64,000 nucleotides of DNA from Syntrophaceae bacterium (GTDB taxonomy: Bacteria > Desulfobacterota > Syntrophia > Syntrophales > Smithellaceae). Under the pieces are notes generated by a model. The model did no database searches, was not told where the DNA came from, and saw only the letters and a program-made list of their open reading frames with translations. Positions within the stretch are counted from its first letter, which is position 1. Each line of letters opens with the position of its first letter. Location of the stretch: the NCBI GenBank assembly GCA_009773315.1, contig WRPE01000002.1:43014-107013 (forward strand), written 5' to 3'. The translations under genes were made by a program, and so were the position numbers. Below, one piece after another: positions 1 to 64,000 of the stretch.

Positions 1-2
1 TT

Positions 3-341
3 ATTCATGCCGTTCATGAAGAAGGCGGGATTGTGATAGCCGCACATCCTTATAAATTATCCCGTGGCGGTAAATCCCACTACTACGGGGCAGGCGATCT
101 GGTTTACAAGCTAAATCTTGATGGCATTGAACTATGCCATCCTGATCATAGCGAACTGGCCATGAAAAAAGTCAAAAAAGCGATGGATGAGCTGAAAATT
201 CCCGGCACGGGCGGCAGCGACGCACACAAAATCCTTAATATCGGTTCTTATGTAACGGTCTTTGATAATCCGGTTTCTAACGAATTAGATTTTATCCGTG
301 AAATCCGTGCGGGCAGAATCCGGGCGGAAAAAAGAGTCTGA
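3..341 (+). CDS. PHP-domain metal-dependent phosphoesterase, C-terminal part (5' truncated by window edge)
   Basis: Open frame from base 3: IHAVHEEGGIVIAAHPYKLSRGG...GTGGSDAHKILNIGSYVTVF, typical PHP C-terminal motifs (AAHP, GSDAH). Confidence 0.75.
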   Translation: MHAVHEEGGIVIAAHPYKLSRGGKSHYYGAGDLVYKLNLDGIELCHPDHSELAMKKVKKAMDELKIPGTGGSDAHKILNIGSYVTVFDNPVSNELDFIREIRAGRIRAEKRV

Positions 342-377
342 TGGTGATTCTGCTAAAAATAGCGCGGAAATTCTTAT

Positions 378-3065
378 CTAGTTACCCTTGTATTTCCTGA
401 AATGCTTGACCAGTCCGCCAAAATTATCCGGCTTATATTTTTCGAAATCTTCTTCATCAACAAATACAAAATCGAAATGGATTATCCTTTGGGATTGATT
501 GATGTCGGCGCACCATTTTTTCAAGCGTTCCATTTTCAAGGGCGCATCAATTTCTTCTAATCCCTTCGTTTCCACGACAAAAATATCTTTTTCGCCTGTT
601 TTGACAAAAAAATCCGGATAATAATTGGATATATTACCTTTGGTGTCCACATAATCAAGAGTGAAATGAACGGCCAGATAGTTCTTGGCAAAAGATATAA
701 CGTCCGGCCATTTTTCGAGCGCGGAAGCAAATTGCAATTCCAAATTGCTGTCTCCGATAATTTTATTGAAGAGGCTTTTCTGTGGCACCAGATAGCCTTG
801 TTCTTTGGCCACGAATGGCCTTGTTTGACGGAGCTTTATATAATCCTTTATTTCCGCACTGCCTTTATCCTGAATGGTCAATTCATTAATTTTTGTTTTA
901 AATGTTTCCATAATAGTCTGAGCCGCGCCGGGTTCCGATAAGTTGCGTAGCGTGTTGAGATCATCAATATCAACATGATTTTTAAAAAGATGCTCCGCAA
1001 TAAAATCCCTGACTTTCGGATATAAAATATCATAACCGCTGACCAGACGCAGTTCTTTCATGATTCCCTGGGTGAAATAACCAATCACACTTCTGTAATC
1101 GCCAACGGTGTTTGATTCCAGATAGGTTACATGGTTGGTTTCGCCACTCGTAATATCCTTGAAAATAATTTCCCTTTTTTCTTCTTCCGTGTATTGCTTA
1201 TAGTCAACCTTGCGGAAATCGAAATTAGCCGGATCAATTTCTTCCAGATTTTTATAATTTCGATACATTCTTGGCGTCATAACCGGAATTTCCATGTCCA
1301 GTCTCTCAATATTTTTCCGGTCATTTTCATGGTCCACTTCGATAACAATCGGCGTTTTAGCGCCTGTGCCCGCGCCCATAGGCTTTCGTTCCAGTTCAAC
1401 GCCTTCGCTCTTTATGGACTCGACAAAATCCATGAAAGCAGGTGTGCCAACCACGCTGATATATTCAGGCACGTCGGCCCCCACGTACATTCTTCGCAAT
1501 CCACGACCCAGCGTTTGCTCGGGTAGGATATTGCTTTTAGCGGCATAGGCACGCAGGCCAACAATTGTGGTGACATTGCGGACATCCCAGCCTTCCTTCA
1601 GCATCAGCACAGAGATAATGACCTTGTAGGGGCTTTCCCAATTGTCGATTGAATTGGCGGCTTTGCGCAGAATCTCCAGTTCCTCTTTATTCTTTTTGGA
1701 ATCCGCCTCGGAGATTTCGCCGTTGTTGTTGGTGTGAATTGTTAAAATAGCGTCCTGAATTTCAGGATAAGTCGTTTTTAGATACGCTTCTACATCATCG
1801 CAGTTCTTCGTGTCGTCGGTCATCACGAAAAGGACGGCCTTCTTGCCCATCTTCTCATGCTCGGCGTAGGCCTTACGCCACTCCTCCATGCCCAGCGCCA
1901 AGTAGTCTTCATATCTTTCCGTATATTTAGAACTTTGACGTTCTTCGAGTTTGGCGCGGCTTGCCTCGTCGGGTAATACGGGATGTTTCACCACGTTTTG
2001 CGTGATCGCCTCAACTAAGGGATAATCGCAGACGGTCTGCACAAATATCGCGCCATTGTTGTGTTTGGGTGTGGCGGTAAGATCAACCTGCAAAGACAGA
2101 AAATGATCTTTCTGTTTCAGACGGTTATGAATGTCCTGGATGGATTTAAACCACGCGAGTCGGTTGTCATGAATATGATGCGCCTCATCGTTAATGACAA
2201 TCAACTCATCGATTTCGCGGACGATGACGCCCAGATCAATTTTGGAATCGTTGGTTTTCCCGACAGGCCTTTTGCCCAGGAAGTAGTCTTCCAGATTATC
2301 GTCATCAAAGCTGGGCTCAATGTCATTGCCGGCGTAAACGCGGTGAATATTGGTGAGAAAGAAATTGCCGGTTTTCCGGACAATGGAAACATCATCTTGA
2401 ATGTGCAGGGTCAATTGAAAATCATCCTGCCAGTTTTGCCCTTCGTAACCATTGTCCGGCAGCAGGGGATCTTTGAAGAATATTTTCAACCCGTCAAAAT
2501 CCGCCCGCAGTCGATCCAGAACGATAATATTCGGTGCAATCACCAGAAAATTGTTGGCCAGTTTGGAGTCTGCTTCATAAAGCTTATGAAAATAACACCA
2601 GGTGATGACCAAACTCATCACTTTTGTTTTGCCGCTGCCCGTGGCCATTTTGATCACCAGACGCAGCCAGTCTTCATCAAACATACCGGTGGAAACTGCG
2701 CCGGACGAATCAAAGCGAATCAGGTCGTATTTGTCCTTAACTTTTACGACTTCATACAGATAAATAAAGGTTTCCAACGCTTCGCGCTGGGCAAAATAAT
2801 ATTTAAAATTAAAAAGCGATCCGTCGGATTGGGGCAGAATATGCTCGCGCTGAAACCACCAGCGCAGAAGCGCCCTGCTGGTGTCGGTTGCCCCTTCATA
2901 ATCCGCGTCGCGCCAAAGGCTTACGTCCTGACGTATTTTGTGCACCAGCGGCGGCAAAAGCTTTTCATAGCTGGAATTTCTTAGCGCTTCATCCGCCGGA
3001 AACCAGCGGTATTCGGGTGGAAGTATTTCATGCGGCGACTTGGGAAAGTTCGTATGAATGGCCAT
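378..3065 (-). CDS. DEAD/DEAH-type helicase-nuclease, restriction subunit of a type III-like R-M system
   Basis: 895 aa; Walker A MATGSGKTKVMS, DEAH-like INDEAHHIHD, helicase motif LKEGWDVRNVTTIVGLRAYAAKSNILPEQTLGRGLRRMY, C-terminal PDFFVKTGEKDIFVVETKG nuclease-like motif. Confidence 0.85.
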   Translation of the reverse strand: MAIHTNFPKSPHEILPPEYRWFPADEALRNSSYEKLLPPLVHKIRQDVSLWRDADYEGATDTSRALLRWWFQREHILPQSDGSLFNFKYYFAQREALETFIYLYEVVKVKDKYDLIRFDSSGAVSTGMFDEDWLRLVIKMATGSGKTKVMSLVITWCYFHKLYEADSKLANNFLVIAPNIIVLDRLRADFDGLKIFFKDPLLPDNGYEGQNWQDDFQLTLHIQDDVSIVRKTGNFFLTNIHRVYAGNDIEPSFDDDNLEDYFLGKRPVGKTNDSKIDLGVIVREIDELIVINDEAHHIHDNRLAWFKSIQDIHNRLKQKDHFLSLQVDLTATPKHNNGAIFVQTVCDYPLVEAITQNVVKHPVLPDEASRAKLEERQSSKYTERYEDYLALGMEEWRKAYAEHEKMGKKAVLFVMTDDTKNCDDVEAYLKTTYPEIQDAILTIHTNNNGEISEADSKKNKEELEILRKAANSIDNWESPYKVIISVLMLKEGWDVRNVTTIVGLRAYAAKSNILPEQTLGRGLRRMYVGADVPEYISVVGTPAFMDFVESIKSEGVELERKPMGAGTGAKTPIVIEVDHENDRKNIERLDMEIPVMTPRMYRNYKNLEEIDPANFDFRKVDYKQYTEEEKREIIFKDITSGETNHVTYLESNTVGDYRSVIGYFTQGIMKELRLVSGYDILYPKVRDFIAEHLFKNHVDIDDLNTLRNLSEPGAAQTIMETFKTKINELTIQDKGSAEIKDYIKLRQTRPFVAKEQGYLVPQKSLFNKIIGDSNLELQFASALEKWPDVISFAKNYLAVHFTLDYVDTKGNISNYYPDFFVKTGEKDIFVVETKGLEEIDAPLKMERLKKWCADINQSQRIIHFDFVFVDEEDFEKYKPDNFGGLVKHFRKYKGN

Positions 3066-3196
3066 ATGGTCTAAAATCCTGTTTTTTGGTCTAATTGATT
3101 TTTCATAATTAACTGTTTTTATTCATTAATATTCGATCATCATCTAACAATAGATATAAATACGACTAATCACGACTAATACTAGATAGATAGTCC

Positions 3197-4018
3197 TTAT
3201 TTTTTCTTCAACTCCAGTTTTTTAATTTGCGAATCTTCCGTCAGCAGCCGCATTTGACCGATGGCGATTTTATTGAGCTTTGCCAGACGTGTTTCTTGCG
3301 GCAATCCTTCGTTGATAAAAAGAGCATTGAGATTTTCCAAATTGGACAGGCAAACCAGTTGGGCGCCATTGGCGTGATCTCTTATATTGCCTTTTTTATC
3401 ATTACTTTTATCCCGCCAGTTTTTGGCTGTCATGCCGAAAAGCGCCATATTCAACACATCCGCCTCGGATGCATAAATGATGTTGATTTGATTTTTTGTA
3501 AGTTCCGGAGGAATCAAATTTTCTTTGATGGCGTCCGTATGAATACGATAATTGATTTTCGCCAGGTTGCGTTTGATGTCCCAGCCAAGCTGCTTTTGTT
3601 CCTCTTCCTTTAATCGCTGAAACTCTTTGATCAGATATAATTTGAATTCTACGGAAATCCAGGATGCAAAATCAAAAGCAATGTCTTTATGCGCATAAGT
3701 TCCGCCATACCGCCCTGCTTTCGAAATAATACCAATGGCATTTGTTTTTTCGATCCACTGGCTCGGCGTTAAAGTAAAGCTGTTGAGACCGGCTTGTTTT
3801 TTAAACCCGTCGAATTCGACGGGTTTAAAATCTGGGTTGTACAGATGTTCCCATATCCCCAAAAATTCAATCGTATTTCTGTTGCGCAGCCAGTTTCGAA
3901 TCAAATCATCCGTTCTGTCTGTGTTTTTATATCGTGCAATATCCGTGAGACAAATATAATCTTCATCTTGCTGCTTATAGAAGGAAATGTCTTTATTCAG
4001 AACTGTAAGTTTGCCCAT
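3197..4018 (-). CDS. KilA-N domain DNA-binding protein
   Basis: 273 aa; ICLTDIARYKN...LIRNWLRNRNTIEFLGIWEHLYNPDFK...SKAGRYGGTYAHKDIAFDFASWISVEFKLYLIKEFQRLK matches the KilA-N pattern. Confidence 0.8.
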   Translation of the reverse strand: MGKLTVLNKDISFYKQQDEDYICLTDIARYKNTDRTDDLIRNWLRNRNTIEFLGIWEHLYNPDFKPVEFDGFKKQAGLNSFTLTPSQWIEKTNAIGIISKAGRYGGTYAHKDIAFDFASWISVEFKLYLIKEFQRLKEEEQKQLGWDIKRNLAKINYRIHTDAIKENLIPPELTKNQINIIYASEADVLNMALFGMTAKNWRDKSNDKKGNIRDHANGAQLVCLSNLENLNALFINEGLPQETRLAKLNKIAIGQMRLLTEDSQIKKLELKKK

Positions 4019-4027
4019 TTTACTCCT

Positions 4028-4102
4028 CGTGCAAATAAATTAGTCGTAAATATTTAATATTATTGCACTCTATTTTTATTTGCAGCGGCCCGTGCAAATA
4101 AA
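4028..4102. promoter_or_regulatory. Cluster of TGCAAATAAA repeats upstream of the KilA-N gene (possible operator)
   Basis: CGTGCAAATAAA at 4028-4039 and 4091-4102, inverted TTTATTTGCA at 4075-4084. Confidence 0.4.
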
Positions 4103-4116
4103 CAATGCTCTTGCGC

Positions 4117-6717
4117 TTATACCGTCACATCAATAATCTTCATCGTATCGTTGCCGAAGATGTCCACGACTTTGACGGCGATTTTGTAGCGGCCCGGTTG
4201 GCATTCATGATAGGGCGTTTGCAATTCCAGTGAGCGGTCTTTTTTGGTGCGGAAAGACTGCCACTCATTTTCAAAGATGAAATCGCCCGTCCACTTTTCT
4301 TCCATCTCGCCGCTGGCTTCATCCTCAACCCGGACAATTTCCCGCTTGCTTTCAAAGTCGAAATCCACGCTCCAGTAATCAATCCAATCCGTCCATTTCT
4401 TGGTGAGCACCTCACGGGTGACGATGCCGTTTTTATCTTTGGACACCTTGATGATTTTCCCCTGCTCGACAACAATTTTATTTTTGCCGTCTTTCAAGGT
4501 TTGCGCCGCATTATCGACGCTGTCCTGAGAATAGTAAACGGAAAAATCGGTCAGTTCCACGGCGACAAGGGGAAGTCCCCCTGACAAGGGGGATTTAGGG
4601 GGTTTGTTCAAACGTCGTTGCGCTACTTTTTCAAGTAAATCCTCAAACACACCTTCGATGTTGCCAAGAACTTCTGCATTCATGTAACGAACAACCTGAA
4701 CATCAAATGCATTCAGACGTTTTGTCCGTTGTGTGTCATAGTCTATGCTTTCCGCGTGAGACTCGCCGTCTATTTCAATAGCCAGCATAAGTTCGGCGCA
4801 ATAAAAATCAACAATGTATTGGTCTAGAGGCTTTTGGCGCGTGAATTTCAGATCCGCAAGTTTTTTGTTTTGCAGAACTTCATACCATAGTTTTTTTTCC
4901 GACGGCGTCGGATTGCTCCGGTTTTCCTGCGCCTTTGGAGTGAGACTGGGATCGTAGGGAACATAACCCCCCTTGCCCCCCTTGTCAGGGGGGTATTTCA
5001 CGAGCGGTTTGATATCAATATAGGAGACGTCGTGGAAAACGACCTGATTTTTTTCCACGGCTCGTTTGTCGAAGACTTCGCGGGGAATGTATTTAAGGGC
5101 GAGGTCAATGCCCTTGGCTTTTGCTTCTTCCTGAATGTTGGGAAAAAGGCCCATCTCAAATTCAAAGGCCAGAATATCCACGCGGGAAATCCGTTTTTCA
5201 CGGCACTCCAGAATAATTTCCTCCACAAATAGCCTCGTCACCGGCAGGTTGATCGGCCCAACGGACACCAACCGCCCGGCTTTCTTGCCGTGGAAGCATT
5301 TGAAGTTTTCAGCACTTTCCGCCTTGTAGGCTTTAAGAATCAGGGCAATGAAGTCTTTTTCTTTTTGTAAGAGTTGCTGCTGGCGTTCTTCTTCTCGCAG
5401 ATTCATGTTGACGCCGATGTAATGTGCCCGTTCATATTTACCGAGATTCAGGATTTCAAACGCCCTGAAGTCTTTCCCGTCTGATTTAAGCTGACGCTGG
5501 ACGCCGATCAGGCGCTTGCGTGCCGTGTGAATGGCAAACTTACCCAGATCGGAGCCGATCCACTTGCGCCCCAGCTTTTCGGCCACGGCCATCGTTGTGC
5601 CGGAGCCACAGAAGAAGTCAGCCACGATATCGTTTTCGTTGGAAGAAACCTTAATGATTCTTTCTAGCAAAGCTTCTGATTTTTGTGTTGGGTATTTAGT
5701 GTCCTCTTCAGCCTGTGAATTTACAGGGAAGATATCAGTCCAAACATCATCTATCGGTGTTCCAGGTTGTTCATCAAGATAGAGCCTCTTCTCAAGTTGC
5801 CCATCGGGGCGTTTAACCACTCTTCCCGTTTCAATAAACTTATTTATTGTCTCGTCAGTGGTCGTCCCAAGCCAATGTGGACGATAACGTCGACCTTTTT
5901 CATCGATCTGAGTATAGTGACTTTTGATGTATGCTTCTGAATATGGAGCGTATTGTGTATTAAACGTGAATTTGGTAGACTTCGTAAACCAAAACATTGA
6001 GTCATGTGCTCGACCATACTTTTTTATTCCCTTGTAGCCCGAGGAAGTTTGCCGTTTCCATCTTATGCATCCTTGATAAAAAGAATCCCCAAATATTTCT
6101 GAAAGTACAAGACGAAGATGATCAACAAGTCGCCAATCCACGTGCACATAAATACACCCATCATCGGCCAGTAGATCCCGCATCAAGCTCAACCGTTCAT
6201 AGATCATCGCAATGAAGCTGTCCGCGCCCTTGCCCCACGTGTCGCGATAGGCCAGCTCTTCCAGTACATTGGGCTTTTTCGTAAAGGTCTCGTCACCGAT
6301 TTCAATGTCCATTGAAAAATCAGCGCCCACATCAAAGGGCGGGTCGATATAAATCAACTTGATGCCGCCCTGCTTTTCTATTTCATCCCGGATCGGACCG
6401 TTTTTCAGTGAGGAAAGAATAAGCTTGTTGTCGCCCCAGATGAGTTTGTTTGTCCATCCGGTTTTCTGACGGCCTCGGAAATCAAACAGATCGCTTTGCA
6501 CACCCGTATCCGCCTGTTTCTCCGCACGCGGTTCGTCTATCTGTTCGATCACCTGAAAAGGCAAAACGATGTTGGTCACTTCATTGGTCTTGCCGTTCCA
6601 AATCAACTCCACTTCCCGTTTATCGTCAAACAATAGGAACCGATACTTATCCGGCAGCGGCTTCTCTGCCTCAATCAGTTTCAATATCTCCCGCTTTTCA
6701 TTATCCGTCAGTTTCAT
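4117..6717 (-). CDS. Site-specific DNA (adenine) methyltransferase, type III Mod-like, with internal DUF559-type nuclease insert
   Basis: 866 aa; [12 protein letters not shown] (DPPF), [27 protein letters not shown] motif; internal [53 protein letters not shown] block typical of DUF559. Confidence 0.88.
4564..4999 (-). mobile_element. Putative mobile DUF559/Vsr-like nuclease cassette inserted in frame within the methyltransferase gene
   Basis: DUF559-like coding block bounded by inverted copies of CCCCCTGACAAGGGGG(G): left ggggaagtccccctgacaagggggatttaggggg, right ccccccttgccccccttgtcaggggggtattt. Confidence 0.6.
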
Positions 6718-6837
6718 TTTTTATGATCGCTCTAATGAATTACTTTTTGTAATTAATGATTTACGCAGCCAATATACGCGCTGATGATTTTATGTCAATA
6801 AAATATTTAACTGAGATTGGAATCTAAATGCTTCTGG

Positions 6838-6876
6838 ATGCCGGATAACCTGAAGGTTACACGTCAAGTCCGGCAT
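6838..6876. repeat. Nested inverted repeat (ATGCCGGA...TCCGGCAT), REP-like
   Basis: 8-bp outer arms 6838-6845/6869-6876, inner AACC-tgaa-GGTT at 6847-6858. Confidence 0.45.
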
Positions 6877-6905
6877 GACATTTTGCTATTGGATTGAATA
6901 GAAAG

Positions 6906-6940
6906 AACGGCAGAAGCAATTGTATCCTGCCTCTGCCGTT
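6906..6940. terminator. Rho-independent-like terminator
   Basis: AACGGCAGA...TCTGCCGTT arms followed by T-run; lies just past the 3' end of the enoyl-CoA hydratase gene. Confidence 0.6.
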
Positions 6941-6950
6941 TTTTTATGAT

Positions 6951-7718
6951 TTATTCGCCGATGAAATTCGGTTCGCGTTTTTGCAGGAAGGCCGTGATGC
7001 CTTCCACGGCGTCTTTGCTGGCAGCAAGTTTCTTTGACCATTCCTGATCCACTCGCAGTCCTTCGTCGAAGCCTTTATCCATTCCGACGCTTATCCCCTC
7101 GAGCACCGCCGCCACGCAAAGCGGCGGCCGTTTGGCCAGGGCCTGGGCAAAGGCCGTTGCTTCTTTCATTAAATCGGCCGCCGGAACTACTTTATCCACC
7201 AAACCGATGGCCAGAGCTTCCGCAGACGAAAGCCTCTTGCTGAAGAGAATCATGTCGAGAGCCTTGGATTTTCCCAAAAGTCTCGGCAGTCTCTGAATGC
7301 CGCCCCAGCCGGGTGTAATGCCAAGATTCACTTCCGGCAGTCCGATAAACGCCTTGGGATTGTCCGTCATGATGCGGAAATGGCAGGCAATCGCCGTTTC
7401 GCAGCCGCCGCCCAGCGCGTGACCGTTAATGGCCGCAATGTAGGGTTTGGTGGAACGGGAAATGGCGTTCATGATCTCATTGCCGTTCGGTCCTTTGGCG
7501 ATGTTGGCAATGTCCGAAACATCCATACCGGCGGAAAAACCTTTTTCACCGGCGCCCGTGATGATCACGGCCCGGGTCTCCTTGCTTTTTTCGATTTCAT
7601 TTACGGCGTTAAAAAACTCCTCCCGAATACCCAGATTAACCGAATTCATCGGCGGACGGTTGAGCGTAATAGTGGTTACAAAGTCCTTCGTCGATACAAT
7701 AATGTTTTGGTACTCCAT
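6951..7718 (-). CDS. Enoyl-CoA hydratase/isomerase family protein
   Basis: 255 aa crotonase fold motifs: AVIITGAGEKGFSAGMDVSD, INGHALGGGCETAIACHFRI, GLPEVNLGITPGWGGIQRLPRLLG. Confidence 0.9.
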   Translation of the reverse strand: MEYQNIIVSTKDFVTTITLNRPPMNSVNLGIREEFFNAVNEIEKSKETRAVIITGAGEKGFSAGMDVSDIANIAKGPNGNEIMNAISRSTKPYIAAINGHALGGGCETAIACHFRIMTDNPKAFIGLPEVNLGITPGWGGIQRLPRLLGKSKALDMILFSKRLSSAEALAIGLVDKVVPAADLMKEATAFAQALAKRPPLCVAAVLEGISVGMDKGFDEGLRVDQEWSKKLAASKDAVEGITAFLQKREPNFIGE

Positions 7719-7749
7719 AGTTTTCTCCTTTCAAATTTTTATTCTTCAG

Positions 7750-7765
7750 TCCGGCATACGCCGGA
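7750..7765. repeat. Short inverted repeat TCCGGC-atac-GCCGGA
   Basis: Perfect 6-bp arms in the intergenic region. Confidence 0.4.
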
Positions 7766-7811
7766 TTCCGCGCTTCGCGCTCCACCTTCAGTCTTCGGTC
7801 TTCAGCCTTTC

Positions 7812-8684
7812 TTATTTCTGATGTACAAGCCGCATGCCGGGATGCGGGATTTCGAAATACGGAACATTGGTTCCTCCCAAGCTGCCGATAAAGGCTGTCC
7901 GGCGGTCTTTCCCGCCGAAACAGATATTGGCCGGCCGGCTGATGACGACGCCTTGCGGGTCTTGGACGACAATTTCCAGCCTGCCCTGCAGATCAAGGTA
8001 GCCTATGGTATTGATGGCCGGAAAAGTAACCCACAAGTTGCCTGCTTCGTCAAAGGCGATGCCGTCGGGAAAACCGAACTTCCCCAAAAACGCCGGCCCG
8101 TAAACCTCCGCAGCACCCACACTGTTGTCTTGATTAATGCGGTAACGTAAAATCCGGCGCTGCATGGTTTCGGCCACATAAACAAAATTTTCCTCTCCAT
8201 CCAGTGCGACGCCGTTGGCAAAGTAAAGGCCTTCCGCGACGATACGAGGCGGCTGATCTTTTGCGATGACCACCAGACAGCCATCCGGAATAGGGGACTG
8301 CAAAGAGGCATCGATATCGGGATTATCCGTAGAGTTGGAGACCCATAGCCTGCCTGCATAATCAAGAAAAGGGAAATTGGGTGTGAACATTTTTTTACCA
8401 CCGGCCGTTGTCATCAATACGACGTGGCTGCCTGTAGGTGCAACTGACTGGACTTCGCCGTTGCCGATGTTGGCGACAATGCAGTTGCCTTTTTCATCGA
8501 TGCAAATGCCGTTAGGGATGCCGCCCAGCGTACCGAAAAAAGATGTGCGGCCATTTGGGTCGATTCGCGAACAGCGTCCGTAACCGTCCGCCGTATAGAC
8601 GCTGCCGTCATCGAGGGCCATGACGCCTTCCGGTCTGGTCAGTCCGCTGCCGATGGTTTTAACATCCCGCAAATCAATTTTCAT
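7812..8684 (-). CDS. SMP-30/gluconolactonase/LRE family protein
   Basis: MKIDLRDVKTIGSGLTRPEGVMALDDGSVYTADG..., GIPNGICIDEKGNCIVAN, FPDGIAFDEAGNLWVTF; start chosen at the ATG overlapping the thiolase stop (TAATG). Confidence 0.82.
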   Translation of the reverse strand: MKIDLRDVKTIGSGLTRPEGVMALDDGSVYTADGYGRCSRIDPNGRTSFFGTLGGIPNGICIDEKGNCIVANIGNGEVQSVAPTGSHVVLMTTAGGKKMFTPNFPFLDYAGRLWVSNSTDNPDIDASLQSPIPDGCLVVIAKDQPPRIVAEGLYFANGVALDGEENFVYVAETMQRRILRYRINQDNSVGAAEVYGPAFLGKFGFPDGIAFDEAGNLWVTFPAINTIGYLDLQGRLEIVVQDPQGVVISRPANICFGGKDRRTAFIGSLGGTNVPYFEIPHPGMRLVHQK

Positions 8685-9868
8685 TAGGACATCCTTTCGA
8701 ATATTGTGGCGAGTCCCTGGCCGCCGCCGATGCACAAAGAACAAATGGCGTATCGACCGCCGCGACGCTTCATTTCATTGATGGCGAATAAGGCGATGCG
8801 TGTTCCGCTCATGCCGTTGGGATGACCAAAGGCAATCGCGCCGCCATTGGGATTGATTTTTTCTCTGTCAACCGGATGGCCCTGTGCTTCCATTTCTTTG
8901 ACGTCGGCCAGAACCTGCGCGGCAAAGGCTTCGTTGATTTCAATCACATCCATATCCTGCATTTTCAGTCCCGCTCGCTTGAGCGCTTTGGGCATGGCAT
9001 AGGCAGGACCGATACCCATGATCTTGGGATCAACGCCCGCCACCGCGCAGGTGACCCAGCGGGCTTTCGGCGTGTAGCCCAGTTGTTTTGCTTTTTCCAG
9101 CGTCATCACCAGAACCGCTGCGGCGGCATCATTGCGTCCCGACGAGGACCCGGCGGTGACGGTTCCATCTTTGAGAAAGGCCGGCGGCAGGGTAGCCAGC
9201 TTTTCCATGGTGGTCTCCCGCGGATGTTCGTCCGTATCGAAGATAATTTGTCCCTTCTTCTGGGGCACGTGAACGGGAATGATTTCTTCCTTGAAATAAC
9301 CGGCCTTGATCGCATGACTGGCGCGATCCTGGCTTCGGAGTCCAAAGGCATCCTGCTCTTCACGGGTTATTTTATAAAGCTTAACCAGATTTTCCGCTGT
9401 AATGCCCATGACCAGGGAGTCTTCGGGATTGGGTGCGGTTTCGCGGCGGATGATTTGCGGCGGCGTAAGTGAATAGGCGGAATCCGCGCGCGGCAGCATC
9501 CAAGGCGTCGAACTCCAGCTTTCCATACCTCCGGCGATGTAAATATCGCCCAGACCAGCCATGATCTGCGTCGCCGCAAAGTTTATGGCCTGCAATCCTG
9601 ACGAACACTGTCTTTCCACCGTGACACCGGGAACGCTGTAAGGCAAACCCGCTTTGAGCACAGCCCAGCGCGACGGATTGTAAGCCGCGTGCCAGGAGTT
9701 GGAAAGTCCCATCACGACGTCTTCAATCATATTGGGGTCAATGCCGGTTTTATCCATCAACCCCCGAATGGCCAGAGCGCCCAGTTCCTCCGGACGGAAA
9801 CGGGCGAGCGTGCCGCCCACGCGACCGATGGCGGTTCGGACGCCATCAACAATAACAATTTCCTTCAT
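8684..9868 (-). CDS. Thiolase (acetyl-CoA acetyltransferase family)
   Basis: MKEIVIVDGVRTAIGRVGG, VERQCSSGLQAINFAATQIMAG, NPNGGAIAFGHPNGMSGTR, CIGGGQGLATIFE. Confidence 0.92.
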   Translation of the reverse strand: MKEIVIVDGVRTAIGRVGGTLARFRPEELGALAIRGLMDKTGIDPNMIEDVVMGLSNSWHAAYNPSRWAVLKAGLPYSVPGVTVERQCSSGLQAINFAATQIMAGLGDIYIAGGMESWSSTPWMLPRADSAYSLTPPQIIRRETAPNPEDSLVMGITAENLVKLYKITREEQDAFGLRSQDRASHAIKAGYFKEEIIPVHVPQKKGQIIFDTDEHPRETTMEKLATLPPAFLKDGTVTAGSSSGRNDAAAAVLVMTLEKAKQLGYTPKARWVTCAVAGVDPKIMGIGPAYAMPKALKRAGLKMQDMDVIEINEAFAAQVLADVKEMEAQGHPVDREKINPNGGAIAFGHPNGMSGTRIALFAINEMKRRGGRYAICSLCIGGGQGLATIFERMS

Positions 9869-9939
9869 GATAAAAACTCCTTTCTGCTCGCTTGACGGAA
9901 AGCTATTGAACTCCGTTATGCGATGCACTGTTGATTTTA

Positions 9940-10113
<174 letters not shown>

Positions 10114-10326
10114 TCAGAATATTCAGAATATTATTGAATTTTGTATAGTAGGATAGCGATCGTCTGTCAAGCGTATTCATCGTGGGAAAATGTATTTCTT
10201 GCCCGGCAATCCGCTCTGGGACAAAAACCTTCACCTTTTTTGAATATATTATTGACACGGGCGTTGCTTCTTTCTATACTTTGAACCATTGGATGTGTTA
10301 TCAAACCGTGAAGAAGTGGATTTTAT

Positions 10327-11091
10327 ATGCTAAACCGTTTAGTGAGTTCTATTTTTCTTGTCTTTATCGCTCTGACGTCCATTCCGCTGTTTTTCATCGC
10401 CCTGCTTTTGCGTCTGTTTACCTATCCTTTTGACCGGCGTCTGCGTCTCTTGCATTTGTTTACCTGCTTTTGGGCTTCGATTTATACTTGGATGATGGTG
10501 CCTTGGCGGATTCGCGTTGAGGGTCGCGGTAATGTTCGCAAAGACGCGGCGTATGTGGTTGTTTCCAATCATCAATCGCAACTGGATATCCTGGTTGCCT
10601 TCCGGCTTTTTTTCCATTTTAAATGGGTATCCAAGATTGAAATGTTCCGCATTCCGCTGATCGGCTGGAATATGATGTTGAACCGTTACATTAAACTGAA
10701 ACGTGGCGACAGGGAAAGTGTAGAACTAATGCTGCGGGAATGTGAAATCCATCTGGATGAGGGAAGTTCCATCTTCATGTACCCCGAAGGAACCCGCTCT
10801 CCCGATGGCGAAGTCAAGGCTTTTAAACTCGGCGCATTTCAGTTGGCGTTGAAGAAGAAGTTGCCCATTCTTCCAGTTGTCATCAGCGGAACGAACAAGG
10901 CCTTGCCCAAATACAGCATGAACTTCACCGGTGTGCAGAAAATGTATATCAAAATTTTTAAAGAGATCCCGTATTCGGCTTTTGAAAACTTATCGGCGGA
11001 GGATACGGCGCAAATAGTGCGTCAATTCATCATCGCAAAACTGAATGTCATGAACGAATATACCCTAGGTGGTTTGCGGCGCCAACCCTAA
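10327..11091 (+). CDS. 1-acyl-sn-glycerol-3-phosphate acyltransferase (PlsC-like)
   Basis: 254 aa; VVVSNHQSQLDIL (HX4D-type), SSIFMYPEGTRSPDGEVKAFKLGAFQLA, ILPVVISGTNKALP. Confidence 0.88.
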   Translation: MLNRLVSSIFLVFIALTSIPLFFIALLLRLFTYPFDRRLRLLHLFTCFWASIYTWMMVPWRIRVEGRGNVRKDAAYVVVSNHQSQLDILVAFRLFFHFKWVSKIEMFRIPLIGWNMMLNRYIKLKRGDRESVELMLRECEIHLDEGSSIFMYPEGTRSPDGEVKAFKLGAFQLALKKKLPILPVVISGTNKALPKYSMNFTGVQKMYIKIFKEIPYSAFENLSAEDTAQIVRQFIIAKLNVMNEYTLGGLRRQP

Positions 11092-11173
11092 ACATTCAGC
11101 AACGCGCGGCCGATTTTTTCCTGCCGAATCTGCAGAAGTCTTTTTTTGAGCGTCACCAGCGATTCCATATCCC
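11088..11173 (-). pseudogene. Relic of an acyl-CoA dehydrogenase 3' end (direct repeat with 19727-19812)
   Basis: 86 bp with about 5 mismatches to 19727-19812; translates DMESLVTLKKRLLQIRQEKIGRALLNV*, the C-terminus of the 19727-20851 protein. Confidence 0.85.
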
Positions 11174-11296
11174 AGATTGTGGAGGGAAGGGCACACAAGA
11201 CCGGGAAGAAAGCGGAAAAAGGAAATCACTTCATCAGGCGGAGAATTGATCTAAAAAGGGATTAGTGATACCTTTCATTGTGCAGAGGGGAACATA

Positions 11297-13099
11297 ATGG
11301 ATTCTGATCTGAGACAATTTCTCAACGACAAAATGGCCTACAGCGAAATCATCGGTACCGGTAAAGTGATGGAACTCTCTGAAGCTGTCCGGCAATTCGT
11401 CAAACCGGGAATGAGCCTGCAAAATGGCGCGGGCATGGCATCTCCGACCGCCGCATACTTTGAAATCGCCCGCCAGTTCTGGGGAAAAGATCCGGGCTTT
11501 ACCTTGATCGCCGTTGTGGGAGGCGCCTATAATTTCGCCCTTTACGTTTACGGGAAATTATGCCGGAAAATTATCTCCGGCTTTAATGGAGACGGATACC
11601 CCTTTCCGAGCCCCAACCCCATCCTTACCCGCGCCATGCAGGAAGGAACCGTCGATTTCGAGAACTGGTCATATCTGACCCTCACGCTTCGCCTGATGGC
11701 CGGCGCCATGGGTGTGCCGGCATTCCCCACCAAATCTCTCTGCGGCAGCTCCATGGAAACGGACAATAAAGACAGCTTCTTCCGGATGCCGGACCCTTTC
11801 GGAAGCGGAGAATCGCTGAATTTCGTAAAGGCCCTTCATCCGGATATCAGCCTTGTTCATGGATGGGCATCGGACACGGAAGGCAATACCCTGATTGCCG
11901 CACCCTATTCCGGAAACCACCATGGCCCTCTCGCAGCCAGGGAAGCGGTTATCGTCACCGTTGATAAAATCGTGGACGCCGATTTCATTCGTCGCCACGC
12001 CTATATGACTCGCATTCCCAGCTATGTCGTCAAAGCGGTCTGCCCGGCGCCCATGGGCGCCCATCCGACTGGTCTGCATGCCCTGGGGATACCGGAATTC
12101 GAAGGGTATGGCGAGGATGAAGCATTCATTATGGAAGCCCGGCAGGCCTCGCGGAATCCGGAACAATATCAGGCCTGGGTGGATAAATGGGTCCTGGGAT
12201 GCCGGAATCACGATGAATTTCTTAACCGCCTTGGTCAGCAGCGAATCTGGTCCTTAAAGGGAAGAATCCAGGATGATTCCTGGACATCGGAACTTTCGGA
12301 ACGATCTGCACGCCTGACTCTTCCGGAAGAGGCAACACCGGCGGAAAAAATCGTGTTTGCGTCTTCAAACAAGATTCTGGATATCGTGAAGACAAAGAAA
12401 TATCAGCTGGCCCTGTGCGGCATCGGTGTTTCCAACCTGGCCGCGTGGCTGGCTTATTACGATCTTCGCCGGGCCGGATATCCTTTCGAGTTGATCGCTG
12501 AAATCGGCTATTATGGTTATTCTCCCCAACCGGCCGATCCCTTTGTTTTCAATCTGCGCAACATCCCATCATGCAGGATGATTTCCGATATCTTTACCTC
12601 CCTGGGCATTTTCATGAGTGGCTCCCAGACGTCCAGCATCGGTATTCTCGGGGCAGGACAGATTGACCGATTTGGTAATATCAACACCACAAAGCTCTCG
12701 CCCAAAGGTCCCTATCTTGTCGGATCGGGCGGCGCCAATGATGTGGCTTCCGGAGCCAATGAATGTATCGTGACGCTCGAGCAGAATAAAAGTCGGTTTG
12801 TGGCAAAGGTTCCTTATATCACTTCTCCCGGCATGAAGGTCACCACGGTTGTTTCCCAACTCGGCATGTTCGAGAAGGACTTCGGCAATCATGAACTGAC
12901 CTTGACGGGATATTTTCCCATCGGGCCTGCCGGATCGGAAGAGGAATCCATCAGGGCCATAAAGGATGCTTGCGGTTGGGATTTAAAGGTTCGCGACACT
13001 CTGGACGTCCTGCCGCTTCCCTCAGGAGAAGATCTGAAGTTCCTGCGCTCTTTCGACCCGAAGCGGTTGTTTCTAGGCGGAGATGAATCCGAACGCTAG
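11297..13099 (+). CDS. Fused CoA-transferase family protein (glutaconate CoA-transferase alpha+beta-like)
   Basis: 600 aa; N-half GctA-like (FVKPGMSLQNGAGMASPTAAYFEI...), C-half GctB-like (SQTSSIGILGAGQIDRFGNINTTKL...GSGGANDVASGANE). Confidence 0.75.
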   Translation: MDSDLRQFLNDKMAYSEIIGTGKVMELSEAVRQFVKPGMSLQNGAGMASPTAAYFEIARQFWGKDPGFTLIAVVGGAYNFALYVYGKLCRKIISGFNGDGYPFPSPNPILTRAMQEGTVDFENWSYLTLTLRLMAGAMGVPAFPTKSLCGSSMETDNKDSFFRMPDPFGSGESLNFVKALHPDISLVHGWASDTEGNTLIAAPYSGNHHGPLAAREAVIVTVDKIVDADFIRRHAYMTRIPSYVVKAVCPAPMGAHPTGLHALGIPEFEGYGEDEAFIMEARQASRNPEQYQAWVDKWVLGCRNHDEFLNRLGQQRIWSLKGRIQDDSWTSELSERSARLTLPEEATPAEKIVFASSNKILDIVKTKKYQLALCGIGVSNLAAWLAYYDLRRAGYPFELIAEIGYYGYSPQPADPFVFNLRNIPSCRMISDIFTSLGIFMSGSQTSSIGILGAGQIDRFGNINTTKLSPKGPYLVGSGGANDVASGANECIVTLEQNKSRFVAKVPYITSPGMKVTTVVSQLGMFEKDFGNHELTLTGYFPIGPAGSEEESIRAIKDACGWDLKVRDTLDVLPLPSGEDLKFLRSFDPKRLFLGGDESER

Positions 13100-13120
13100 T
13101 TGCCGGGTACGGATGAGGGA

Positions 13121-14464
13121 TCACTTCTTGTTGCTTCTTCTCCAAATTCCCTTCTTTGCGGCCGCCTTGATCAAATCGTCCCGGAAATCGGGATGGGCGA
13201 TAGAAATCAGATTCTCGGCAATGCCCCAGGTGGACAAGGCCTTAAGACAAACCTTCCCATATTCGGTGACAACGTAAAAAGCCCAGGCCCGTGGTATCGA
13301 CGTGATTCCCTGGAGATCGGGGACAATCCTGGAGATGACCTGATCACCGACCCTGCGGGTCGATTTGAGGCAGATAAAAGCTTTGCCTCCTTTCGATTTT
13401 GCCGCACCGGCAACAAAATCGCCCTGGCCGCCCGACCCGGAGATCTGCCTGTCGCCGATAGCCTCGGAGGCAATCTGCCCATAGAGGTCAACCTGCACGG
13501 CATTGTTGATGCTGATCATGTTTTCGTTTTTTGCGATATTCTCCGGCGTATTCGTGTAATCGACGGGGTAGCTCGCACAGACGGGGTTGTCGTGGACAAA
13601 TTCATACAGTTCCTGGGTGCCCATGGCAAAGGTATAGATCATTTTATTCTTATCCGTGAATTTGTATTTCCCGGTGATCTTTCCCCGGTCATAGAGATCC
13701 ATGAAGGCGTCGCACATCATCTCGCTTTGCATCCCCAAATCCCGGAGATCTGATTGGGCAATCAGGCTTCCGACTGTATTGGGAAGTCCGCCGATCCCGA
13801 GCTGCAGGCAGGCGCCGTCTTTAATTTCCTCGATAATCAAGTTGGCCATTATTTTTTCTTCCTCGGAAGCTTTCGGCCGGGGTATTGCAAGCATTGGGGC
13901 CTTCTCGGCCTCCACAATGAAATCGGCATCCGAGATATGGATGTTTTCACTGTGCCCGCCGAGACATCTGGGGACACCTTCGTTGGTTTCCACGATGATG
14001 ATGTCCGCCATTTCGGTCACCGCCTTGATGTAGGAATTGGAGGTGCCAAAATTGAAGAAGCCATTGGCGTCCATGGGGGTTGTCTTGATCATGGCGACAT
14101 TCGGTTTGGGTGAAAAACCATTCCGCATTCGCCACGGCTGTTCATGGTAATTCGCGGGGATGAAAAAGGTTGCACCCTGCTTGGCCAATGTCCGGTCGCT
14201 CCGGCTGTAAAAGCTGCTGTTGTAGGTGAACGTCTTTCCTTGGGGATCGCAGGCGGCGGTCTGAACCGGATGCATGCCGTTGGACACGCTGATATTTACA
14301 TCGGTCAAGCCGTCGCCGACCCTTTTGGCCAGAGCACTGTCCAAGGTCACAGGGGTCATGACAAAATGGCTGTAATAGACCCAGTCCCCCGATTTGACAA
14401 CCTTAACGGCATCATCGGCAGTTCTGAGCTTGTTGCGATATTGATCCCAGATGGTTTTTCTCAT
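13121..14464 (-). CDS. Acetyl-CoA hydrolase/transferase family (butyryl-CoA or 4-hydroxybutyrate CoA-transferase-like)
   Basis: 447 aa; LQLGIGGLPNTVGSLI, NMISINNAVQVDLYGQIASEAIGDRQISGSGGQGDFVAGAAKSKGGKAFICL. Confidence 0.88.
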   Translation of the reverse strand: MRKTIWDQYRNKLRTADDAVKVVKSGDWVYYSHFVMTPVTLDSALAKRVGDGLTDVNISVSNGMHPVQTAACDPQGKTFTYNSSFYSRSDRTLAKQGATFFIPANYHEQPWRMRNGFSPKPNVAMIKTTPMDANGFFNFGTSNSYIKAVTEMADIIIVETNEGVPRCLGGHSENIHISDADFIVEAEKAPMLAIPRPKASEEEKIMANLIIEEIKDGACLQLGIGGLPNTVGSLIAQSDLRDLGMQSEMMCDAFMDLYDRGKITGKYKFTDKNKMIYTFAMGTQELYEFVHDNPVCASYPVDYTNTPENIAKNENMISINNAVQVDLYGQIASEAIGDRQISGSGGQGDFVAGAAKSKGGKAFICLKSTRRVGDQVISRIVPDLQGITSIPRAWAFYVVTEYGKVCLKALSTWGIAENLISIAHPDFRDDLIKAAAKKGIWRRSNKK

Positions 14465-14683
14465 GTCGGCCGCTCCTTAACAGGTTTTATGGAAGACTTC
14501 AGGGAAATTAATTTCCTTGCAATTTCCCAAACTGCCATTTATGTTAAATGGCAGTTTGGTTTCATGTATTCTTAATAACACAGATATAAATTCTTTAGCA
14601 AACGGAAAAGTACCCGGAACGACTGCTATGGTATGCCTGTTACAGGAATTGCTGTGTAAAACTTCTATAAGGAATTTTAAAGG

Positions 14684-14777
14684 GTGAAAGTAAGATGTCC
14701 ATTGGAGAGATACTTATCTTAGGATTTAGAACTGCGGCTATCGGTATGGGATAGTTTTTGCCACGCTTATTTTGCTT
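14684..14777 (+). pseudogene. Frameshifted duplicate of the small decarboxylase accessory-subunit gene
   Basis: 94 bp nearly identical to 18198-18292 (2 substitutions, one deleted G giving TAG at 14752); residual ORF 14695-14754 MSIGEILILGFRTAAIGMG*. Confidence 0.8.
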
Positions 14778-14791
14778 GAAGGAGATTGGTT

Positions 14792-15958
14792 ATGGATTTT
14801 CGATTATCAGAAGAGCTATTGATGTTGCAGGATACAGTGCGAGCTTTTGCAGCAGAAAAAATAGCGCCGTTTGCAGATAAATGGGATGAGGAACACTATT
14901 TCCCGTATGAGGAAGTGGTGAAGCCCATGGGAGAGCTTGGTTTATTCGGTACGGTTATTCCCGAGCAGTATGGCGGGAACGAGATGGGCTGGCTTGCGGC
15001 AATGATCATCACGGAAGAGATTGCCCGTGCATCGAGTTCGCTGCGTGTTCAAGTTAATATGCAGGAACTGGGTTGTGCCTTTACTATTTGCCGGTATGGG
15101 ACGGAAGAGCTGAAAAAGAAATATATTCCAAGACTTGTCAGCGCCGAATTACTCGGGGCATTTGCAATTACTGAACCGCAGGCTGGTTCGGACGTAATGG
15201 CCATCAAGTCCACAGCGGAAGACAAGGGTGACCATTGGCTGGTAAACGGTACCAAGACCTGGATTTCAAATGCGACAGTCGGAGGAATCAACATTTTCTA
15301 TGCCTATACCGACCGGAACGTGGGTGCACGCGGTTTGTCTGCATTCGTGCTGGATCTGGACGATAAAAACAACGGCATCACAGTTACGAATTTGGATAAG
15401 ATGGGTTCACGTTCTTCACCCACGGGAGAAATCATTTGTGAAAACACGAAAGTTCCCAAGGGAAACATTTTAGGTAAACCCGGCGACGGTGCAAAAATTG
15501 TATTCGGTTCCCTGTCCCAGTCGCGTTTGTCCGCAGCGGCCGGCGGTATCGGTTTGGCCCAGGCTTGCCTCGATGCGGTCACGAAGTACGCAATGGAGCG
15601 CGAGCAATTCGGGCAGGCCATTGGCAGTTTCCAGATGAACCAGGATCTGATTGCACAGATGGTATGTGAACTTGACGCCGCTCGTTTTATGGTTTACAGG
15701 GCGGCATGGCAGAAGGATCAGGGCGACCTGAACAACAATAGAGAAGTCGCCATGGCTAAGTATCTGTCAGGCGAGGTAGCCTATAAGTGCTCACAGTACG
15801 CAATGCGAATTTTCGGAGCATACGGTTATTCAACGGAATATCCTGTGGCCCGCTATTTCCGCGATGCGCCGACCTATGCGATGGTGGAAGGTTCCGCGAA
15901 CGTCTGTAAGTTTATCGTTGCCCAGGATCAACTGGGAATTCGCAAGGCCAACAGGTAA
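14792..15958 (+). CDS. Acyl-CoA dehydrogenase (glutaryl-CoA dehydrogenase-like by context)
   Basis: MDFRLSEELLMLQDTVRAFAAEKIAPFADKWDEE..., AFAITEPQAGSDVMAIKSTAEDKGDHWLVNGTKTWISNA, YGYSTEYPVARYFRDAPTYAMVEGSANVCKFIVAQDQLG; preceded by GAAGGAG. Confidence 0.9.
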   Translation: MDFRLSEELLMLQDTVRAFAAEKIAPFADKWDEEHYFPYEEVVKPMGELGLFGTVIPEQYGGNEMGWLAAMIITEEIARASSSLRVQVNMQELGCAFTICRYGTEELKKKYIPRLVSAELLGAFAITEPQAGSDVMAIKSTAEDKGDHWLVNGTKTWISNATVGGINIFYAYTDRNVGARGLSAFVLDLDDKNNGITVTNLDKMGSRSSPTGEIICENTKVPKGNILGKPGDGAKIVFGSLSQSRLSAAAGGIGLAQACLDAVTKYAMEREQFGQAIGSFQMNQDLIAQMVCELDAARFMVYRAAWQKDQGDLNNNREVAMAKYLSGEVAYKCSQYAMRIFGAYGYSTEYPVARYFRDAPTYAMVEGSANVCKFIVAQDQLGIRKANR

Positions 15959-16065
15959 CCGGCCAGACAGTAAATGGAGTTATTTTCGTACGGCGGTGCG
16001 CGGGCTTCGTTTCTCGCACATTGCTGAATATCAAAAATATTAAGGAAGTAAGAGGAAAAAGAAAG

Positions 16066-17832
16066 ATGAAACCTTATTTTGAAAAAATGAAAGACATGGG
16101 AAGTGCGCTTCGCAAGGGGCAGTTGGATCGAATGAAGGTCAACGTGGACGAGGTCGAGGCAATCATGAAGGAGATTGATGCGGAGGTTGAACGGATTAAG
16201 AATTTCGGCCTTTCGGCGGAGAAGGTTCACGAACGAGGCGAAATGACGGTCTGGGACCGGATCGAATACATTGTTGATCCTGGTACATTCTGTCCCCTTC
16301 ATACCATTTTTGATCCTGATAGCGAAGAATCGGGCAGCACCGGCGTGGTGGACGGCCTGGCGCGGATTTCCGGGAAATGGTGCGTTCTGATCGGCTTCAA
16401 CAACAAATGGATTGCCGGAGCGTGGATTGCCGGGCAGGCGGAGAACAACCTGCGCGTGACGGATCTGGCGAAGATTATGAACCTGCCGTTGGTCTGGCTG
16501 GTGAACTGCTCCGGTGTTAAGCTGCCCGAGCAAGAGAAAGTTTATGCTAACCGACGCGGGCAGGGCACCTGCTTTTTCAGGCATGCAGAACTGGAGCAGA
16601 TGGGCGTTCCTGTTTTAGCTGGCATTTACGGGACGAACCCGGCTGGTGGAGGATATCAGGGGATCAGCCCGACTATTTTGTTGGCCCACAAAAAAGCCAA
16701 CATCGCGGTGGGTGGCGGCGGTATCGTCAGCGGCATGAGCCCCAAAGGATTCTTTGATGAGGAGAGCGCAGAACAGCTGATTGCAGCAACGCGCCACTTC
16801 AAAGAGGTTCCTCCCGGCAGCGTGAAAGTTCACTATGACGAGACAGGATTCTTCACTGCCGTTTTTGAAAAGGAAACAGAAGTTCTCGACGCGTTGAAGG
16901 GATACATGGCAGAGATGCCCGCATACAATCCGCGCTTTTTCCGGGTGGCGGCGCCTGCAGAACCGAAATATTCTCCGGCGGAAATCACATCGATCATTCC
17001 GGTTAATGCGAAAGTCGGATACGACTTCGAAAACGTGGTGGCGCGGCTGGTGGACAATTCGGAGCACATGGAATTTCGCCCGGACTACGGGCCGGAAATC
17101 TATACAGGCCTGGTGAAGGTGGATGGATATCTCATGGGCGTGATCGGGAACCAGCACGGGATTTTCCCGAACTATCCGGAATACACCAACGAATACATAG
17201 CGGTGGGCGGCAAGCTTTACCGGCAGGGACTCATCAAGATGAACGAGTTCGTGACGCAGTGCGGTCGGGACCGCGTTCCGATTGCCTGGTTCCAGGACAC
17301 GTCGGGAATCGATGTCGGCGATATTGCGGAAAAGGCAGAGTTGCTGGGTTTAGGTCAGTCGCTGATCTACTCCATCGAGCAGACGAAGCTTCCGATGATG
17401 CTGGTGGTGTTACGGAAGGGAACGGCGGCGGCTCACTACGTGATGGGCGGGCCGACGGCAAACAACCATACGGCGTTTACGCTGGGGACAGCGGCGACGG
17501 AAATCAACGTAATGCACGGAGAAACAGCAGCAGCGGCAAGCTACGCACGGCGTCTGGTAAAGGAAAAGGATGCGGGGAAATCATTGGACCCCATAATTGC
17601 GAAAATGAACGAGATGGTGAAACATTATCGGGATACTTCGCGGCCAATGTACTGTGCCAAGAAAGGGTTCGTGGATGAGGTAGTGCGGTTCGGCGAGATC
17701 CGGAAATACTTGGTCGCTTTCGCAAACGGCGCATATCAGAATCCGCGGTCGATTTGTCCGAAGCAGCATATGATGTTACCACGGCTTATCCAGTCCCAGG
17801 TTGTAACGGGGTTGAAAAGGCCGGAAAAATAA
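16066..17832 (+). CDS. gcdA: Carboxyltransferase subunit (glutaconyl-CoA decarboxylase alpha-like)
   Basis: MKPYFEKMKDMGSALRKGQLDRMKVNVDEVEAIMKEIDAEVERIKNFGLSAEKVHERGEMTVWDRIEYIVDPGTF; carboxyltransferase motifs; adjacent biotin carrier and beta subunit. Confidence 0.85.
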   Translation: MKPYFEKMKDMGSALRKGQLDRMKVNVDEVEAIMKEIDAEVERIKNFGLSAEKVHERGEMTVWDRIEYIVDPGTFCPLHTIFDPDSEESGSTGVVDGLARISGKWCVLIGFNNKWIAGAWIAGQAENNLRVTDLAKIMNLPLVWLVNCSGVKLPEQEKVYANRRGQGTCFFRHAELEQMGVPVLAGIYGTNPAGGGYQGISPTILLAHKKANIAVGGGGIVSGMSPKGFFDEESAEQLIAATRHFKEVPPGSVKVHYDETGFFTAVFEKETEVLDALKGYMAEMPAYNPRFFRVAAPAEPKYSPAEITSIIPVNAKVGYDFENVVARLVDNSEHMEFRPDYGPEIYTGLVKVDGYLMGVIGNQHGIFPNYPEYTNEYIAVGGKLYRQGLIKMNEFVTQCGRDRVPIAWFQDTSGIDVGDIAEKAELLGLGQSLIYSIEQTKLPMMLVVLRKGTAAAHYVMGGPTANNHTAFTLGTAATEINVMHGETAAAASYARRLVKEKDAGKSLDPIIAKMNEMVKHYRDTSRPMYCAKKGFVDEVVRFGEIRKYLVAFANGAYQNPRSICPKQHMMLPRLIQSQVVTGLKRPEK

Positions 17833-17879
17833 TATATACTTAGATAGTCCAAATTTTTTTTAAAGAAGAGGAGTGTTTT

Positions 17880-18095
17880 ATGAGTGAAAATATTGTAGCC
17901 CCGATGCCGGGGAAAGTTGTGAAGTTTTTGGTCAAGGTTGGTGATCAGGTAAGCGCAGATGATGAAGTGCTAATCATAGAAGCCATGAAAATGGAAAATA
18001 CCATTTATGCGTCATCCGGCGGTACGGTTCAGGAAATCAAGGTTAAAGAAGGTGACTTGGTGGATACAGAGCAGCTTATGATCGTATTGGGATGA
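17880..18095 (+). CDS. Biotin/lipoyl attachment carrier protein of decarboxylase (gamma-like)
   Basis: 71 aa with EAMKMEN biotinylation motif. Confidence 0.92.
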   Translation: MSENIVAPMPGKVVKFLVKVGDQVSADDEVLIIEAMKMENTIYASSGGTVQEIKVKEGDLVDTEQLMIVLG

Positions 18096-18208
18096 TGTGG
18101 AAAAACCCGGGATGGAAAAGTAACTGACAGCAGGCTATTGCCGTCGTATGTTTTTTACAAGAATTGTTTTTAAAGTTTCCATAGGGAATTATAGAAAGTG
18201 AAAGTAAG

Positions 18209-18352
18209 ATGTCCATTGGAGAGATACTTATCTTAGGATTTAGAACTACGGTTATCGGTATGGGGATAGTTTTTGCCACGCTTATTTTGCTTAGCGGAGT
18301 AATCGTCTTGCAGGCGAAACTGTTGTACCGCAAAAAAAAGGATCCTGGTTGA
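18209..18352 (+). CDS. Small membrane accessory subunit of a Na+-translocating decarboxylase (OadG/GcdD-like), 47 aa
   Basis: Not in ORF track: MSIGEILILGFRTTVIGMGIVFATLILLSGVIVLQAKLLYRKKKDPG*; single TM helix, located between carrier and beta subunits. Confidence 0.7.
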   Translation: MSIGEILILGFRTTVIGMGIVFATLILLSGVIVLQAKLLYRKKKDPG

Positions 18353-18532
18353 AAAATATCCGCTCAAGCGATAGTTGAGCCTCGTGCCAATGTTTCCGGA
18401 AAATCCAGAACCGCTGATTCATTTGCCGGTGTCTCAGGAAATGAAGCAGCGTTTCTGTGTTCGATGGCGCATCGATTAACACAAAAGATATCATTAATTT
18501 ACTTAAATAGTTAAGTGAGGTGGATTAAAATA

Positions 18533-19681
18533 ATGTCATTCATAGATTCATTCATTAAAGCCTTGGTGGATGTATGGGCTACCTCGGGATTTGCAGCCAT
18601 GACCTGGGGACATCTCACAATGATGGCAGTTTCATTTGTCCTTATTTACCTGGCGATCAAAAAAAAGTTTGAGCCTTTGTTGCTGTTGCCTATCGCTTTC
18701 GGTATATTTGCGGCAAATCTGCCCATGGCGGGGCTGATGAACCCTCCTTCAGAGGGGGTTATCGGCGGGTTATATTATTATTTCTCTCAAGGTATACACC
18801 TGGAAATATTCCCGCCTTTGATATTCCTCGGAGTTGGGGCCATGACAGACTTCGGCCCATTGATTGCGCGCCCATCCAGTTTGCTCATGGGCGCCGGCGC
18901 TCAGTTTGGCGTGTATTTTGCGTTCATCGTTGCATTATTGCTGGGATTTACTCCTCCGGAAGCAGCTTCCATAGGTATTATAGGGGGAGCTGACGGTCCC
19001 ACCTCAATATTTCTTGCTGCGAAGCTTGCGCCTCATTTGCTGGGGCCAATAGCAGTTGCGGCATATTCATACATGGCGCTGGTACCACTCATTCAGCCGC
19101 CAATTATGAGATTGATGACTACGGAGAAGGAAAGAACAGTTAAAATGGCTCAGTTGAGGAAAGTGTCCAAGGTTGAGAAGATAATATTCCCAATAGTTGT
19201 CGCCGGCCTTATTTCCCTGCTTCTGCCTTCTATTGCTCCTCTTATAACGATGCTGATGCTTGGTAATCTTTTCCGAGAAAGCGGAGTTGTGGAAAGGCTT
19301 TCCGATACTTCTCAAAATGCCCTGATTAACATAGTTACAATTTTCCTTGGTTTGGCAGTCGGAGCCACTGCCAGTGCCGAGACGTTTCTCAGAGCCGATA
19401 CGCTTAAGCTGATCGCCCTGGGTCTTGTTGCTTTTGTCTTCAGCACGATTGGTGGGGTGGCGATTGGCAAGATTATGTATAAGGTTACCGGCGGGAAGGT
19501 CAATCCTCTTATCGGTTCGGCAGGAGTATCGGCTGTTCCCATGGCGGCGCGAGTCAGTCAGGTTGAAGGACAGAAGGCAAATCGATCAAATCACCTATTG
19601 ATGCACGCAATGGGACCAAATGTTGCCGGTGTTATCGGGACGGCTGTGGCTGCCGGAGTTCTGCTGACACTTTTTAAGTAA
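18533..19681 (+). CDS. gcdB: Sodium ion-translocating decarboxylase beta subunit
   Basis: [31 protein letters not shown]..., [75 protein letters not shown]. Confidence 0.92.
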
Positions 19682-19726
19682 TCCTGGTTAGGCGAAAGTT
19701 CCAATGGCCGTTAATGGCCATGATGT

Positions 19727-20851
19727 CTAAACATTCAGCAATGCGCGGCCGATTTTTTCCTGCCGAATCTGCAGAAGTCTTTTCTTGAGCGTCAGCAGTG
19801 ATCCCATATCCCGCTGAAGGTAATCGCATTCGGCGGGCGTGTTGCTTTTCCAATTGTCGGTCATTTGACCGATGCCGGTGTGAAACTCCGCAGCCAGTCG
19901 CCCAAAAGTAATCATGATGGGAATAGGTCGGCCGTTGCCCCGATCAAGCTGGTCTGCCGCTTCATAAGCGATGATCCGCAGGGTTTGCAGCAGGGCATGG
20001 AGAGCTCCCAACTCTCCTTCCAGCGCCCGGTTCGTTTCCGTCTGATGCTCCCGGATGGTGTCCATCAACATGGTCAGTTGTGCGGCCATGCCGCCCAGCG
20101 CAGGTCCCATCATCACCACATCTTCTATTTCTCCGAAGGGGACGACGATATCCGGCCAGGCGCTTCCTTCCTTTCCCAGAACGAATCTTTGCCCGATGAC
20201 GCAATTTTCCAGTTTAATGCCGCCGTGCGGCGAAGGTTTCAGAAAATTTATGGCCAGCGGCGGTGTTACGGTGACGCCTTCACCATTGCGTGGCAGGATA
20301 AAGGCCGTAAAGCGCTTTTTTGTCTCGATGTCATCGGTACAGGCGATTACAATAAAAACGTCGGCAATCGGGCCGTTGGTCAGATAGGTTTTCTCACCGT
20401 TTAAGACAAAATGCTTTTCGTGTTTTTGGGCTTTCGTGGTCAATAACTTGGGGCGTGAACCGTGTCCCGGTTCGGAGACGGCAAAAGAAAATATGGTTTT
20501 CCCTTCAGCTGCGGCAGGGAGATATTGCCGACGCTGCTGAGGCGTGCCGAAAACGTTAATGACGTAATGAGCAATGATCTGCTGGTAGAGCCAGGATACG
20601 GCCAGACCCAGGTTGTATCCGCTTTTAACAAAGGCCTCTCCCCCTTTCAGAAGGTCGAGATACCCGCCGCCGGCGCCGCCGTAGATTTCAGCGATCCCGA
20701 TTTGAAAAAGGCCGGCCTCGCCCATTTTCCGCCAGATATCCATGGGAAATTCCTGCCCCGTCTGTAAATCCGGTCGGCAGGCAATATACTCGGCGGCAAA
20801 AGCCGCCGTCTGTTTGTGTATTTTTATCTGGTTTTCATCCGGTTGATGCAT
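19727..20851 (-). CDS. Acyl-CoA dehydrogenase family protein
   Basis: 374 aa; FSFAVSEPGHGSRPKLLTTKAQKHEKHFVLNGEKTYLTNGPIADVFIVIA; acyl-CoA DH layout. Confidence 0.85.
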   Translation of the reverse strand: MHQPDENQIKIHKQTAAFAAEYIACRPDLQTGQEFPMDIWRKMGEAGLFQIGIAEIYGGAGGGYLDLLKGGEAFVKSGYNLGLAVSWLYQQIIAHYVINVFGTPQQRRQYLPAAAEGKTIFSFAVSEPGHGSRPKLLTTKAQKHEKHFVLNGEKTYLTNGPIADVFIVIACTDDIETKKRFTAFILPRNGEGVTVTPPLAINFLKPSPHGGIKLENCVIGQRFVLGKEGSAWPDIVVPFGEIEDVVMMGPALGGMAAQLTMLMDTIREHQTETNRALEGELGALHALLQTLRIIAYEAADQLDRGNGRPIPIMITFGRLAAEFHTGIGQMTDNWKSNTPAECDYLQRDMGSLLTLKKRLLQIRQEKIGRALLNV

Positions 20852-21017
20852 ACTTCTCTCTTATTCACCTGCGAGTCCTCAAAATTGATAATAAAAAAAC
20901 AATGAATTCCATTTTTACTCTGAAGTCCTGTCTCACTAACGATTTTCTATTTAATTCCTGCACCGTCGAGATGGTAATATTAGACGGTCGCCCGTCGGTC
21001 GTCTAACAGGCGCGCAT

Positions 21018-22439
21018 CTATGAACGCCAAACGAGCCATTTGACCGCAGCTGCAGCGCCGACACCCGAGACGATCATCCCCAAACCGATCATCATGAATA
21101 AGAGGGAGAGGCCGCCACCCCCATAATATACGAGAACGAAGCCGCCGACTGCCGCGATGAGAAAGCGGGCGCTTCCTGCCAGTACGGGCCATAAGACTTT
21201 GCCGGCCCCCTGGGAGGCGAAAAACAGGGCGATGCCAATGCCGAGGAATATATAGCACCCTCCAACAATATGCAGATAGGTGTAGCCCGCATGAAGGACC
21301 CCGGGATCGCTGCTGAACAGGTCTGCCCAAAGTCCCGGCCATAGAGCAACGGATATGCCGACACTGCCGGTTATGCATGCCGCAATGCCGGCTCCTGTCC
21401 AGGTGATCCTGCGGGCGCGTTTCACGTTGCCGGCGCCGGTATTGACCCCGATCATCGGGACCAGCGCGGATCCGATGGCAAAAATGATCGGCACCTGGAG
21501 AAGCTCCAAACGCATTCCTAGCCCATAACCAGCAAGGGCCGCGGTGCCGAAGGTGCCGACCAGGCCGGTAACAATGACAGTAGAAGCAATCGTTTGGACG
21601 GTGCTCAAAGACGAGATTAGCCCCACCCCTAGAATATCTTTTAAAATGGCCTCACTCATTCGCAGCTTGAGCCAATGTACGTGAAGTCCGCTGCGCCCTG
21701 TGATGATATAGATGAAAAAATAGATTGCGGCCGCGCCGAAGATGCAAACAGCGGAAATTGCGGCCCCAGCGATGCCGAGGCCGGGAATGGGACCAAACCC
21801 CAGCACCAGGGCGCCGCACAGCGGAATTTGCAGCGCCGCGGTTATGCTGAGCGTTACCGCGGGGACCATCATATTTCCCGTTCCACGCAGGATACTGGCG
21901 AAGATATTGCAAAACCAAACCGTTATCGCACCGCCGAAAATAATCGTGGCGTAAATGACCGCCTGATTGAGGGCCGGACCTTTGCCGCCAAGAATCTCAA
22001 AAAGGTTTGGCCCAGAAAGGATCATCGCGGTTGTGAACAGCAGACCGAAAATGACCGCAACGAGGAAGGCATGCATGGCTATCTGTTCCGCTTTTCCTCG
22101 ATCTCCCGCCCCCAGGGCTCGGGCTATCGCAGAGGAAACGGCGCCGCCGATCGCACCAGCCGACAGCATATGCATCAGCATAACCATGGGAAATACCAAG
22201 GCGATGCCGGCCAGGCCATTGGTTCCAATGTGGCTGATGAACCATATATCGGAGAGACTGACCATGCCCTGCATGAAAGCGAGAAAGATGTTGGGGGCGG
22301 CAAGACGACCGAGCGTCGGGAGAATCGGTGATTCGAGGAGCGCTTGCGTGCGCCGGTCCGTAATGGCCGGTTTATTTTCCTCTGCGTCCTGATGAGTCCG
22401 CTGTCCCTCCTGCTGATTGGCTGGGCTTATTAAATTCAT
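21018..22439 (-). CDS. MATE-family efflux transporter
   Basis: 12-TM-like ORF; LGRLAAPNIFLAFMQGMVSLSDIWFISHIGTNGLAGIALVFP; AAGGAGG upstream of the ATG at 22439. Confidence 0.88.
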   Translation of the reverse strand: MNLISPANQQEGQRTHQDAEENKPAITDRRTQALLESPILPTLGRLAAPNIFLAFMQGMVSLSDIWFISHIGTNGLAGIALVFPMVMLMHMLSAGAIGGAVSSAIARALGAGDRGKAEQIAMHAFLVAVIFGLLFTTAMILSGPNLFEILGGKGPALNQAVIYATIIFGGAITVWFCNIFASILRGTGNMMVPAVTLSITAALQIPLCGALVLGFGPIPGLGIAGAAISAVCIFGAAAIYFFIYIITGRSGLHVHWLKLRMSEAILKDILGVGLISSLSTVQTIASTVIVTGLVGTFGTAALAGYGLGMRLELLQVPIIFAIGSALVPMIGVNTGAGNVKRARRITWTGAGIAACITGSVGISVALWPGLWADLFSSDPGVLHAGYTYLHIVGGCYIFLGIGIALFFASQGAGKVLWPVLAGSARFLIAAVGGFVLVYYGGGGLSLLFMMIGLGMIVSGVGAAAAVKWLVWRS

Positions 22440-22489
22440 CCCCGCCTCCTTTAAAATAGGGTTGCTACACGACATTATTTAATGTAAGA

Positions 22490-22513
22490 TAACAATAATA
22501 TTATCAGTTGTTA
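22490..22513. promoter_or_regulatory. Inverted repeat TAACAA-N12-TTGTTA between divergent MATE and HxlR genes
   Basis: Dyad in the divergent intergenic region, candidate regulator operator. Confidence 0.4.
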
Positions 22514-22553
22514 AATGCAAGTAAATTTTTAAGAGATGCAGAAGGAGACCGGT

Positions 22554-22925
22554 ATGCGCTCGAAAGAATTTCGTTCCAAATGCCCGATTGCCAGCGGCCT
22601 GGATATTTTAGGGGATAAATGGACCTTGGTGGTGATTCGTGATCTTTTCCGGGGAATGGAAAAATTTGGTGACTTTGCTGCATCTCCGGAAAAAATAAAA
22701 ACCAATATCTTAACCGATCGTCTGAAATGGCTGGAAGAAAACAAAATCATTCAAAGAAAGCCCTATCAGATCAAACCCACCCGGTATCAATATGTGTTGA
22801 CGGAAAAAGGCAGGGACTTACGCCCCATTTTATGGGCCATTGCCCTCTGGGGCGAGACCCATATAGAAGGAACATTTAAAGTGACCGACAAGATGCTGGG
22901 AATTTCTGCGGGTGTTCGGGAGTAG
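22554..22925 (+). CDS. HxlR-family winged-helix transcriptional regulator
   Basis: MRSKEFRSKCPIASGLDILGDKWTLVVIRDLFRGMEKFGDFAASPEKIKTNILTDRLKWLEENKIIQRKPYQIKPTRYQYVLTEKGRDL; GAAGGAG RBS. Confidence 0.92.
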   Translation: MRSKEFRSKCPIASGLDILGDKWTLVVIRDLFRGMEKFGDFAASPEKIKTNILTDRLKWLEENKIIQRKPYQIKPTRYQYVLTEKGRDLRPILWAIALWGETHIEGTFKVTDKMLGISAGVRE

Positions 22926-23032
22926 CGAATAGATCGCGTACAGATCAAGGATATAATCATTTATTTTTTCGTTAATGGATGCTTTTCCCTTTCGACACCC
23001 GAAGGTTTGCTCGCGTGTTCGGCAGTCTCTCT

Positions 23033-24010
23033 TCAGCGCTCCGTTTTTTTGATCTTTTCAATAGCCTCCTCTACCGCCGCTTGCTTCGCCTCGATCATGT
23101 GTTTATCCGGCTGCCTTTTTGTCATCTGGCTGGGAATGGCGGGCGCAGCGGCGGGCACTGGCTGCTCTCTGCGCGATCCAAATGTAATCGCATAAGCCCA
23201 GGTAAATTCTGCGCCCATCAGAAAAATCTGAGCGGAGTAGTACACCCATACCAGCATGACGACCAGCGAACCGGCGGCGCCGAATCCTGAAGTCAAACCA
23301 CTCTTGCCGATGTAAAATCCGATCAGGAATTTGCCGAGTGTAAAAAGCAGAGCGGTCACGGCGGCACCGATCCAAACGTCCGCCCAGTTAACTTTCACCC
23401 GCGGCATGATCTTATAGATCATTGCAAACACTGTCGTTGTGAATGCTAAGCTGACTATAAAATTAATCACGTTCGCAAGGATTGCCCATTCTGCGAACAG
23501 CGGTCCCCACAATTTTCCCAGGGCGGCCAACACCGCACTGACCACCAGTGACACCATCAATAAAAAGCCGATGCCCATGATCATACCTAAAGATAGCACG
23601 CGCTCGCGCAGCAATCCCCAGATTCCACCGTTGTTTCTTTTGGGTGCGCGCCATATACGATCCAGAGCATCCTGCAATTCGGCGAACACCGTTGTTGCAC
23701 CGATTAATAGCAGAATTCCCCCGATCAGCAGGGCGGTGACGCTTTCGGCTGGCTTGTTCACGCTTTCGAGTAAACCTTGTACAGCCTCGGCGCCCTGCCG
23801 CCCCATCAGGCCTTGCAATTGTCCGACAATTTCGCCGCGCGCCGCTTCGACACCGAAAATAAGCCCGGCAACCGAAATCACAATCAGCAATAAAGGTGCG
23901 ATCGAGAACAAGGTGTAGTAAGCCAGTGCCGCTCCCATACTTTGTGCATAGTCGTCAACCCAGGATGATGCCGCGGCTCTAATCAGAATCCAAATATTTT
24001 TTAAGGTCAT
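23033..24010 (-). CDS. YihY/BrkB family inner membrane protein
   Basis: SWVDDYAQSMGAALAYYTLFSIAPLLLIVISVAGLIFG; VLVWVYYSAQIFLMGAEFTWAY. Confidence 0.9.
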   Translation of the reverse strand: MTLKNIWILIRAAASSWVDDYAQSMGAALAYYTLFSIAPLLLIVISVAGLIFGVEAARGEIVGQLQGLMGRQGAEAVQGLLESVNKPAESVTALLIGGILLLIGATTVFAELQDALDRIWRAPKRNNGGIWGLLRERVLSLGMIMGIGFLLMVSLVVSAVLAALGKLWGPLFAEWAILANVINFIVSLAFTTTVFAMIYKIMPRVKVNWADVWIGAAVTALLFTLGKFLIGFYIGKSGLTSGFGAAGSLVVMLVWVYYSAQIFLMGAEFTWAYAITFGSRREQPVPAAAPAIPSQMTKRQPDKHMIEAKQAAVEEAIEKIKKTER

Positions 24011-24326
24011 GACTACTCCCTGCGGCGATTAATGAGCCCTGATTTTACCTCATACGCCGCTCTCGTTTTACGCCGCACATGAGCGGGCCTTGTCAACGGC
24101 TCTGGTTCAAATATCAGCATTTTGATAAGATATTGCTTGTTCATGGTTGAACTATAAGAAACCCGGTCTTGTAAGTCAATTATATATTGATTACCGTACG
24201 CAATGAAGTAGGCAAGTCAAAATTGCCGAACGACTTAGAAGAGGAAGCTTTGCTTGCTGAAAACATCTATCAACAAACAATGTAAGATCATTGAAGACTA
24301 TTTCTGGAAATATTGAACGAGCGAAT

Positions 24327-24527
24327 TCACTTGCCGCCACCAGGTATGGCCCCTGCTCCGATGGCACCAATTCCAACATCACCGATGCCTCCGCGTCTAC
24401 CCTTGGGGGTTATTACCTGCAACAGGACATCATCCCCTCGTTCCCAAATGACTGTTCTGTATTCAAACAGGATTTCATAGTAGCCGCGCACTTTGCCCTT
24501 GCTATCTTTTATGATGAATTTGCCCAT
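24327..24527 (-). CDS. Small hypothetical protein with glycine-rich C-terminus
   Basis: MGKFIIKDSKGKVRGYYEILFEYRTVIWERGDDVLLQVITPKGRRGGIGDVGIGAIGAGAIPGGGK. Confidence 0.4.
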   Translation of the reverse strand: MGKFIIKDSKGKVRGYYEILFEYRTVIWERGDDVLLQVITPKGRRGGIGDVGIGAIGAGAIPGGGK

Positions 24528-24613
24528 ATTATTTCTATTCAGCTGCTCGTATTTTTTCATCTTCATTAACGACCCTTTTCATTTCCTCCAGGAGCTCCTG
24601 TAAGTGTCTCCAA

Positions 24614-25492
24614 TCAGGATTCCTGTCTGGAAAGCCATGGTTTGGTCAACTCAAAATTCCTGCGCGCAATGCCGGTGCGGGCAAAACCGCCCTCCTCGGG
24701 TTTGGCTGCCGAATGGGCGCCGAGTCCAAACATGAGGCAAAAGCTCGCATAGGCGGCCTCAATTTCAGTACTGAACCCCATGGCGTCCTGCATGTGATTG
24801 ATGGAAGCTTTGATCGTTCCTGTCCATGCGGGGGCCATGAGGTAATTTTCGGCCACGCGCCCGGCATAGGCGAGGGTTTCTTTCTCTATCTGATCCGCAG
24901 GGTATATCCGATTGACGAACCCGTAGGAAAGGGCCTCAGCCGCCGTAATGAACCGGTGCTCCAGGAGGATTTCCTTGGCTTTGCGCGGACCTATATCCCA
25001 AGGGATGGAGAAGTATTCGACCATACCGGGAAGAAACAGGGTATCCTCGGTAGCAAAAATGACATCCATTGCTGCGGCCAGCATCCACCCGGCGTAAATG
25101 CAATAACCTTGCACCATGGCTACGGTCGGCTTTGAACAGTTGCGCCAGTCAAATGTTTTTTTCACAAACCATTCGTGCATATCCGCCACCTTCTTCGGCA
25201 GGTTTCCATCCTGGGGCATCGTCAGGCCGTGTTCCCGGCAATATTGGATTTCTTCCTTCGTTCCCAGATCGTGGCCTGCGGAAAAAGCCCGCCCCGCGCC
25301 GGATAAGACAATGGCTCCGCAGTTTTGGTCGGAGACCGCCGCCGCGAAGGCCTGATCGATTTCGGCAAGCATTTGGTAACTCTGGGCGTTCAGATACTCC
25401 GGCCGGTTAAAGATGATCTGCGTCACCTTGCCGGGCTTGTACTGGATCTGTTGATATTCCACGAGACTTCCCCTTATTTTCAGGTTCTTCAC
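24614..25492 (-). CDS. Enoyl-CoA hydratase/isomerase family protein
   Basis: 292 aa; AIVLSGAGRAFSAGHDLGTKEE, VAMVQGYCIYAGWMLAAAMDVIFA. Confidence 0.88.
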   Translation of the reverse strand: MKNLKIRGSLVEYQQIQYKPGKVTQIIFNRPEYLNAQSYQMLAEIDQAFAAAVSDQNCGAIVLSGAGRAFSAGHDLGTKEEIQYCREHGLTMPQDGNLPKKVADMHEWFVKKTFDWRNCSKPTVAMVQGYCIYAGWMLAAAMDVIFATEDTLFLPGMVEYFSIPWDIGPRKAKEILLEHRFITAAEALSYGFVNRIYPADQIEKETLAYAGRVAENYLMAPAWTGTIKASINHMQDAMGFSTEIEAAYASFCLMFGLGAHSAAKPEEGGFARTGIARRNFELTKPWLSRQES

Positions 25493-25665
25493 CCCTGTGA
25501 TTTGACCATCGATGCCTGCACTCTTTTCATTTTTTCCAGCCGCTCCCGCTTGCTGACGAGGCCCTTTCTGTCCAGAAGATTAATCAATACCTCGGATTAA
25601 ATGACTTCGGACATCAGCAATTCCTTTATATCGACGGTCTGTTTCTGGTCAATTTTCTCTGCCAT
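25489..25665 (-). pseudogene. Small conserved-looking ORF interrupted by a single in-frame TAA
   Basis: MAEKIDQKQTVDIKELLMSEVI*SEVLINLLDRKGLVSKRERLEKMKRVQASMVKSQG*; same frame before and after the stop at 25597-25599; 3' end overlaps start of the hydratase gene. Confidence 0.65.
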
Positions 25666-25698
25666 TAGTTTTCAATTCCTATCACATCTTGATAATAT

Positions 25699-26268
25699 TT
25701 ATTCTGCTATCAGTTTATTACCCAGATCGAAAGCATCTTGCATTACCTTTTCATTAGATCGGATTTCACCAGCAGCCATGGCACTCCCATAGACCATCCC
25801 TACAAGCAAAGATTCTGTGTATCTAAATGCGTCCTGAAAAGTCCGTAAAGCATTGATGCAACCAGATGTGAAAGGATCTGTATCTCCATATGCCATGGCT
25901 ACTGCAATCCGTTTACCCCGGAAAGGATCTTTATTGTAGGCAGGAAGTGCAAAACAGCGATCCAAAAATATCTTGGTCTGTGCGGATATCGTAAACCAAT
26001 AAACAGGACTGGCAATAACCCAGGCGTCTGATTCTATAAGCTTTGGATAGATCGCTTGCATGTCATCCTTAATGGAACAACCTTTACTCCCCTTCTTTTG
26101 GCAACTCATACAGGCTTTGCAAGGCGCAATATTCTTTCCGTGCAGATAAATGGTTTCTCTTTTGGCACTTCCTGATTTTGCACCGTTGCTGATCTGCTCC
26201 GCCAGAATAGCGCTATTCCCTTTTTCTCTTGGACTGCCTAAAATTACCAGAACTTTTTTTGCCTTCAT
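25699..26268 (-). CDS. Flavodoxin-fold NAD(P)H-dependent FMN reductase (iron-sulfur flavoprotein-like)
   Basis: MKAKKVLVILGSPREKGNSAILAEQI..., CKACMSCQKKGSKGCSIKDDMQAIYPKLIESDAWVIASPVYWFTISAQTKIFLDR. Confidence 0.9.
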   Translation of the reverse strand: MKAKKVLVILGSPREKGNSAILAEQISNGAKSGSAKRETIYLHGKNIAPCKACMSCQKKGSKGCSIKDDMQAIYPKLIESDAWVIASPVYWFTISAQTKIFLDRCFALPAYNKDPFRGKRIAVAMAYGDTDPFTSGCINALRTFQDAFRYTESLLVGMVYGSAMAAGEIRSNEKVMQDAFDLGNKLIAE

Positions 26269-26288
26269 AACACCTCCCTTGATTTTTA

Positions 26289-26567
26289 TTACGATATGTC
26301 CTGTTTTATTCCATCCAATAATTCCCTTATGACCGGTTTGATAAATATCTCACTGAGGTCAAAGTGCTTTATGGCTTTAATCATCACTTGATTTTTTTCT
26401 TTCACTGTCGCCTTGGCGTTCAGGATTAGAATGTATTTCCCTTCTATACGGCAAAGACCGCCCACACAATACGATTCCTCAAGATTAATATTTTCATCGC
26501 GCACCAATATTTCCAGTCGTTCGGCCAGTTCTTCGAGATAAGATAAAAGGACTTCGTCATTTATCAC
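26289..26567 (-). CDS. Hypothetical protein
   Basis: 92-aa ORF with coherent composition, immediately upstream of the flavoprotein gene, same strand. Confidence 0.5.
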   Translation of the reverse strand: MINDEVLLSYLEELAERLEILVRDENINLEESYCVGGLCRIEGKYILILNAKATVKEKNQVMIKAIKHFDLSEIFIKPVIRELLDGIKQDIS

Positions 26568-26631
26568 CTTGTTGACACACCTTTCAGGACTTAACGCTAA
26601 AAGACATTAAACAATGATCCGCAATGTTTGC

Positions 26632-26666
26632 AGTCATAGCCTCCGGCTCTGCCGGAGGCTATGACT
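26632..26666. repeat. Perfect 15-bp-stem hairpin (AGTCATAGCCTCCGG-ctctg-CCGGAGGCTATGACT)
   Basis: Perfect inverted repeat with 5-nt loop and no T-run. Confidence 0.75.
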
Positions 26667-26801
26667 ATCTCCATTTTTCTTCTTCCAATAAACAAAGGCG
26701 TATCCGGAAATTCGTCTGCGCCTTTGTTTCTATCACTTTTTCAATTCTGCCTCGACGGTTCTTCTTCCCCCCCATTTTTATAATCGGCAATAAAAAGAAG
26801 A

Positions 26802-27119
26802 TCAATCACCGTCTATATTTTTCTGAATATAGAGACGGCCATCATCCATCCAATAATTGTAGTGGAAAAAGCGCCGTCGGTCTATACCGGCGCCGGCCGT
26901 TTTCAACCAGAGATCTTCATGGTTGCCACGAAGGGCCACCATACGGCAGTTCAGGTTCATCATCGTATCGAGGACGCCCTTGCTGTCGGGACCGCGATCG
27001 ATATAATCCCCCAGCAAATAGAGATGGTCTGTTTCCCTTATCTTTATCTTCTCCAGTAAGCCACGAAAGGTTTTGCAGCAACCATGGATATCGGTAATAG
27101 CGTAACGCATCTTTAACAT
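26802..27119 (-). CDS. Metallophosphoesterase (PPP-type), apparently truncated at C-terminus
   Basis: MRYAITDIHGCCKTFRGLLEKI...LYLLGDYIDRGPDSKGVLDTMM...MVALRGNHEDLWL; PPP motifs GDIHG-like, GDYIDRG, GNHE; ORF ends soon after. Confidence 0.7.
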   Translation of the reverse strand: MLKMRYAITDIHGCCKTFRGLLEKIKIRETDHLYLLGDYIDRGPDSKGVLDTMMNLNCRMVALRGNHEDLWLKTAGAGIDRRRFFHYNYWMDDGRLYIQKNIDGD

Positions 27120-27305
27120 CATCCCAGAAATTTGAGGCGTTTTCCATATCACATTTTGTGCCGTTTTGCATGCAGAATGACAATCGGGGAACCGTCATAC
27201 CAGCGAAGTCTAGCATCATAGTTGAGGTTGAGGATTTGTTGACTTCAGGAAACAACCTGCCCATGATGTATGATCAGCATGGAAACGCGATCTGCACAAC
27301 AGTCC

Positions 27306-28073
27306 TTACGGAGACGCTAATCTGAGCGATGGTTTGCCTATATGAATATGGGCGCCAGTGGATTTGCCTGCGAATCTCCCACGAAACGCCAGGTAAGGAA
27401 TACCGGCGTCTCGCAGATAATTCATGAGCACTTGTCCCTCGGCGCTATCGGGATGGAGTGCTACGTCCATCGCATTACTGTGATCCAGATTCATCCGTCG
27501 GTGGAGGTCGGTCCCACCCCGAGCAGCTACCGGCAGTGAATAGCCAAAGCGAGAGGAAAAGAAATTCTCAATTTTTTTGGAATCCGCCAGCGACCATTGG
27601 GCTTTACCGTCATAGCGTATAGTGACGCCTGTTCGATGCTCGGGCTCTTTGATTTCTTGCTGCATCATTACACTATTGGTTTGAGCCTGCGTCTCAGCAA
27701 TCAGTTTTTCGGCTCCAGCGATTCGTCGTTTCGTTATCTTAATAGAGTAATTTGCCATTGCCACTGCCAGTTTGTTTTCTTCGAATTCTTTTCGAGAAAT
27801 CAGGTCTTGCCTGAGTAACTGCTGCTGTAAGTCGACTTCCCTGGTAATGCGCTCTAATTCCACTTGCTGGCTTTCAAGTACAATCAAAAGATGGTCTTTG
27901 TATGCAGTCGTCGTTATTACGATTTCATCGTTGAGCTGTAGGACCTCAGCAATCACATACTGGGTGAGTGCCTGCTTTCCTGCTGGTTTGATATTTCTTT
28001 GAGCAGCGGAGGATATAGACATGAAAAAGCATATTGAAATCAACGTTGCTATCACAGTCACAGATTTAGTCAT
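27306..28073 (-). CDS. Secreted protein with coiled-coil and M15-like peptidase C-terminus
   Basis: N-terminal signal-like segment; LDHSNAMDVALHPDS...GAHIHIG resembles the HxxxMDV...HxH pattern of D-Ala-D-Ala peptidase-like folds. Confidence 0.5.
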   Translation of the reverse strand: MTKSVTVIATLISICFFMSISSAAQRNIKPAGKQALTQYVIAEVLQLNDEIVITTTAYKDHLLIVLESQQVELERITREVDLQQQLLRQDLISRKEFEENKLAVAMANYSIKITKRRIAGAEKLIAETQAQTNSVMMQQEIKEPEHRTGVTIRYDGKAQWSLADSKKIENFFSSRFGYSLPVAARGGTDLHRRMNLDHSNAMDVALHPDSAEGQVLMNYLRDAGIPYLAFRGRFAGKSTGAHIHIGKPSLRLASP

Positions 28074-28118
28074 TGATTAAATTTCACTCCATGGAGCGCT
28101 ATCTTTCAGGTTATTAGG

Positions 28119-29504
28119 TTACAACACCAACTCCTCAATAAAGGTGATTAATTGGTTGACATTCCGGCAGGGACGAACCTCGTGGCAGTGATGCGTGTAA
28201 GTTTTGATTTCGCTGTCACCCGTGCCCCAGAGGTTTTCCTGTTCGGGATTGAGCCAGATCACCCGGCGGCAGCGATCCCGCATTTCACCCAGAATCATAT
28301 CCTCGGGATTCATATAGTTGGAACGTCCGTCGCCGACAATAATCAGGGTGGTCTTCTTGGTCAGAAGATCCATGTAGTCTTTTTTAAAATTTCGCAATGT
28401 CTCACCATAGTCCGTGGACGTATTAAAATTTACGGTCGATCCTTCCATTACCATATGGATCGCCTCATTAATATCATGTTCTTCAAAAACTTGCGTGACA
28501 TCTGTCAACTTGTCAATAAAAACAAAACTGTTGACCTTATCAAAGCAATCCTGAAGGGAATAAAGAAGATTTAGCATAAAGCGTGCCGCCGCCCAGACGG
28601 AGCCGGACACGTCACAGAGGGTGACAATTCGGCTTTTCCGTTTTGCCTTCCGGCGATATTTGATCTCCACAGGAACGCCATTATATTTGGCTGATGCCCG
28701 CAAGGTCTTTTTCACATCGAGATTTCCCCGATCCCGAACGGAAAAGCGGCGGCTGACGGTGTTTTTCAGCTTGCGTACGAGTTTGTCAATGGCGTCACGC
28801 ATTTCCTCAATTTCCTGGTGGGTAAAAGAAGCAAAAGATTTTTCTCCCAGATCCTTCAGGCGTTGTTCATAGGTTTTGACTTTTTTAGTGCTTGTGTCGC
28901 CGGGACGCGGCTCAAACATGAGAATGGAGCGAGCTGCAGCAAGGCGCTCCTCAAAATAGACAGCAAAATCGCGCCTGGCGGCGGCTTCCATTTTTAAGTC
29001 ATTTTCCGCAACCAGCGCGTCCGCGGCAGACGCCGCTTTTGTAATCTGGATGAGAACATTAAAACGGCTGGCCAGAGGGCCGAAATTAAAACGAACCGGT
29101 GTTGTTTCGTCATCTGATTCCGTTTGTATTCGGCGCATCTCCTGAAGGAGAGTAAGAGGATTTCCAGCGAGGAAATCTATCACAGCATCATAAACAGGGC
29201 TTTCGTGAGGTTTCTGTTTGAGAATGGCTGCTGCTTTTTTTATGTGCTCAGAATGAGCGGCAGCCTGCCTCATATCACCCGTGTCCATACGCATTTCATG
29301 AAAGAAGAGATGATAGAGACGTTCAAATTGTAAAACTTCCCTTATACTTTTAGCGAAATTGGCGCGTAAAAGCGACCGGAATTGCACCTCATCGGTCGGG
29401 TCGATCAACTGCAACTGCTTGAGGCTGTCGAGAACCTCCGAGGTCGAGACCCGAAGCCCCGCCGCGCGGCAGCAGGAAACAAATTGTTGGATGAGATGGA
29501 CCAT
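28119..29504 (-). CDS. VWA domain-containing protein (CoxE-like)
   Basis: 461 aa; SRIVTLCDVSGSVWAAARFMLNLLYSLQDCFDKVNSFVFIDKLTDVT...LIIVGDGRSNYMNP (MIDAS-like). Confidence 0.85.
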   Translation of the reverse strand: MVHLIQQFVSCCRAAGLRVSTSEVLDSLKQLQLIDPTDEVQFRSLLRANFAKSIREVLQFERLYHLFFHEMRMDTGDMRQAAAHSEHIKKAAAILKQKPHESPVYDAVIDFLAGNPLTLLQEMRRIQTESDDETTPVRFNFGPLASRFNVLIQITKAASAADALVAENDLKMEAAARRDFAVYFEERLAAARSILMFEPRPGDTSTKKVKTYEQRLKDLGEKSFASFTHQEIEEMRDAIDKLVRKLKNTVSRRFSVRDRGNLDVKKTLRASAKYNGVPVEIKYRRKAKRKSRIVTLCDVSGSVWAAARFMLNLLYSLQDCFDKVNSFVFIDKLTDVTQVFEEHDINEAIHMVMEGSTVNFNTSTDYGETLRNFKKDYMDLLTKKTTLIIVGDGRSNYMNPEDMILGEMRDRCRRVIWLNPEQENLWGTGDSEIKTYTHHCHEVRPCRNVNQLITFIEELVL

Positions 29505-29558
29505 AGATCACCGGATCGCTGTTTTTATGTTTTAGGGATTCTTTGGTTTTCTTTCATC

Positions 29559-30467
29559 TCAGGAAACAATCCGATCCATATTCTTCCGCACTTTTTCCAG
29601 ATCCATCTGGTATTTGCAAATGACGTTGAGTGTCTCCGAGACAACTTCAGGTGTCAGTTCATTGATCTGCAACGCCAGGAGGGATTGCGCCCAATCCAGC
29701 GTTTCCGAAATACTGGGGCTTTTTTTTAGATCCAGTGTTCGGATTTTGCGGATGGTATCAACCAGAATGGCGCAAAGTTTTTCCTCGATGTCCGGAATTT
29801 TCAAGCGGACAATGGCGATCTCTGTTTCCCGCGCCGGATAATCAATATACAGATGAACGCAGCGACGCTTGAGGGCGTCGCTCATATCCCGATAGTTGTT
29901 GGATGTGAGCAGAACAAAGGGAATGTTGACGGCCTTGCGCGTTCCCAGTTCGGGGATCGAAACCTGAAAATCACTGAGCAGTTCCAGAAGAAAGGCCTCG
30001 AATTCCGGATCGGATTTGTCCACTTCGTCCAGCAGCAGCACCACCGGCTGCTCCGAACTGATGGCTTGCAGAAGTGGTCGCGGCTGAATAAAGCGGTCGG
30101 AAAAGAAAACGTCTTCTTGGGCGGCAATCTGATCCACCGCCTCGGTCAGTGTTGAGGCGGAAGAGATGATGTCGTTGAGCCTGTCTTTCATCATTTGCGT
30201 GTAGAGCAATTGTTTGGCGTATTCCCATTCATAAAGGGCTTTGGCTTCGTCCAAACCTTCGTAGCATTGCAGTCGGATCAGCTCACGACCAAGGCTGCGG
30301 GCTATCGCCTTAGCCAGCTCAGTCTTGCCGACGCCGGCCGGCCCTTCGACCAGAATGGGCTTCTGGGTTGCCTCAGCCAGAAAAACAACCGTGGCAATTT
30401 CCTTTGAGGGAATGTAGGCGGCTTTTGTCAACCTCGATTGAACATCCACAATACTTTTATATTCCAT
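29559..30467 (-). CDS. MoxR-family AAA+ ATPase
   Basis: KPILVEGPAGVGKTELAKAIARSLGRELIRLQCYEGLDEAKALYEWEY, VVLLLDEVDKSDPEFEAFLLELLSDFQVSIPELG. Confidence 0.92.
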   Translation of the reverse strand: MEYKSIVDVQSRLTKAAYIPSKEIATVVFLAEATQKPILVEGPAGVGKTELAKAIARSLGRELIRLQCYEGLDEAKALYEWEYAKQLLYTQMMKDRLNDIISSASTLTEAVDQIAAQEDVFFSDRFIQPRPLLQAISSEQPVVLLLDEVDKSDPEFEAFLLELLSDFQVSIPELGTRKAVNIPFVLLTSNNYRDMSDALKRRCVHLYIDYPARETEIAIVRLKIPDIEEKLCAILVDTIRKIRTLDLKKSPSISETLDWAQSLLALQINELTPEVVSETLNVICKYQMDLEKVRKNMDRIVS

Positions 30468-30836
30468 GAATAGATTAATCCTTTCTGATCGTCTAAAAAT
30501 AATAATGGGAAGGCGGGGTTATTGCTGCCGATAATTAATATATTGGCAAGAGCGTTCTTTTGTCAATCATAATAAGAAAAAAACATGGGTCACGTTTTAT
30601 AGGGAACACCTTTGGATGGAGAGAAGCTTTAATAACTTATGGTTTGACGATTGTCATTTCGGTTTAGCATTGCCGGCATTATTTCCCTGATGGTGATACT
30701 TTTGGGAAAATTTTCCAAAAAGAAGGAAGGTTCATCTTCCGGGGGCATGTTTTTATGCTTTGTCGGGCGATTAGACATTACGGCTTGAAATCCGTCGTAA
30801 TTTCTGCTTAATCTCTCTGACAAAGGTAGATTCAAC

Positions 30837-33800
30837 ATGGTAACAAAAACAACCCCCGTCAAGAAGCATGATCGATGGGTTTCATCAGCGCTGAAAGTCA
30901 ATCTGGAAAGGACGGCGGTAGACGTCCAAATACCGCAGCAATACGCGCCGATTCTGCAGATTGTCAAAGACCACTATGGCTTGCAGAAAAAAACACGCGA
31001 GCTTTTGACGGAACTCAATCATCCTTATGTCAATTGGGAATATGTTCTCAAAGAACTCAAGTCCATCTCCATCGGTGATTTTTATATTTACAACAATCAT
31101 CCGGAGGGACTGACCGCTTTATCCATCCTGCTGACGATTTATTTTGACGTTCTGAAATCGCCTGCGTCCGAAGATGTGAAAGACAGCGCCGTTCATTATT
31201 TGTTTGACTACGCGGACGCGATTATTACGCAGAGCAATGAGCTGCTGGGAAGAAACCTGTCTTTATTTCCGGGACTCATCACCTCTCTGATGAACATCGC
31301 CGATGCGGAATCCGCTCTGTTCAAGAAATGCTCATCCTATCTGAAAAGAATTATCCGGGCGGTTACGGAAAAGAAGGTGGTAATTACCACGCCGTCTTTC
31401 GATTTGCTGCTCTATAAGATGTTTCGGGCGACGTATTCCTTCTGGCTGGCTCAGCCCGACCCAGCTTTATGGCTGATTGCCGAGAGCAGGGCCGATGCGT
31501 TGTTCGATGAGAAAACTTATATGGAATTGATCGAGCCGCTTAGCCATCACCATTTTCGCAAGATGCTCCTGGATCTTGAAGCGCTTTGCCCACGGGACGG
31601 CGAAAAAGCGGGAGCGCATATCGGGGAATTTTTACCCCTGCCGGATTATTTCCAGATCATCGACGGCTACCTGCATGTGGCCGACGCACTGGAAAAGTCT
31701 CAAGCTTATCAGGGCCGTCATCTGATTAAACTGGATTTCCTTTTCGGGATTATGAGTGTGCCGGGGCTGCGGGATATCCATGTCAGCGCCATGCGGGAAA
31801 TCAATCACTCACTTCGGCTGGTTTTTCAGGAGGAAAAAAAGGAAAATCTGGACGGCTTTGTGCGGAAGATTTTCACTTTCTTAAAAAAGAATACGTCACA
31901 AAACGAATTTCGCGGCGCGAGCGTCGATTGCATTGTCACGGCGGCCAGGGAGGTTTTTGCACAAAACGCACACCCGTTGGTGGAAGCATTCATTGATGAA
32001 CTGATTGCCTACGGATTTGAATATCCGGAAATTCAAGGATCAACGACGAATTGGCAGGTGCAGGTCAATCCCGAACATATTCGAACCATCCGCGTCTGGC
32101 TGGAAATTATTGCCATGAAGCCGCGCTGGACGAAAAGATTAATCTCCGCCCTGATCATTAATTTAAAAATCGGCGGGATATTTATTCGCGATACGGATTT
32201 GATCCAGCGCGACATTTCAAGGCTGCTCAACACGGACATCGCCCCAGCTTACAACTTAATCAAACAGCTTTTGCGCGTCTTTCCCGTGTATTTCAGTGAA
32301 ATCGGTGCGGAAGGGGAACTTCGTGACATTACCACCCGCGTGGATGAACTATCATCTCGCAACGACCGGTTGATCGATTTCTTCCGCAAGCAATCCCATG
32401 TGGAAAGCAATAGTCTGCTGGTCGAGTTTATCGAGGACATTTTCCGCTACTGGTTTACCGGCGACAAAAATTTCATACGCACGCACATTCCGGATGAAGT
32501 GTTTGAGCAGGTCATGAATTCCGGCATATATTTTAACGGTATGCATCAGTCGCTCATCCGTCTTTTTCCCAAGACCGGCAGCCAGCCGCGAAAATTTCTG
32601 GAATGGGACCAGGCTAAAATTGCCAGGGAAATTCAGCAAATCACGGATGTTTCCGAGACGGATAAAGAGCGCGTTTCACTAATGATCCGTATTTATCAAC
32701 TGATCTATAAAAAATATTATCCTCAGTATTTTGATTTGCTCAAAGACCTGGAGTCTGTCAATGCTTTTGCCACGCAGGATATCCAGTCTTTGAAAAGATC
32801 GCTGGGCTCTAAAAACCACTACCGCAGCCTGACGATCATCCTGAAATTCCTTGGCGCGCTCAAAGCCAGAATTCTTTCCGGACAGAAAACCCAGTCTTTT
32901 GAAAATATCTACTATAAAAGGCATATTGCCGCGGGCATTCCATCCATGTACGGAACTTATCATGAGGAAAAGTTCGACGCGCTGGGGCTTACGCTGCGCC
33001 TGGAGAGCCTTGGAGAAATGTTGTTTGAAGAACTGATCAAATCACTGAATCTGAAATTCATCACCAAGCGCACCATTATCAAGATTCATGCTTATCTATG
33101 GCACTATCTCGGCGCACTGGAGCTAGAGGGCATTTCCACCGAAGGACTGGTGGCCAAAGTCAAATATGTTACGAGCGCTCTGCCCATTAAACAATTTTCC
33201 GTGGATCAATATCTTGATATTTTCCGGTTCATCTCCAAAGGCATTCAGGATATCATTCGCGATTATTATATCGACGCCCACAGTATCAGTTTGCCGGTGA
33301 TTGTCCGTCAGATCAAGTCGCCTTCAGATCATATGGACTCAAAAGGCGATCCGCGCAGGCCCGATGAGTTGGTTTATCAGCAATCGGAGAATTTCATCCG
33401 CGGCATCATCTCGTCGGCCTTCGGACTGCAAGTGCTGGATAATTTCGTTCACGCCGTCATTAAAACGCTCAACGCGGAACTGGAAAAATTCAAGGATAAC
33501 AAGAGAATTCTCAACCTGCTGATGGATTATAATCCTGAACTGGCTGTTTCCTCCATTTATAGCAAGAATGCCCAACTCGACAATCAGATCCTTCTGGGGA
33601 ACAAAGGCTATTTTCTCAAAAAGCTGGTTTCTTTCGGTTTTCCGGTGCCGCCGGGTTTTATCATTACCACGGAAGTGTTTCGTGGCTATGACGCCGTCTA
33701 TGGTTATAAGTATATCTTCAGCGATCTGGCCGCGCGCGTCAACAAAGGGATCACCGCGCTGGAAAAGAAGACCGGACGTAAATTCGGCGACCGCAACAAT

Positions 33801-35075
33801 CCTCTGCTTTTGTCGGTCAGAAGCGGCGCCACGGTTTCTCTGCCCGGGATGATGCGCTCTTTTTTAAATGTGGGCATCAACGCCTCTATTGCGGAAACTC
33901 TCAGCGGGAGAAAGGATTTCCAGTGGGCAGCTTGGGATTGCTACCGTCGCTTTCTCCAGACCTGGGGTATGTTTCAGGGACTGAGCCGCGATTTTTTTGA
34001 CGCCATTATGGACGACTTCAAACAAAAATATGGCGTGGAAAGAAAAATTAAGTTTCCGCCCGACCTGATGAAACAAATCGCCCTGTCATACAAGAAAGGC
34101 ATTCTCGACAGCGGCATTCCGCTGGCGGATGATCCGATGCGGCAATTGCGCCATGCCATTTTGCATGTTTTTGATTCCTGGTATTCGGAGCAGGCCCGGA
34201 TTTATCGCCATCAGATGCATTTATCCGATGAATGGGGAACGGCCGTCATCGTGCAGGCGATGATTTTCGGCAATCTCCATGAACGTTCCGGTTCGGGCGT
34301 AATTTTTACGCGCGATCCGAAAAGCGCCTCATCCGATGTTACGCTGTGTGGCGATTTTATCTTCGGCGTTCAGGGCGATGATATTGTGTCCGGTCTGGCC
34401 GAAACCTTTCCCATTTCGGAGCGTCAGCGAATCGCCGAACATCGCAATACGGAAATATCGCTGGAAGCCACCTTTCCGGCCATCTATGCCGAGTTGGTCA
34501 AAATAGCCGAAATTATGATTTACGAAAAAGGATTCAATCATCAGGAAATTGAGTTTACGTTTGAAGGTCCCGAAAAAGATCATCTGTTTTTACTGCAAAC
34601 GCGCGATATGGATCAGACCAAAGCAAAAAGCCTGCGGCGGTTTAAGGACACGGTCTTGTTGCAGGCCTCCATGCTGGGCACGGGGATCGGCGTAAGCGGT
34701 GGCGCGCTGTGTGGCCGGGCAGTTTATTCCGAAAAAGACATTAATCGTTTTCGCAAAACGGAGCCCAAAATGCCTCTCATTCTCGTGCGTCCCGATACGG
34801 TTCCGGATGATGTCGGCGTCCTTTTGCAGGTGGAGGGACTCCTGACGGCCAAAGGTGGCGCAACCTCTCATGCCGCCGTGACCATCCCGCAACTGGGCAA
34901 AGTCGGGGTGGTGGGTCTCAGTAAACTGAAGGTCTATGAAACAGAAGGTTATGCCACGCTGGAAGGGCATACCATCAGGACGGGAGATTTTATCTGTATC
35001 GACGGCTGGAGCGGCGCTCTCTATTTAGGAAAACATGAAAGAGAAATAGATAAGTATTATTCAATCACCCTCTAA
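30837..35075 (+). CDS. PPDK/PEP-synthase-like dikinase: long unknown N-terminus + nucleotide-binding + phospho-His domain, no PEP-binding barrel seen
   Basis: 1412 aa; KLVSFGFPVPPGFIITTEVF, LLLSVRSGATVSLPGMMRSFLNVGIN, SGSGVIFTRDPKS, LTAKGGATSHAAVTIPQLGK; ends about 65 aa after the catalytic His motif. Confidence 0.8.
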   Translation: MVTKTTPVKKHDRWVSSALKVNLERTAVDVQIPQQYAPILQIVKDHYGLQKKTRELLTELNHPYVNWEYVLKELKSISIGDFYIYNNHPEGLTALSILLTIYFDVLKSPASEDVKDSAVHYLFDYADAIITQSNELLGRNLSLFPGLITSLMNIADAESALFKKCSSYLKRIIRAVTEKKVVITTPSFDLLLYKMFRATYSFWLAQPDPALWLIAESRADALFDEKTYMELIEPLSHHHFRKMLLDLEALCPRDGEKAGAHIGEFLPLPDYFQIIDGYLHVADALEKSQAYQGRHLIKLDFLFGIMSVPGLRDIHVSAMREINHSLRLVFQEEKKENLDGFVRKIFTFLKKNTSQNEFRGASVDCIVTAAREVFAQNAHPLVEAFIDELIAYGFEYPEIQGSTTNWQVQVNPEHIRTIRVWLEIIAMKPRWTKRLISALIINLKIGGIFIRDTDLIQRDISRLLNTDIAPAYNLIKQLLRVFPVYFSEIGAEGELRDITTRVDELSSRNDRLIDFFRKQSHVESNSLLVEFIEDIFRYWFTGDKNFIRTHIPDEVFEQVMNSGIYFNGMHQSLIRLFPKTGSQPRKFLEWDQAKIAREIQQITDVSETDKERVSLMIRIYQLIYKKYYPQYFDLLKDLESVNAFATQDIQSLKRSLGSKNHYRSLTIILKFLGALKARILSGQKTQSFENIYYKRHIAAGIPSMYGTYHEEKFDALGLTLRLESLGEMLFEELIKSLNLKFITKRTIIKIHAYLWHYLGALELEGISTEGLVAKVKYVTSALPIKQFSVDQYLDIFRFISKGIQDIIRDYYIDAHSISLPVIVRQIKSPSDHMDSKGDPRRPDELVYQQSENFIRGIISSAFGLQVLDNFVHAVIKTLNAELEKFKDNKRILNLLMDYNPELAVSSIYSKNAQLDNQILLGNKGYFLKKLVSFGFPVPPGFIITTEVFRGYDAVYGYKYIFSDLAARVNKGITALEKKTGRKFGDRNNPLLLSVRSGATVSLPGMMRSFLNVGINASIAETLSGRKDFQWAAWDCYRRFLQTWGMFQGLSRDFFDAIMDDFKQKYGVERKIKFPPDLMKQIALSYKKGILDSGIPLADDPMRQLRHAILHVFDSWYSEQARIYRHQMHLSDEWGTAVIVQAMIFGNLHERSGSGVIFTRDPKSASSDVTLCGDFIFGVQGDDIVSGLAETFPISERQRIAEHRNTEISLEATFPAIYAELVKIAEIMIYEKGFNHQEIEFTFEGPEKDHLFLLQTRDMDQTKAKSLRRFKDTVLLQASMLGTGIGVSGGALCGRAVYSEKDINRFRKTEPKMPLILVRPDTVPDDVGVLLQVEGLLTAKGGATSHAAVTIPQLGKVGVVGLSKLKVYETEGYATLEGHTIRTGDFICIDGWSGALYLGKHEREIDKYYSITL

Positions 35076-35084
35076 AATCTTTGA

Positions 35085-35125
35085 AAATCCCCCCGCTTTT
35101 CGTGAAAAGGGAAACGGGGGGATTT
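35085..35125. terminator. Bidirectional terminator-like hairpin between convergent genes
   Basis: Perfect 11-bp arms AAATCCCCCCG (35085-35095) / CGGGGGGATTT (35115-35125). Confidence 0.7.
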
Positions 35126-35144
35126 GTCTCGATGGGTATCCCGC

Positions 35145-36416
35145 TTATTGAATATTCTTGTGGATATAGACGGTCAAATCTCCCATACGGTTCGTGTAGC
35201 TGCCGTATTCGTTGTCATACCAGCCGAAAATTTTGGCATGAACGACCGGGACTTTCAGCATTCTGTCGCCGATGCCATGGAGGAGGCCTTCGGGTAGATT
35301 CGGGATATGAGAAAGATCAACCGGAATATAAGCGGTTCTTGTGTGATTGAACTGGCCTTCAATAATAACTGCCGCGTCTTCGCCGATCAGATCGGTTGAA
35401 ACATTCTGCTGCATCGTGAAGCGAACCAGAAGATTATCCTGGGCGACCTTGCGGTAAATTTCATTGAGCTTTTTGGTGTTTATACTAGCTGTCTCCCCCG
35501 CTTCGTTCTGGCGCGCCTGAAACGTTGCGTTCAGTATGATGAGCGACAGCGTATTGGTCGGCACCCGGATGGAATCACCCATGAACCCGATGTTTTTAAC
35601 TTCCGGAATCACCTCAATCAGGGTCTTTGCGGCGCCGGTCGAGGTGAGAATAATATTATTCAGGATGCTGCGCGTTTTGCGAATATCCTTTTCACCCGCC
35701 TTGGGCAGTTTATCCAGAACGCTCTGGCTATTGGTGACGGCATGGATCGTGGACATGGATGCCGTCAGAATCGTGCTGGTTTCCTCATTGCCCAGAAGCG
35801 GTTTGACCATGTGGGCAAGGGCCGTTGTGGTGCAGGACGCGGCGGAAACCAGCAGATGCTTCTTCCGGTCAAATGCCGTGTGATTGATTCCGTAAATCAG
35901 GGTTGTCGTATCGTCCGGAGTCGAAAGAGCCTTGTTATTGATCTTGAAAGGTGCGGAATGGATCACCACCTTCGCGCCGCCGTTTAAGTGACCCCGGATT
36001 GAGCCTTTTTTGTCGTCAACCGGAACCGTCGGATCTTTGAAATTGCCGCTGCAATCAACAACTATATCCGCACCGTATTGACGCCAGGGGATATTGAGGG
36101 GATTCCTCTCTTCGCGGAGAATGGTCACCGGTATGCCGTCGATAATCATTTTCCCGTTTTTGTTGTCCGTGATTTGAATGACAGGCTGCGCTTTAATGCC
36201 GTAGAGAAAACGGTGGAGCAGTCCATAAGTGCCATCCGCTTCAATCAACCGGGCAATCGTGTCCATACCCGTGCCCACATCGCGGCCTAGGTTAACGACG
36301 ATCTCCTTGAAGTACTTTCTGCCGACGTGATGCCACAGACTCAGCTTGCCGATTCGTCCTAAACTGTTAATGCCGAGTACCGGCAATCTGCTTTCCGACT
36401 TGCTACTTTTTACCAT
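35145..36416 (-). CDS. Glyceraldehyde-3-phosphate dehydrogenase-like protein (divergent)
   Basis: 423 aa; LGINSLGRIGKL, GADIVVDCSGNFKD, LLVSAASCTTTALAHMVKPLLGNEE, FGWYDNEYGSYTNRMGDL. Confidence 0.82.
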   Translation of the reverse strand: MVKSSKSESRLPVLGINSLGRIGKLSLWHHVGRKYFKEIVVNLGRDVGTGMDTIARLIEADGTYGLLHRFLYGIKAQPVIQITDNKNGKMIIDGIPVTILREERNPLNIPWRQYGADIVVDCSGNFKDPTVPVDDKKGSIRGHLNGGAKVVIHSAPFKINNKALSTPDDTTTLIYGINHTAFDRKKHLLVSAASCTTTALAHMVKPLLGNEETSTILTASMSTIHAVTNSQSVLDKLPKAGEKDIRKTRSILNNIILTSTGAAKTLIEVIPEVKNIGFMGDSIRVPTNTLSLIILNATFQARQNEAGETASINTKKLNEIYRKVAQDNLLVRFTMQQNVSTDLIGEDAAVIIEGQFNHTRTAYIPVDLSHIPNLPEGLLHGIGDRMLKVPVVHAKIFGWYDNEYGSYTNRMGDLTVYIHKNIQ

Positions 36417-36678
36417 GATATATTTCCTCCTTTACCCCCATTGTGGCGGGAATGATTTTATTGTGTTGTGAAAGGGATATGCAAAGGCGCATAGAACCCC
36501 AATGATAGTTATGGAAGATATGTCCGTATAAATATTGCGCAAGTCCGATATCCATAATTCACTGAGGTCATTTTGGGAATGACCAGTATTTTCTTATCGG
36601 AAACACCGGTCAAAGTCAAGAGCTTAAAGGATAAAATAAATAATAATCAAAGGGTATAGTCAGCACAGATACTCAATT

Positions 36679-36810
36679 TTATGTTTTTTTCTGTCGATCA
36701 TCTTTAAGGAAACCCTCCACAATGATTTTCTGCCCGTCATAATTATATGTTGTCACGGTGATGTTCCGCGTATGGATTTTTTCGCCTTTGGATTCCCAAA
36801 CAGATTGCAT
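36679..36810 (-). CDS. Short coupled ORF (43 aa), possible truncated DUF2889-like protein
   Basis: MQSVWESKGEKIHTRNITVTTYNYDGQKIIVEGFLKDDRQKKT*; starts at TGATG overlap with the upstream CoA-ligase stop. Confidence 0.45.
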   Translation of the reverse strand: MQSVWESKGEKIHTRNITVTTYNYDGQKIIVEGFLKDDRQKKT

Positions 36811-38273
36811 CAGTTTGCCTCGGTGATGCCGTCTTGCATCTTATGGTATGCCAGCACGGCCGCTATGGAGCGCGCGGCACGCTCGGGGTCCTGGTAAATG
36901 GGCACACCCTGGTCGAGCAGAAACCGGACCATTCTTTCCTGAAGACTCCGGTAAGTGAAACCGATGATCGGCTTATCGGGGTGAAGCTTGGTCAGGCTGA
37001 AAAAGGTACTGGCATATTGTATTATCAGCTTGTCCATCTCTGTGTGAATAGATTCAGCAGGTACATCCATTTCTTTCAGAATGCGCTCGATAAAGAGACC
37101 CGGAGACAGGAAATAGGTCAAAAGCATATCTGCGTTCTTCTCCTGCAGCAATATATCCGGAATATTAAAGTAGTCTTCTGCGGGATTTTTACTGAATGTC
37201 ATATCAACCGGGTTTGCCGTGCTGGCTGTCTTGGGGATCAACGGCTTGAGCTTTTCTAACGTTTCGGAAGAAAGCGGCGGCAGTGCGAGGCCTGCCCGTC
37301 CGCAAGAATCCGCCGCTGTGGCTCCGGGGCCCCCTGAGTGGGTCTGGATGATAATCCTGTTTCCCAATGGCCTGGGGAGTGTTCCCAAGGCGAGTGCGTA
37401 ATCAAAGAGTTCCGTCAGTGTCTGCGCCCGGATGATGCCGCATTGTCTGAACACGCCGTCGTAGATCTCGTTGGGACCCGACAGGGAGCCCGTATGAGAT
37501 CGACCTGCATTCTTACCCGCCTCGGACCCGCCCACATAAAGGGCCACGATGGGTTTACGGGCGTTTATCGCCTTGGCCGTTTCAATAAACTTTCTTCCCC
37601 GGGTGATCCCTTCAATATAAAGGGTGATGACCTTTGTGTTGGGACAGGCGCCCAGGTATTCCATGCAGTCGACAATATCGATATTGGCCTCATTCCCGAC
37701 ACTGAGCGCCGCGCTAAAACCCATTCCATGGCGATGAAGGTAATTAAATATTTGCGTAATAAAGCTCCCGCTCTGGGAGGCAAGGCCGACGAAACCGGGG
37801 GGGCCTTCTGCTTGAATGGGTGTGGGATTCAGCTTGATGTGAGGGTTGGCAACGCCAAGACAGTTAGGTCCGAGAAAGCGGATACCGTACTTAAGGGCAA
37901 TGGTCTCCAGCTTTTTTTGTATTTCAACGCCTTCCGGGCCCGCTTCCCTGAAACCTCCGGATACTACGATAGCGTGCTTGATGCCTTTCTTTCCGCAATC
38001 CTCCATGGTTTGGCAGACAATCTCTGTCGGCAGGACGATGATCGCCAGGTCTGGGACCTCCGGTAGATCCATAACACGGGTATAGGCCTTACGTCCGCGT
38101 ACTTCTTTTTCGGTCAGGTGAATCGGGTATATTTCCCCTTCATAACCCAGGGCCTGCATGGATGAAAGCATGATGGATCCCATGCGCATGAAAGTATTGG
38201 AAGCACCGAAAAAGGTGATGCTCTTTGGATTGACAATGGGATACAGAGGACTTTCCTGAATTGAACGGATCAT
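36810..38273 (-). CDS. Acyl-CoA synthetase (ADP-forming) CoA-binding/succinyl-CoA ligase-like alpha subunit
   Basis: VNPKSITFFGASNTFMRMGSIMLSSM, FLGPNCLGVANPHIKLNPT, GLASQSGSFITQI, HSGGPGATAADSCGRAGLALPPLS. Confidence 0.88.
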   Translation of the reverse strand: MIRSIQESPLYPIVNPKSITFFGASNTFMRMGSIMLSSMQALGYEGEIYPIHLTEKEVRGRKAYTRVMDLPEVPDLAIIVLPTEIVCQTMEDCGKKGIKHAIVVSGGFREAGPEGVEIQKKLETIALKYGIRFLGPNCLGVANPHIKLNPTPIQAEGPPGFVGLASQSGSFITQIFNYLHRHGMGFSAALSVGNEANIDIVDCMEYLGACPNTKVITLYIEGITRGRKFIETAKAINARKPIVALYVGGSEAGKNAGRSHTGSLSGPNEIYDGVFRQCGIIRAQTLTELFDYALALGTLPRPLGNRIIIQTHSGGPGATAADSCGRAGLALPPLSSETLEKLKPLIPKTASTANPVDMTFSKNPAEDYFNIPDILLQEKNADMLLTYFLSPGLFIERILKEMDVPAESIHTEMDKLIIQYASTFFSLTKLHPDKPIIGFTYRSLQERMVRFLLDQGVPIYQDPERAARSIAAVLAYHKMQDGITEAN

Positions 38274-38514
38274 TTTTTTCCCTTCTCAAATCGATTGACG
38301 CTCAGACTATTTTTAAAATATTCCCGCAAAAAAATACAATGTTCCTCACATATGATGATCAAGAGAAACATCGTTACGCAAGGTCGTTACCAGATAATCT
38401 CCTATTATTCAAGAATGCATCCGAAAAATTTTTAACAATAAAGATTGACAGGCCGGTATTTTATAAAATAAGAAACGACATGATAAAAATAATCACAGTC
38501 TGAGGTGCCATACA

Positions 38515-39195
38515 ATGATTGATCCCAACTCTTTAATTCAGAATGCGAAATCCCGCGGCCAAGGGGCCTTGAATGAATATGATTCCAAGTTGGTTCTTGC
38601 CGCTTTTGGTATCCCCGTATGCCGGGAGGTTCTGGCATCTTCAGCGGATGCCGCGGTTGCGGAATCTCTCAAGATGGGATTCCCCGTTGTTCTTAAGGCA
38701 TCGGGAGAGAAACTGGCGCACAAAACTGAAGCCGGCGGCGTTGTATTAAATGTGAAGAATGAAGAGGAGATCCTATCCGAAGGCCGGCGGCTTCTGGCGA
38801 TTCCGGGATGTGAGTCCCTGTCCGTGCAGGAGATGATTGTGGGCGCCCGGGAACTCGTCTGTGGCCTGACTCGCGACCCCTCATTCGGACCGGCGGTGAT
38901 GTTCGGTCTTGGGGGAATTTTAACCGAGACTCTCAAAGACACCGTTTTTCGGATTGCTCCTCTCACCCTGTACGATGCAAAGGACATGATGTCGGGGATT
39001 CGAGCCCGTGATATTTTAAAGCCCTTTCGTGGAGAAGAGGCGGTCGATACGGAGCTTCTGGCAAAGATTCTCGTGGCGGTGGGAGCAATCGGCCTTCAAT
39101 ACGAATCAATTGCCGAGATCGACATCAATCCCCTCAAGATTCGCCGTGACGGCAAACCCGTTGCAGTGGACGCGCTGATTGTGCTCGCATCCTGA
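38515..39195 (+). CDS. Acyl-CoA synthetase (ADP-forming) ATP-grasp beta subunit
   Basis: 226 aa; GFPVVLKASGEKLAHKTEAGGVVLNVKNEEEI, DPSFGPAVMFGLGGILTETLKD, IAEIDINPL. Confidence 0.9.
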   Translation: MIDPNSLIQNAKSRGQGALNEYDSKLVLAAFGIPVCREVLASSADAAVAESLKMGFPVVLKASGEKLAHKTEAGGVVLNVKNEEEILSEGRRLLAIPGCESLSVQEMIVGARELVCGLTRDPSFGPAVMFGLGGILTETLKDTVFRIAPLTLYDAKDMMSGIRARDILKPFRGEEAVDTELLAKILVAVGAIGLQYESIAEIDINPLKIRRDGKPVAVDALIVLAS

Positions 39196-39473
39196 CACAT
39201 TAATTATCGCAAAGCAGATTAAGATCATTCGGTCGTGGATATCGGTACCGGGATTGCCATGGCGGCCGGGATTCTGGCCAAGAAAACCCATGTCCCTAAT
39301 AGTCATAACAAAATATACAAAAAAGTAATCAGACATTATTCTGTCTAAATATTGCACAAAATTATCTGATGGAGTATGATCTATACGATAAATTATATCA
39401 GGTTTTTTTATGCTGTATAATCATTTCGGGGACGAAAACGCTTGATAAAAAAATAGTTTCTAAGGAGATCACC

Positions 39474-41606
39474 GTGTCCAAGCATGTTCAAATGAAGAAA
39501 TGGAAAGAGGTGGCAGTCAAAGAGTTAAAAGAAAGACCCTTGGAATCCCTCAACTGGGAAACACCGGAAGGTATTGTTATTAAGCCCATCTACACCGCTG
39601 AAGACCTGGAGGGACTGGATACCGTCAACACCCTTTCCGGTCTTGCCCCGTATCTGCGGGGACCGTCGGCCACCATGTATGCCAACCAGCCCTGGACCAT
39701 CCGCCAGTACGCGGGATTTGCCACCGCCAGAGAGTCCAACGAGTTCTACCGGAAAAATCTGGCCGCCGGGCAGACGGGTTTGTCCGTAGCTTTTGATCTG
39801 GCCACACACCGGGGTTACGATTCCGATCATCCCCGCGTCGCGGGTGACGTCGGTAAGGCCGGCGTGGCGATTGATTCCGTCGAGGACATGAAAATCCTTT
39901 TCAATAAGATTCCCCTGGATAAAGTCTCGGTCTCGATGACGATGAACGGTGCGGTGCTGCCTGTTCTTGCCGGATATATCGTGGCTGCAGAGGAGCAGGG
40001 CGTCGAGCAAAAGCTGCTGGCCGGCACCATCCAGAACGACATTCTCAAGGAATTTCTAACCCGCAATACTTATATTTATCCGCCGCGTCCCTCGATGCGG
40101 GTGGTCTCTGATATTATTTCCTACTGCTCAAAAAATATGCCGCGTTACAACACCGTTTCCATCAGCGGTTATCATATCATGGAGGCGGGCGCGGATTCTG
40201 TTTTACAGGCGGCCTTCACATTGGCCGACGGCAAGGAATACATCCGCGCGGCCATTGACGGTGGCCTGAAGATTGATGATTTCGCGCCGAGGCTTTCTTT
40301 CTTCTTCGGTGTGGGCATGAACTTCTTCATGGAGATCGCCATGCTGCGGGCGGCGCGCTATTTGTGGCAAAAAATCGTTGGCGAATTCAACCCGACCAAT
40401 CCGCGGTCTTGTATTCTGCGCACGCATGTGCAGACGTCCGGCTGGAGTCTGACCCAGCAGGATCCCTACAACAACATCATCCGTACCACGCTGGAAGCGC
40501 TTGCAGCGGCGCTTGGCGGTACACAATCGCTGCACACCAACTCCTTTGACGAGGCGGTCAGCCTGCCCACGCCGCTATCCTCAAGGGTCGCCCGCAACAC
40601 GCAGATCATCATTCAGGAGGAGTCGCAGATCTGCCATGTGGTCGATCCCCTCGGCGGTTCCTATTATGTCGAATCTTTAACGGCATCGATTATCCGGGAA
40701 GCCCGGAAAATTATGGATGAGATCGAAGAACTGGGCGGCATGGCGCGCGCCATTGAAACCGGCATGCCGAAACTGCGCATCGAAGAATCCTCCGCCCGCC
40801 GCCAGGCCAGGATCGACCATGGCAAAGACACCATCGTCGGCGTCAACAAATACAAAGTCAAAGAAGAAACACCGATTGAAGTGTTGGATATTCCCGGCAG
40901 CGTCCGCGACGAGCAGATCGCGCGCCTCAAGGATATCAAGGCCAAACGCGACAATGCGGCTGTGCAAAAAGCCCTGGAGAAGATTACAAACATGGCCGAG
41001 CAGGGCGGCAACCTGTTGGCCGCGTCAATTGAAGCGGTAAGACTGAGAGCGACTGTGGGAGAAGTATCCGACGCCATGGAAAAAGTATTCGGCCGCTATG
41101 TCGCGACCACGCGTGTCATTTCCGGCGCTTATTCCTCCGAATATGGCGATAGTGACGTCATTGATGCGCTGCGCGGGCGGACAGAGAAGTTTCTTACGAA
41201 AACAGGCCGCCGTCCCCGGCAATTGGTGACCAAAATGGGGCAGGATGGCCATGACCGGGGGATCAAAGTGGTTGCTACAGCTTATGCGGATATCGGCTTT
41301 GATGTGGATATCAGTCCGATGTTTCAAACCCCGGAAGAAGCGGCCAAAATGGCCATCGAAAACGATGTGCATGTGGTGGGCGTATCGAGCCTTGCCGCGG
41401 GACACAAGACCCTTGTTCCTCAGCTGATAGAAAATTTGAAAAAAATGGGCGGTACGGATATTCTCGTGGTTGTCGGCGGCGTGATTCCCCCCGCGGATTA
41501 TGACTTCCTGTATTCCCGAGGCGTCAAAGGTATCTTCGGACCGGGCACAGCCGTTACCGACTCGGCGGACACAGTGCTTCACTTACTGGAAGAAAAGTAC
41601 CTATAA
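39474..41606 (+). CDS. Methylmalonyl-CoA mutase (single-chain, catalytic + B12 domain); GTG start proposed
   Basis: [97 protein letters not shown] before GTG at 39474. Confidence 0.93.
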
Positions 41607-41715
41607 AACAAAGAAGGGAAAGGTCTTGCCATTCCTATATCGATTATTTGTTTATGGATGGAACGATTCCACAGGTTTGTCCCTTCCTGGTTTATGACTA
41701 AATAAGGAGCCAAAA

Positions 41716-42519
41716 ATGCCTTTTATTCAATTGTTGCTTTTAAATATCCCTACCGTCATTCTCGGCATTATTATTGTCTTCCTATATGTTATTGTTTCTA
41801 TTATCGGTTTATATATTGTTCGTGCATTTCATCCTCCACAGAAGTTCAAACTCCATAATGACGTGGCCGGATTCATTTTCGCAACTCTTGGCGTTATCTA
41901 TGCAGTAATGCTAGCTTTTTTAGTAATCGCAACATGGCAGAATTATGATGAGGCGGAGAAAAACGTGACCAGAGAAGCTAATTACATTGCGTCTGTTTAC
42001 AGGGATACCAGACCACTGCCGGCCTCCTTCCGCAATGAACTGAAAAAAGATCTGATAGATTATGTAAATTTTATAATAAATGATGAGTGGCAGATCATGT
42101 CCAAGGGAGAGAGAAGTCAGAATGTCCAGCAGTCTCAGGATGAAATATGGCGCCTTTTCAGCAGCTATATACCCAAAAATGAGACACAAAAAATCTTCTT
42201 TGCGGAGTCTGTTAGAAAATTGAATGAATCATTTGAAATGAGGCGGATGCGCCTTCTTGAGGCTAATTCGGGAATTCATCCCATTCTTTATTTTGTTCTA
42301 ATTATTGGAGGTATCATCACTGTCTCGTTTATGCTGTTCTTTGGAACGGAAAACTTCGTTCCACAGCTCATCATGACATCGATGCTGGCGGCGATGATAG
42401 CTATTGCCCTCTTTACGGTCATCGCTCTCGACTATCCTTTTATAGGCGACATCAGCATCAAAGCGGATGTTTTCAGAAATGTCTTGAAAACCCTCATGAG
42501 TTCGACAGAGGCACTTTAA
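41716..42519 (+). CDS. DUF4239 (bestrophin-like) membrane protein
   Basis: 267 aa; LHNDVAGFIFATLGVIYAVMLAFLVIATWQNYDEAEKNVTREANYIASVYRD, LDYPFIGDISIKADVF. Confidence 0.85.
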   Translation: MPFIQLLLLNIPTVILGIIIVFLYVIVSIIGLYIVRAFHPPQKFKLHNDVAGFIFATLGVIYAVMLAFLVIATWQNYDEAEKNVTREANYIASVYRDTRPLPASFRNELKKDLIDYVNFIINDEWQIMSKGERSQNVQQSQDEIWRLFSSYIPKNETQKIFFAESVRKLNESFEMRRMRLLEANSGIHPILYFVLIIGGIITVSFMLFFGTENFVPQLIMTSMLAAMIAIALFTVIALDYPFIGDISIKADVFRNVLKTLMSSTEAL

Positions 42520-42542
42520 ATCATAAACGAAAGGAACTGATT

Positions 42543-42659
42543 ATGAAATCATTTTATCGCATCACCAATTATTACAGCCAAGATGAGTTTTTATCAGCAA
42601 TCGCGAGTGCGGATTCTTATACCAAGCGAAGTGCATGGGTGGATGAGAACATTAAATAA
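42543..42659 (+). CDS. Small hypothetical ORF (38 aa)
   Basis: MKSFYRITNYYSQDEFLSAIASADSYTKRSAWVDENIK*, preceded by GAAAGGAAC. Confidence 0.3.
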   Translation: MKSFYRITNYYSQDEFLSAIASADSYTKRSAWVDENIK

Positions 42660-42698
42660 GACTTCTGCATAGATTTGAAATCGTCCGCGGGATAAATT

Positions 42699-43559
42699 TC
42701 AGGGCAGCTTGACAATGAATTCTTTGACAATCGCGGCAATTTCCGCCGGTTTTTGCATGGGAATTAAATGTCCGGCTTCAGCAACCGACCCGTATTTTCC
42801 CTGCGGCAGGAGTGAAACAGCTTTTTTTATATCCACCAGACCTATGTTAGGGCTTTTTTCTCCTTCAATCATCAGCACGGGACATTCGATCTTTGTGAGA
42901 AGCGGCCAGGGGTCACGGCTCCAGCCGCCCATGAACATGGCGGCCTCGCTTTCCGGTGTGCAAGTCAGGCGCATATCGCCTGCCTGCTGCTTTTCCATAC
43001 CATGCTGCATATAAAGATTCAGGACTTCTTCGTCCCAGTCCGAAAAGAATGAACGCGATTTCAAATAGGCCATGGCTTCAGTTTCACTTTGCCAGTGATT
43101 AACCCGTTTAATCGACTTGGAGGCCAGCGGATGGTCTTTCAGGCTGATTTCCGTTTTATAAAATTCATCCGGCAGCAAGATCGGCTCTATGAGGATCATG
43201 CCGCGAGGCTTTAAGCCATAAGCGGAAACGGCAATCGTCAACACCGTCGAGCCCATCGAATGCCCGACCAGTATGGGTTCTTCAATTTTCTGCCCGTGGC
43301 AGAAGGTGGAAAGGTCCTGGGCGATCACATCCCAGCTCAAGCCGCCTTTTTCCGGCTCACACGAGCGATAGTTGCAAATGTACGGCGCCCATACTGAATA
43401 TTGAGGAATAAATTCTTCGATGATCGGATGCCACAGCCAAGGCAGAAATCCGGTGGCATGCGCGAAAAGAATATGACGGGGGCCACCCTCATAATAAAGA
43501 TAGGGCAACTCAGCGCCGCCCACATCTTGCATCTTTAATTCAGGTATTTCCTTTTTCAT
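42699..43559 (-). CDS. Alpha/beta hydrolase
   Basis: ILFAHATGFLPWLWHPIIEEF, EPILVGHSMGSTVLTIAVSAYG, AEAGHLIPMQKPAEIAAIVKEFI. Confidence 0.9.
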   Translation of the reverse strand: MKKEIPELKMQDVGGAELPYLYYEGGPRHILFAHATGFLPWLWHPIIEEFIPQYSVWAPYICNYRSCEPEKGGLSWDVIAQDLSTFCHGQKIEEPILVGHSMGSTVLTIAVSAYGLKPRGMILIEPILLPDEFYKTEISLKDHPLASKSIKRVNHWQSETEAMAYLKSRSFFSDWDEEVLNLYMQHGMEKQQAGDMRLTCTPESEAAMFMGGWSRDPWPLLTKIECPVLMIEGEKSPNIGLVDIKKAVSLLPQGKYGSVAEAGHLIPMQKPAEIAAIVKEFIVKLP

Positions 43560-43597
43560 ATTAAACAGTCCCTCGGTTTAAACACCGATACTTTCCG

Positions 43598-44152
43598 TCA
43601 GAAAACAAAAACGGCGGCGGCAACCACCGTGGTATAATTATTATCCATGCAGATTTTTGACTGGGTCACATTTAGCGTCCGGACAATTTTGCCGCTGATT
43701 TTAAAAATTTCTTTTTTTTCGTCCCAACTTTCATCGACATTGAAATCAATTCCCAGCGTGGATGCCAGCATGGCCGCGGCCAGATCTTCGGCATGATCGC
43801 CGGTTTGTTTTTCCGTCATGCCGTAGGCATGATGCTCGCTGATATAACCATACGATGACTTATCCGCGGGGATCGCGCAGCCGACCGACGCGGCCAAGAG
43901 CCGTTTGGGTTCATTGCTGCAACAGCGGCTCATCACGCAGTAGGTAATGGCGCCCGGCACCAGTGATTTGAGACCCTGCGACTTGGGGATCATTTTACAG
44001 CCGGGAGGAAAAATACTGGACACCTGGACTAGATTGCATTTCTCAATACCGGCATTGCGCAAGGCACGCTCAAAGGAATGCAATTCATCCTTGTGCGTGC
44101 CCACGCCTTTGGTAAAAAAAATCTTTTTGGGAACAAAATCCTGCATGGTCAT
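43598..44152 (-). CDS. pdaD: Pyruvoyl-dependent arginine decarboxylase
   Basis: FFTKGVGTHKDELHSFERALRNAGIEKCNLVQVSSIFPPGCKMIPK...; VSSIFPPGC cleavage motif. Confidence 0.9.
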   Translation of the reverse strand: MTMQDFVPKKIFFTKGVGTHKDELHSFERALRNAGIEKCNLVQVSSIFPPGCKMIPKSQGLKSLVPGAITYCVMSRCCSNEPKRLLAASVGCAIPADKSSYGYISEHHAYGMTEKQTGDHAEDLAAAMLASTLGIDFNVDESWDEKKEIFKISGKIVRTLNVTQSKICMDNNYTTVVAAAVFVF

Positions 44153-44219
44153 CTCCTTTTCGCCTGCGCGGGCGGATTAATTCTTCTCAGGGGGAGAACC
44201 TACGCTATCCTCCATCGGT

Positions 44220-44327
44220 CTAAACAAACGCCGTATTGGAGTATAAATATTCCACCTTCTCTTTATGTTTGAGTTCTTCATTGGCGATCGCTTTTTCAAT
44301 GATTGCGTTAAAATTTTCTTTTTTCAT
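44220..44327 (-). CDS. Small ORF (35 aa), possibly N-terminal remnant of a ferritin-like/rubrerythrin protein
   Basis: MKKENFNAIIEKAIANEELKHKEKVEYLYSNTAFV*; weak similarity only. Confidence 0.3.
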   Translation of the reverse strand: MKKENFNAIIEKAIANEELKHKEKVEYLYSNTAFV

Positions 44328-44354
44328 ATTCCGCATCACCTTGCAGATTGTTGA

Positions 44355-44840
44355 TTAATACTCGGTCAGCGTGGCAAGACCGCGCTCACCCACCAGAATG
44401 ATCCGGGTGTGCGTCAGGCGCGTGGAAATAACCTTGGCGGTGGACTGCATGATTTTGAAGCCCAAGGTACAGTCTTCATCCATCATCGCTCGCAGCTTAA
44501 AGGAGTCAAACGCAATCAGCTTGGTATCCTCAAGGCAACGGGCGCCAAGCGTATAGGTGAACGGCTCCACCACAGCCGACCAGCCCATGGATTCCCCCTT
44601 GGTGACCACATCAATCGTCACCTGCATGGGCGGTTTGCCCGGCCCCATGTAGTTATCCATGAACAGGGCAACTTTTCCTTCTTGGAGTAAATAAAGGCAG
44701 CGGGCCGCATCACCGTTGGAATAGAGCTGTGCACCTGCCTGATAGTTTTCCTCATTGGCCAATGACTCCAGCTTAATCAGTTGATCATTGGTAAAATCCT
44801 TCAAAAAGGCAAATTTTTTCAAAACACTGATGGCGATCAT
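44355..44840 (-). CDS. Cyclic nucleotide-binding (Crp-like N-domain) protein
   Basis: FLKDFTNDQLIKLESLANEENYQAGAQLYSNGDAARCLYLLQEGKVALF; no HTH domain. Confidence 0.82.
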   Translation of the reverse strand: MIAISVLKKFAFLKDFTNDQLIKLESLANEENYQAGAQLYSNGDAARCLYLLQEGKVALFMDNYMGPGKPPMQVTIDVVTKGESMGWSAVVEPFTYTLGARCLEDTKLIAFDSFKLRAMMDEDCTLGFKIMQSTAKVISTRLTHTRIILVGERGLATLTEY

Positions 44841-45063
44841 AAGTCTTGCTCCTTTCGTAAATATTGAAGTAGTTTAATATTTTATACCAGCCTTCATTTT
44901 CTTATACTACAAATTTATCAAATGCCCAAGGTGTCATGGTTGTAATTTACACGAAATTCCTTAGAATGCAAAAGAAAATGATTATGAAAAGCACAAACCC
45001 TTTATCTTGCCTGAATTATAAAAAAAGATTATATAAGGTTATCAATTAAAGGATGCCTTTATG

Positions 45064-46416
45064 ATGAATACATTTTTCAGTCTGTCCGTTGTTTTATTAT
45101 TTATTTTATCAGGTTGTCTTGCCGCGCCGGATACCATTCGGGATGTCCGGAAATTACGTCAGGATCATGCTTCTTATTTTACCGACGGCGTCCAAAGCAA
45201 AGAGCCGTTGACTGCGGCAAGTCAAGCACGGATGGAAGAAGATTATAACACCATCTACTTTTCCGTATGGCACCAGAGCAGTCCTTTTCATGCCCTGCCT
45301 GAAAGAGTCCAGCAGGATTTCAGGAAATACACTTTCAAACCCGGCTACGGGGAAAATAAAAAGCTTCATCTACCTTCCTGGGCGAAAAAACTCGAAAGCA
45401 AAGCGTCTTTGAATAACTACCCGAATGCCCTGTCTCGCGGCATCACGACCAGAAATACGAATTTAAGGGAATTGCCAACCAATTCGCCCCACTTTAACAG
45501 CTCCGACGGTGACAGCTCGGCCTGGCCGTTTGATAATTTGCAGCGGTCATCCGTTCCCGCCAATACGCCGATCTTTGTTTGCCAGCTCAGCGCGGACAAG
45601 TCCTGGGCGCTGGTAGAGACTTCCTTTACTTACGGTTGGATTCCGGTTGAAGATTTCGCTTCCGTGGACAACGTATTTGTCAAAACCTGGGAATCAGGAC
45701 GCTATGCGGTGATCATCCGCGATCATACGTCTGTTCTAACCGAAAACGGCCTTTTCCTTGTGCGGGCGTCGGTAGGGCACATTTTCCCTTTAACGAAAAG
45801 TTCAGCGGACCGGATACAAGTGTCGATTGCCGTGGCTGATCAAAACAGACGAGCGGTGATCAGACGCGGTTTTGTCCCGTCGGCTGCGGCTGCGGCAAAG
45901 CCGTTGCGCTTCAATCCTGTCCATGCGGCAAAGATAGCCAATGAAATGATCGGCGAACCCTATGGATGGGGCGGACTTTACGGCAACCGTGACTGTTCTT
46001 CCATGACCCGCGATTTCTTTGCTGTCTTCGGTATCTGGCTGCCGCGGCATTCGGAAGACCAGGTGAAAGAGGCAGGCACTTATATCGACCTTTCCGGCCT
46101 TCGTCCCGAACAAAAAGAAAAAATTATCCGGGAGAGGGGTGTTCCTTACCTCAGTCTTTTGTGGCGCAAAGGCCATGTGATGCTGTATATCGGACAGCAA
46201 GACGGCCGAGCGCTGATTTTTCATAACATCTGGGGTATCCGGACCAAAGATTTGCAAGGACGTGAAGGACGGAAAATCATCGGGCAGGCGGTTATTACCA
46301 CCCTGCAACCGGGGCAGGAGCTGAGAGATATTGATTCGGCGGCCGGCTCTTTGCTTGACAACATTTCCGCCATGAATATTCTGACTCCCGCCAACCAGGA
46401 GAAACCGTCAAAATGA
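45064..46416 (+). CDS. SH3/NlpC-P60 domain lipoprotein/cell-wall hydrolase
   Basis: Lipobox-like LFILSGCLAA; GEPYGWGGLYGNRDCSSMTRDFFAVFGIWLPRHSEDQ; LLWRKGHVMLYIGQ. Confidence 0.85.
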   Translation: MNTFFSLSVVLLFILSGCLAAPDTIRDVRKLRQDHASYFTDGVQSKEPLTAASQARMEEDYNTIYFSVWHQSSPFHALPERVQQDFRKYTFKPGYGENKKLHLPSWAKKLESKASLNNYPNALSRGITTRNTNLRELPTNSPHFNSSDGDSSAWPFDNLQRSSVPANTPIFVCQLSADKSWALVETSFTYGWIPVEDFASVDNVFVKTWESGRYAVIIRDHTSVLTENGLFLVRASVGHIFPLTKSSADRIQVSIAVADQNRRAVIRRGFVPSAAAAAKPLRFNPVHAAKIANEMIGEPYGWGGLYGNRDCSSMTRDFFAVFGIWLPRHSEDQVKEAGTYIDLSGLRPEQKEKIIRERGVPYLSLLWRKGHVMLYIGQQDGRALIFHNIWGIRTKDLQGREGRKIIGQAVITTLQPGQELRDIDSAAGSLLDNISAMNILTPANQEKPSK

Positions 46417-47189
46417 ACAAATATAAGATCGTTCTGGAGTACGACGGTACCAATTACAGCGGCTGGCAGGCGCAGAAAAACGCGAGAAGCATTCAAGGTG
46501 CCCTGGCTGAAGCGGCGCAAAAATTTCTGGACACGCCGGTGGAAATTCAGGGGGCGGGGCGCACCGATGCCGGTGTGCACGCACTGGGGCAGGTGGCCCA
46601 TCTGGAAACAAACCGCAAGGTCCATTGCGAAGCCTTGCGCATCGGACTCAACGATCTTCTCCCCGCGGGCATTAATATTTTATCTCTGGAAAACGCTCAC
46701 CCGCGCTTCCACGCCCGCCACTCAGCCGTCAGCCGGAGTTATCTTTATCTGATTGCCTCCCGGCGCACCGCTTTCGGCAAAAAGTATGTCTGGTGGGTTA
46801 AAGACAAGCTTCATGTCGGCAAGATGCGGCAGGCGCTGGCCGTTTTTGAGGGATTTCATGATTTCGAGTCTTTTGCCGACAAGAGAATGGACAAGGATAC
46901 ATCAACCAAGGTTGATATTGAAGGCATCGAGCTTAAAGAATTTAACAACCTGCTGGCCATGCGAATTTCCGGCTCCCACTTTTTGTGGAAAATGGTGAGA
47001 CGCATCGTCGGTATGACCGTCGAAGCCGGACGAGGCAATGTCACAGTCAAAGACCTGGAGCAGATGCTCAAGACCTTTTCCGATGTTCCCGCTCGTTATA
47101 CCGCCCCGCCTTCCGGTCTTTTTCTGGAAAAAGTATTGTACGAAGGCGATCATTTACCGGAAATCCAAACGCCGATTCATTTGTTTTAA
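46413..47189 (+). CDS. truA: tRNA pseudouridine(38-40) synthase
   Basis: LEYDGTNYSGWQAQKNARSIQGALAEA...GAGRTDAGVHALGQVAHL; overlaps previous ORF by ATGA. Confidence 0.95.
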   Translation: MNKYKIVLEYDGTNYSGWQAQKNARSIQGALAEAAQKFLDTPVEIQGAGRTDAGVHALGQVAHLETNRKVHCEALRIGLNDLLPAGINILSLENAHPRFHARHSAVSRSYLYLIASRRTAFGKKYVWWVKDKLHVGKMRQALAVFEGFHDFESFADKRMDKDTSTKVDIEGIELKEFNNLLAMRISGSHFLWKMVRRIVGMTVEAGRGNVTVKDLEQMLKTFSDVPARYTAPPSGLFLEKVLYEGDHLPEIQTPIHLF

Positions 47190-47211
47190 GAAAATTAGAT
47201 CAGGCAGGCCT

Positions 47212-48573
47212 ATGAAGAAGCTCAAGAAAAAAGAACCGACAACCTTAGAGACGCTCAAGGATTTGATCAGCCGTAACCGTGAGTTTGACATTATCGATCT
47301 TTTCTCCGACATGCATCCGGCGGATATCGCCGATCTGATTGATGAGCTCGATGAAGAAGACCGCCTGCATCTTTTTTCCCTGCTCGATGTGGACACGGCC
47401 TCCGGCGTTATTCTGGAGCTTTCGGATACCTCCAGAGAGCAGCTTATCGAAGACCTGTCCAATAAGCAACTCACCGACATTATCGAAGAGATGGAATCGG
47501 ACGACAAGGCGGATATCATTGCCGAGCTCTCTGATGATCAGGCCAAGGCCGTCCTTGAAGCCATCGAACCCGAAGAATCTCAGGACGTCAAAGATCTGCT
47601 GAAATACGCCGAGGATACCGCCGGCGGCATCATGCAGTCGGAACTGGTCTCCGTAAAGAAACAGGCCACCATAAACGACGCCTTCCAGGCGGTTGTGGAC
47701 GCTAAAAACGACATGGAAAACATCCACAGCATTTTTGTCGTGGATGATGAAGACAAACTGATCGGCACCGTTCCTCTGCAAAGCCTGATCACCACAAAGC
47801 GGTTTACCCCCATTGTGGACGTTATTGATGAGGATATTCCCAGTATCAACGCGGATATGGATCAGGAGGACGTAGGGCGTCTTTTTAAAAAATACGATCT
47901 TGTTTCCGTGGGTGTTGTGGACAATGAACAACATCTGCTGGGGCGAATTACCATTGACGATGTTATGGACACCGTACAGGAAGAAACGTCCGAGGATATG
48001 TATCGCATAGCCGGTCTGGGGCAGGACGATTCAATTTTTCACAAAACCATCGACTCTGTAAAAAAACGACTTCCCTGGCTCTACCTTAATCTCCTGACGG
48101 CGCTGACCTCCGTGCTGGTCATTGGTTTTTTCGAGGACACCATTAAACTCATGGTGGCTCTGGTCTTTTTCATGCCTGTTATTGCCGGGCTGGGCGGCAA
48201 TGCAGGGGGCCAGACCCTGGCGCTGATCATTCGCGGTATTGCGCTGGGAGAAGTTACTTTTGAAAATGCAAAACGCGTTCTGTACAGGCAAATTGCCGTT
48301 GGCGTGACCAATGGCCTTGCCGTGGGCATCGTTATCGCTGTTATCGCCTATTTCTGGAAAGGCATCCCCGTTCTGGGTCTGGTCATTGGTCTGGCTATGA
48401 TCATCAGTGTTTTTGTGGGTACGATGGTCGGTGTCTTGATTCCGCTGGCCCTCAAAAGGCTTGATCTTGACCCGGCGCTGGGTTCCAATATTCTGCTGAC
48501 CGCCTTTACAGATGCTTTTGGGTTTTTTTCCTACCTGACCCTGGCCACAATATTCCTCAAATTATTTACCTGA
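47212..48573 (+). CDS. mgtE: Magnesium transporter MgtE
   Basis: DMHPADIADLIDELDEEDRLHLFSLLD, CBS repeats, AGLGGNAGGQTLALIIRGIALGE, GALIPL-like C-terminus. Confidence 0.94.
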   Translation: MKKLKKKEPTTLETLKDLISRNREFDIIDLFSDMHPADIADLIDELDEEDRLHLFSLLDVDTASGVILELSDTSREQLIEDLSNKQLTDIIEEMESDDKADIIAELSDDQAKAVLEAIEPEESQDVKDLLKYAEDTAGGIMQSELVSVKKQATINDAFQAVVDAKNDMENIHSIFVVDDEDKLIGTVPLQSLITTKRFTPIVDVIDEDIPSINADMDQEDVGRLFKKYDLVSVGVVDNEQHLLGRITIDDVMDTVQEETSEDMYRIAGLGQDDSIFHKTIDSVKKRLPWLYLNLLTALTSVLVIGFFEDTIKLMVALVFFMPVIAGLGGNAGGQTLALIIRGIALGEVTFENAKRVLYRQIAVGVTNGLAVGIVIAVIAYFWKGIPVLGLVIGLAMIISVFVGTMVGVLIPLALKRLDLDPALGSNILLTAFTDAFGFFSYLTLATIFLKLFT

Positions 48574-48745
48574 TATCCGGCTGTCCATCTGGTGGGCATG
48601 TGTGGCACAGAATGCTTTCTGGAGAAAATACCGTCAACATTTTAGTTTCCCCTTCTTTAAAATAGCACAAAATTGTTCTATATTGTCATTGCGCTTATTC
48701 GCAAATAGTATAGGCATATCAATAGCTAATATATCTTAATCGCTT

Positions 48746-48761
48746 TGGCACTATCCTTGCT
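48746..48761 (+). promoter_or_regulatory. Sigma54 (RpoN) promoter for amtB-glnK
   Basis: TGGCAC-TATCC-TTGCT, matching TGGCAC-N5-TTGCW; about 45 bp upstream of amtB start. Confidence 0.88.
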
Positions 48762-48806
48762 GTAAGAGAATCCGAAAGAAAAAACTTTTTAAAGGAGGTA
48801 CTTATT

Positions 48807-50039
48807 ATGAATTCGGGAGATACCGCGTGGGTTTTGATGGCCAGCGCGTTGGTCTTGTTAATGACCATACCGGGACTGGCATTTTTCTATGGTGGACTGG
48901 TGCGACGCAAGAACGTCCTGTCTATTTTGATGCAGTGCTTTGTCATCGTCTGCGTCATCAGTCTGCAATGGATGTTGTTCGGCTATTCCCTGGCCTTTGG
49001 CCCATCGTTCCACGGCATCATCGGAGGACTGGATTGGGCCGGACTGAGGGGAGTCGGAGCAGTGCCAAACCCGGCTTATGCCGCAACGATCCCGCATTCC
49101 GTCTTTATGATCTTCCAGGCCATGTTTGCCATCATTACACCGGCCCTGATCATTGGCGCTTATGCTGAAAGGGTAAAGTTTTCCGCTTTTCTGGTTTTTA
49201 CGATTTTATGGGCGACGTTTGTTTATGATCCGCTGGCGCACTGGGTATGGAACACGGGCGGCTGGTTGAGAGCTTTAGGCGCGCTGGATTTTGCGGGCGG
49301 TATTGTTGTACATGTCAGCTCCGGTGTTTCGGCGCTGGTCCTGGCCATATTACTCGGCAAACGCGTTGGTTACAATCACAAACCCATTCGTCCGCATAAC
49401 TTGCCTTTCACTGTTTTAGGTGCAGCGCTTCTGTGGTTTGGTTGGTTCGGATTTAATGCGGGCAGTGCTCTGGCAGCTGATGGTCTTGCCGCCAATGCCT
49501 TCATCACAACCCATATCGCAACGGCAGCGGCGGGTTTGACCTGGGCGCTTGTGGAATGGTGGCACAACGGGACTCCGACTATTCTGGGAACCGTTACCGG
49601 TGTCGTGGCCGGCCTGGTCGCCATCACACCGGCTTGCGGTTTTGTCAACCCGATGAACGCGATGTTTATTGGTATGATGGTCGCAGTCATTTGTTACGTG
49701 GCCGTCTCGATTATTAAAGGCAAGCTAGGCTATGATGATTCACTGGATGCATTCGGTGTGCACGGTGTCGGCGGGATTTTCGGCACTATCGCCACCGGCA
49801 TCTTTGCGCAGAAAGCTATTAATGCGGCGGGGTCGGACGGACTTCTTTTCGGCAATGTTCATCAGTTCCTGGTTCAAGGATTGCTCGTGATTGTGGCCAT
49901 TGTCTTTGCTGTTGTGATGACCTTCATCATCTACAAAATTGTCGATGCGATCATCGGTATGAGGGTCGAAGAAAAGAACGAACTGATCGGCCTGGATCTG
50001 ACGCAACAGAGCGAAGCCGCTTACACCGTGATTGAATAG
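48807..50039 (+). CDS. amtB: Ammonium transporter
   Basis: MNSGDTAWVLMASALVLLMTIPGLAFFYGGLVRRKNVLS; FGWFGFNAGSALAADGLAANAFITTHIATAAAGLTW; GVHGVGGIFGTIATGIFA. Confidence 0.96.
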   Translation: MNSGDTAWVLMASALVLLMTIPGLAFFYGGLVRRKNVLSILMQCFVIVCVISLQWMLFGYSLAFGPSFHGIIGGLDWAGLRGVGAVPNPAYAATIPHSVFMIFQAMFAIITPALIIGAYAERVKFSAFLVFTILWATFVYDPLAHWVWNTGGWLRALGALDFAGGIVVHVSSGVSALVLAILLGKRVGYNHKPIRPHNLPFTVLGAALLWFGWFGFNAGSALAADGLAANAFITTHIATAAAGLTWALVEWWHNGTPTILGTVTGVVAGLVAITPACGFVNPMNAMFIGMMVAVICYVAVSIIKGKLGYDDSLDAFGVHGVGGIFGTIATGIFAQKAINAAGSDGLLFGNVHQFLVQGLLVIVAIVFAVVMTFIIYKIVDAIIGMRVEEKNELIGLDLTQQSEAAYTVIE

Positions 50040-50051
50040 GAGGAAAATGTT

Positions 50052-50393
50052 ATGAAACTCGTTATTGCTATTATTCAGCCGCATAAGCTGGAGGCTGTGA
50101 AAAAAGAACTGGAAGCCGTGGCTGTCAACTTGATGACCGTCACCAATGTCCTGGGACAGGGACGCCAAAAAGGCGTCACGGAAATCTATCGTGGAGCGAA
50201 AGAAGCAGGCGGCCTGCTCAATAAAGTGAGATTGGACATCGCCGTCAATGAAGCCTTTGTCGATCCCACAATAGATGCGATTGTCAAAGGCGCCCATACC
50301 GGCTCCGTGGGGGACGGCAAAATCTTTGTCGTTGAACTCGCTGAGTGCATCCGCATCAGCAATGGCGAACGAGGCGGCAGCGCTATCGGCTGA
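50052..50393 (+). CDS. glnK: P-II family nitrogen regulatory protein
   Basis: MKLVIAIIQPHKLEAVKKELEAV; GQKGVTEIYRG T-loop; VGDGKIFVVELAECIRISNGERGGSAI. Confidence 0.95.
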   Translation: MKLVIAIIQPHKLEAVKKELEAVAVNLMTVTNVLGQGRQKGVTEIYRGAKEAGGLLNKVRLDIAVNEAFVDPTIDAIVKGAHTGSVGDGKIFVVELAECIRISNGERGGSAIG

Positions 50394-50416
50394 TTCCCGT
50401 TTTAAGAATTATTCTC

Positions 50417-50452
50417 AAAAAAGCCAGGCTGTGGTATCTGCCGGGCTTTTTT
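50417..50452 (+). terminator. Rho-independent terminator after glnK
   Basis: AAAAAAGCC...GGCTTTTTT stem plus T-run. Confidence 0.8.
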
Positions 50453-50691
50453 AAAATAAAGGGAACCAATGGATCGTTTCCTCGCCTCTTTACATTTGCC
50501 TCAACGCTTTGCTCTGAATGAACCTCTTTTCGCACAGGGATCTCTGGTGGTGGATTACCACTCAAATATTTAACCGCCGGAGTAATAGTGAAAATGGGTT
50601 GTAAATTACTGCGACTTTTTGATTTAAATATGATAGTTTGCCGTCACGAAATGGCTAGATAGTAAAACGATTCCCGTGGGAAGGACGAGCT

Positions 50692-51813
50692 ATGGACAAG
50701 ATCGCTGAGTTCAGGACAATCGTTGATCATCCTTATTTGTATCTGCAAAAACTCAAAGACCAAACCGGCAAAAAGATAGTGGGCACCGTCTGTTCCTACG
50801 CGCCTGAAGAATTGATCTATGCCGCAGGCGCTCTGCCCGTCCGATTGTTCGGTTCCGATTCGGGCATTCATCGCGCTGATCTTCATCTGCAATCCTACTG
50901 CTGTTCGCTCGTGCGCGGTATTCTGGAGGAAGCGTTATCCGGAAAGCTGGATCTTCTTGACGGAATGGTTTTTCCGCATACCTGCGATTCCATCCAGCGG
51001 CTCTCGGACGTCTGGCGGCTCAATCTGGTGAAACCCTTTCACGCGGATGTCGTGCTGCCGGTCAAACTTTCCACGCCCAGCGCCCTGCAGTATCTGCTCG
51101 ACGTTCTCAAAAAATTCAAGACGGATTTGGAGCGCGGGCTCGCTCAGGAAATCACGGAGGCGGGTCTGATCCATGCCGTTAAAATCTATAACGCGATCCG
51201 CGCGCAGATGAAGCGTCTGTACCAGCTGCGTTGTGAAAACCCACAAGTTATCAGCGGGCAAGATTTTCACACTATTATTCGGGCGGCGATGATTATGGAA
51301 CGGGAAACATTTCTCGAAGATCTTGCGGCCATTATAGTGGAGCTTACGAAGACGGCGTCTGAAAAAAAACCGTCTGGTACAAAAAGACTGGTGCTCTCCG
51401 GCGGTATTTGCAGTCATCCGGATATTTACGACGCGATTGAAACCGCCGGCGGCGTTGTGGTCGATGATGATTTATGCACCGGGTCGCGGTACTTTGAAGG
51501 CATGATCAATGAAAATCTTCCGCCGCTCACAGCAATCGCAAAAAGATACGCCGAACGTGCCAGCTGTCCGGCCAAGCATGCGGGGCTGACGAATCGCGGT
51601 GAGGGCCTCCTGAAAATGGTCAAAGACTGTAAAGCAGAAGGCGTTGTTTTTCTGCTTCTCAAATTCTGCGATCCGCATGCTTTTGATTATCCTTATCTCA
51701 AGGAAATGCTGGATCGGAAAAAAATTCCTTCTCTGCTTCTGGAGATGGAGGAGCAGACACAGGCAGGCGGCCAGTTGCAAACGCGATTGGAGACTTTTAT
51801 CCAAATATTATAA
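50692..51813 (+). CDS. 2-hydroxyacyl-CoA dehydratase/benzoyl-CoA reductase family subunit (HgdB/BcrC-like)
   Basis: TVCSYAPEELIYAAGALPVRLFGSD...SYCCSLVRGILEEALSGKLDLLDGMVFPHTCDSIQRLSDVW. Confidence 0.88.
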   Translation: MDKIAEFRTIVDHPYLYLQKLKDQTGKKIVGTVCSYAPEELIYAAGALPVRLFGSDSGIHRADLHLQSYCCSLVRGILEEALSGKLDLLDGMVFPHTCDSIQRLSDVWRLNLVKPFHADVVLPVKLSTPSALQYLLDVLKKFKTDLERGLAQEITEAGLIHAVKIYNAIRAQMKRLYQLRCENPQVISGQDFHTIIRAAMIMERETFLEDLAAIIVELTKTASEKKPSGTKRLVLSGGICSHPDIYDAIETAGGVVVDDDLCTGSRYFEGMINENLPPLTAIAKRYAERASCPAKHAGLTNRGEGLLKMVKDCKAEGVVFLLLKFCDPHAFDYPYLKEMLDRKKIPSLLLEMEEQTQAGGQLQTRLETFIQIL

Positions 51814-53118
51814 ATGATTAAAGGCGACGGCATGAATGATGACAAATTTGATTTTCTGAAAACGCTCGGCATTTATCTGTTCGGTCAGGCTAAAAAGTTT
51901 TCTCTGCGGTTTAAAAAATCACCGACGATGAAAGATCTGATGATGGTCTATTACAGCGAGGCCAAATCGGCAAGGCTCACGGGTAAAAAAGTGGCCTGGA
52001 TCACCAGCGGCGGTCCGGTAGAGCCATTGATCGCGATGGATATTATTCCGATCTATCCGGAAAATCACGGCGCGATGATCGGCGCGTCCAAAATGGGCGC
52101 GGGGCTTTGCGAAAAAGCGGAAGCCATGGGCTATTCCAACGACCTGTGTTCCTACGCCCGTTCCGACATCGCCTGCGCGACCGTCAACGGCGGTCCCATC
52201 GGTGGCCTGCCTCGTCCCGATATGCTGGTTTGCTGCAACAATATCTGCGGCACGGTGCTCAAGTGGTATGAAGTGCAGGCACGCTATTTTAATGTGCCAC
52301 TGTTTATTCTGGACACGCCCTTTTGCCATACCGGCTATTCGGAAGAAGCGGCCCGTTATGTCCGCGCTCAAATCGACGAGTACATTCTTTTCATCGAAGA
52401 AGCCTGTAAGAAAAAATATAATTTTGAACGGTTGAGGCAAGTGGGGCATCTTTCTTATGAAGGACAACAACTCTGGCAGGCGGTTCTGGATACGGCTGCG
52501 CACCGGCCCGCGCCCATGAGCGCTTTTGACGCTTTTTATCATTTGGCGCTGATTGTTACTTTACGGGGAACTCAGGAAGCCGTGAACTATTACCAGCAAC
52601 TTCTGTCAACCATGAAAGACCGGGTTGCACGCGGCATCAGTGTGGTGCCGAATGAAAAATACCGTCTGCTGTGGGATAACATTCCCATTTGGCCCCGTAC
52701 GCGCTGGCTGTCGCAAAAATTCGCCTCACACAATGCCTGCCTGGTAGCGGACACCTACACATCGGCCTGGTGCGGGGCGATGAAGTATATTGACGAAAGT
52801 AAATTTCTTGATTCGATGGCGGAGGCCTACACCCGGATTTATCTGAATATCGGCGTCGATGAAATGGCGAAAATGGTTATCGAGATGATCGACAAGTATG
52901 ATGTCGATGGATTTGTGTTGCATTCCAACCGCAGTTGCAAACCATACTCCTTTGGTCAGCTGGACATTCAGCGGATCGTGGAAAAAGAGAGAGGGATTCC
53001 GTGTCTGATGATTGAAGCGGATATGGTCGATGACCGGAGTTTTTCCGAAAGCCAGATTTCAACTAGAATTGACGCGTTTATGGAGATCATAAAAGAAAGA
53101 AGATTTAAGTTTAAGTAA
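51814..53118 (+). CDS. 2-hydroxyacyl-CoA dehydratase/benzoyl-CoA reductase family subunit (HgdA/BcrB-like)
   Basis: KVAWITSGGPVEPLIAMDIIPIYPENHGAMIGASKMGAGLCEKAEAMGYSNDLCSYARSDIACA; FVLHSNRSCKPYSFGQLDIQRIVEKERGIPCLMIEADMVD. Confidence 0.88.
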   Translation: MIKGDGMNDDKFDFLKTLGIYLFGQAKKFSLRFKKSPTMKDLMMVYYSEAKSARLTGKKVAWITSGGPVEPLIAMDIIPIYPENHGAMIGASKMGAGLCEKAEAMGYSNDLCSYARSDIACATVNGGPIGGLPRPDMLVCCNNICGTVLKWYEVQARYFNVPLFILDTPFCHTGYSEEAARYVRAQIDEYILFIEEACKKKYNFERLRQVGHLSYEGQQLWQAVLDTAAHRPAPMSAFDAFYHLALIVTLRGTQEAVNYYQQLLSTMKDRVARGISVVPNEKYRLLWDNIPIWPRTRWLSQKFASHNACLVADTYTSAWCGAMKYIDESKFLDSMAEAYTRIYLNIGVDEMAKMVIEMIDKYDVDGFVLHSNRSCKPYSFGQLDIQRIVEKERGIPCLMIEADMVDDRSFSESQISTRIDAFMEIIKERRFKFK

Positions 53119-53370
53119 TTACCTGAATCTTGCATCAAAAGTTCAACAGACGAACATACATCAAGCAAATGCTTACCGGTAAAGGGATAGCAGGGATCAC
53201 AAAATATGATTTTTTTACTGATTAGGGAGATTTCCATTTTATGCACTTATTCGAATACCCGTCCTGTTTGGGTTTGATGAACACGTCCTAACACGAGTAA
53301 AAACAAGGGTTCGAGAGTCATGTATTTTTATGTCATTTCCAATATTATGATATTACATCGGAAATAGCTT

Positions 53371-53390
53371 GTGCAAGAAATTTCTTGCAC
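53371..53390. promoter_or_regulatory. Perfect 20-bp palindrome GTGCAAGAAATTTCTTGCAC
   Basis: Exact self-reverse-complement upstream of the activase gene, with a related half-site GTGCAAGA nearby. Confidence 0.6.
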
Positions 53391-53481
53391 GGGAAATAAT
53401 CAAAATGGTGCAAGATTGCGGAATTAAGATTTAAGAAGACGCGCTCGCGACGAGCGACGAGAGGCGAGAGGCGAGATACGA

Positions 53482-54252
53482 ATGATGCGGACAGCGGGTA
53501 TTGATATCGGTTCGATTACGGCCAAGGCGGCTATTGTGGAAGACGGGAAAATTCTCGGAACAAAGATTATTTTTACCGGCTATAACGCGGAGGCGGCAGG
53601 TCTCAAAGTGTATGAGGATTTGCTTTCCGAATCCGGTCTCACTACGTCATCCGTTTCTAAAATCGTTTCCACCGGCTACGGCCGCAATTCGGTTAAATTT
53701 TCCGACAAAACCTTTACGGAAATTATGGCGCATGCCGCCGGAGCGTATTTTCTGAATTCGAAGATTCGAACCATTATTGATATTGGCGGACAAGACTCGA
53801 AAGCCATGGCGCTCGATGAACGGGGCAAGGTCAAAAATTTTGTAATGAACGACAAGTGTGCGGCTGGAACCGGCCGCTTCCTGGAAGTGATGGCGCGGGC
53901 GCTCGAAGTCAATCTCGATGAATTCGGCGCGATGTCGCTGCAATCGAAGCAGCCTTCAAAAATCAGCAGTTTGTGCACGGTCTTTGCGGAATCGGAAGTA
54001 ATCTCACTTATTGCCCGCGGTGAAAAAAGGCAAGACATCATCGCCGGTATTCATGAATCCATTGCCGCCCGCGTCTCATCGATGCTCGCGCGTGTCGGTG
54101 TCTCCGAACCGGTGATGATTACCGGCGGCGTAGCGCGCAACGCAGGCGTTGTGGACGCGCTCACGAGGAAACTCGGCGTAAAGATTGCGGTGTCATCTTA
54201 CGCGCAAGTCAATGGCGCGATCGGTGCGGCTGTTTTGGCCTTATCTCTCTAA
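53482..54252 (+). CDS. Acyl-CoA dehydratase activase (HgdC/BcrA-BadF family ATPase)
   Basis: AGIDIGSITAKAAIVEDGKILG, IDIGGQDSKAMAL, FVMNDKCAAGTGRFLEVMARAL. Confidence 0.93.
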   Translation: MMRTAGIDIGSITAKAAIVEDGKILGTKIIFTGYNAEAAGLKVYEDLLSESGLTTSSVSKIVSTGYGRNSVKFSDKTFTEIMAHAAGAYFLNSKIRTIIDIGGQDSKAMALDERGKVKNFVMNDKCAAGTGRFLEVMARALEVNLDEFGAMSLQSKQPSKISSLCTVFAESEVISLIARGEKRQDIIAGIHESIAARVSSMLARVGVSEPVMITGGVARNAGVVDALTRKLGVKIAVSSYAQVNGAIGAAVLALSL

Positions 54253-54348
54253 TCTAACTCGTATTAGCACTGACGGGGAAATATTCATTAGGACATCGTC
54301 GAGCAATCTGATATAGGTTGCCGACAAACATAAAATAAGGAGATCATA

Positions 54349-54792
54349 GTGCTTTCTGTTGGTGAAAATATTGATGCTTATTGTCTGAAATGTAAGTTAG
54401 TTCTGGCTCACCTGATATTGTTCAAAGTGGATGACGTGGTGAGCCGCGTAAAATGTAAAACCTGCGGCGCGGAACACAAATATCGGGGAACAATGCCGGG
54501 CGTCAAAAAGACTGCCGCCGTGCGTGCCCCCGGCGCTGTCCGGGCTAAAAAACCTGCGGCAGCAAAAGTGGCGGTTAATGACGCGCCCCTGCAATGGGAT
54601 CTTAAAAGCCGCAATATGCCGGCGGGAACATCCATACGGAATTATTCAATTAAGGAAACTTTCAAAGTCAATCATGTGATCAATCATCCGGTATTCGGGG
54701 TGGGTTTTGTCGAGAAAGTCGTCACGGACAAAAGTATCTCCGTGTTGTTTAATGATTCTGTGAAGTTAATGGGCATGAATGTCTCTTCCTGA
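54349..54792 (+). CDS. Hypothetical zinc-ribbon-like protein
   Basis: YCLKCKLVLAHLILFKVDDVVSRVKCKTCGAEHKYRG (CxxC...CxxC); INHPVFGVGFVEKVVTDKSISVLFND C-terminal domain; start may be GTG at 54349. Confidence 0.7.
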   Translation: MLSVGENIDAYCLKCKLVLAHLILFKVDDVVSRVKCKTCGAEHKYRGTMPGVKKTAAVRAPGAVRAKKPAAAKVAVNDAPLQWDLKSRNMPAGTSIRNYSIKETFKVNHVINHPVFGVGFVEKVVTDKSISVLFNDSVKLMGMNVSS

Positions 54793-54970
54793 TGTCAGGC
54801 ATCAGAAGTCAGGTGTGACGATCCATATCTGCAGGGCGCATGATCTTGCGCCCTGATACCTTGTGCAAAGGCCGAAATATTCTTGTTGCTTTCAACACGG
54901 GCTTGCTTTAATTTTACCCCGAGCGGCAGCGTCATTAAAAAATATTATAAATAGCATCAGGAGGCAGGTT

Positions 54971-55423
54971 ATGGAAGATGTCTTATCGGCTTGCACAGTG
55001 ACTATGAATATTCCCGTGGCCTGGGGCGAGATGGACGCCATGGGGCATGTCAACAACATTATCTATTTCCGCTATTTTGAAACCGTGAGAATCGAGTACT
55101 TCAACCGCCTGGACATGATGGGTTATCAACGTGAATCGGGCATCGGGCCAATCCTGGCTTCCACTGAATGCCGCTTCAAGATGCCCCTGCATTATCCTGA
55201 TACGATCATCGTTGGATCAAAAATTCTGAGTTTGGCAGAAGACAGGTTTGTCATGGGCTATGAAGTGTTCAGCACCAAACACAGAAGGATCGCCGCCGAC
55301 GGCGAAGGTGTGATCGTAACCTACGACTACAAAAATAATAAAAAAGTCCATATCCCCGAAGCGCTGAAAACAAAGATTATGGAATTGGAGAAGATAGAGA
55401 AAACTACGGCCCTAACCATCTGA
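54971..55423 (+). CDS. Acyl-CoA thioesterase (4HBT hot-dog fold)
   Basis: VAWGEMDAMGHVNNIIYFRYFETVRIEYFNRLDM; start placed at MEDVLSACTV. Confidence 0.92.
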   Translation: MEDVLSACTVTMNIPVAWGEMDAMGHVNNIIYFRYFETVRIEYFNRLDMMGYQRESGIGPILASTECRFKMPLHYPDTIIVGSKILSLAEDRFVMGYEVFSTKHRRIAADGEGVIVTYDYKNNKKVHIPEALKTKIMELEKIEKTTALTI

Positions 55424-57641
55424 CAAAATTAAACGCCGCCATCCCGCCCAGATAGGAAACAATCAAGGTCATAGCGATGGTGGAATAGAACCATCTGTTA
55501 CTGTTCATTTCTTTGCGCAGGACAGCGATGGTTGCGGCACAGGGGATAAAAAGCATCATGACAACAAGAAATGCTGCGGCCGATTCCGGACTCATGATGG
55601 TGGGCAGGGTTTGAGAAAGCCCGTCTTTTCCTACGGAGTAAAGAACACCCAGCGTCGCCACAACATTTTCCTTGGCGACGAGTCCTGTGATTAACGCGGT
55701 GATCATTTTCCAGTCCAGCCCGAGTGGCACGCCCAGCGGCTGAAGTAACCTGCCCACGGAAGCCAGAAAACTTTCTTCCACATTGCCCGTTGGAAAATAA
55801 GATAAAATCCAGATCAAAAGCGAAACGCCCAGGATAACCGTCCCGGCTTTGCGGACGAAGGAGATGGTTCTCGACCAGATGACCATCAGAATCGTTTTTA
55901 AATCGGGACAGTGATAAATCGGCAGTTCCATGATGAACGGCGCATCCTGTTTCCAGAGGGTTTTGTTGACAAAAATTCCGGCAATTCCTAATACAACAAT
56001 ATTTAACGCCAGTATGCTCCACGACACGAAAACAGCGTTTTCTCTGAAAATGGCGGCTGAAACCAGTGTCAAGACGGCTAGTCTGGCGGTGCAGGGAACA
56101 AGAGGAATCAAAAGCAGTGTAATCATACGGGCTTTGCGTGTTTCGATAATGCGCGCGCCAAGAACCGCCGGAACGTTGCAGCCGAAACCCAGGCACATCG
56201 GGATGAAACTCTTGCCGTGCAGGCCGACCAGATGCATGATTCTGTCCATCACAAAGGCGGCGCGAGCCATATAGCCGACATCTTCCAGCAAGGCCATGAT
56301 AGCAAAAAAAATCAGCAATACCGGCAGGAAAGTCAGGACAGAGCCTGCCCCGCCGATGACGCCGTTGAGCAGCATCCCTTGCAGCCAGATCGGCCAGCCG
56401 CTTGTGGCCGGTGTGCAAAAGGCAATGAATTGCGAGATTAAATCGGCAAGCCAGGTTTGCAGCGGCACGCCGATAGAATAGGTCAGGAAAAAGACAAAGG
56501 CCATGATGGCCAGTAAAATCGGAATGCCGAAAATCGGACGCGTCAGCACATGATCGATTCTGTCGGTGAGCACAACCTGTCCCATTCTGAAGTGGGAGAC
56601 GGCCGCCCGGGTCATTTTTTCAATCCAGTCATAGCGGCCGTTAACCACGGCATGCAATGCGTCTTCGTGTTTGCTGAGCAGTGTTAGAATCGTATTCCAG
56701 CCGGATGGCTGCGCTTGCTTTTCAACCATGGCGGATACTTCCGGGTCGCCCTCCATTAGTTTAACAGCCACCCATTCGGGGGTGTAAGGATTCTGAATAT
56801 AAGGCCGGATGGTTTCCAGTATGCTTTGATAAATTTCCAGATGATCGGCGGAAACCTCAGGCAGTTCGGGTTGAAAATTTTGAGGGCAGGAAGCCAGTTC
56901 CGTAATTTGATCCACCAGCTCTTTGATGCCGCTGTTACGTTTGGCGACCATGGGAATGACCGGTAGGCCCAGAGAATCCTGTAAAGCCTTCGCGTCAACC
57001 TGCGTGCCCTGGTTTGATGCAACGTCCAGCATGTTGATGGCCACGATCACCGGCCGATTGAGCAGTAAAACTTCAGATAAAAGATAAAGGCTTCTCTCCA
57101 GCGCGGCAGCGTTCAGCACCAGCACGACAAGATCGGGCTTTTCCTGAATGATGAAATCACGGGTGACTCTTTCTTCCTCGGAAAAAGATGTGAGACTGTA
57201 AGTGCCCGGCAGATCGACAATGCGGATTAAAATATCATTGGCGCGGTGCAAGCCCTCTTTTTTCTCGACGGTTTTTCCGGGCCAGTTGCCTACATGCTGG
57301 GAAAGCCCCGTCAGAATATTAAAGACGGTGGATTTGCCGACATTGGGTTGGCCGACCAACGCGACGAATATTTCCTTTTCGATGGGGGGAAGGCAGGTCT
57401 CATCGTTGGCATTGATTTTGTAAACCATAATTTTCGAGGCTTCGCCTCGTCCTAGAGCAATCCGGGTTGCCGAGACTAAAATAACAACCATTCCGCCGCT
57501 GACCTGAGCGATGCGGAATTTTGCGCCGGTAATGATACCCATGCCGGCCAGGCGGCTGGTCAGGGCAGACCTGTCTTCAATGGAATGAATGACGCCCTGA
57601 TCTCCTTCCCGCAAATCTGTGATGACAACCAGGTTACTCAT
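55404..57641 (-). CDS. feoB: FeoA-FeoB fusion, ferrous iron transporter
   Basis: N-terminal FeoA-like SRLAGMGIITGAKFRIAQVSGGMVVILVSATRIALGRGEASKIMV, then GQPNVGKSTVFNILTGLSQHVGNWPGKTVEKKEG G-domain and gate domains. Confidence 0.94.
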   Translation of the reverse strand: MSNLVVITDLREGDQGVIHSIEDRSALTSRLAGMGIITGAKFRIAQVSGGMVVILVSATRIALGRGEASKIMVYKINANDETCLPPIEKEIFVALVGQPNVGKSTVFNILTGLSQHVGNWPGKTVEKKEGLHRANDILIRIVDLPGTYSLTSFSEEERVTRDFIIQEKPDLVVLVLNAAALERSLYLLSEVLLLNRPVIVAINMLDVASNQGTQVDAKALQDSLGLPVIPMVAKRNSGIKELVDQITELASCPQNFQPELPEVSADHLEIYQSILETIRPYIQNPYTPEWVAVKLMEGDPEVSAMVEKQAQPSGWNTILTLLSKHEDALHAVVNGRYDWIEKMTRAAVSHFRMGQVVLTDRIDHVLTRPIFGIPILLAIMAFVFFLTYSIGVPLQTWLADLISQFIAFCTPATSGWPIWLQGMLLNGVIGGAGSVLTFLPVLLIFFAIMALLEDVGYMARAAFVMDRIMHLVGLHGKSFIPMCLGFGCNVPAVLGARIIETRKARMITLLLIPLVPCTARLAVLTLVSAAIFRENAVFVSWSILALNIVVLGIAGIFVNKTLWKQDAPFIMELPIYHCPDLKTILMVIWSRTISFVRKAGTVILGVSLLIWILSYFPTGNVEESFLASVGRLLQPLGVPLGLDWKMITALITGLVAKENVVATLGVLYSVGKDGLSQTLPTIMSPESAAAFLVVMMLFIPCAATIAVLRKEMNSNRWFYSTIAMTLIVSYLGGMAAFNFVRWLGP

Positions 57642-58507
57642 TCGGCTCCAACTTTAAGACTGACGCGATATTTTTTTAAAATGCATTCCGGGCCATAAGA
57701 ACCTTTTGTTTTCCGTAAATTCTTGTTGCCCATATCCTCTTCCAGATTCAGATACTTATATTGCGACTGCAATTTTATGGCCGTATCGTTGAACATAAAC
57801 TCATAAATGCCATGATACTTTTTGGAGGCTTTGGCAAAATGCAGGCAGAACGTATCTTTGTTGAGCGTCTCGCCAATGATGAATCCCGCCGGTTCATTCT
57901 CAATGTAATATATTGTGCCCCACAGCGCAAGCTCCGAGGCTTTTTTCAAAGCCTCGGAGCACACCGCAAAATCGGTTTTGCTGGCGGTGACGACGGATTC
58001 GTCCTGCCACTGGCGCAAAATTTCCAGGCTGTCGAGTAGGGTATCATCGGATAGCGGTCGTTGCAAGGGTTGGAATGCGCCGATAAACTGATTCAGATGA
58101 TTGCGGTGACGGGTATATTGTTTTCCGGCGAATGACGCCATGTTCGAAGTCAGATAAATATAATCCGATTCACTGTCGTCGGACGTGACACAAAATTCAT
58201 CTTTCGGAAAAAACGCCAGCCATTCTTCGGGGATTGGAAAGAAAAAATTTTTATCATTCAACAAATGTCTGAGCGTGTCCGGGGAGCAGGCCTGAGGGTT
58301 ATCCAGCGGCATGATATAATTTTGACACTGACGGTTGTAGGCGGAGATGAAGGTTCCGCAATCTTTCCTCAATATTTCATAACGGCTGACATTGCGGAAT
58401 AGATAAATATTGGTGAATGTATAGTCTGAAATGTATAACTTCATTTGCCGGAAACGTGCGGACAGAAATGGCCGGTGCTTCAGGTCAATAGTTTCAATAA
58501 TATCCAT
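57638..58507 (-). CDS. DUF2156 (phosphatidylglycerol lysyltransferase-like C-domain) protein
   Basis: FTNIYLFRNVSRYEIL, YIENEPAGFIIGETLNKDTFCLHFAKASKKYHGIYEFMFNDTAIKLQSQYKYLNLEEDMGNKNLRKTKGSYGPE; overlaps feoB start. Confidence 0.82.
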   Translation of the reverse strand: MDIIETIDLKHRPFLSARFRQMKLYISDYTFTNIYLFRNVSRYEILRKDCGTFISAYNRQCQNYIMPLDNPQACSPDTLRHLLNDKNFFFPIPEEWLAFFPKDEFCVTSDDSESDYIYLTSNMASFAGKQYTRHRNHLNQFIGAFQPLQRPLSDDTLLDSLEILRQWQDESVVTASKTDFAVCSEALKKASELALWGTIYYIENEPAGFIIGETLNKDTFCLHFAKASKKYHGIYEFMFNDTAIKLQSQYKYLNLEEDMGNKNLRKTKGSYGPECILKKYRVSLKVGAE

Positions 58508-58541
58508 AAAATAAGATGTCTTAAGCCCTTCCGAGTTCTAC

Positions 58542-59234
58542 TCACAGATTAAAATGGTGCTGATGTTCACGAAGCCAGCGCCGCTGCGCCTTGTAATCCG
58601 GAATCACTTCTATCACTAAGTTCCAGAATTTTGAAGAATGATTTTTCTCCCGGATGTGCATCAGTTCATGCACCACCACATAGTCAATTACTTGACGCGG
58701 CACCATGATCAGGCGGAAGCTGAATGATAAATTATTATCTTCCGAGCAGGACCCCCAGCGCCTCTCGGCGGATGTTATCCGAAGGCCGCTTGACGTAAGC
58801 TTAAGCATGCTGATGTAAAAATCAACTCGTTCACTTAAATATTGCCGTGCTTTTTTCTTATACCAGGAAATAAAGCAGTGTTTTTTCATTTCTGTGTTTT
58901 CGGGGCAGTTCAGGAAAAAGCGGTTATTCCAAAAAATAACGCCTGTATTTTCCAGTGGTTCAAAAAAGGCTTCCAGGGGATAGGCTTGGCCCAGATAATA
59001 AAAATTTTCACCGGTGACGTATTCTTTTTTCTTATGCAAAGGCAGAAGTTCAGCTTGCTTGCGCATGGCCCGATCAATCCAGGTCTGTTTTTCTTCAACA
59101 AATCGGTTGATTTCCGCGACAGGTGTAAAGTAAGGCGCGTAAATCATGAGTTCCGAGTTGTCGCCGATTTGCAACGAAATCGTTTTCTTGCGTTTGCGGC
59201 TGCGTTTCAGATTGTATTGAATATTCATAAGCAC
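58542..59234 (-). CDS. M48/YgjP-type metallopeptidase family
   Basis: ERRWGSCSEDNNLSFSFRLIMVPRQVIDYVVVHELMHIREKNHSSKFW. Confidence 0.9.
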   Translation of the reverse strand: MLMNIQYNLKRSRKRKKTISLQIGDNSELMIYAPYFTPVAEINRFVEEKQTWIDRAMRKQAELLPLHKKKEYVTGENFYYLGQAYPLEAFFEPLENTGVIFWNNRFFLNCPENTEMKKHCFISWYKKKARQYLSERVDFYISMLKLTSSGLRITSAERRWGSCSEDNNLSFSFRLIMVPRQVIDYVVVHELMHIREKNHSSKFWNLVIEVIPDYKAQRRWLREHQHHFNL

Positions 59235-59343
59235 CTTATGTTTTCAGTATAGAATGCAAGCCCTGATGAGTCAAGGGAAAGGGTTTTTACTTGCTGTCCA
59301 ATCAGTAATAATGCTACAATTAAATAAAATAAGGAGGCTTGAA

Positions 59344-60249
59344 ATGAAGAGAAAGGCTATTCTTTTCCTGGCAGTTGTCATGATACTTTTTTCTGTGTCT
59401 CTTGTAAATAGTTCCGGCTGGCAATTAAAAGATATGGGAGTCGGCATCTATGATGACGCGGCTTACGATAAGGAACTGCGGATTGTGGAAAAGAGAAATA
59501 CCTGGTCCATGCAGGAGTTGCAGAGCAGAAGCGCGCTAATTGGACGCGGCAAGGTGTTTGGCGCGTGGCTGGTGGGTCCTCCGGTCAATACCTACTTGAA
59601 TAAGAACGGTGTTGCGGAATACGGCTACAAGTATCGTCTGACCGACCCGAAGGGTCAATCCATCGTTGCCGGCCCGCATGGCTTTTATATGCCGGGCTTT
59701 ACGACAACAGGCATCAATGTCGGAGTGGTCGGAAACTGGAGAATCGATTATATGCTCTGGCATAGAAGCACAGAGCAGGTTACGCCGATTGGTTCAATAG
59801 AGTTTAAAATTACTGATGGAGCGACAGCAAAACCTGTCCAAACCGGCTGGCAATTAAAAGACATGGGAGTTGGTATCTATGATGATGCGGCTTACGATAA
59901 GGAATTGCGGATTGTGGAAAAGAGAAATACCTGGTCCATACAGGAATTGCAGAGCAGAGGCGCGCTAATTGGACGCGGCAAGGTGTTTGGCGTGTGGCTG
60001 GTTGGCCCTCCGGTCAGTTCCTATCTGAATAAACATGGTCAGGCTGAATACGCTTATAAGTATCGCTTAACAGACCCCAAAGGTAACTCCAGCGTCTTTG
60101 GCCCGCATGGCTTTTATTCGCCAGGCTTTACGACAATTTTCATTAACACCTGGATTGCCGGAAACTGGAAAGTCGAATTCACGATCTGGCAGAGAAGCAC
60201 GCAACAGGATACACCGATCGGGACAATCGATTTCAAAATTACGGATTAG
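59344..60249 (+). CDS. Secreted protein made of two near-identical tandem 143-aa repeats
   Basis: Signal peptide MKRKAILFLAVVMILFSVSLVNSSG followed by two copies of GWQLKDMGVGIYDDAAYDKELRIVEKRNTWS... Confidence 0.8.
   Translation: MKRKAILFLAVVMILFSVSLVNSSGWQLKDMGVGIYDDAAYDKELRIVEKRNTWSMQELQSRSALIGRGKVFGAWLVGPPVNTYLNKNGVAEYGYKYRLTDPKGQSIVAGPHGFYMPGFTTTGINVGVVGNWRIDYMLWHRSTEQVTPIGSIEFKITDGATAKPVQTGWQLKDMGVGIYDDAAYDKELRIVEKRNTWSIQELQSRGALIGRGKVFGVWLVGPPVSSYLNKHGQAEYAYKYRLTDPKGNSSVFGPHGFYSPGFTTIFINTWIAGNWKVEFTIWQRSTQQDTPIGTIDFKITD
59416..60246 (+). repeat. In-frame tandem duplication, period 429 bp
   Basis: Second unit starts at 59845, 429 bp after 59416; high nucleotide identity along the unit. 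Confidence 0.88.
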
Positions 60250-60261
60250 AGGCATTATTGA

Positions 60262-60606
60262 ATGGAACAGAGCGATAAACGCCCCTGGGGCTACTTTGAA
60301 GTATTATCGGATATGGGAGATCATAAAGTAAAACGGATTGTTGTCGCGCCAGGCGGCAGCCTGAGTTTGCAACGCCACAAACTGCGTTCGGAGCACTGGT
60401 ATGCCGTTTCCGGTGAGGGTGTGGCGACCATTGACGGCAAAACTTTTTCTCTGCGCGGCGGTACAGCGGCTGACATACCTCAAGGCGCGACCCACCGTCT
60501 GGAGAACCTATCCGGTATCGATCTGGTCATCATCGAAGTCCAGACAGGCACGTATTTCGGCGAAGACGATATTGAAAGGCTGGAAGATAAGTACGGCCGA
60601 GCTTGA
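60262..60606 (+). CDS. Cupin/mannose-6-phosphate isomerase type II C-terminal domain protein
   Basis: RPWGYFEVLSDMGDHKVKRIVVAPGGSLSLQRHKLRSEHWYAVSGEGVATIDG...IPQGATHRLEN. Confidence 0.92.
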   Translation: MEQSDKRPWGYFEVLSDMGDHKVKRIVVAPGGSLSLQRHKLRSEHWYAVSGEGVATIDGKTFSLRGGTAADIPQGATHRLENLSGIDLVIIEVQTGTYFGEDDIERLEDKYGRA

Positions 60607-60682
60607 TCAACATCAATGAGCGCAGGGGTTGCAAAGAACCAGGCTATCTTCATAAGTCATGGGACAGACGGCACAAATAATA

Positions 60683-60742
60683 TTGACAGATTAATCTCCA
60701 TCGGCTATATTGCAGTTGTATTGCAACATGGCCGATGGAGAT
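60683..60742 (+). promoter_or_regulatory. Sigma70-type promoter with 12-bp inverted repeat, upstream of DUF4143 ATPase
   Basis: TTGACA (60683-60688) N17 TATATT (60706-60711); ATCTCCATCGGC (60694-60705) / GCCGATGGAGAT (60731-60742). Confidence 0.65.
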
Positions 60743-60747
60743 TTTAA

Positions 60748-61971
60748 ATGTACCACACAAGAACGCTCGAAAAATATTTTATTCAGGCCTCCCGTCAATT
60801 TCCGGTATCCCTGGTTACCGGCGCGCGGCAAGTGGGCAAGACAACCTTCCTGCAGCACTTAATCGGCAATGACAGAACCTATGTTACACTCGATGATCCG
60901 CTGGTTTTAAATCTTGCCAAGAACGATCCGGCCCTTTTCATGCAGCGCTTTCCCGCTCCGCTTTTGATTGACGAAATTCAGTACGCCCCTGAATTGCTTC
61001 CCTATATCAAGATGGAATCCGACAAACAACGAAAAACTGCTCTTTACTGGCTGACCGGTTCGCAGCAGTTTCATCTCATGAAAGGGGTTTCAGAATCGCT
61101 TGCCGGACGTGTCGGCATCGTGCAATTGCTTGGTTTTTCACGCCGGGAGATGAGCGGCCTGAGCGAAACATCCACGCCGTTCCTTCCACTACCCAAAGAG
61201 ATCGACCGGCGGTTGAAGTCGGGCGGGACCGTCACACTCAAAGACCTCTACAACATCATCTGGCGCGGCTCTTTTCCGGCCATAGCTATCTCGAAAAATA
61301 AAGATCGCGATCTATTCTATCGTTCTTACGTTCAAACCTACCTGCAAAGAGATGTGCGGGATCTGGCGCGTGTCGGCGACGAAATGGCTTTTCTTAGATT
61401 CTTGCGCACGGCGGCGGCGCGGACAGGCCAGCTTCTCAATCTGGCGGAAATGGCGCGCGATGTGGACATTTCCTACAACACAGCCAAAAGCTGGCTTTCA
61501 ATCCTGCAAGCCTCCGGTCTTGTGTACCTGCTCGAACCTTATTTCACAAACGTCACCAAACGGTTGGTCAAAACATCCAAACTATATTTTCTTGATACCG
61601 GCCTGTGCGCATGGCTGACCGAATGGTCAAGTCCGGAAACTCTGGAAGCCGGTGCTTTTTCCGGAGCGATTCTGGAGAGCTGGATCTTTGTCGAAATTCT
61701 CAAATCGTGGCTGCACAGCGGGCAGACGCCGCCTTTTTATTACTATCGCGACAAAGATGGCAAAGAAATTGATTTGCTGATCATACGCGACAATACCATC
61801 TACCCGCTGGAATTCAAAAAAACCTCTTCGCCCGACAAAAAGGCTGTTCAGCATTTTTCTTTATTGGAAAAGCTCAATTTGAAAGTCGGCCACGGCGGTG
61901 TTATTTGCCTGTCAACTCAGTCCCTGCCGATCAATGCCGGTGTTTCATCTATACCGGTTAGTGCGATTTAG
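60748..61971 (+). CDS. AAA ATPase with DUF4143 C-terminal domain
   Basis: FPVSLVTGARQVGKTTFLQHLIG, PLLIDEIQYAPELLPYIK, RDKDGKEIDLLI. Confidence 0.93.
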   Translation: MYHTRTLEKYFIQASRQFPVSLVTGARQVGKTTFLQHLIGNDRTYVTLDDPLVLNLAKNDPALFMQRFPAPLLIDEIQYAPELLPYIKMESDKQRKTALYWLTGSQQFHLMKGVSESLAGRVGIVQLLGFSRREMSGLSETSTPFLPLPKEIDRRLKSGGTVTLKDLYNIIWRGSFPAIAISKNKDRDLFYRSYVQTYLQRDVRDLARVGDEMAFLRFLRTAAARTGQLLNLAEMARDVDISYNTAKSWLSILQASGLVYLLEPYFTNVTKRLVKTSKLYFLDTGLCAWLTEWSSPETLEAGAFSGAILESWIFVEILKSWLHSGQTPPFYYYRDKDGKEIDLLIIRDNTIYPLEFKKTSSPDKKAVQHFSLLEKLNLKVGHGGVICLSTQSLPINAGVSSIPVSAI

Positions 61972-61979
61972 AATGAGGG

Positions 61980-62411
61980 GTGATGATGAAGATTGCAAAA
62001 TACGAAGATTACAAAGTAGGGGATAAGGCCGAGCACACCAAAACCGTCACGGAGGCGGATGTTGCATTCTTCGCGGAGATTTCCGGCGATTTCAATCCTC
62101 TTCACATGAACGAAGAGTTTGCCCAAAAAAGCCAGTTTGGGAAGAGGGTCGTTCATGGTTGTTTTTCATCCGCGCTCATTTCCGCCGTCATCGGGATGAA
62201 ATTGCCGGGGCCCGGAGCGCTTTATGTCTCCCAAACAAGTAATTTCCGAAAGCCCGTTTTTTTAGGGGATACCTTGACAGCCGCGGCGGAAGTATCAGAG
62301 AAGTTCACGAAAAAAGAGGGTATGTTAAAATTTCTTAAGCTCAGCACTGTCGTCGCAAATCAAAACGGGGTCGTCGTCACTGACGGGGAAGCGCTTGTCA
62401 TCATTATGTGA
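61980..62411 (+). CDS. MaoC-family dehydratase ((R)-specific enoyl-CoA hydratase-like)
   Basis: KTVTEADVAFFAEISGDFNPLHMNEEFAQKSQFGKRVVHGCFSSALISAVIGMKLPGPGALYVSQ. Confidence 0.92.
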   Translation: MMMKIAKYEDYKVGDKAEHTKTVTEADVAFFAEISGDFNPLHMNEEFAQKSQFGKRVVHGCFSSALISAVIGMKLPGPGALYVSQTSNFRKPVFLGDTLTAAAEVSEKFTKKEGMLKFLKLSTVVANQNGVVVTDGEALVIIM

Positions 62412-62516
62412 AAACACCCGCCCCGCATGAAGTAACTTAATTTCTTAAGGGCGTTGTCATTGGTCCCCCAGGAATTCCCGCCGGAATTCCGAGGTAATAT
62501 AAATCTATTCCCTTTA

Positions 62517-63857
62517 TTACTCTTGTTGCCTCCTCACGAACACAAAGTCTCCACCTTCATCGCCTGCCTCACTGATTGCTCCGTACAACGGCATCTGGTT
62601 ATTCGGTGAGTTATTGATCACGGCCTCCTTGAAGCTGACGAAGAGTTTTTGAGCATCCAAGTAATTTTCCTTGTTTTCACGTAACCTCTTTGCCAAATAC
62701 TCTACAAAGACACTCCGATCTGGCACGGTCTTGAGCGAACCGCTTGTGATCGCCTTGCGACTCTGCATCTCGTAAATTTTTTCAATGGAGGCATTGGGGC
62801 TGGTAAAGGCTTCCCTTACCTTGAATATTCCACCTGAGAAACATGCGTCGGCAACAAGAAGTACGTGTTTAGCCTTAAGTGCGCGGATATAATTGCGTAT
62901 TGTGCTGTTAGGTATCCAGTCAGTTGGATTATTTATTCCACTTGCATCTCTCGGCAACCAGTATCCCTCTTTCATATCATCCATCCAGACGCCATGTCCT
63001 GCATAAAATATTAATAGGTTGTCGTTTTCTGAAAGTTTTTTGCGCAGATCATTGAATGTTGTTCCAATGGTCTTTCTATCCGGGTTTTTTAAGAAAACAA
63101 TATTTTTATCGTCAAAAGTGTAGCGTTTGATCAGAATATTTTTGATTGCAATAGCATCCGCAATCGGGTGATCCAGATTATTGATCTCCCTGCTGGAGTA
63201 ATCTTGCACGGCAATTATGAGTGCATGGTATTTGCCGGTGTTAATTGTTACCGTTGCTACAGGTTTCTTGATTTCTATATCCGGCTTTTGTACAACTTTT
63301 ACAATCTCCCGTGTTATTGAAAAAGTCCTTGTAATTGATTTACGCTGGGTGTCCGTGGCAGAAACAGTAATTTGATTTTTTCCAGGCACCAGCAAAACCT
63401 CAGACGAAAATTGCCCTTGATCATCAAGAGCCGCCTGTTGGCCATTAACAAGGACTTCTGCTACACCACTGCCACCTGTCGCGACACCTGTTATGGCGAG
63501 GGTTGAAGATTTTAAGACTACTTTCAAGCCTCTATCAATCTCAGGTGATGTAATTGAAATGGAAATAGGTTGATCTGTTTTTATTTCCGGGGACGGGACT
63601 GACGTAGTTGGAGGTTGTATGACCGGCACAGGAGTTGAATGCGCTTGTGTCGGTTGAAACGATTTTAAGTCAAAATGAACTTCTCGATCACTATGTGTAT
63701 CATTTCTATAAGCTACTTCTGAATCTTCATGTCCAGCAAGAGTCATTTTATAATATTCCGCTGCCCAATTACTTTTCCCAGAGGGTAATGACATTGTACA
63801 TGGAGTTATGCAATTCAGAGGTTTTAAGGAATCTTGTGAAGGCCCAGCGTAAACCAA
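62517..63857 (-). CDS. Caspase-family (peptidase C14) protein with N-terminal PEGA-like remnant; 5' end uncertain
   Basis: YHALIIAVQDYSSREINNLDHPIADAIAIKNIL..., LLIFYAGHGVWMDDMKEGYWLPRDA (His), VLLVADACFSGGIF (Cys). Confidence 0.88.
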   Translation of the reverse strand: MVYAGPSQDSLKPLNCITPCTMSLPSGKSNWAAEYYKMTLAGHEDSEVAYRNDTHSDREVHFDLKSFQPTQAHSTPVPVIQPPTTSVPSPEIKTDQPISISITSPEIDRGLKVVLKSSTLAITGVATGGSGVAEVLVNGQQAALDDQGQFSSEVLLVPGKNQITVSATDTQRKSITRTFSITREIVKVVQKPDIEIKKPVATVTINTGKYHALIIAVQDYSSREINNLDHPIADAIAIKNILIKRYTFDDKNIVFLKNPDRKTIGTTFNDLRKKLSENDNLLIFYAGHGVWMDDMKEGYWLPRDASGINNPTDWIPNSTIRNYIRALKAKHVLLVADACFSGGIFKVREAFTSPNASIEKIYEMQSRKAITSGSLKTVPDRSVFVEYLAKRLRENKENYLDAQKLFVSFKEAVINNSPNNQMPLYGAISEAGDEGGDFVFVRRQQE

Positions 63858-63895
63858 TGCACCAGAGGGTGTGGAGGTAAATATTGCTTTAATGG

Positions 63896-63912
63896 GTTCA
63901 TTATGAACCCCT
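63896..63912. repeat. Palindrome GGGTTCAT-T-ATGAACCC
   Basis: 8-bp perfect arms around one base, at the apparent 5' break of the caspase-family gene. Confidence 0.6.
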
Positions 63913-64000
63913 CCCCATTGTCAAGACAAAAAATATACAAAGTTAAGGTGTGTTCAATAAGCCTGCACGTTGTTTAAAAAATCCTTTTCCCTTTACTCAT

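Follow-up and report, generated by a model that had tools for sequence, protein, structure and literature searches.

A DUF559 Nuclease Cassette with Palindromic Ends Inserted in Frame in a Type III DNA Methyltransferase Gene: A Candidate Mobile Element

Introduction

In-frame palindromes such as the Rickettsia palindromic elements (RPE), palindrome–enzyme pairs such as REP/RAYT, and homing endonucleases of the DUF559 type are each already known. DUF559 genes are very common in sequence databases and are usually annotated only as "endonuclease domain-containing protein". The EDxHD (Vsr-like) family of homing endonucleases takes in DUF559 (PMC9403480). Endonucleases of this family, such as I-Bth0305I, are described from introns, from inteins, or from free-standing genes. 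VsrA, a DUF559 protein of Caulobacter, acts on DNA and is functionally tied to a methyltransferase (PMC12907096).

The present work concerns a DUF559 domain that lies inside the modification (Mod) gene of a type III restriction–modification (R-M) system, in a stretch of 64,000 nucleotides from a Syntrophaceae bacterium that is referred to here as the window. The explanation that we favor, and that we consider fairly probable, is that a small mobile cassette, composed of a DUF559 nuclease between inverted REP-like palindromes, entered Mod and most likely spreads by itself. Comparison of related loci establishes, at the level of sequence, the boundaries of the cassette, its recent gain, and its repeated acquisition by unrelated lineages at a single site. 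The same comparison shows that the repeats are part of the unit and that the same arrangement occurs in other R-M genes.

Structure of the Cassette and Its Host Gene

The initial annotation of the window had described an insert at 4564-4999 in an 866-aa methyltransferase reading frame, bounded by inverted copies of one sequence and translated in frame. These points were confirmed. DNA alignment to the empty orthologous operons L300 and L302 ends at 4563-4565 and restarts at 5000, which moves the boundaries by only a few bases, to 4566-4999 (Table 1), and host DNA is 86–94% identical to the empty relatives up to the cassette edge on both sides. Pfam recognizes both the N6_N4_Mtase domain and DUF559 (PF04480, E 2.7e-29). 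The bounding sequences form a perfect 16-nt inverted pair, CCCCCTGACAAGGGGG, at 4577-4592 and 4977-4992, and the flank inverted-repeat score of the window is 16, compared with about 12 for the best of 100 shuffles. The open frame continues across the insert, whose 434 nt occupy the position of 32-34 nt in the host. The alignment of Mod homologs gives the clean insertion that had been proposed, and the close orthologs in G006, G013, and G026 read straight through, one example being KPLV-RTRKKGM-LPALAVEL where the window has KPLV-K[YPPDKGG...SPLSGG]LPLVAVEL.

Table 1. Features of the type III R-M operon and of the inserted cassette (window coordinates).
Feature	Coordinates	Strand	Basis
DUF559 cassette, 434 nt; replaces ~32-34 nt of host DNA and adds a net 402 nt, frame kept	4566..4999	-	DNA alignment to L300 and L302; empty junctions
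5' end repeat of cassette: palindrome plus GGGGGG box, ACCCCCCTGACAAGGGGGGCAAGGGGGGTTA	4964..4994	-	Edge common to L101-L108; hairpin predicted
3' end repeat of cassette: CCCCCTAAATCCCCCTTGTCAGGGGGACTT, inverted copy of the 5' repeat	4573..4602	-	Hairpin predicted
DUF559 nuclease domain, aa 593-698	4624..4941	-	Pfam PF04480, E 2.7e-29
Type III Mod DNA methyltransferase (host gene), 866 aa including insert	4117..6717	-	ORF, Pfam; PADLOC MTase_III, E 3e-108
Catalytic N6_N4_Mtase domain (Mod aa 119-400), located upstream of insert	5518..6363	-	Pfam
KilA-N domain gene, same operon, between Mod and Res	3197..4018	-	PADLOC PDC-S22 (candidate)
Res (type III R-M subunit), which contains an endonuclease domain of its own	378..3065	-	PADLOC

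The Mod orthologs without the insert in these three genomes of the same bacterial family share 82–84% amino acid identity with the window Mod. Operons compared with that of the window come from two genera of the family. In G006, gene order matches the window throughout the type III R-M operon (Mod, KilA-N, Res), and the KilA-N gene is also kept between Mod and Res in this empty operon (L300). In G013, Mod and Res follow the same order, and a match to KilA-N was not found there. Elsewhere in the window, an 86-nt repeat, 94% identical, occurs at 11088-11173 and 19727-19812.

The only internal in-frame start ahead of the catalytic core is GTG573, which lacks a Shine-Dalgarno-like sequence; for this reason, the window nuclease is probably translated solely within the Mod polypeptide. 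The AlphaFold model of full-length Mod, with a mean pLDDT of 60, hints that the insert sits between the Mod strands 567-574 and 717-725.

Several known types of insertion were considered and rejected. No intein family was found in the window protein by Pfam, no splicing blocks were recognized, and the cassette junctions (VK-YPPD and SGG-LP) carry no Cys, Ser, or Thr, so an intein was discarded. No Rfam match above gathering lies within 4000-5600, and a group I or group II intron was discarded on this ground. The absence of splicing signals in the window cassette that had been noted initially is thus borne out by both databases. No target-site duplication or direct repeat was seen at the cassette junctions or in the empty-site alignments, and Pfam detected no transposase (DDE or HUH) within the window cassette, which rejects a classical insertion sequence or transposon; DUF559 is the only gene between the repeats, which rejects REP/RAYT. 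Hairpin replacement of the IS1272 type at the Mod site was also rejected, since the empty alleles contain no consistent palindrome.

The Nuclease and Its Host Genes

By its family, its fold, and its conserved E, D, E, H, and D residues, the DUF559 insert belongs to the EDxHD/Vsr-like nucleases. All 14 of 14 invariant columns are kept across 28 members, including the putative catalytic residues E607, D637, E648, D650, H654, and D661; R627, Q628, and R664 are likewise conserved in the window. Values of dN/dS between related cassettes range from 0.06 to 0.13, in a set that includes the Mod-resident versus non-Mod pair L101/L102, where dS is near saturation. By comparison, the nuclease is intact and under purifying selection. 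The model of the cassette protein has a pLDDT of 86 and a pTM of 0.82, with low confidence in the repeat-encoded ends. With this model, Foldseek retrieves 3HRL (E 2e-6) and, as the second-best match, the catalytic domain of the homing endonuclease I-Bth0305I (3R3P; TM 0.79 on target). No extra DNA-binding domain, as in other homing endonucleases, is recognizable in the DUF559 core.

In-frame cassettes also occur in other host genes. Two HsdR proteins (L085 and L094) carry the cassette in the same loop, and sequence around the site is 94% identical in the empty alleles L198 and L199. The central linker of HsdS is occupied in L087 and L089, with an empty allele (L174) from the same genus. Further hosts are DUF1156 methyltransferases (L091 and L092, the former with an upstream stop in the host gene) and an HsdM of Pseudomonadota (L369). 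In L090 (G275:C33), a Mod-type methyltransferase contains an intein-like insert whose nuclease position seems to be taken by DUF559; this insert has a Cys...His-Asn-Cys pattern and an intein match below the Pfam cut-off. In L115, DUF559 is joined in front of a methyltransferase. The HsdR, HsdS, HsdM, and DUF1156 hosts were picked by their long open frames, so the conservation of the frame is partly ascertained in them. The Mod cases came from a scan with the insert as the query and were chosen without the long-frame criterion, and the three of them that are complete or near-complete are all in frame. Other long frames are N-terminal read-through fusions with a radical SAM protein, a PAS kinase, MurB, or a HAD phosphatase, and inspection led to the exclusion of long frames from GC-rich Pseudomonadota as probably spurious.

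Two further observations were made on these hosts. The HsdR of L094 (G033:C142) also contains an in-frame GIY-YIG domain at residues 250-320 (PF01541, E 2e-15), in a different loop, and this domain is missing from the homologous L085. In at least seven genomes of the window's family, DUF559 is fused in frame before the same radical SAM protein (L017, L019, L021, L025, L031, L037, L038); most of these fusions retain the repeat ends, and the insertion is apparently old and fixed.

All clearly intragenic hosts found are R-M or DNA-methyltransferase genes. Together with purifying selection on the nuclease and the functional link between VsrA and a methyltransferase in Caulobacter (PMC12907096), this would fit an adaptive fusion, in which the nuclease was recruited once or several times for a new R-M function and was kept by selection rather than by its own spread. 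Nicking or cutting guided by the recognition domains of Mod or HsdS would be an example of such a function. However, the operon already possesses the Res nuclease, the closest relatives of the window Mod lack the insert, the non-coding repeat ends travel with the domain, and the same cassette is also found free-standing and in front of unrelated genes. We give recruitment of this kind, guided cutting included, a small but real chance.

Palindromic Repeats and the Generality of Repeat-Flanked DUF559

When cassettes from eleven loci are aligned, similarity begins at ACCCCCCTGAYAAGGGGGGCAAGGGGGGTTA and ends at CCCCCTAAATCCCCCTTRTCAGGGGGACTT, and the flanks beyond are unrelated. Among the 51 genomes of the window's family, CCCCCTGAYAAGGGGG occurs only in the window genome and only at the two cassette ends. 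The window genome contains no second DUF559 copy and only one imperfect palindrome elsewhere, and transposition within the host genome was rejected on these grounds. The palindrome is dispersed where the cassettes are free-standing, with 67 copies in one Poribacteria genome and 31 in an Omnitrophota genome; a reversed control pattern gave no match in any of the eleven genomes scanned for the palindrome. Free-standing DUF559 genes with the same ends, which had been suggested as a check on the initial reading, were found in Poribacteria, Nitrospirales, Troglogloeales, and other lineages. The cassette L102, which is the nearest relative of the Mod insert L101, sits in front of rseP. Intergenic cassettes have a start of their own, and in several of them (e.g., L105-L108) the frame closes at a TAA within the 3' repeat; in Mod-resident cassettes, this repeat is translated in a different phase and the frame continues into the host.

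The repeats also occur singly. Single repeats without DUF559 are found in frame at other variable loops of Mod in L101, L103, and L111 (PPLSGG...PPDKGG type), and L144 has a short palindromic insert without DUF559, PPQSPFGKGG, in frame in a Mod loop. The palindromes therefore behave in an RPE-like manner, in that they are inserted in frame into coding sequences and are also scattered over genomes. Since solitary palindromes are far more numerous than DUF559 genes, another enzyme may mobilize them.

Strong flanking inverted repeats are frequent around DUF559 genes. They were present at 22/36, 21/29, and 17/30 of these genes in three surveys (approximately 60–70%) and at 0/136, 0/104, and 2/120 of the control positions (0–2%), which were taken 750-900 nt away in the same loci. 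Around one-third of DUF559 genes have no clear flanking repeats. The initial annotation would have been undermined by repeats confined to this one locus, and the surveys point the other way. Another palindrome type, CCCTCTCCC (CCCTCTCCCn0-8GGGAGAGGG), was found in 51/67 DUF559-positive and 54/227 DUF559-negative genomes. This corresponds to an odds ratio of 10 (p 1e-14) in counts that ignore phylogeny and to which the cassettes themselves contribute, and the association persists at three or more palindromes per genome (p 4e-10). The plasmid, phage, and viral collections contained distant DUF559 relatives only, and the Maribacter relatives are mostly syntenic.

The abundance of the repeats raises the question of passive mobility, in which palindromes of the REP or RPE type would be moved by another enzyme and DUF559 would be cargo caught between two of them. 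We hold this to be improbable. The recurrence of DUF559 between these repeats, its co-occurrence with them at an odds ratio of 10, the conservation of the catalytic residues, and a dN/dS of about 0.1 all speak against mere cargo, although solitary palindromes are dispersed and, with no DUF559 beside them, also occupy other Mod loops in frame, CCCTCTCCC is present in 54/227 genomes that lack DUF559, and in-frame insertion of palindromes is known from RPEs (PMC3733652).

Empty and Filled Mod Orthologs

The initial annotation had also conceded that its reading would suffer if most homologous methyltransferases carried the domain. Empty junctions, with linkers of 4-11 aa, were verified in at least 19 orthologous Mod genes, and only 4 are filled; six further rows of the Mod tree have no visible insert, but their junctions were unmatched by the search pattern. 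The second Mod of the window genome (C74) is also empty at the cassette site. The filled genes beyond the window, which were found by scanning named genomes with the insert as the query, carry a related cassette (58–70% identical) at the same Mod position and belong to a member of Chloroflexi (L101), a Gammaproteobacterium (L103), and a Thermodesulfovibrionales MAG (L111), in which the cassette-bearing Mod is cut by the contig end. When the insert is left out of the Mod tree, the four filled genes fall at separate places among the empty ones and require four changes, and a single clade of filled genes is rejected (AU p = 8e-34). Such sporadic, non-clade occupancy of one site, with 4 filled and at least 19 empty genes, is the pattern of a homing endonuclease element. 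In a separate arrangement, L098/L164 (G330:C19:1677-3464 and 4109-4426), Mod has no insert and a repeat-flanked DUF559 gene lies directly downstream.

The identities among the filled Mods are similar for inserts (62–70%) and hosts (66–75%), and each filled pair, taken alone, could be old. The surroundings of the window insertion mark it as recent: its nearest relatives lack the cassette, and its flanks resemble those of the family. Replacement of the whole gene by horizontal transfer is unsupported, as the Mod flanks are family-like. A single ancient entry into an ancestral Mod, with many later losses that were all precise and no recent mobility, would explain why insert and host have diverged to a similar extent, but it would require many independent in-frame losses and is disfavored by the AU test. 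The 86–94% identity of the window flanks to empty relatives, the absence of the repeat from the other 50 family genomes, and the presence of the cassette at other loci further make this scenario very improbable. An assembly chimera or annotation artefact, which might be suspected in a draft genome of 86 contigs, is hardly credible, given that the locus is inside a 107-kb contig and that the junction architecture was obtained independently in three other assemblies (L101, L103, L111).

Proposed Mechanism

The comparison of empty and filled genes, together with the other loci that have the same ends, supports the mobile nuclease cassette without splicing that the initial annotation had envisaged. 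The cassette would have come into Mod as a single unit from outside the window's bacterial family and would have settled in a variable surface loop. Both of its ends are readable in the host frame, and the modification subunit is therefore still encoded, with the nuclease now its internal domain. Mod and nuclease would presumably both continue to function.

The nuclease most likely drives its own spread, and this may happen in two ways. In spliceless homing, it would cut empty alleles, and repair of the double-strand break would copy the cassette in. Alternatively, it may process the palindromes at the ends in a manner akin to transposition. No conversion tract from a known donor and no target duplication is visible, which is compatible with either route, and the window flanks resemble the empty relatives, not L101, L103, or L111. 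In either case, in-frame entry into a tolerant loop would take the place of the splicing by which inteins and introns spare their hosts, and insertions that fail to read on into the host would be removed by selection for a readable Mod.

A broader proposal is put forward only tentatively, as something that may well prove wrong. Autonomous cassettes composed of an EDxHD nuclease and REP-like palindromic ends may form a widespread class, of which solitary palindromes would be non-autonomous relatives. This class would invade R-M genes in frame, would be translated through rather than spliced, and may use the DNA-recognition domain of the host for targeting.

Comparison with Known Systems

In the open-access literature searched, no description was found of a palindrome-bounded nuclease gene that lies in frame and unspliced in R-M genes of several phyla, nor any account that connects DUF559 with palindromic repeats. 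The cassette seems to represent a mobile element of a type that has received little notice. If DUF559 proteins are the enzymes of palindrome-bounded cassettes, an orphan family would gain a role, and abundant unexplained palindromic repeats would gain a partner enzyme. A third way would then exist, beside introns and inteins, for a selfish nuclease to live in a host gene without destroying it. The bias toward R-M genes also ties selfish nucleases to the way in which bacterial defence proteins evolve.

Inteins also lie in frame in conserved proteins, with filled and empty alleles in related genes. The cassette differs in that it has neither splicing blocks nor junction nucleophiles, and the protein is expected to retain the insert. 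IS1272-type inverted-repeat-replacing transposition shares the hairpin ends and the lack of a target-site duplication (PMC5678879). It relies, however, on a classical transposase and replaces a hairpin, whereas the empty Mod sites have no consistent hairpin. REP/REPIN sequences with RAYT are likewise dispersed palindrome-plus-tag repeats, arranged in inverted pairs, with few enzyme genes and many repeats. The sequences are unrelated, and in place of a tyrosine (Y1, HUH) transposase the cassette has a nuclease of the PD-(D/E)XK/Vsr type. Rickettsia palindromic elements are short palindromic repeats that are similarly found in frame in protein genes (PMC3733652). In contrast to RPE, which have been described as short repeats, the cassette carries a nuclease gene between two palindromes and occurs in unrelated phyla. 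With the EDxHD homing endonucleases, such as I-Bth0305I, the cassette shares both the fold and the sporadic occupancy of one site in orthologs of unrelated organisms. It is set apart from them by its palindromic flanks and by its position in frame within the host polypeptide, where it resides without a splicing element or an extra DNA-binding module.
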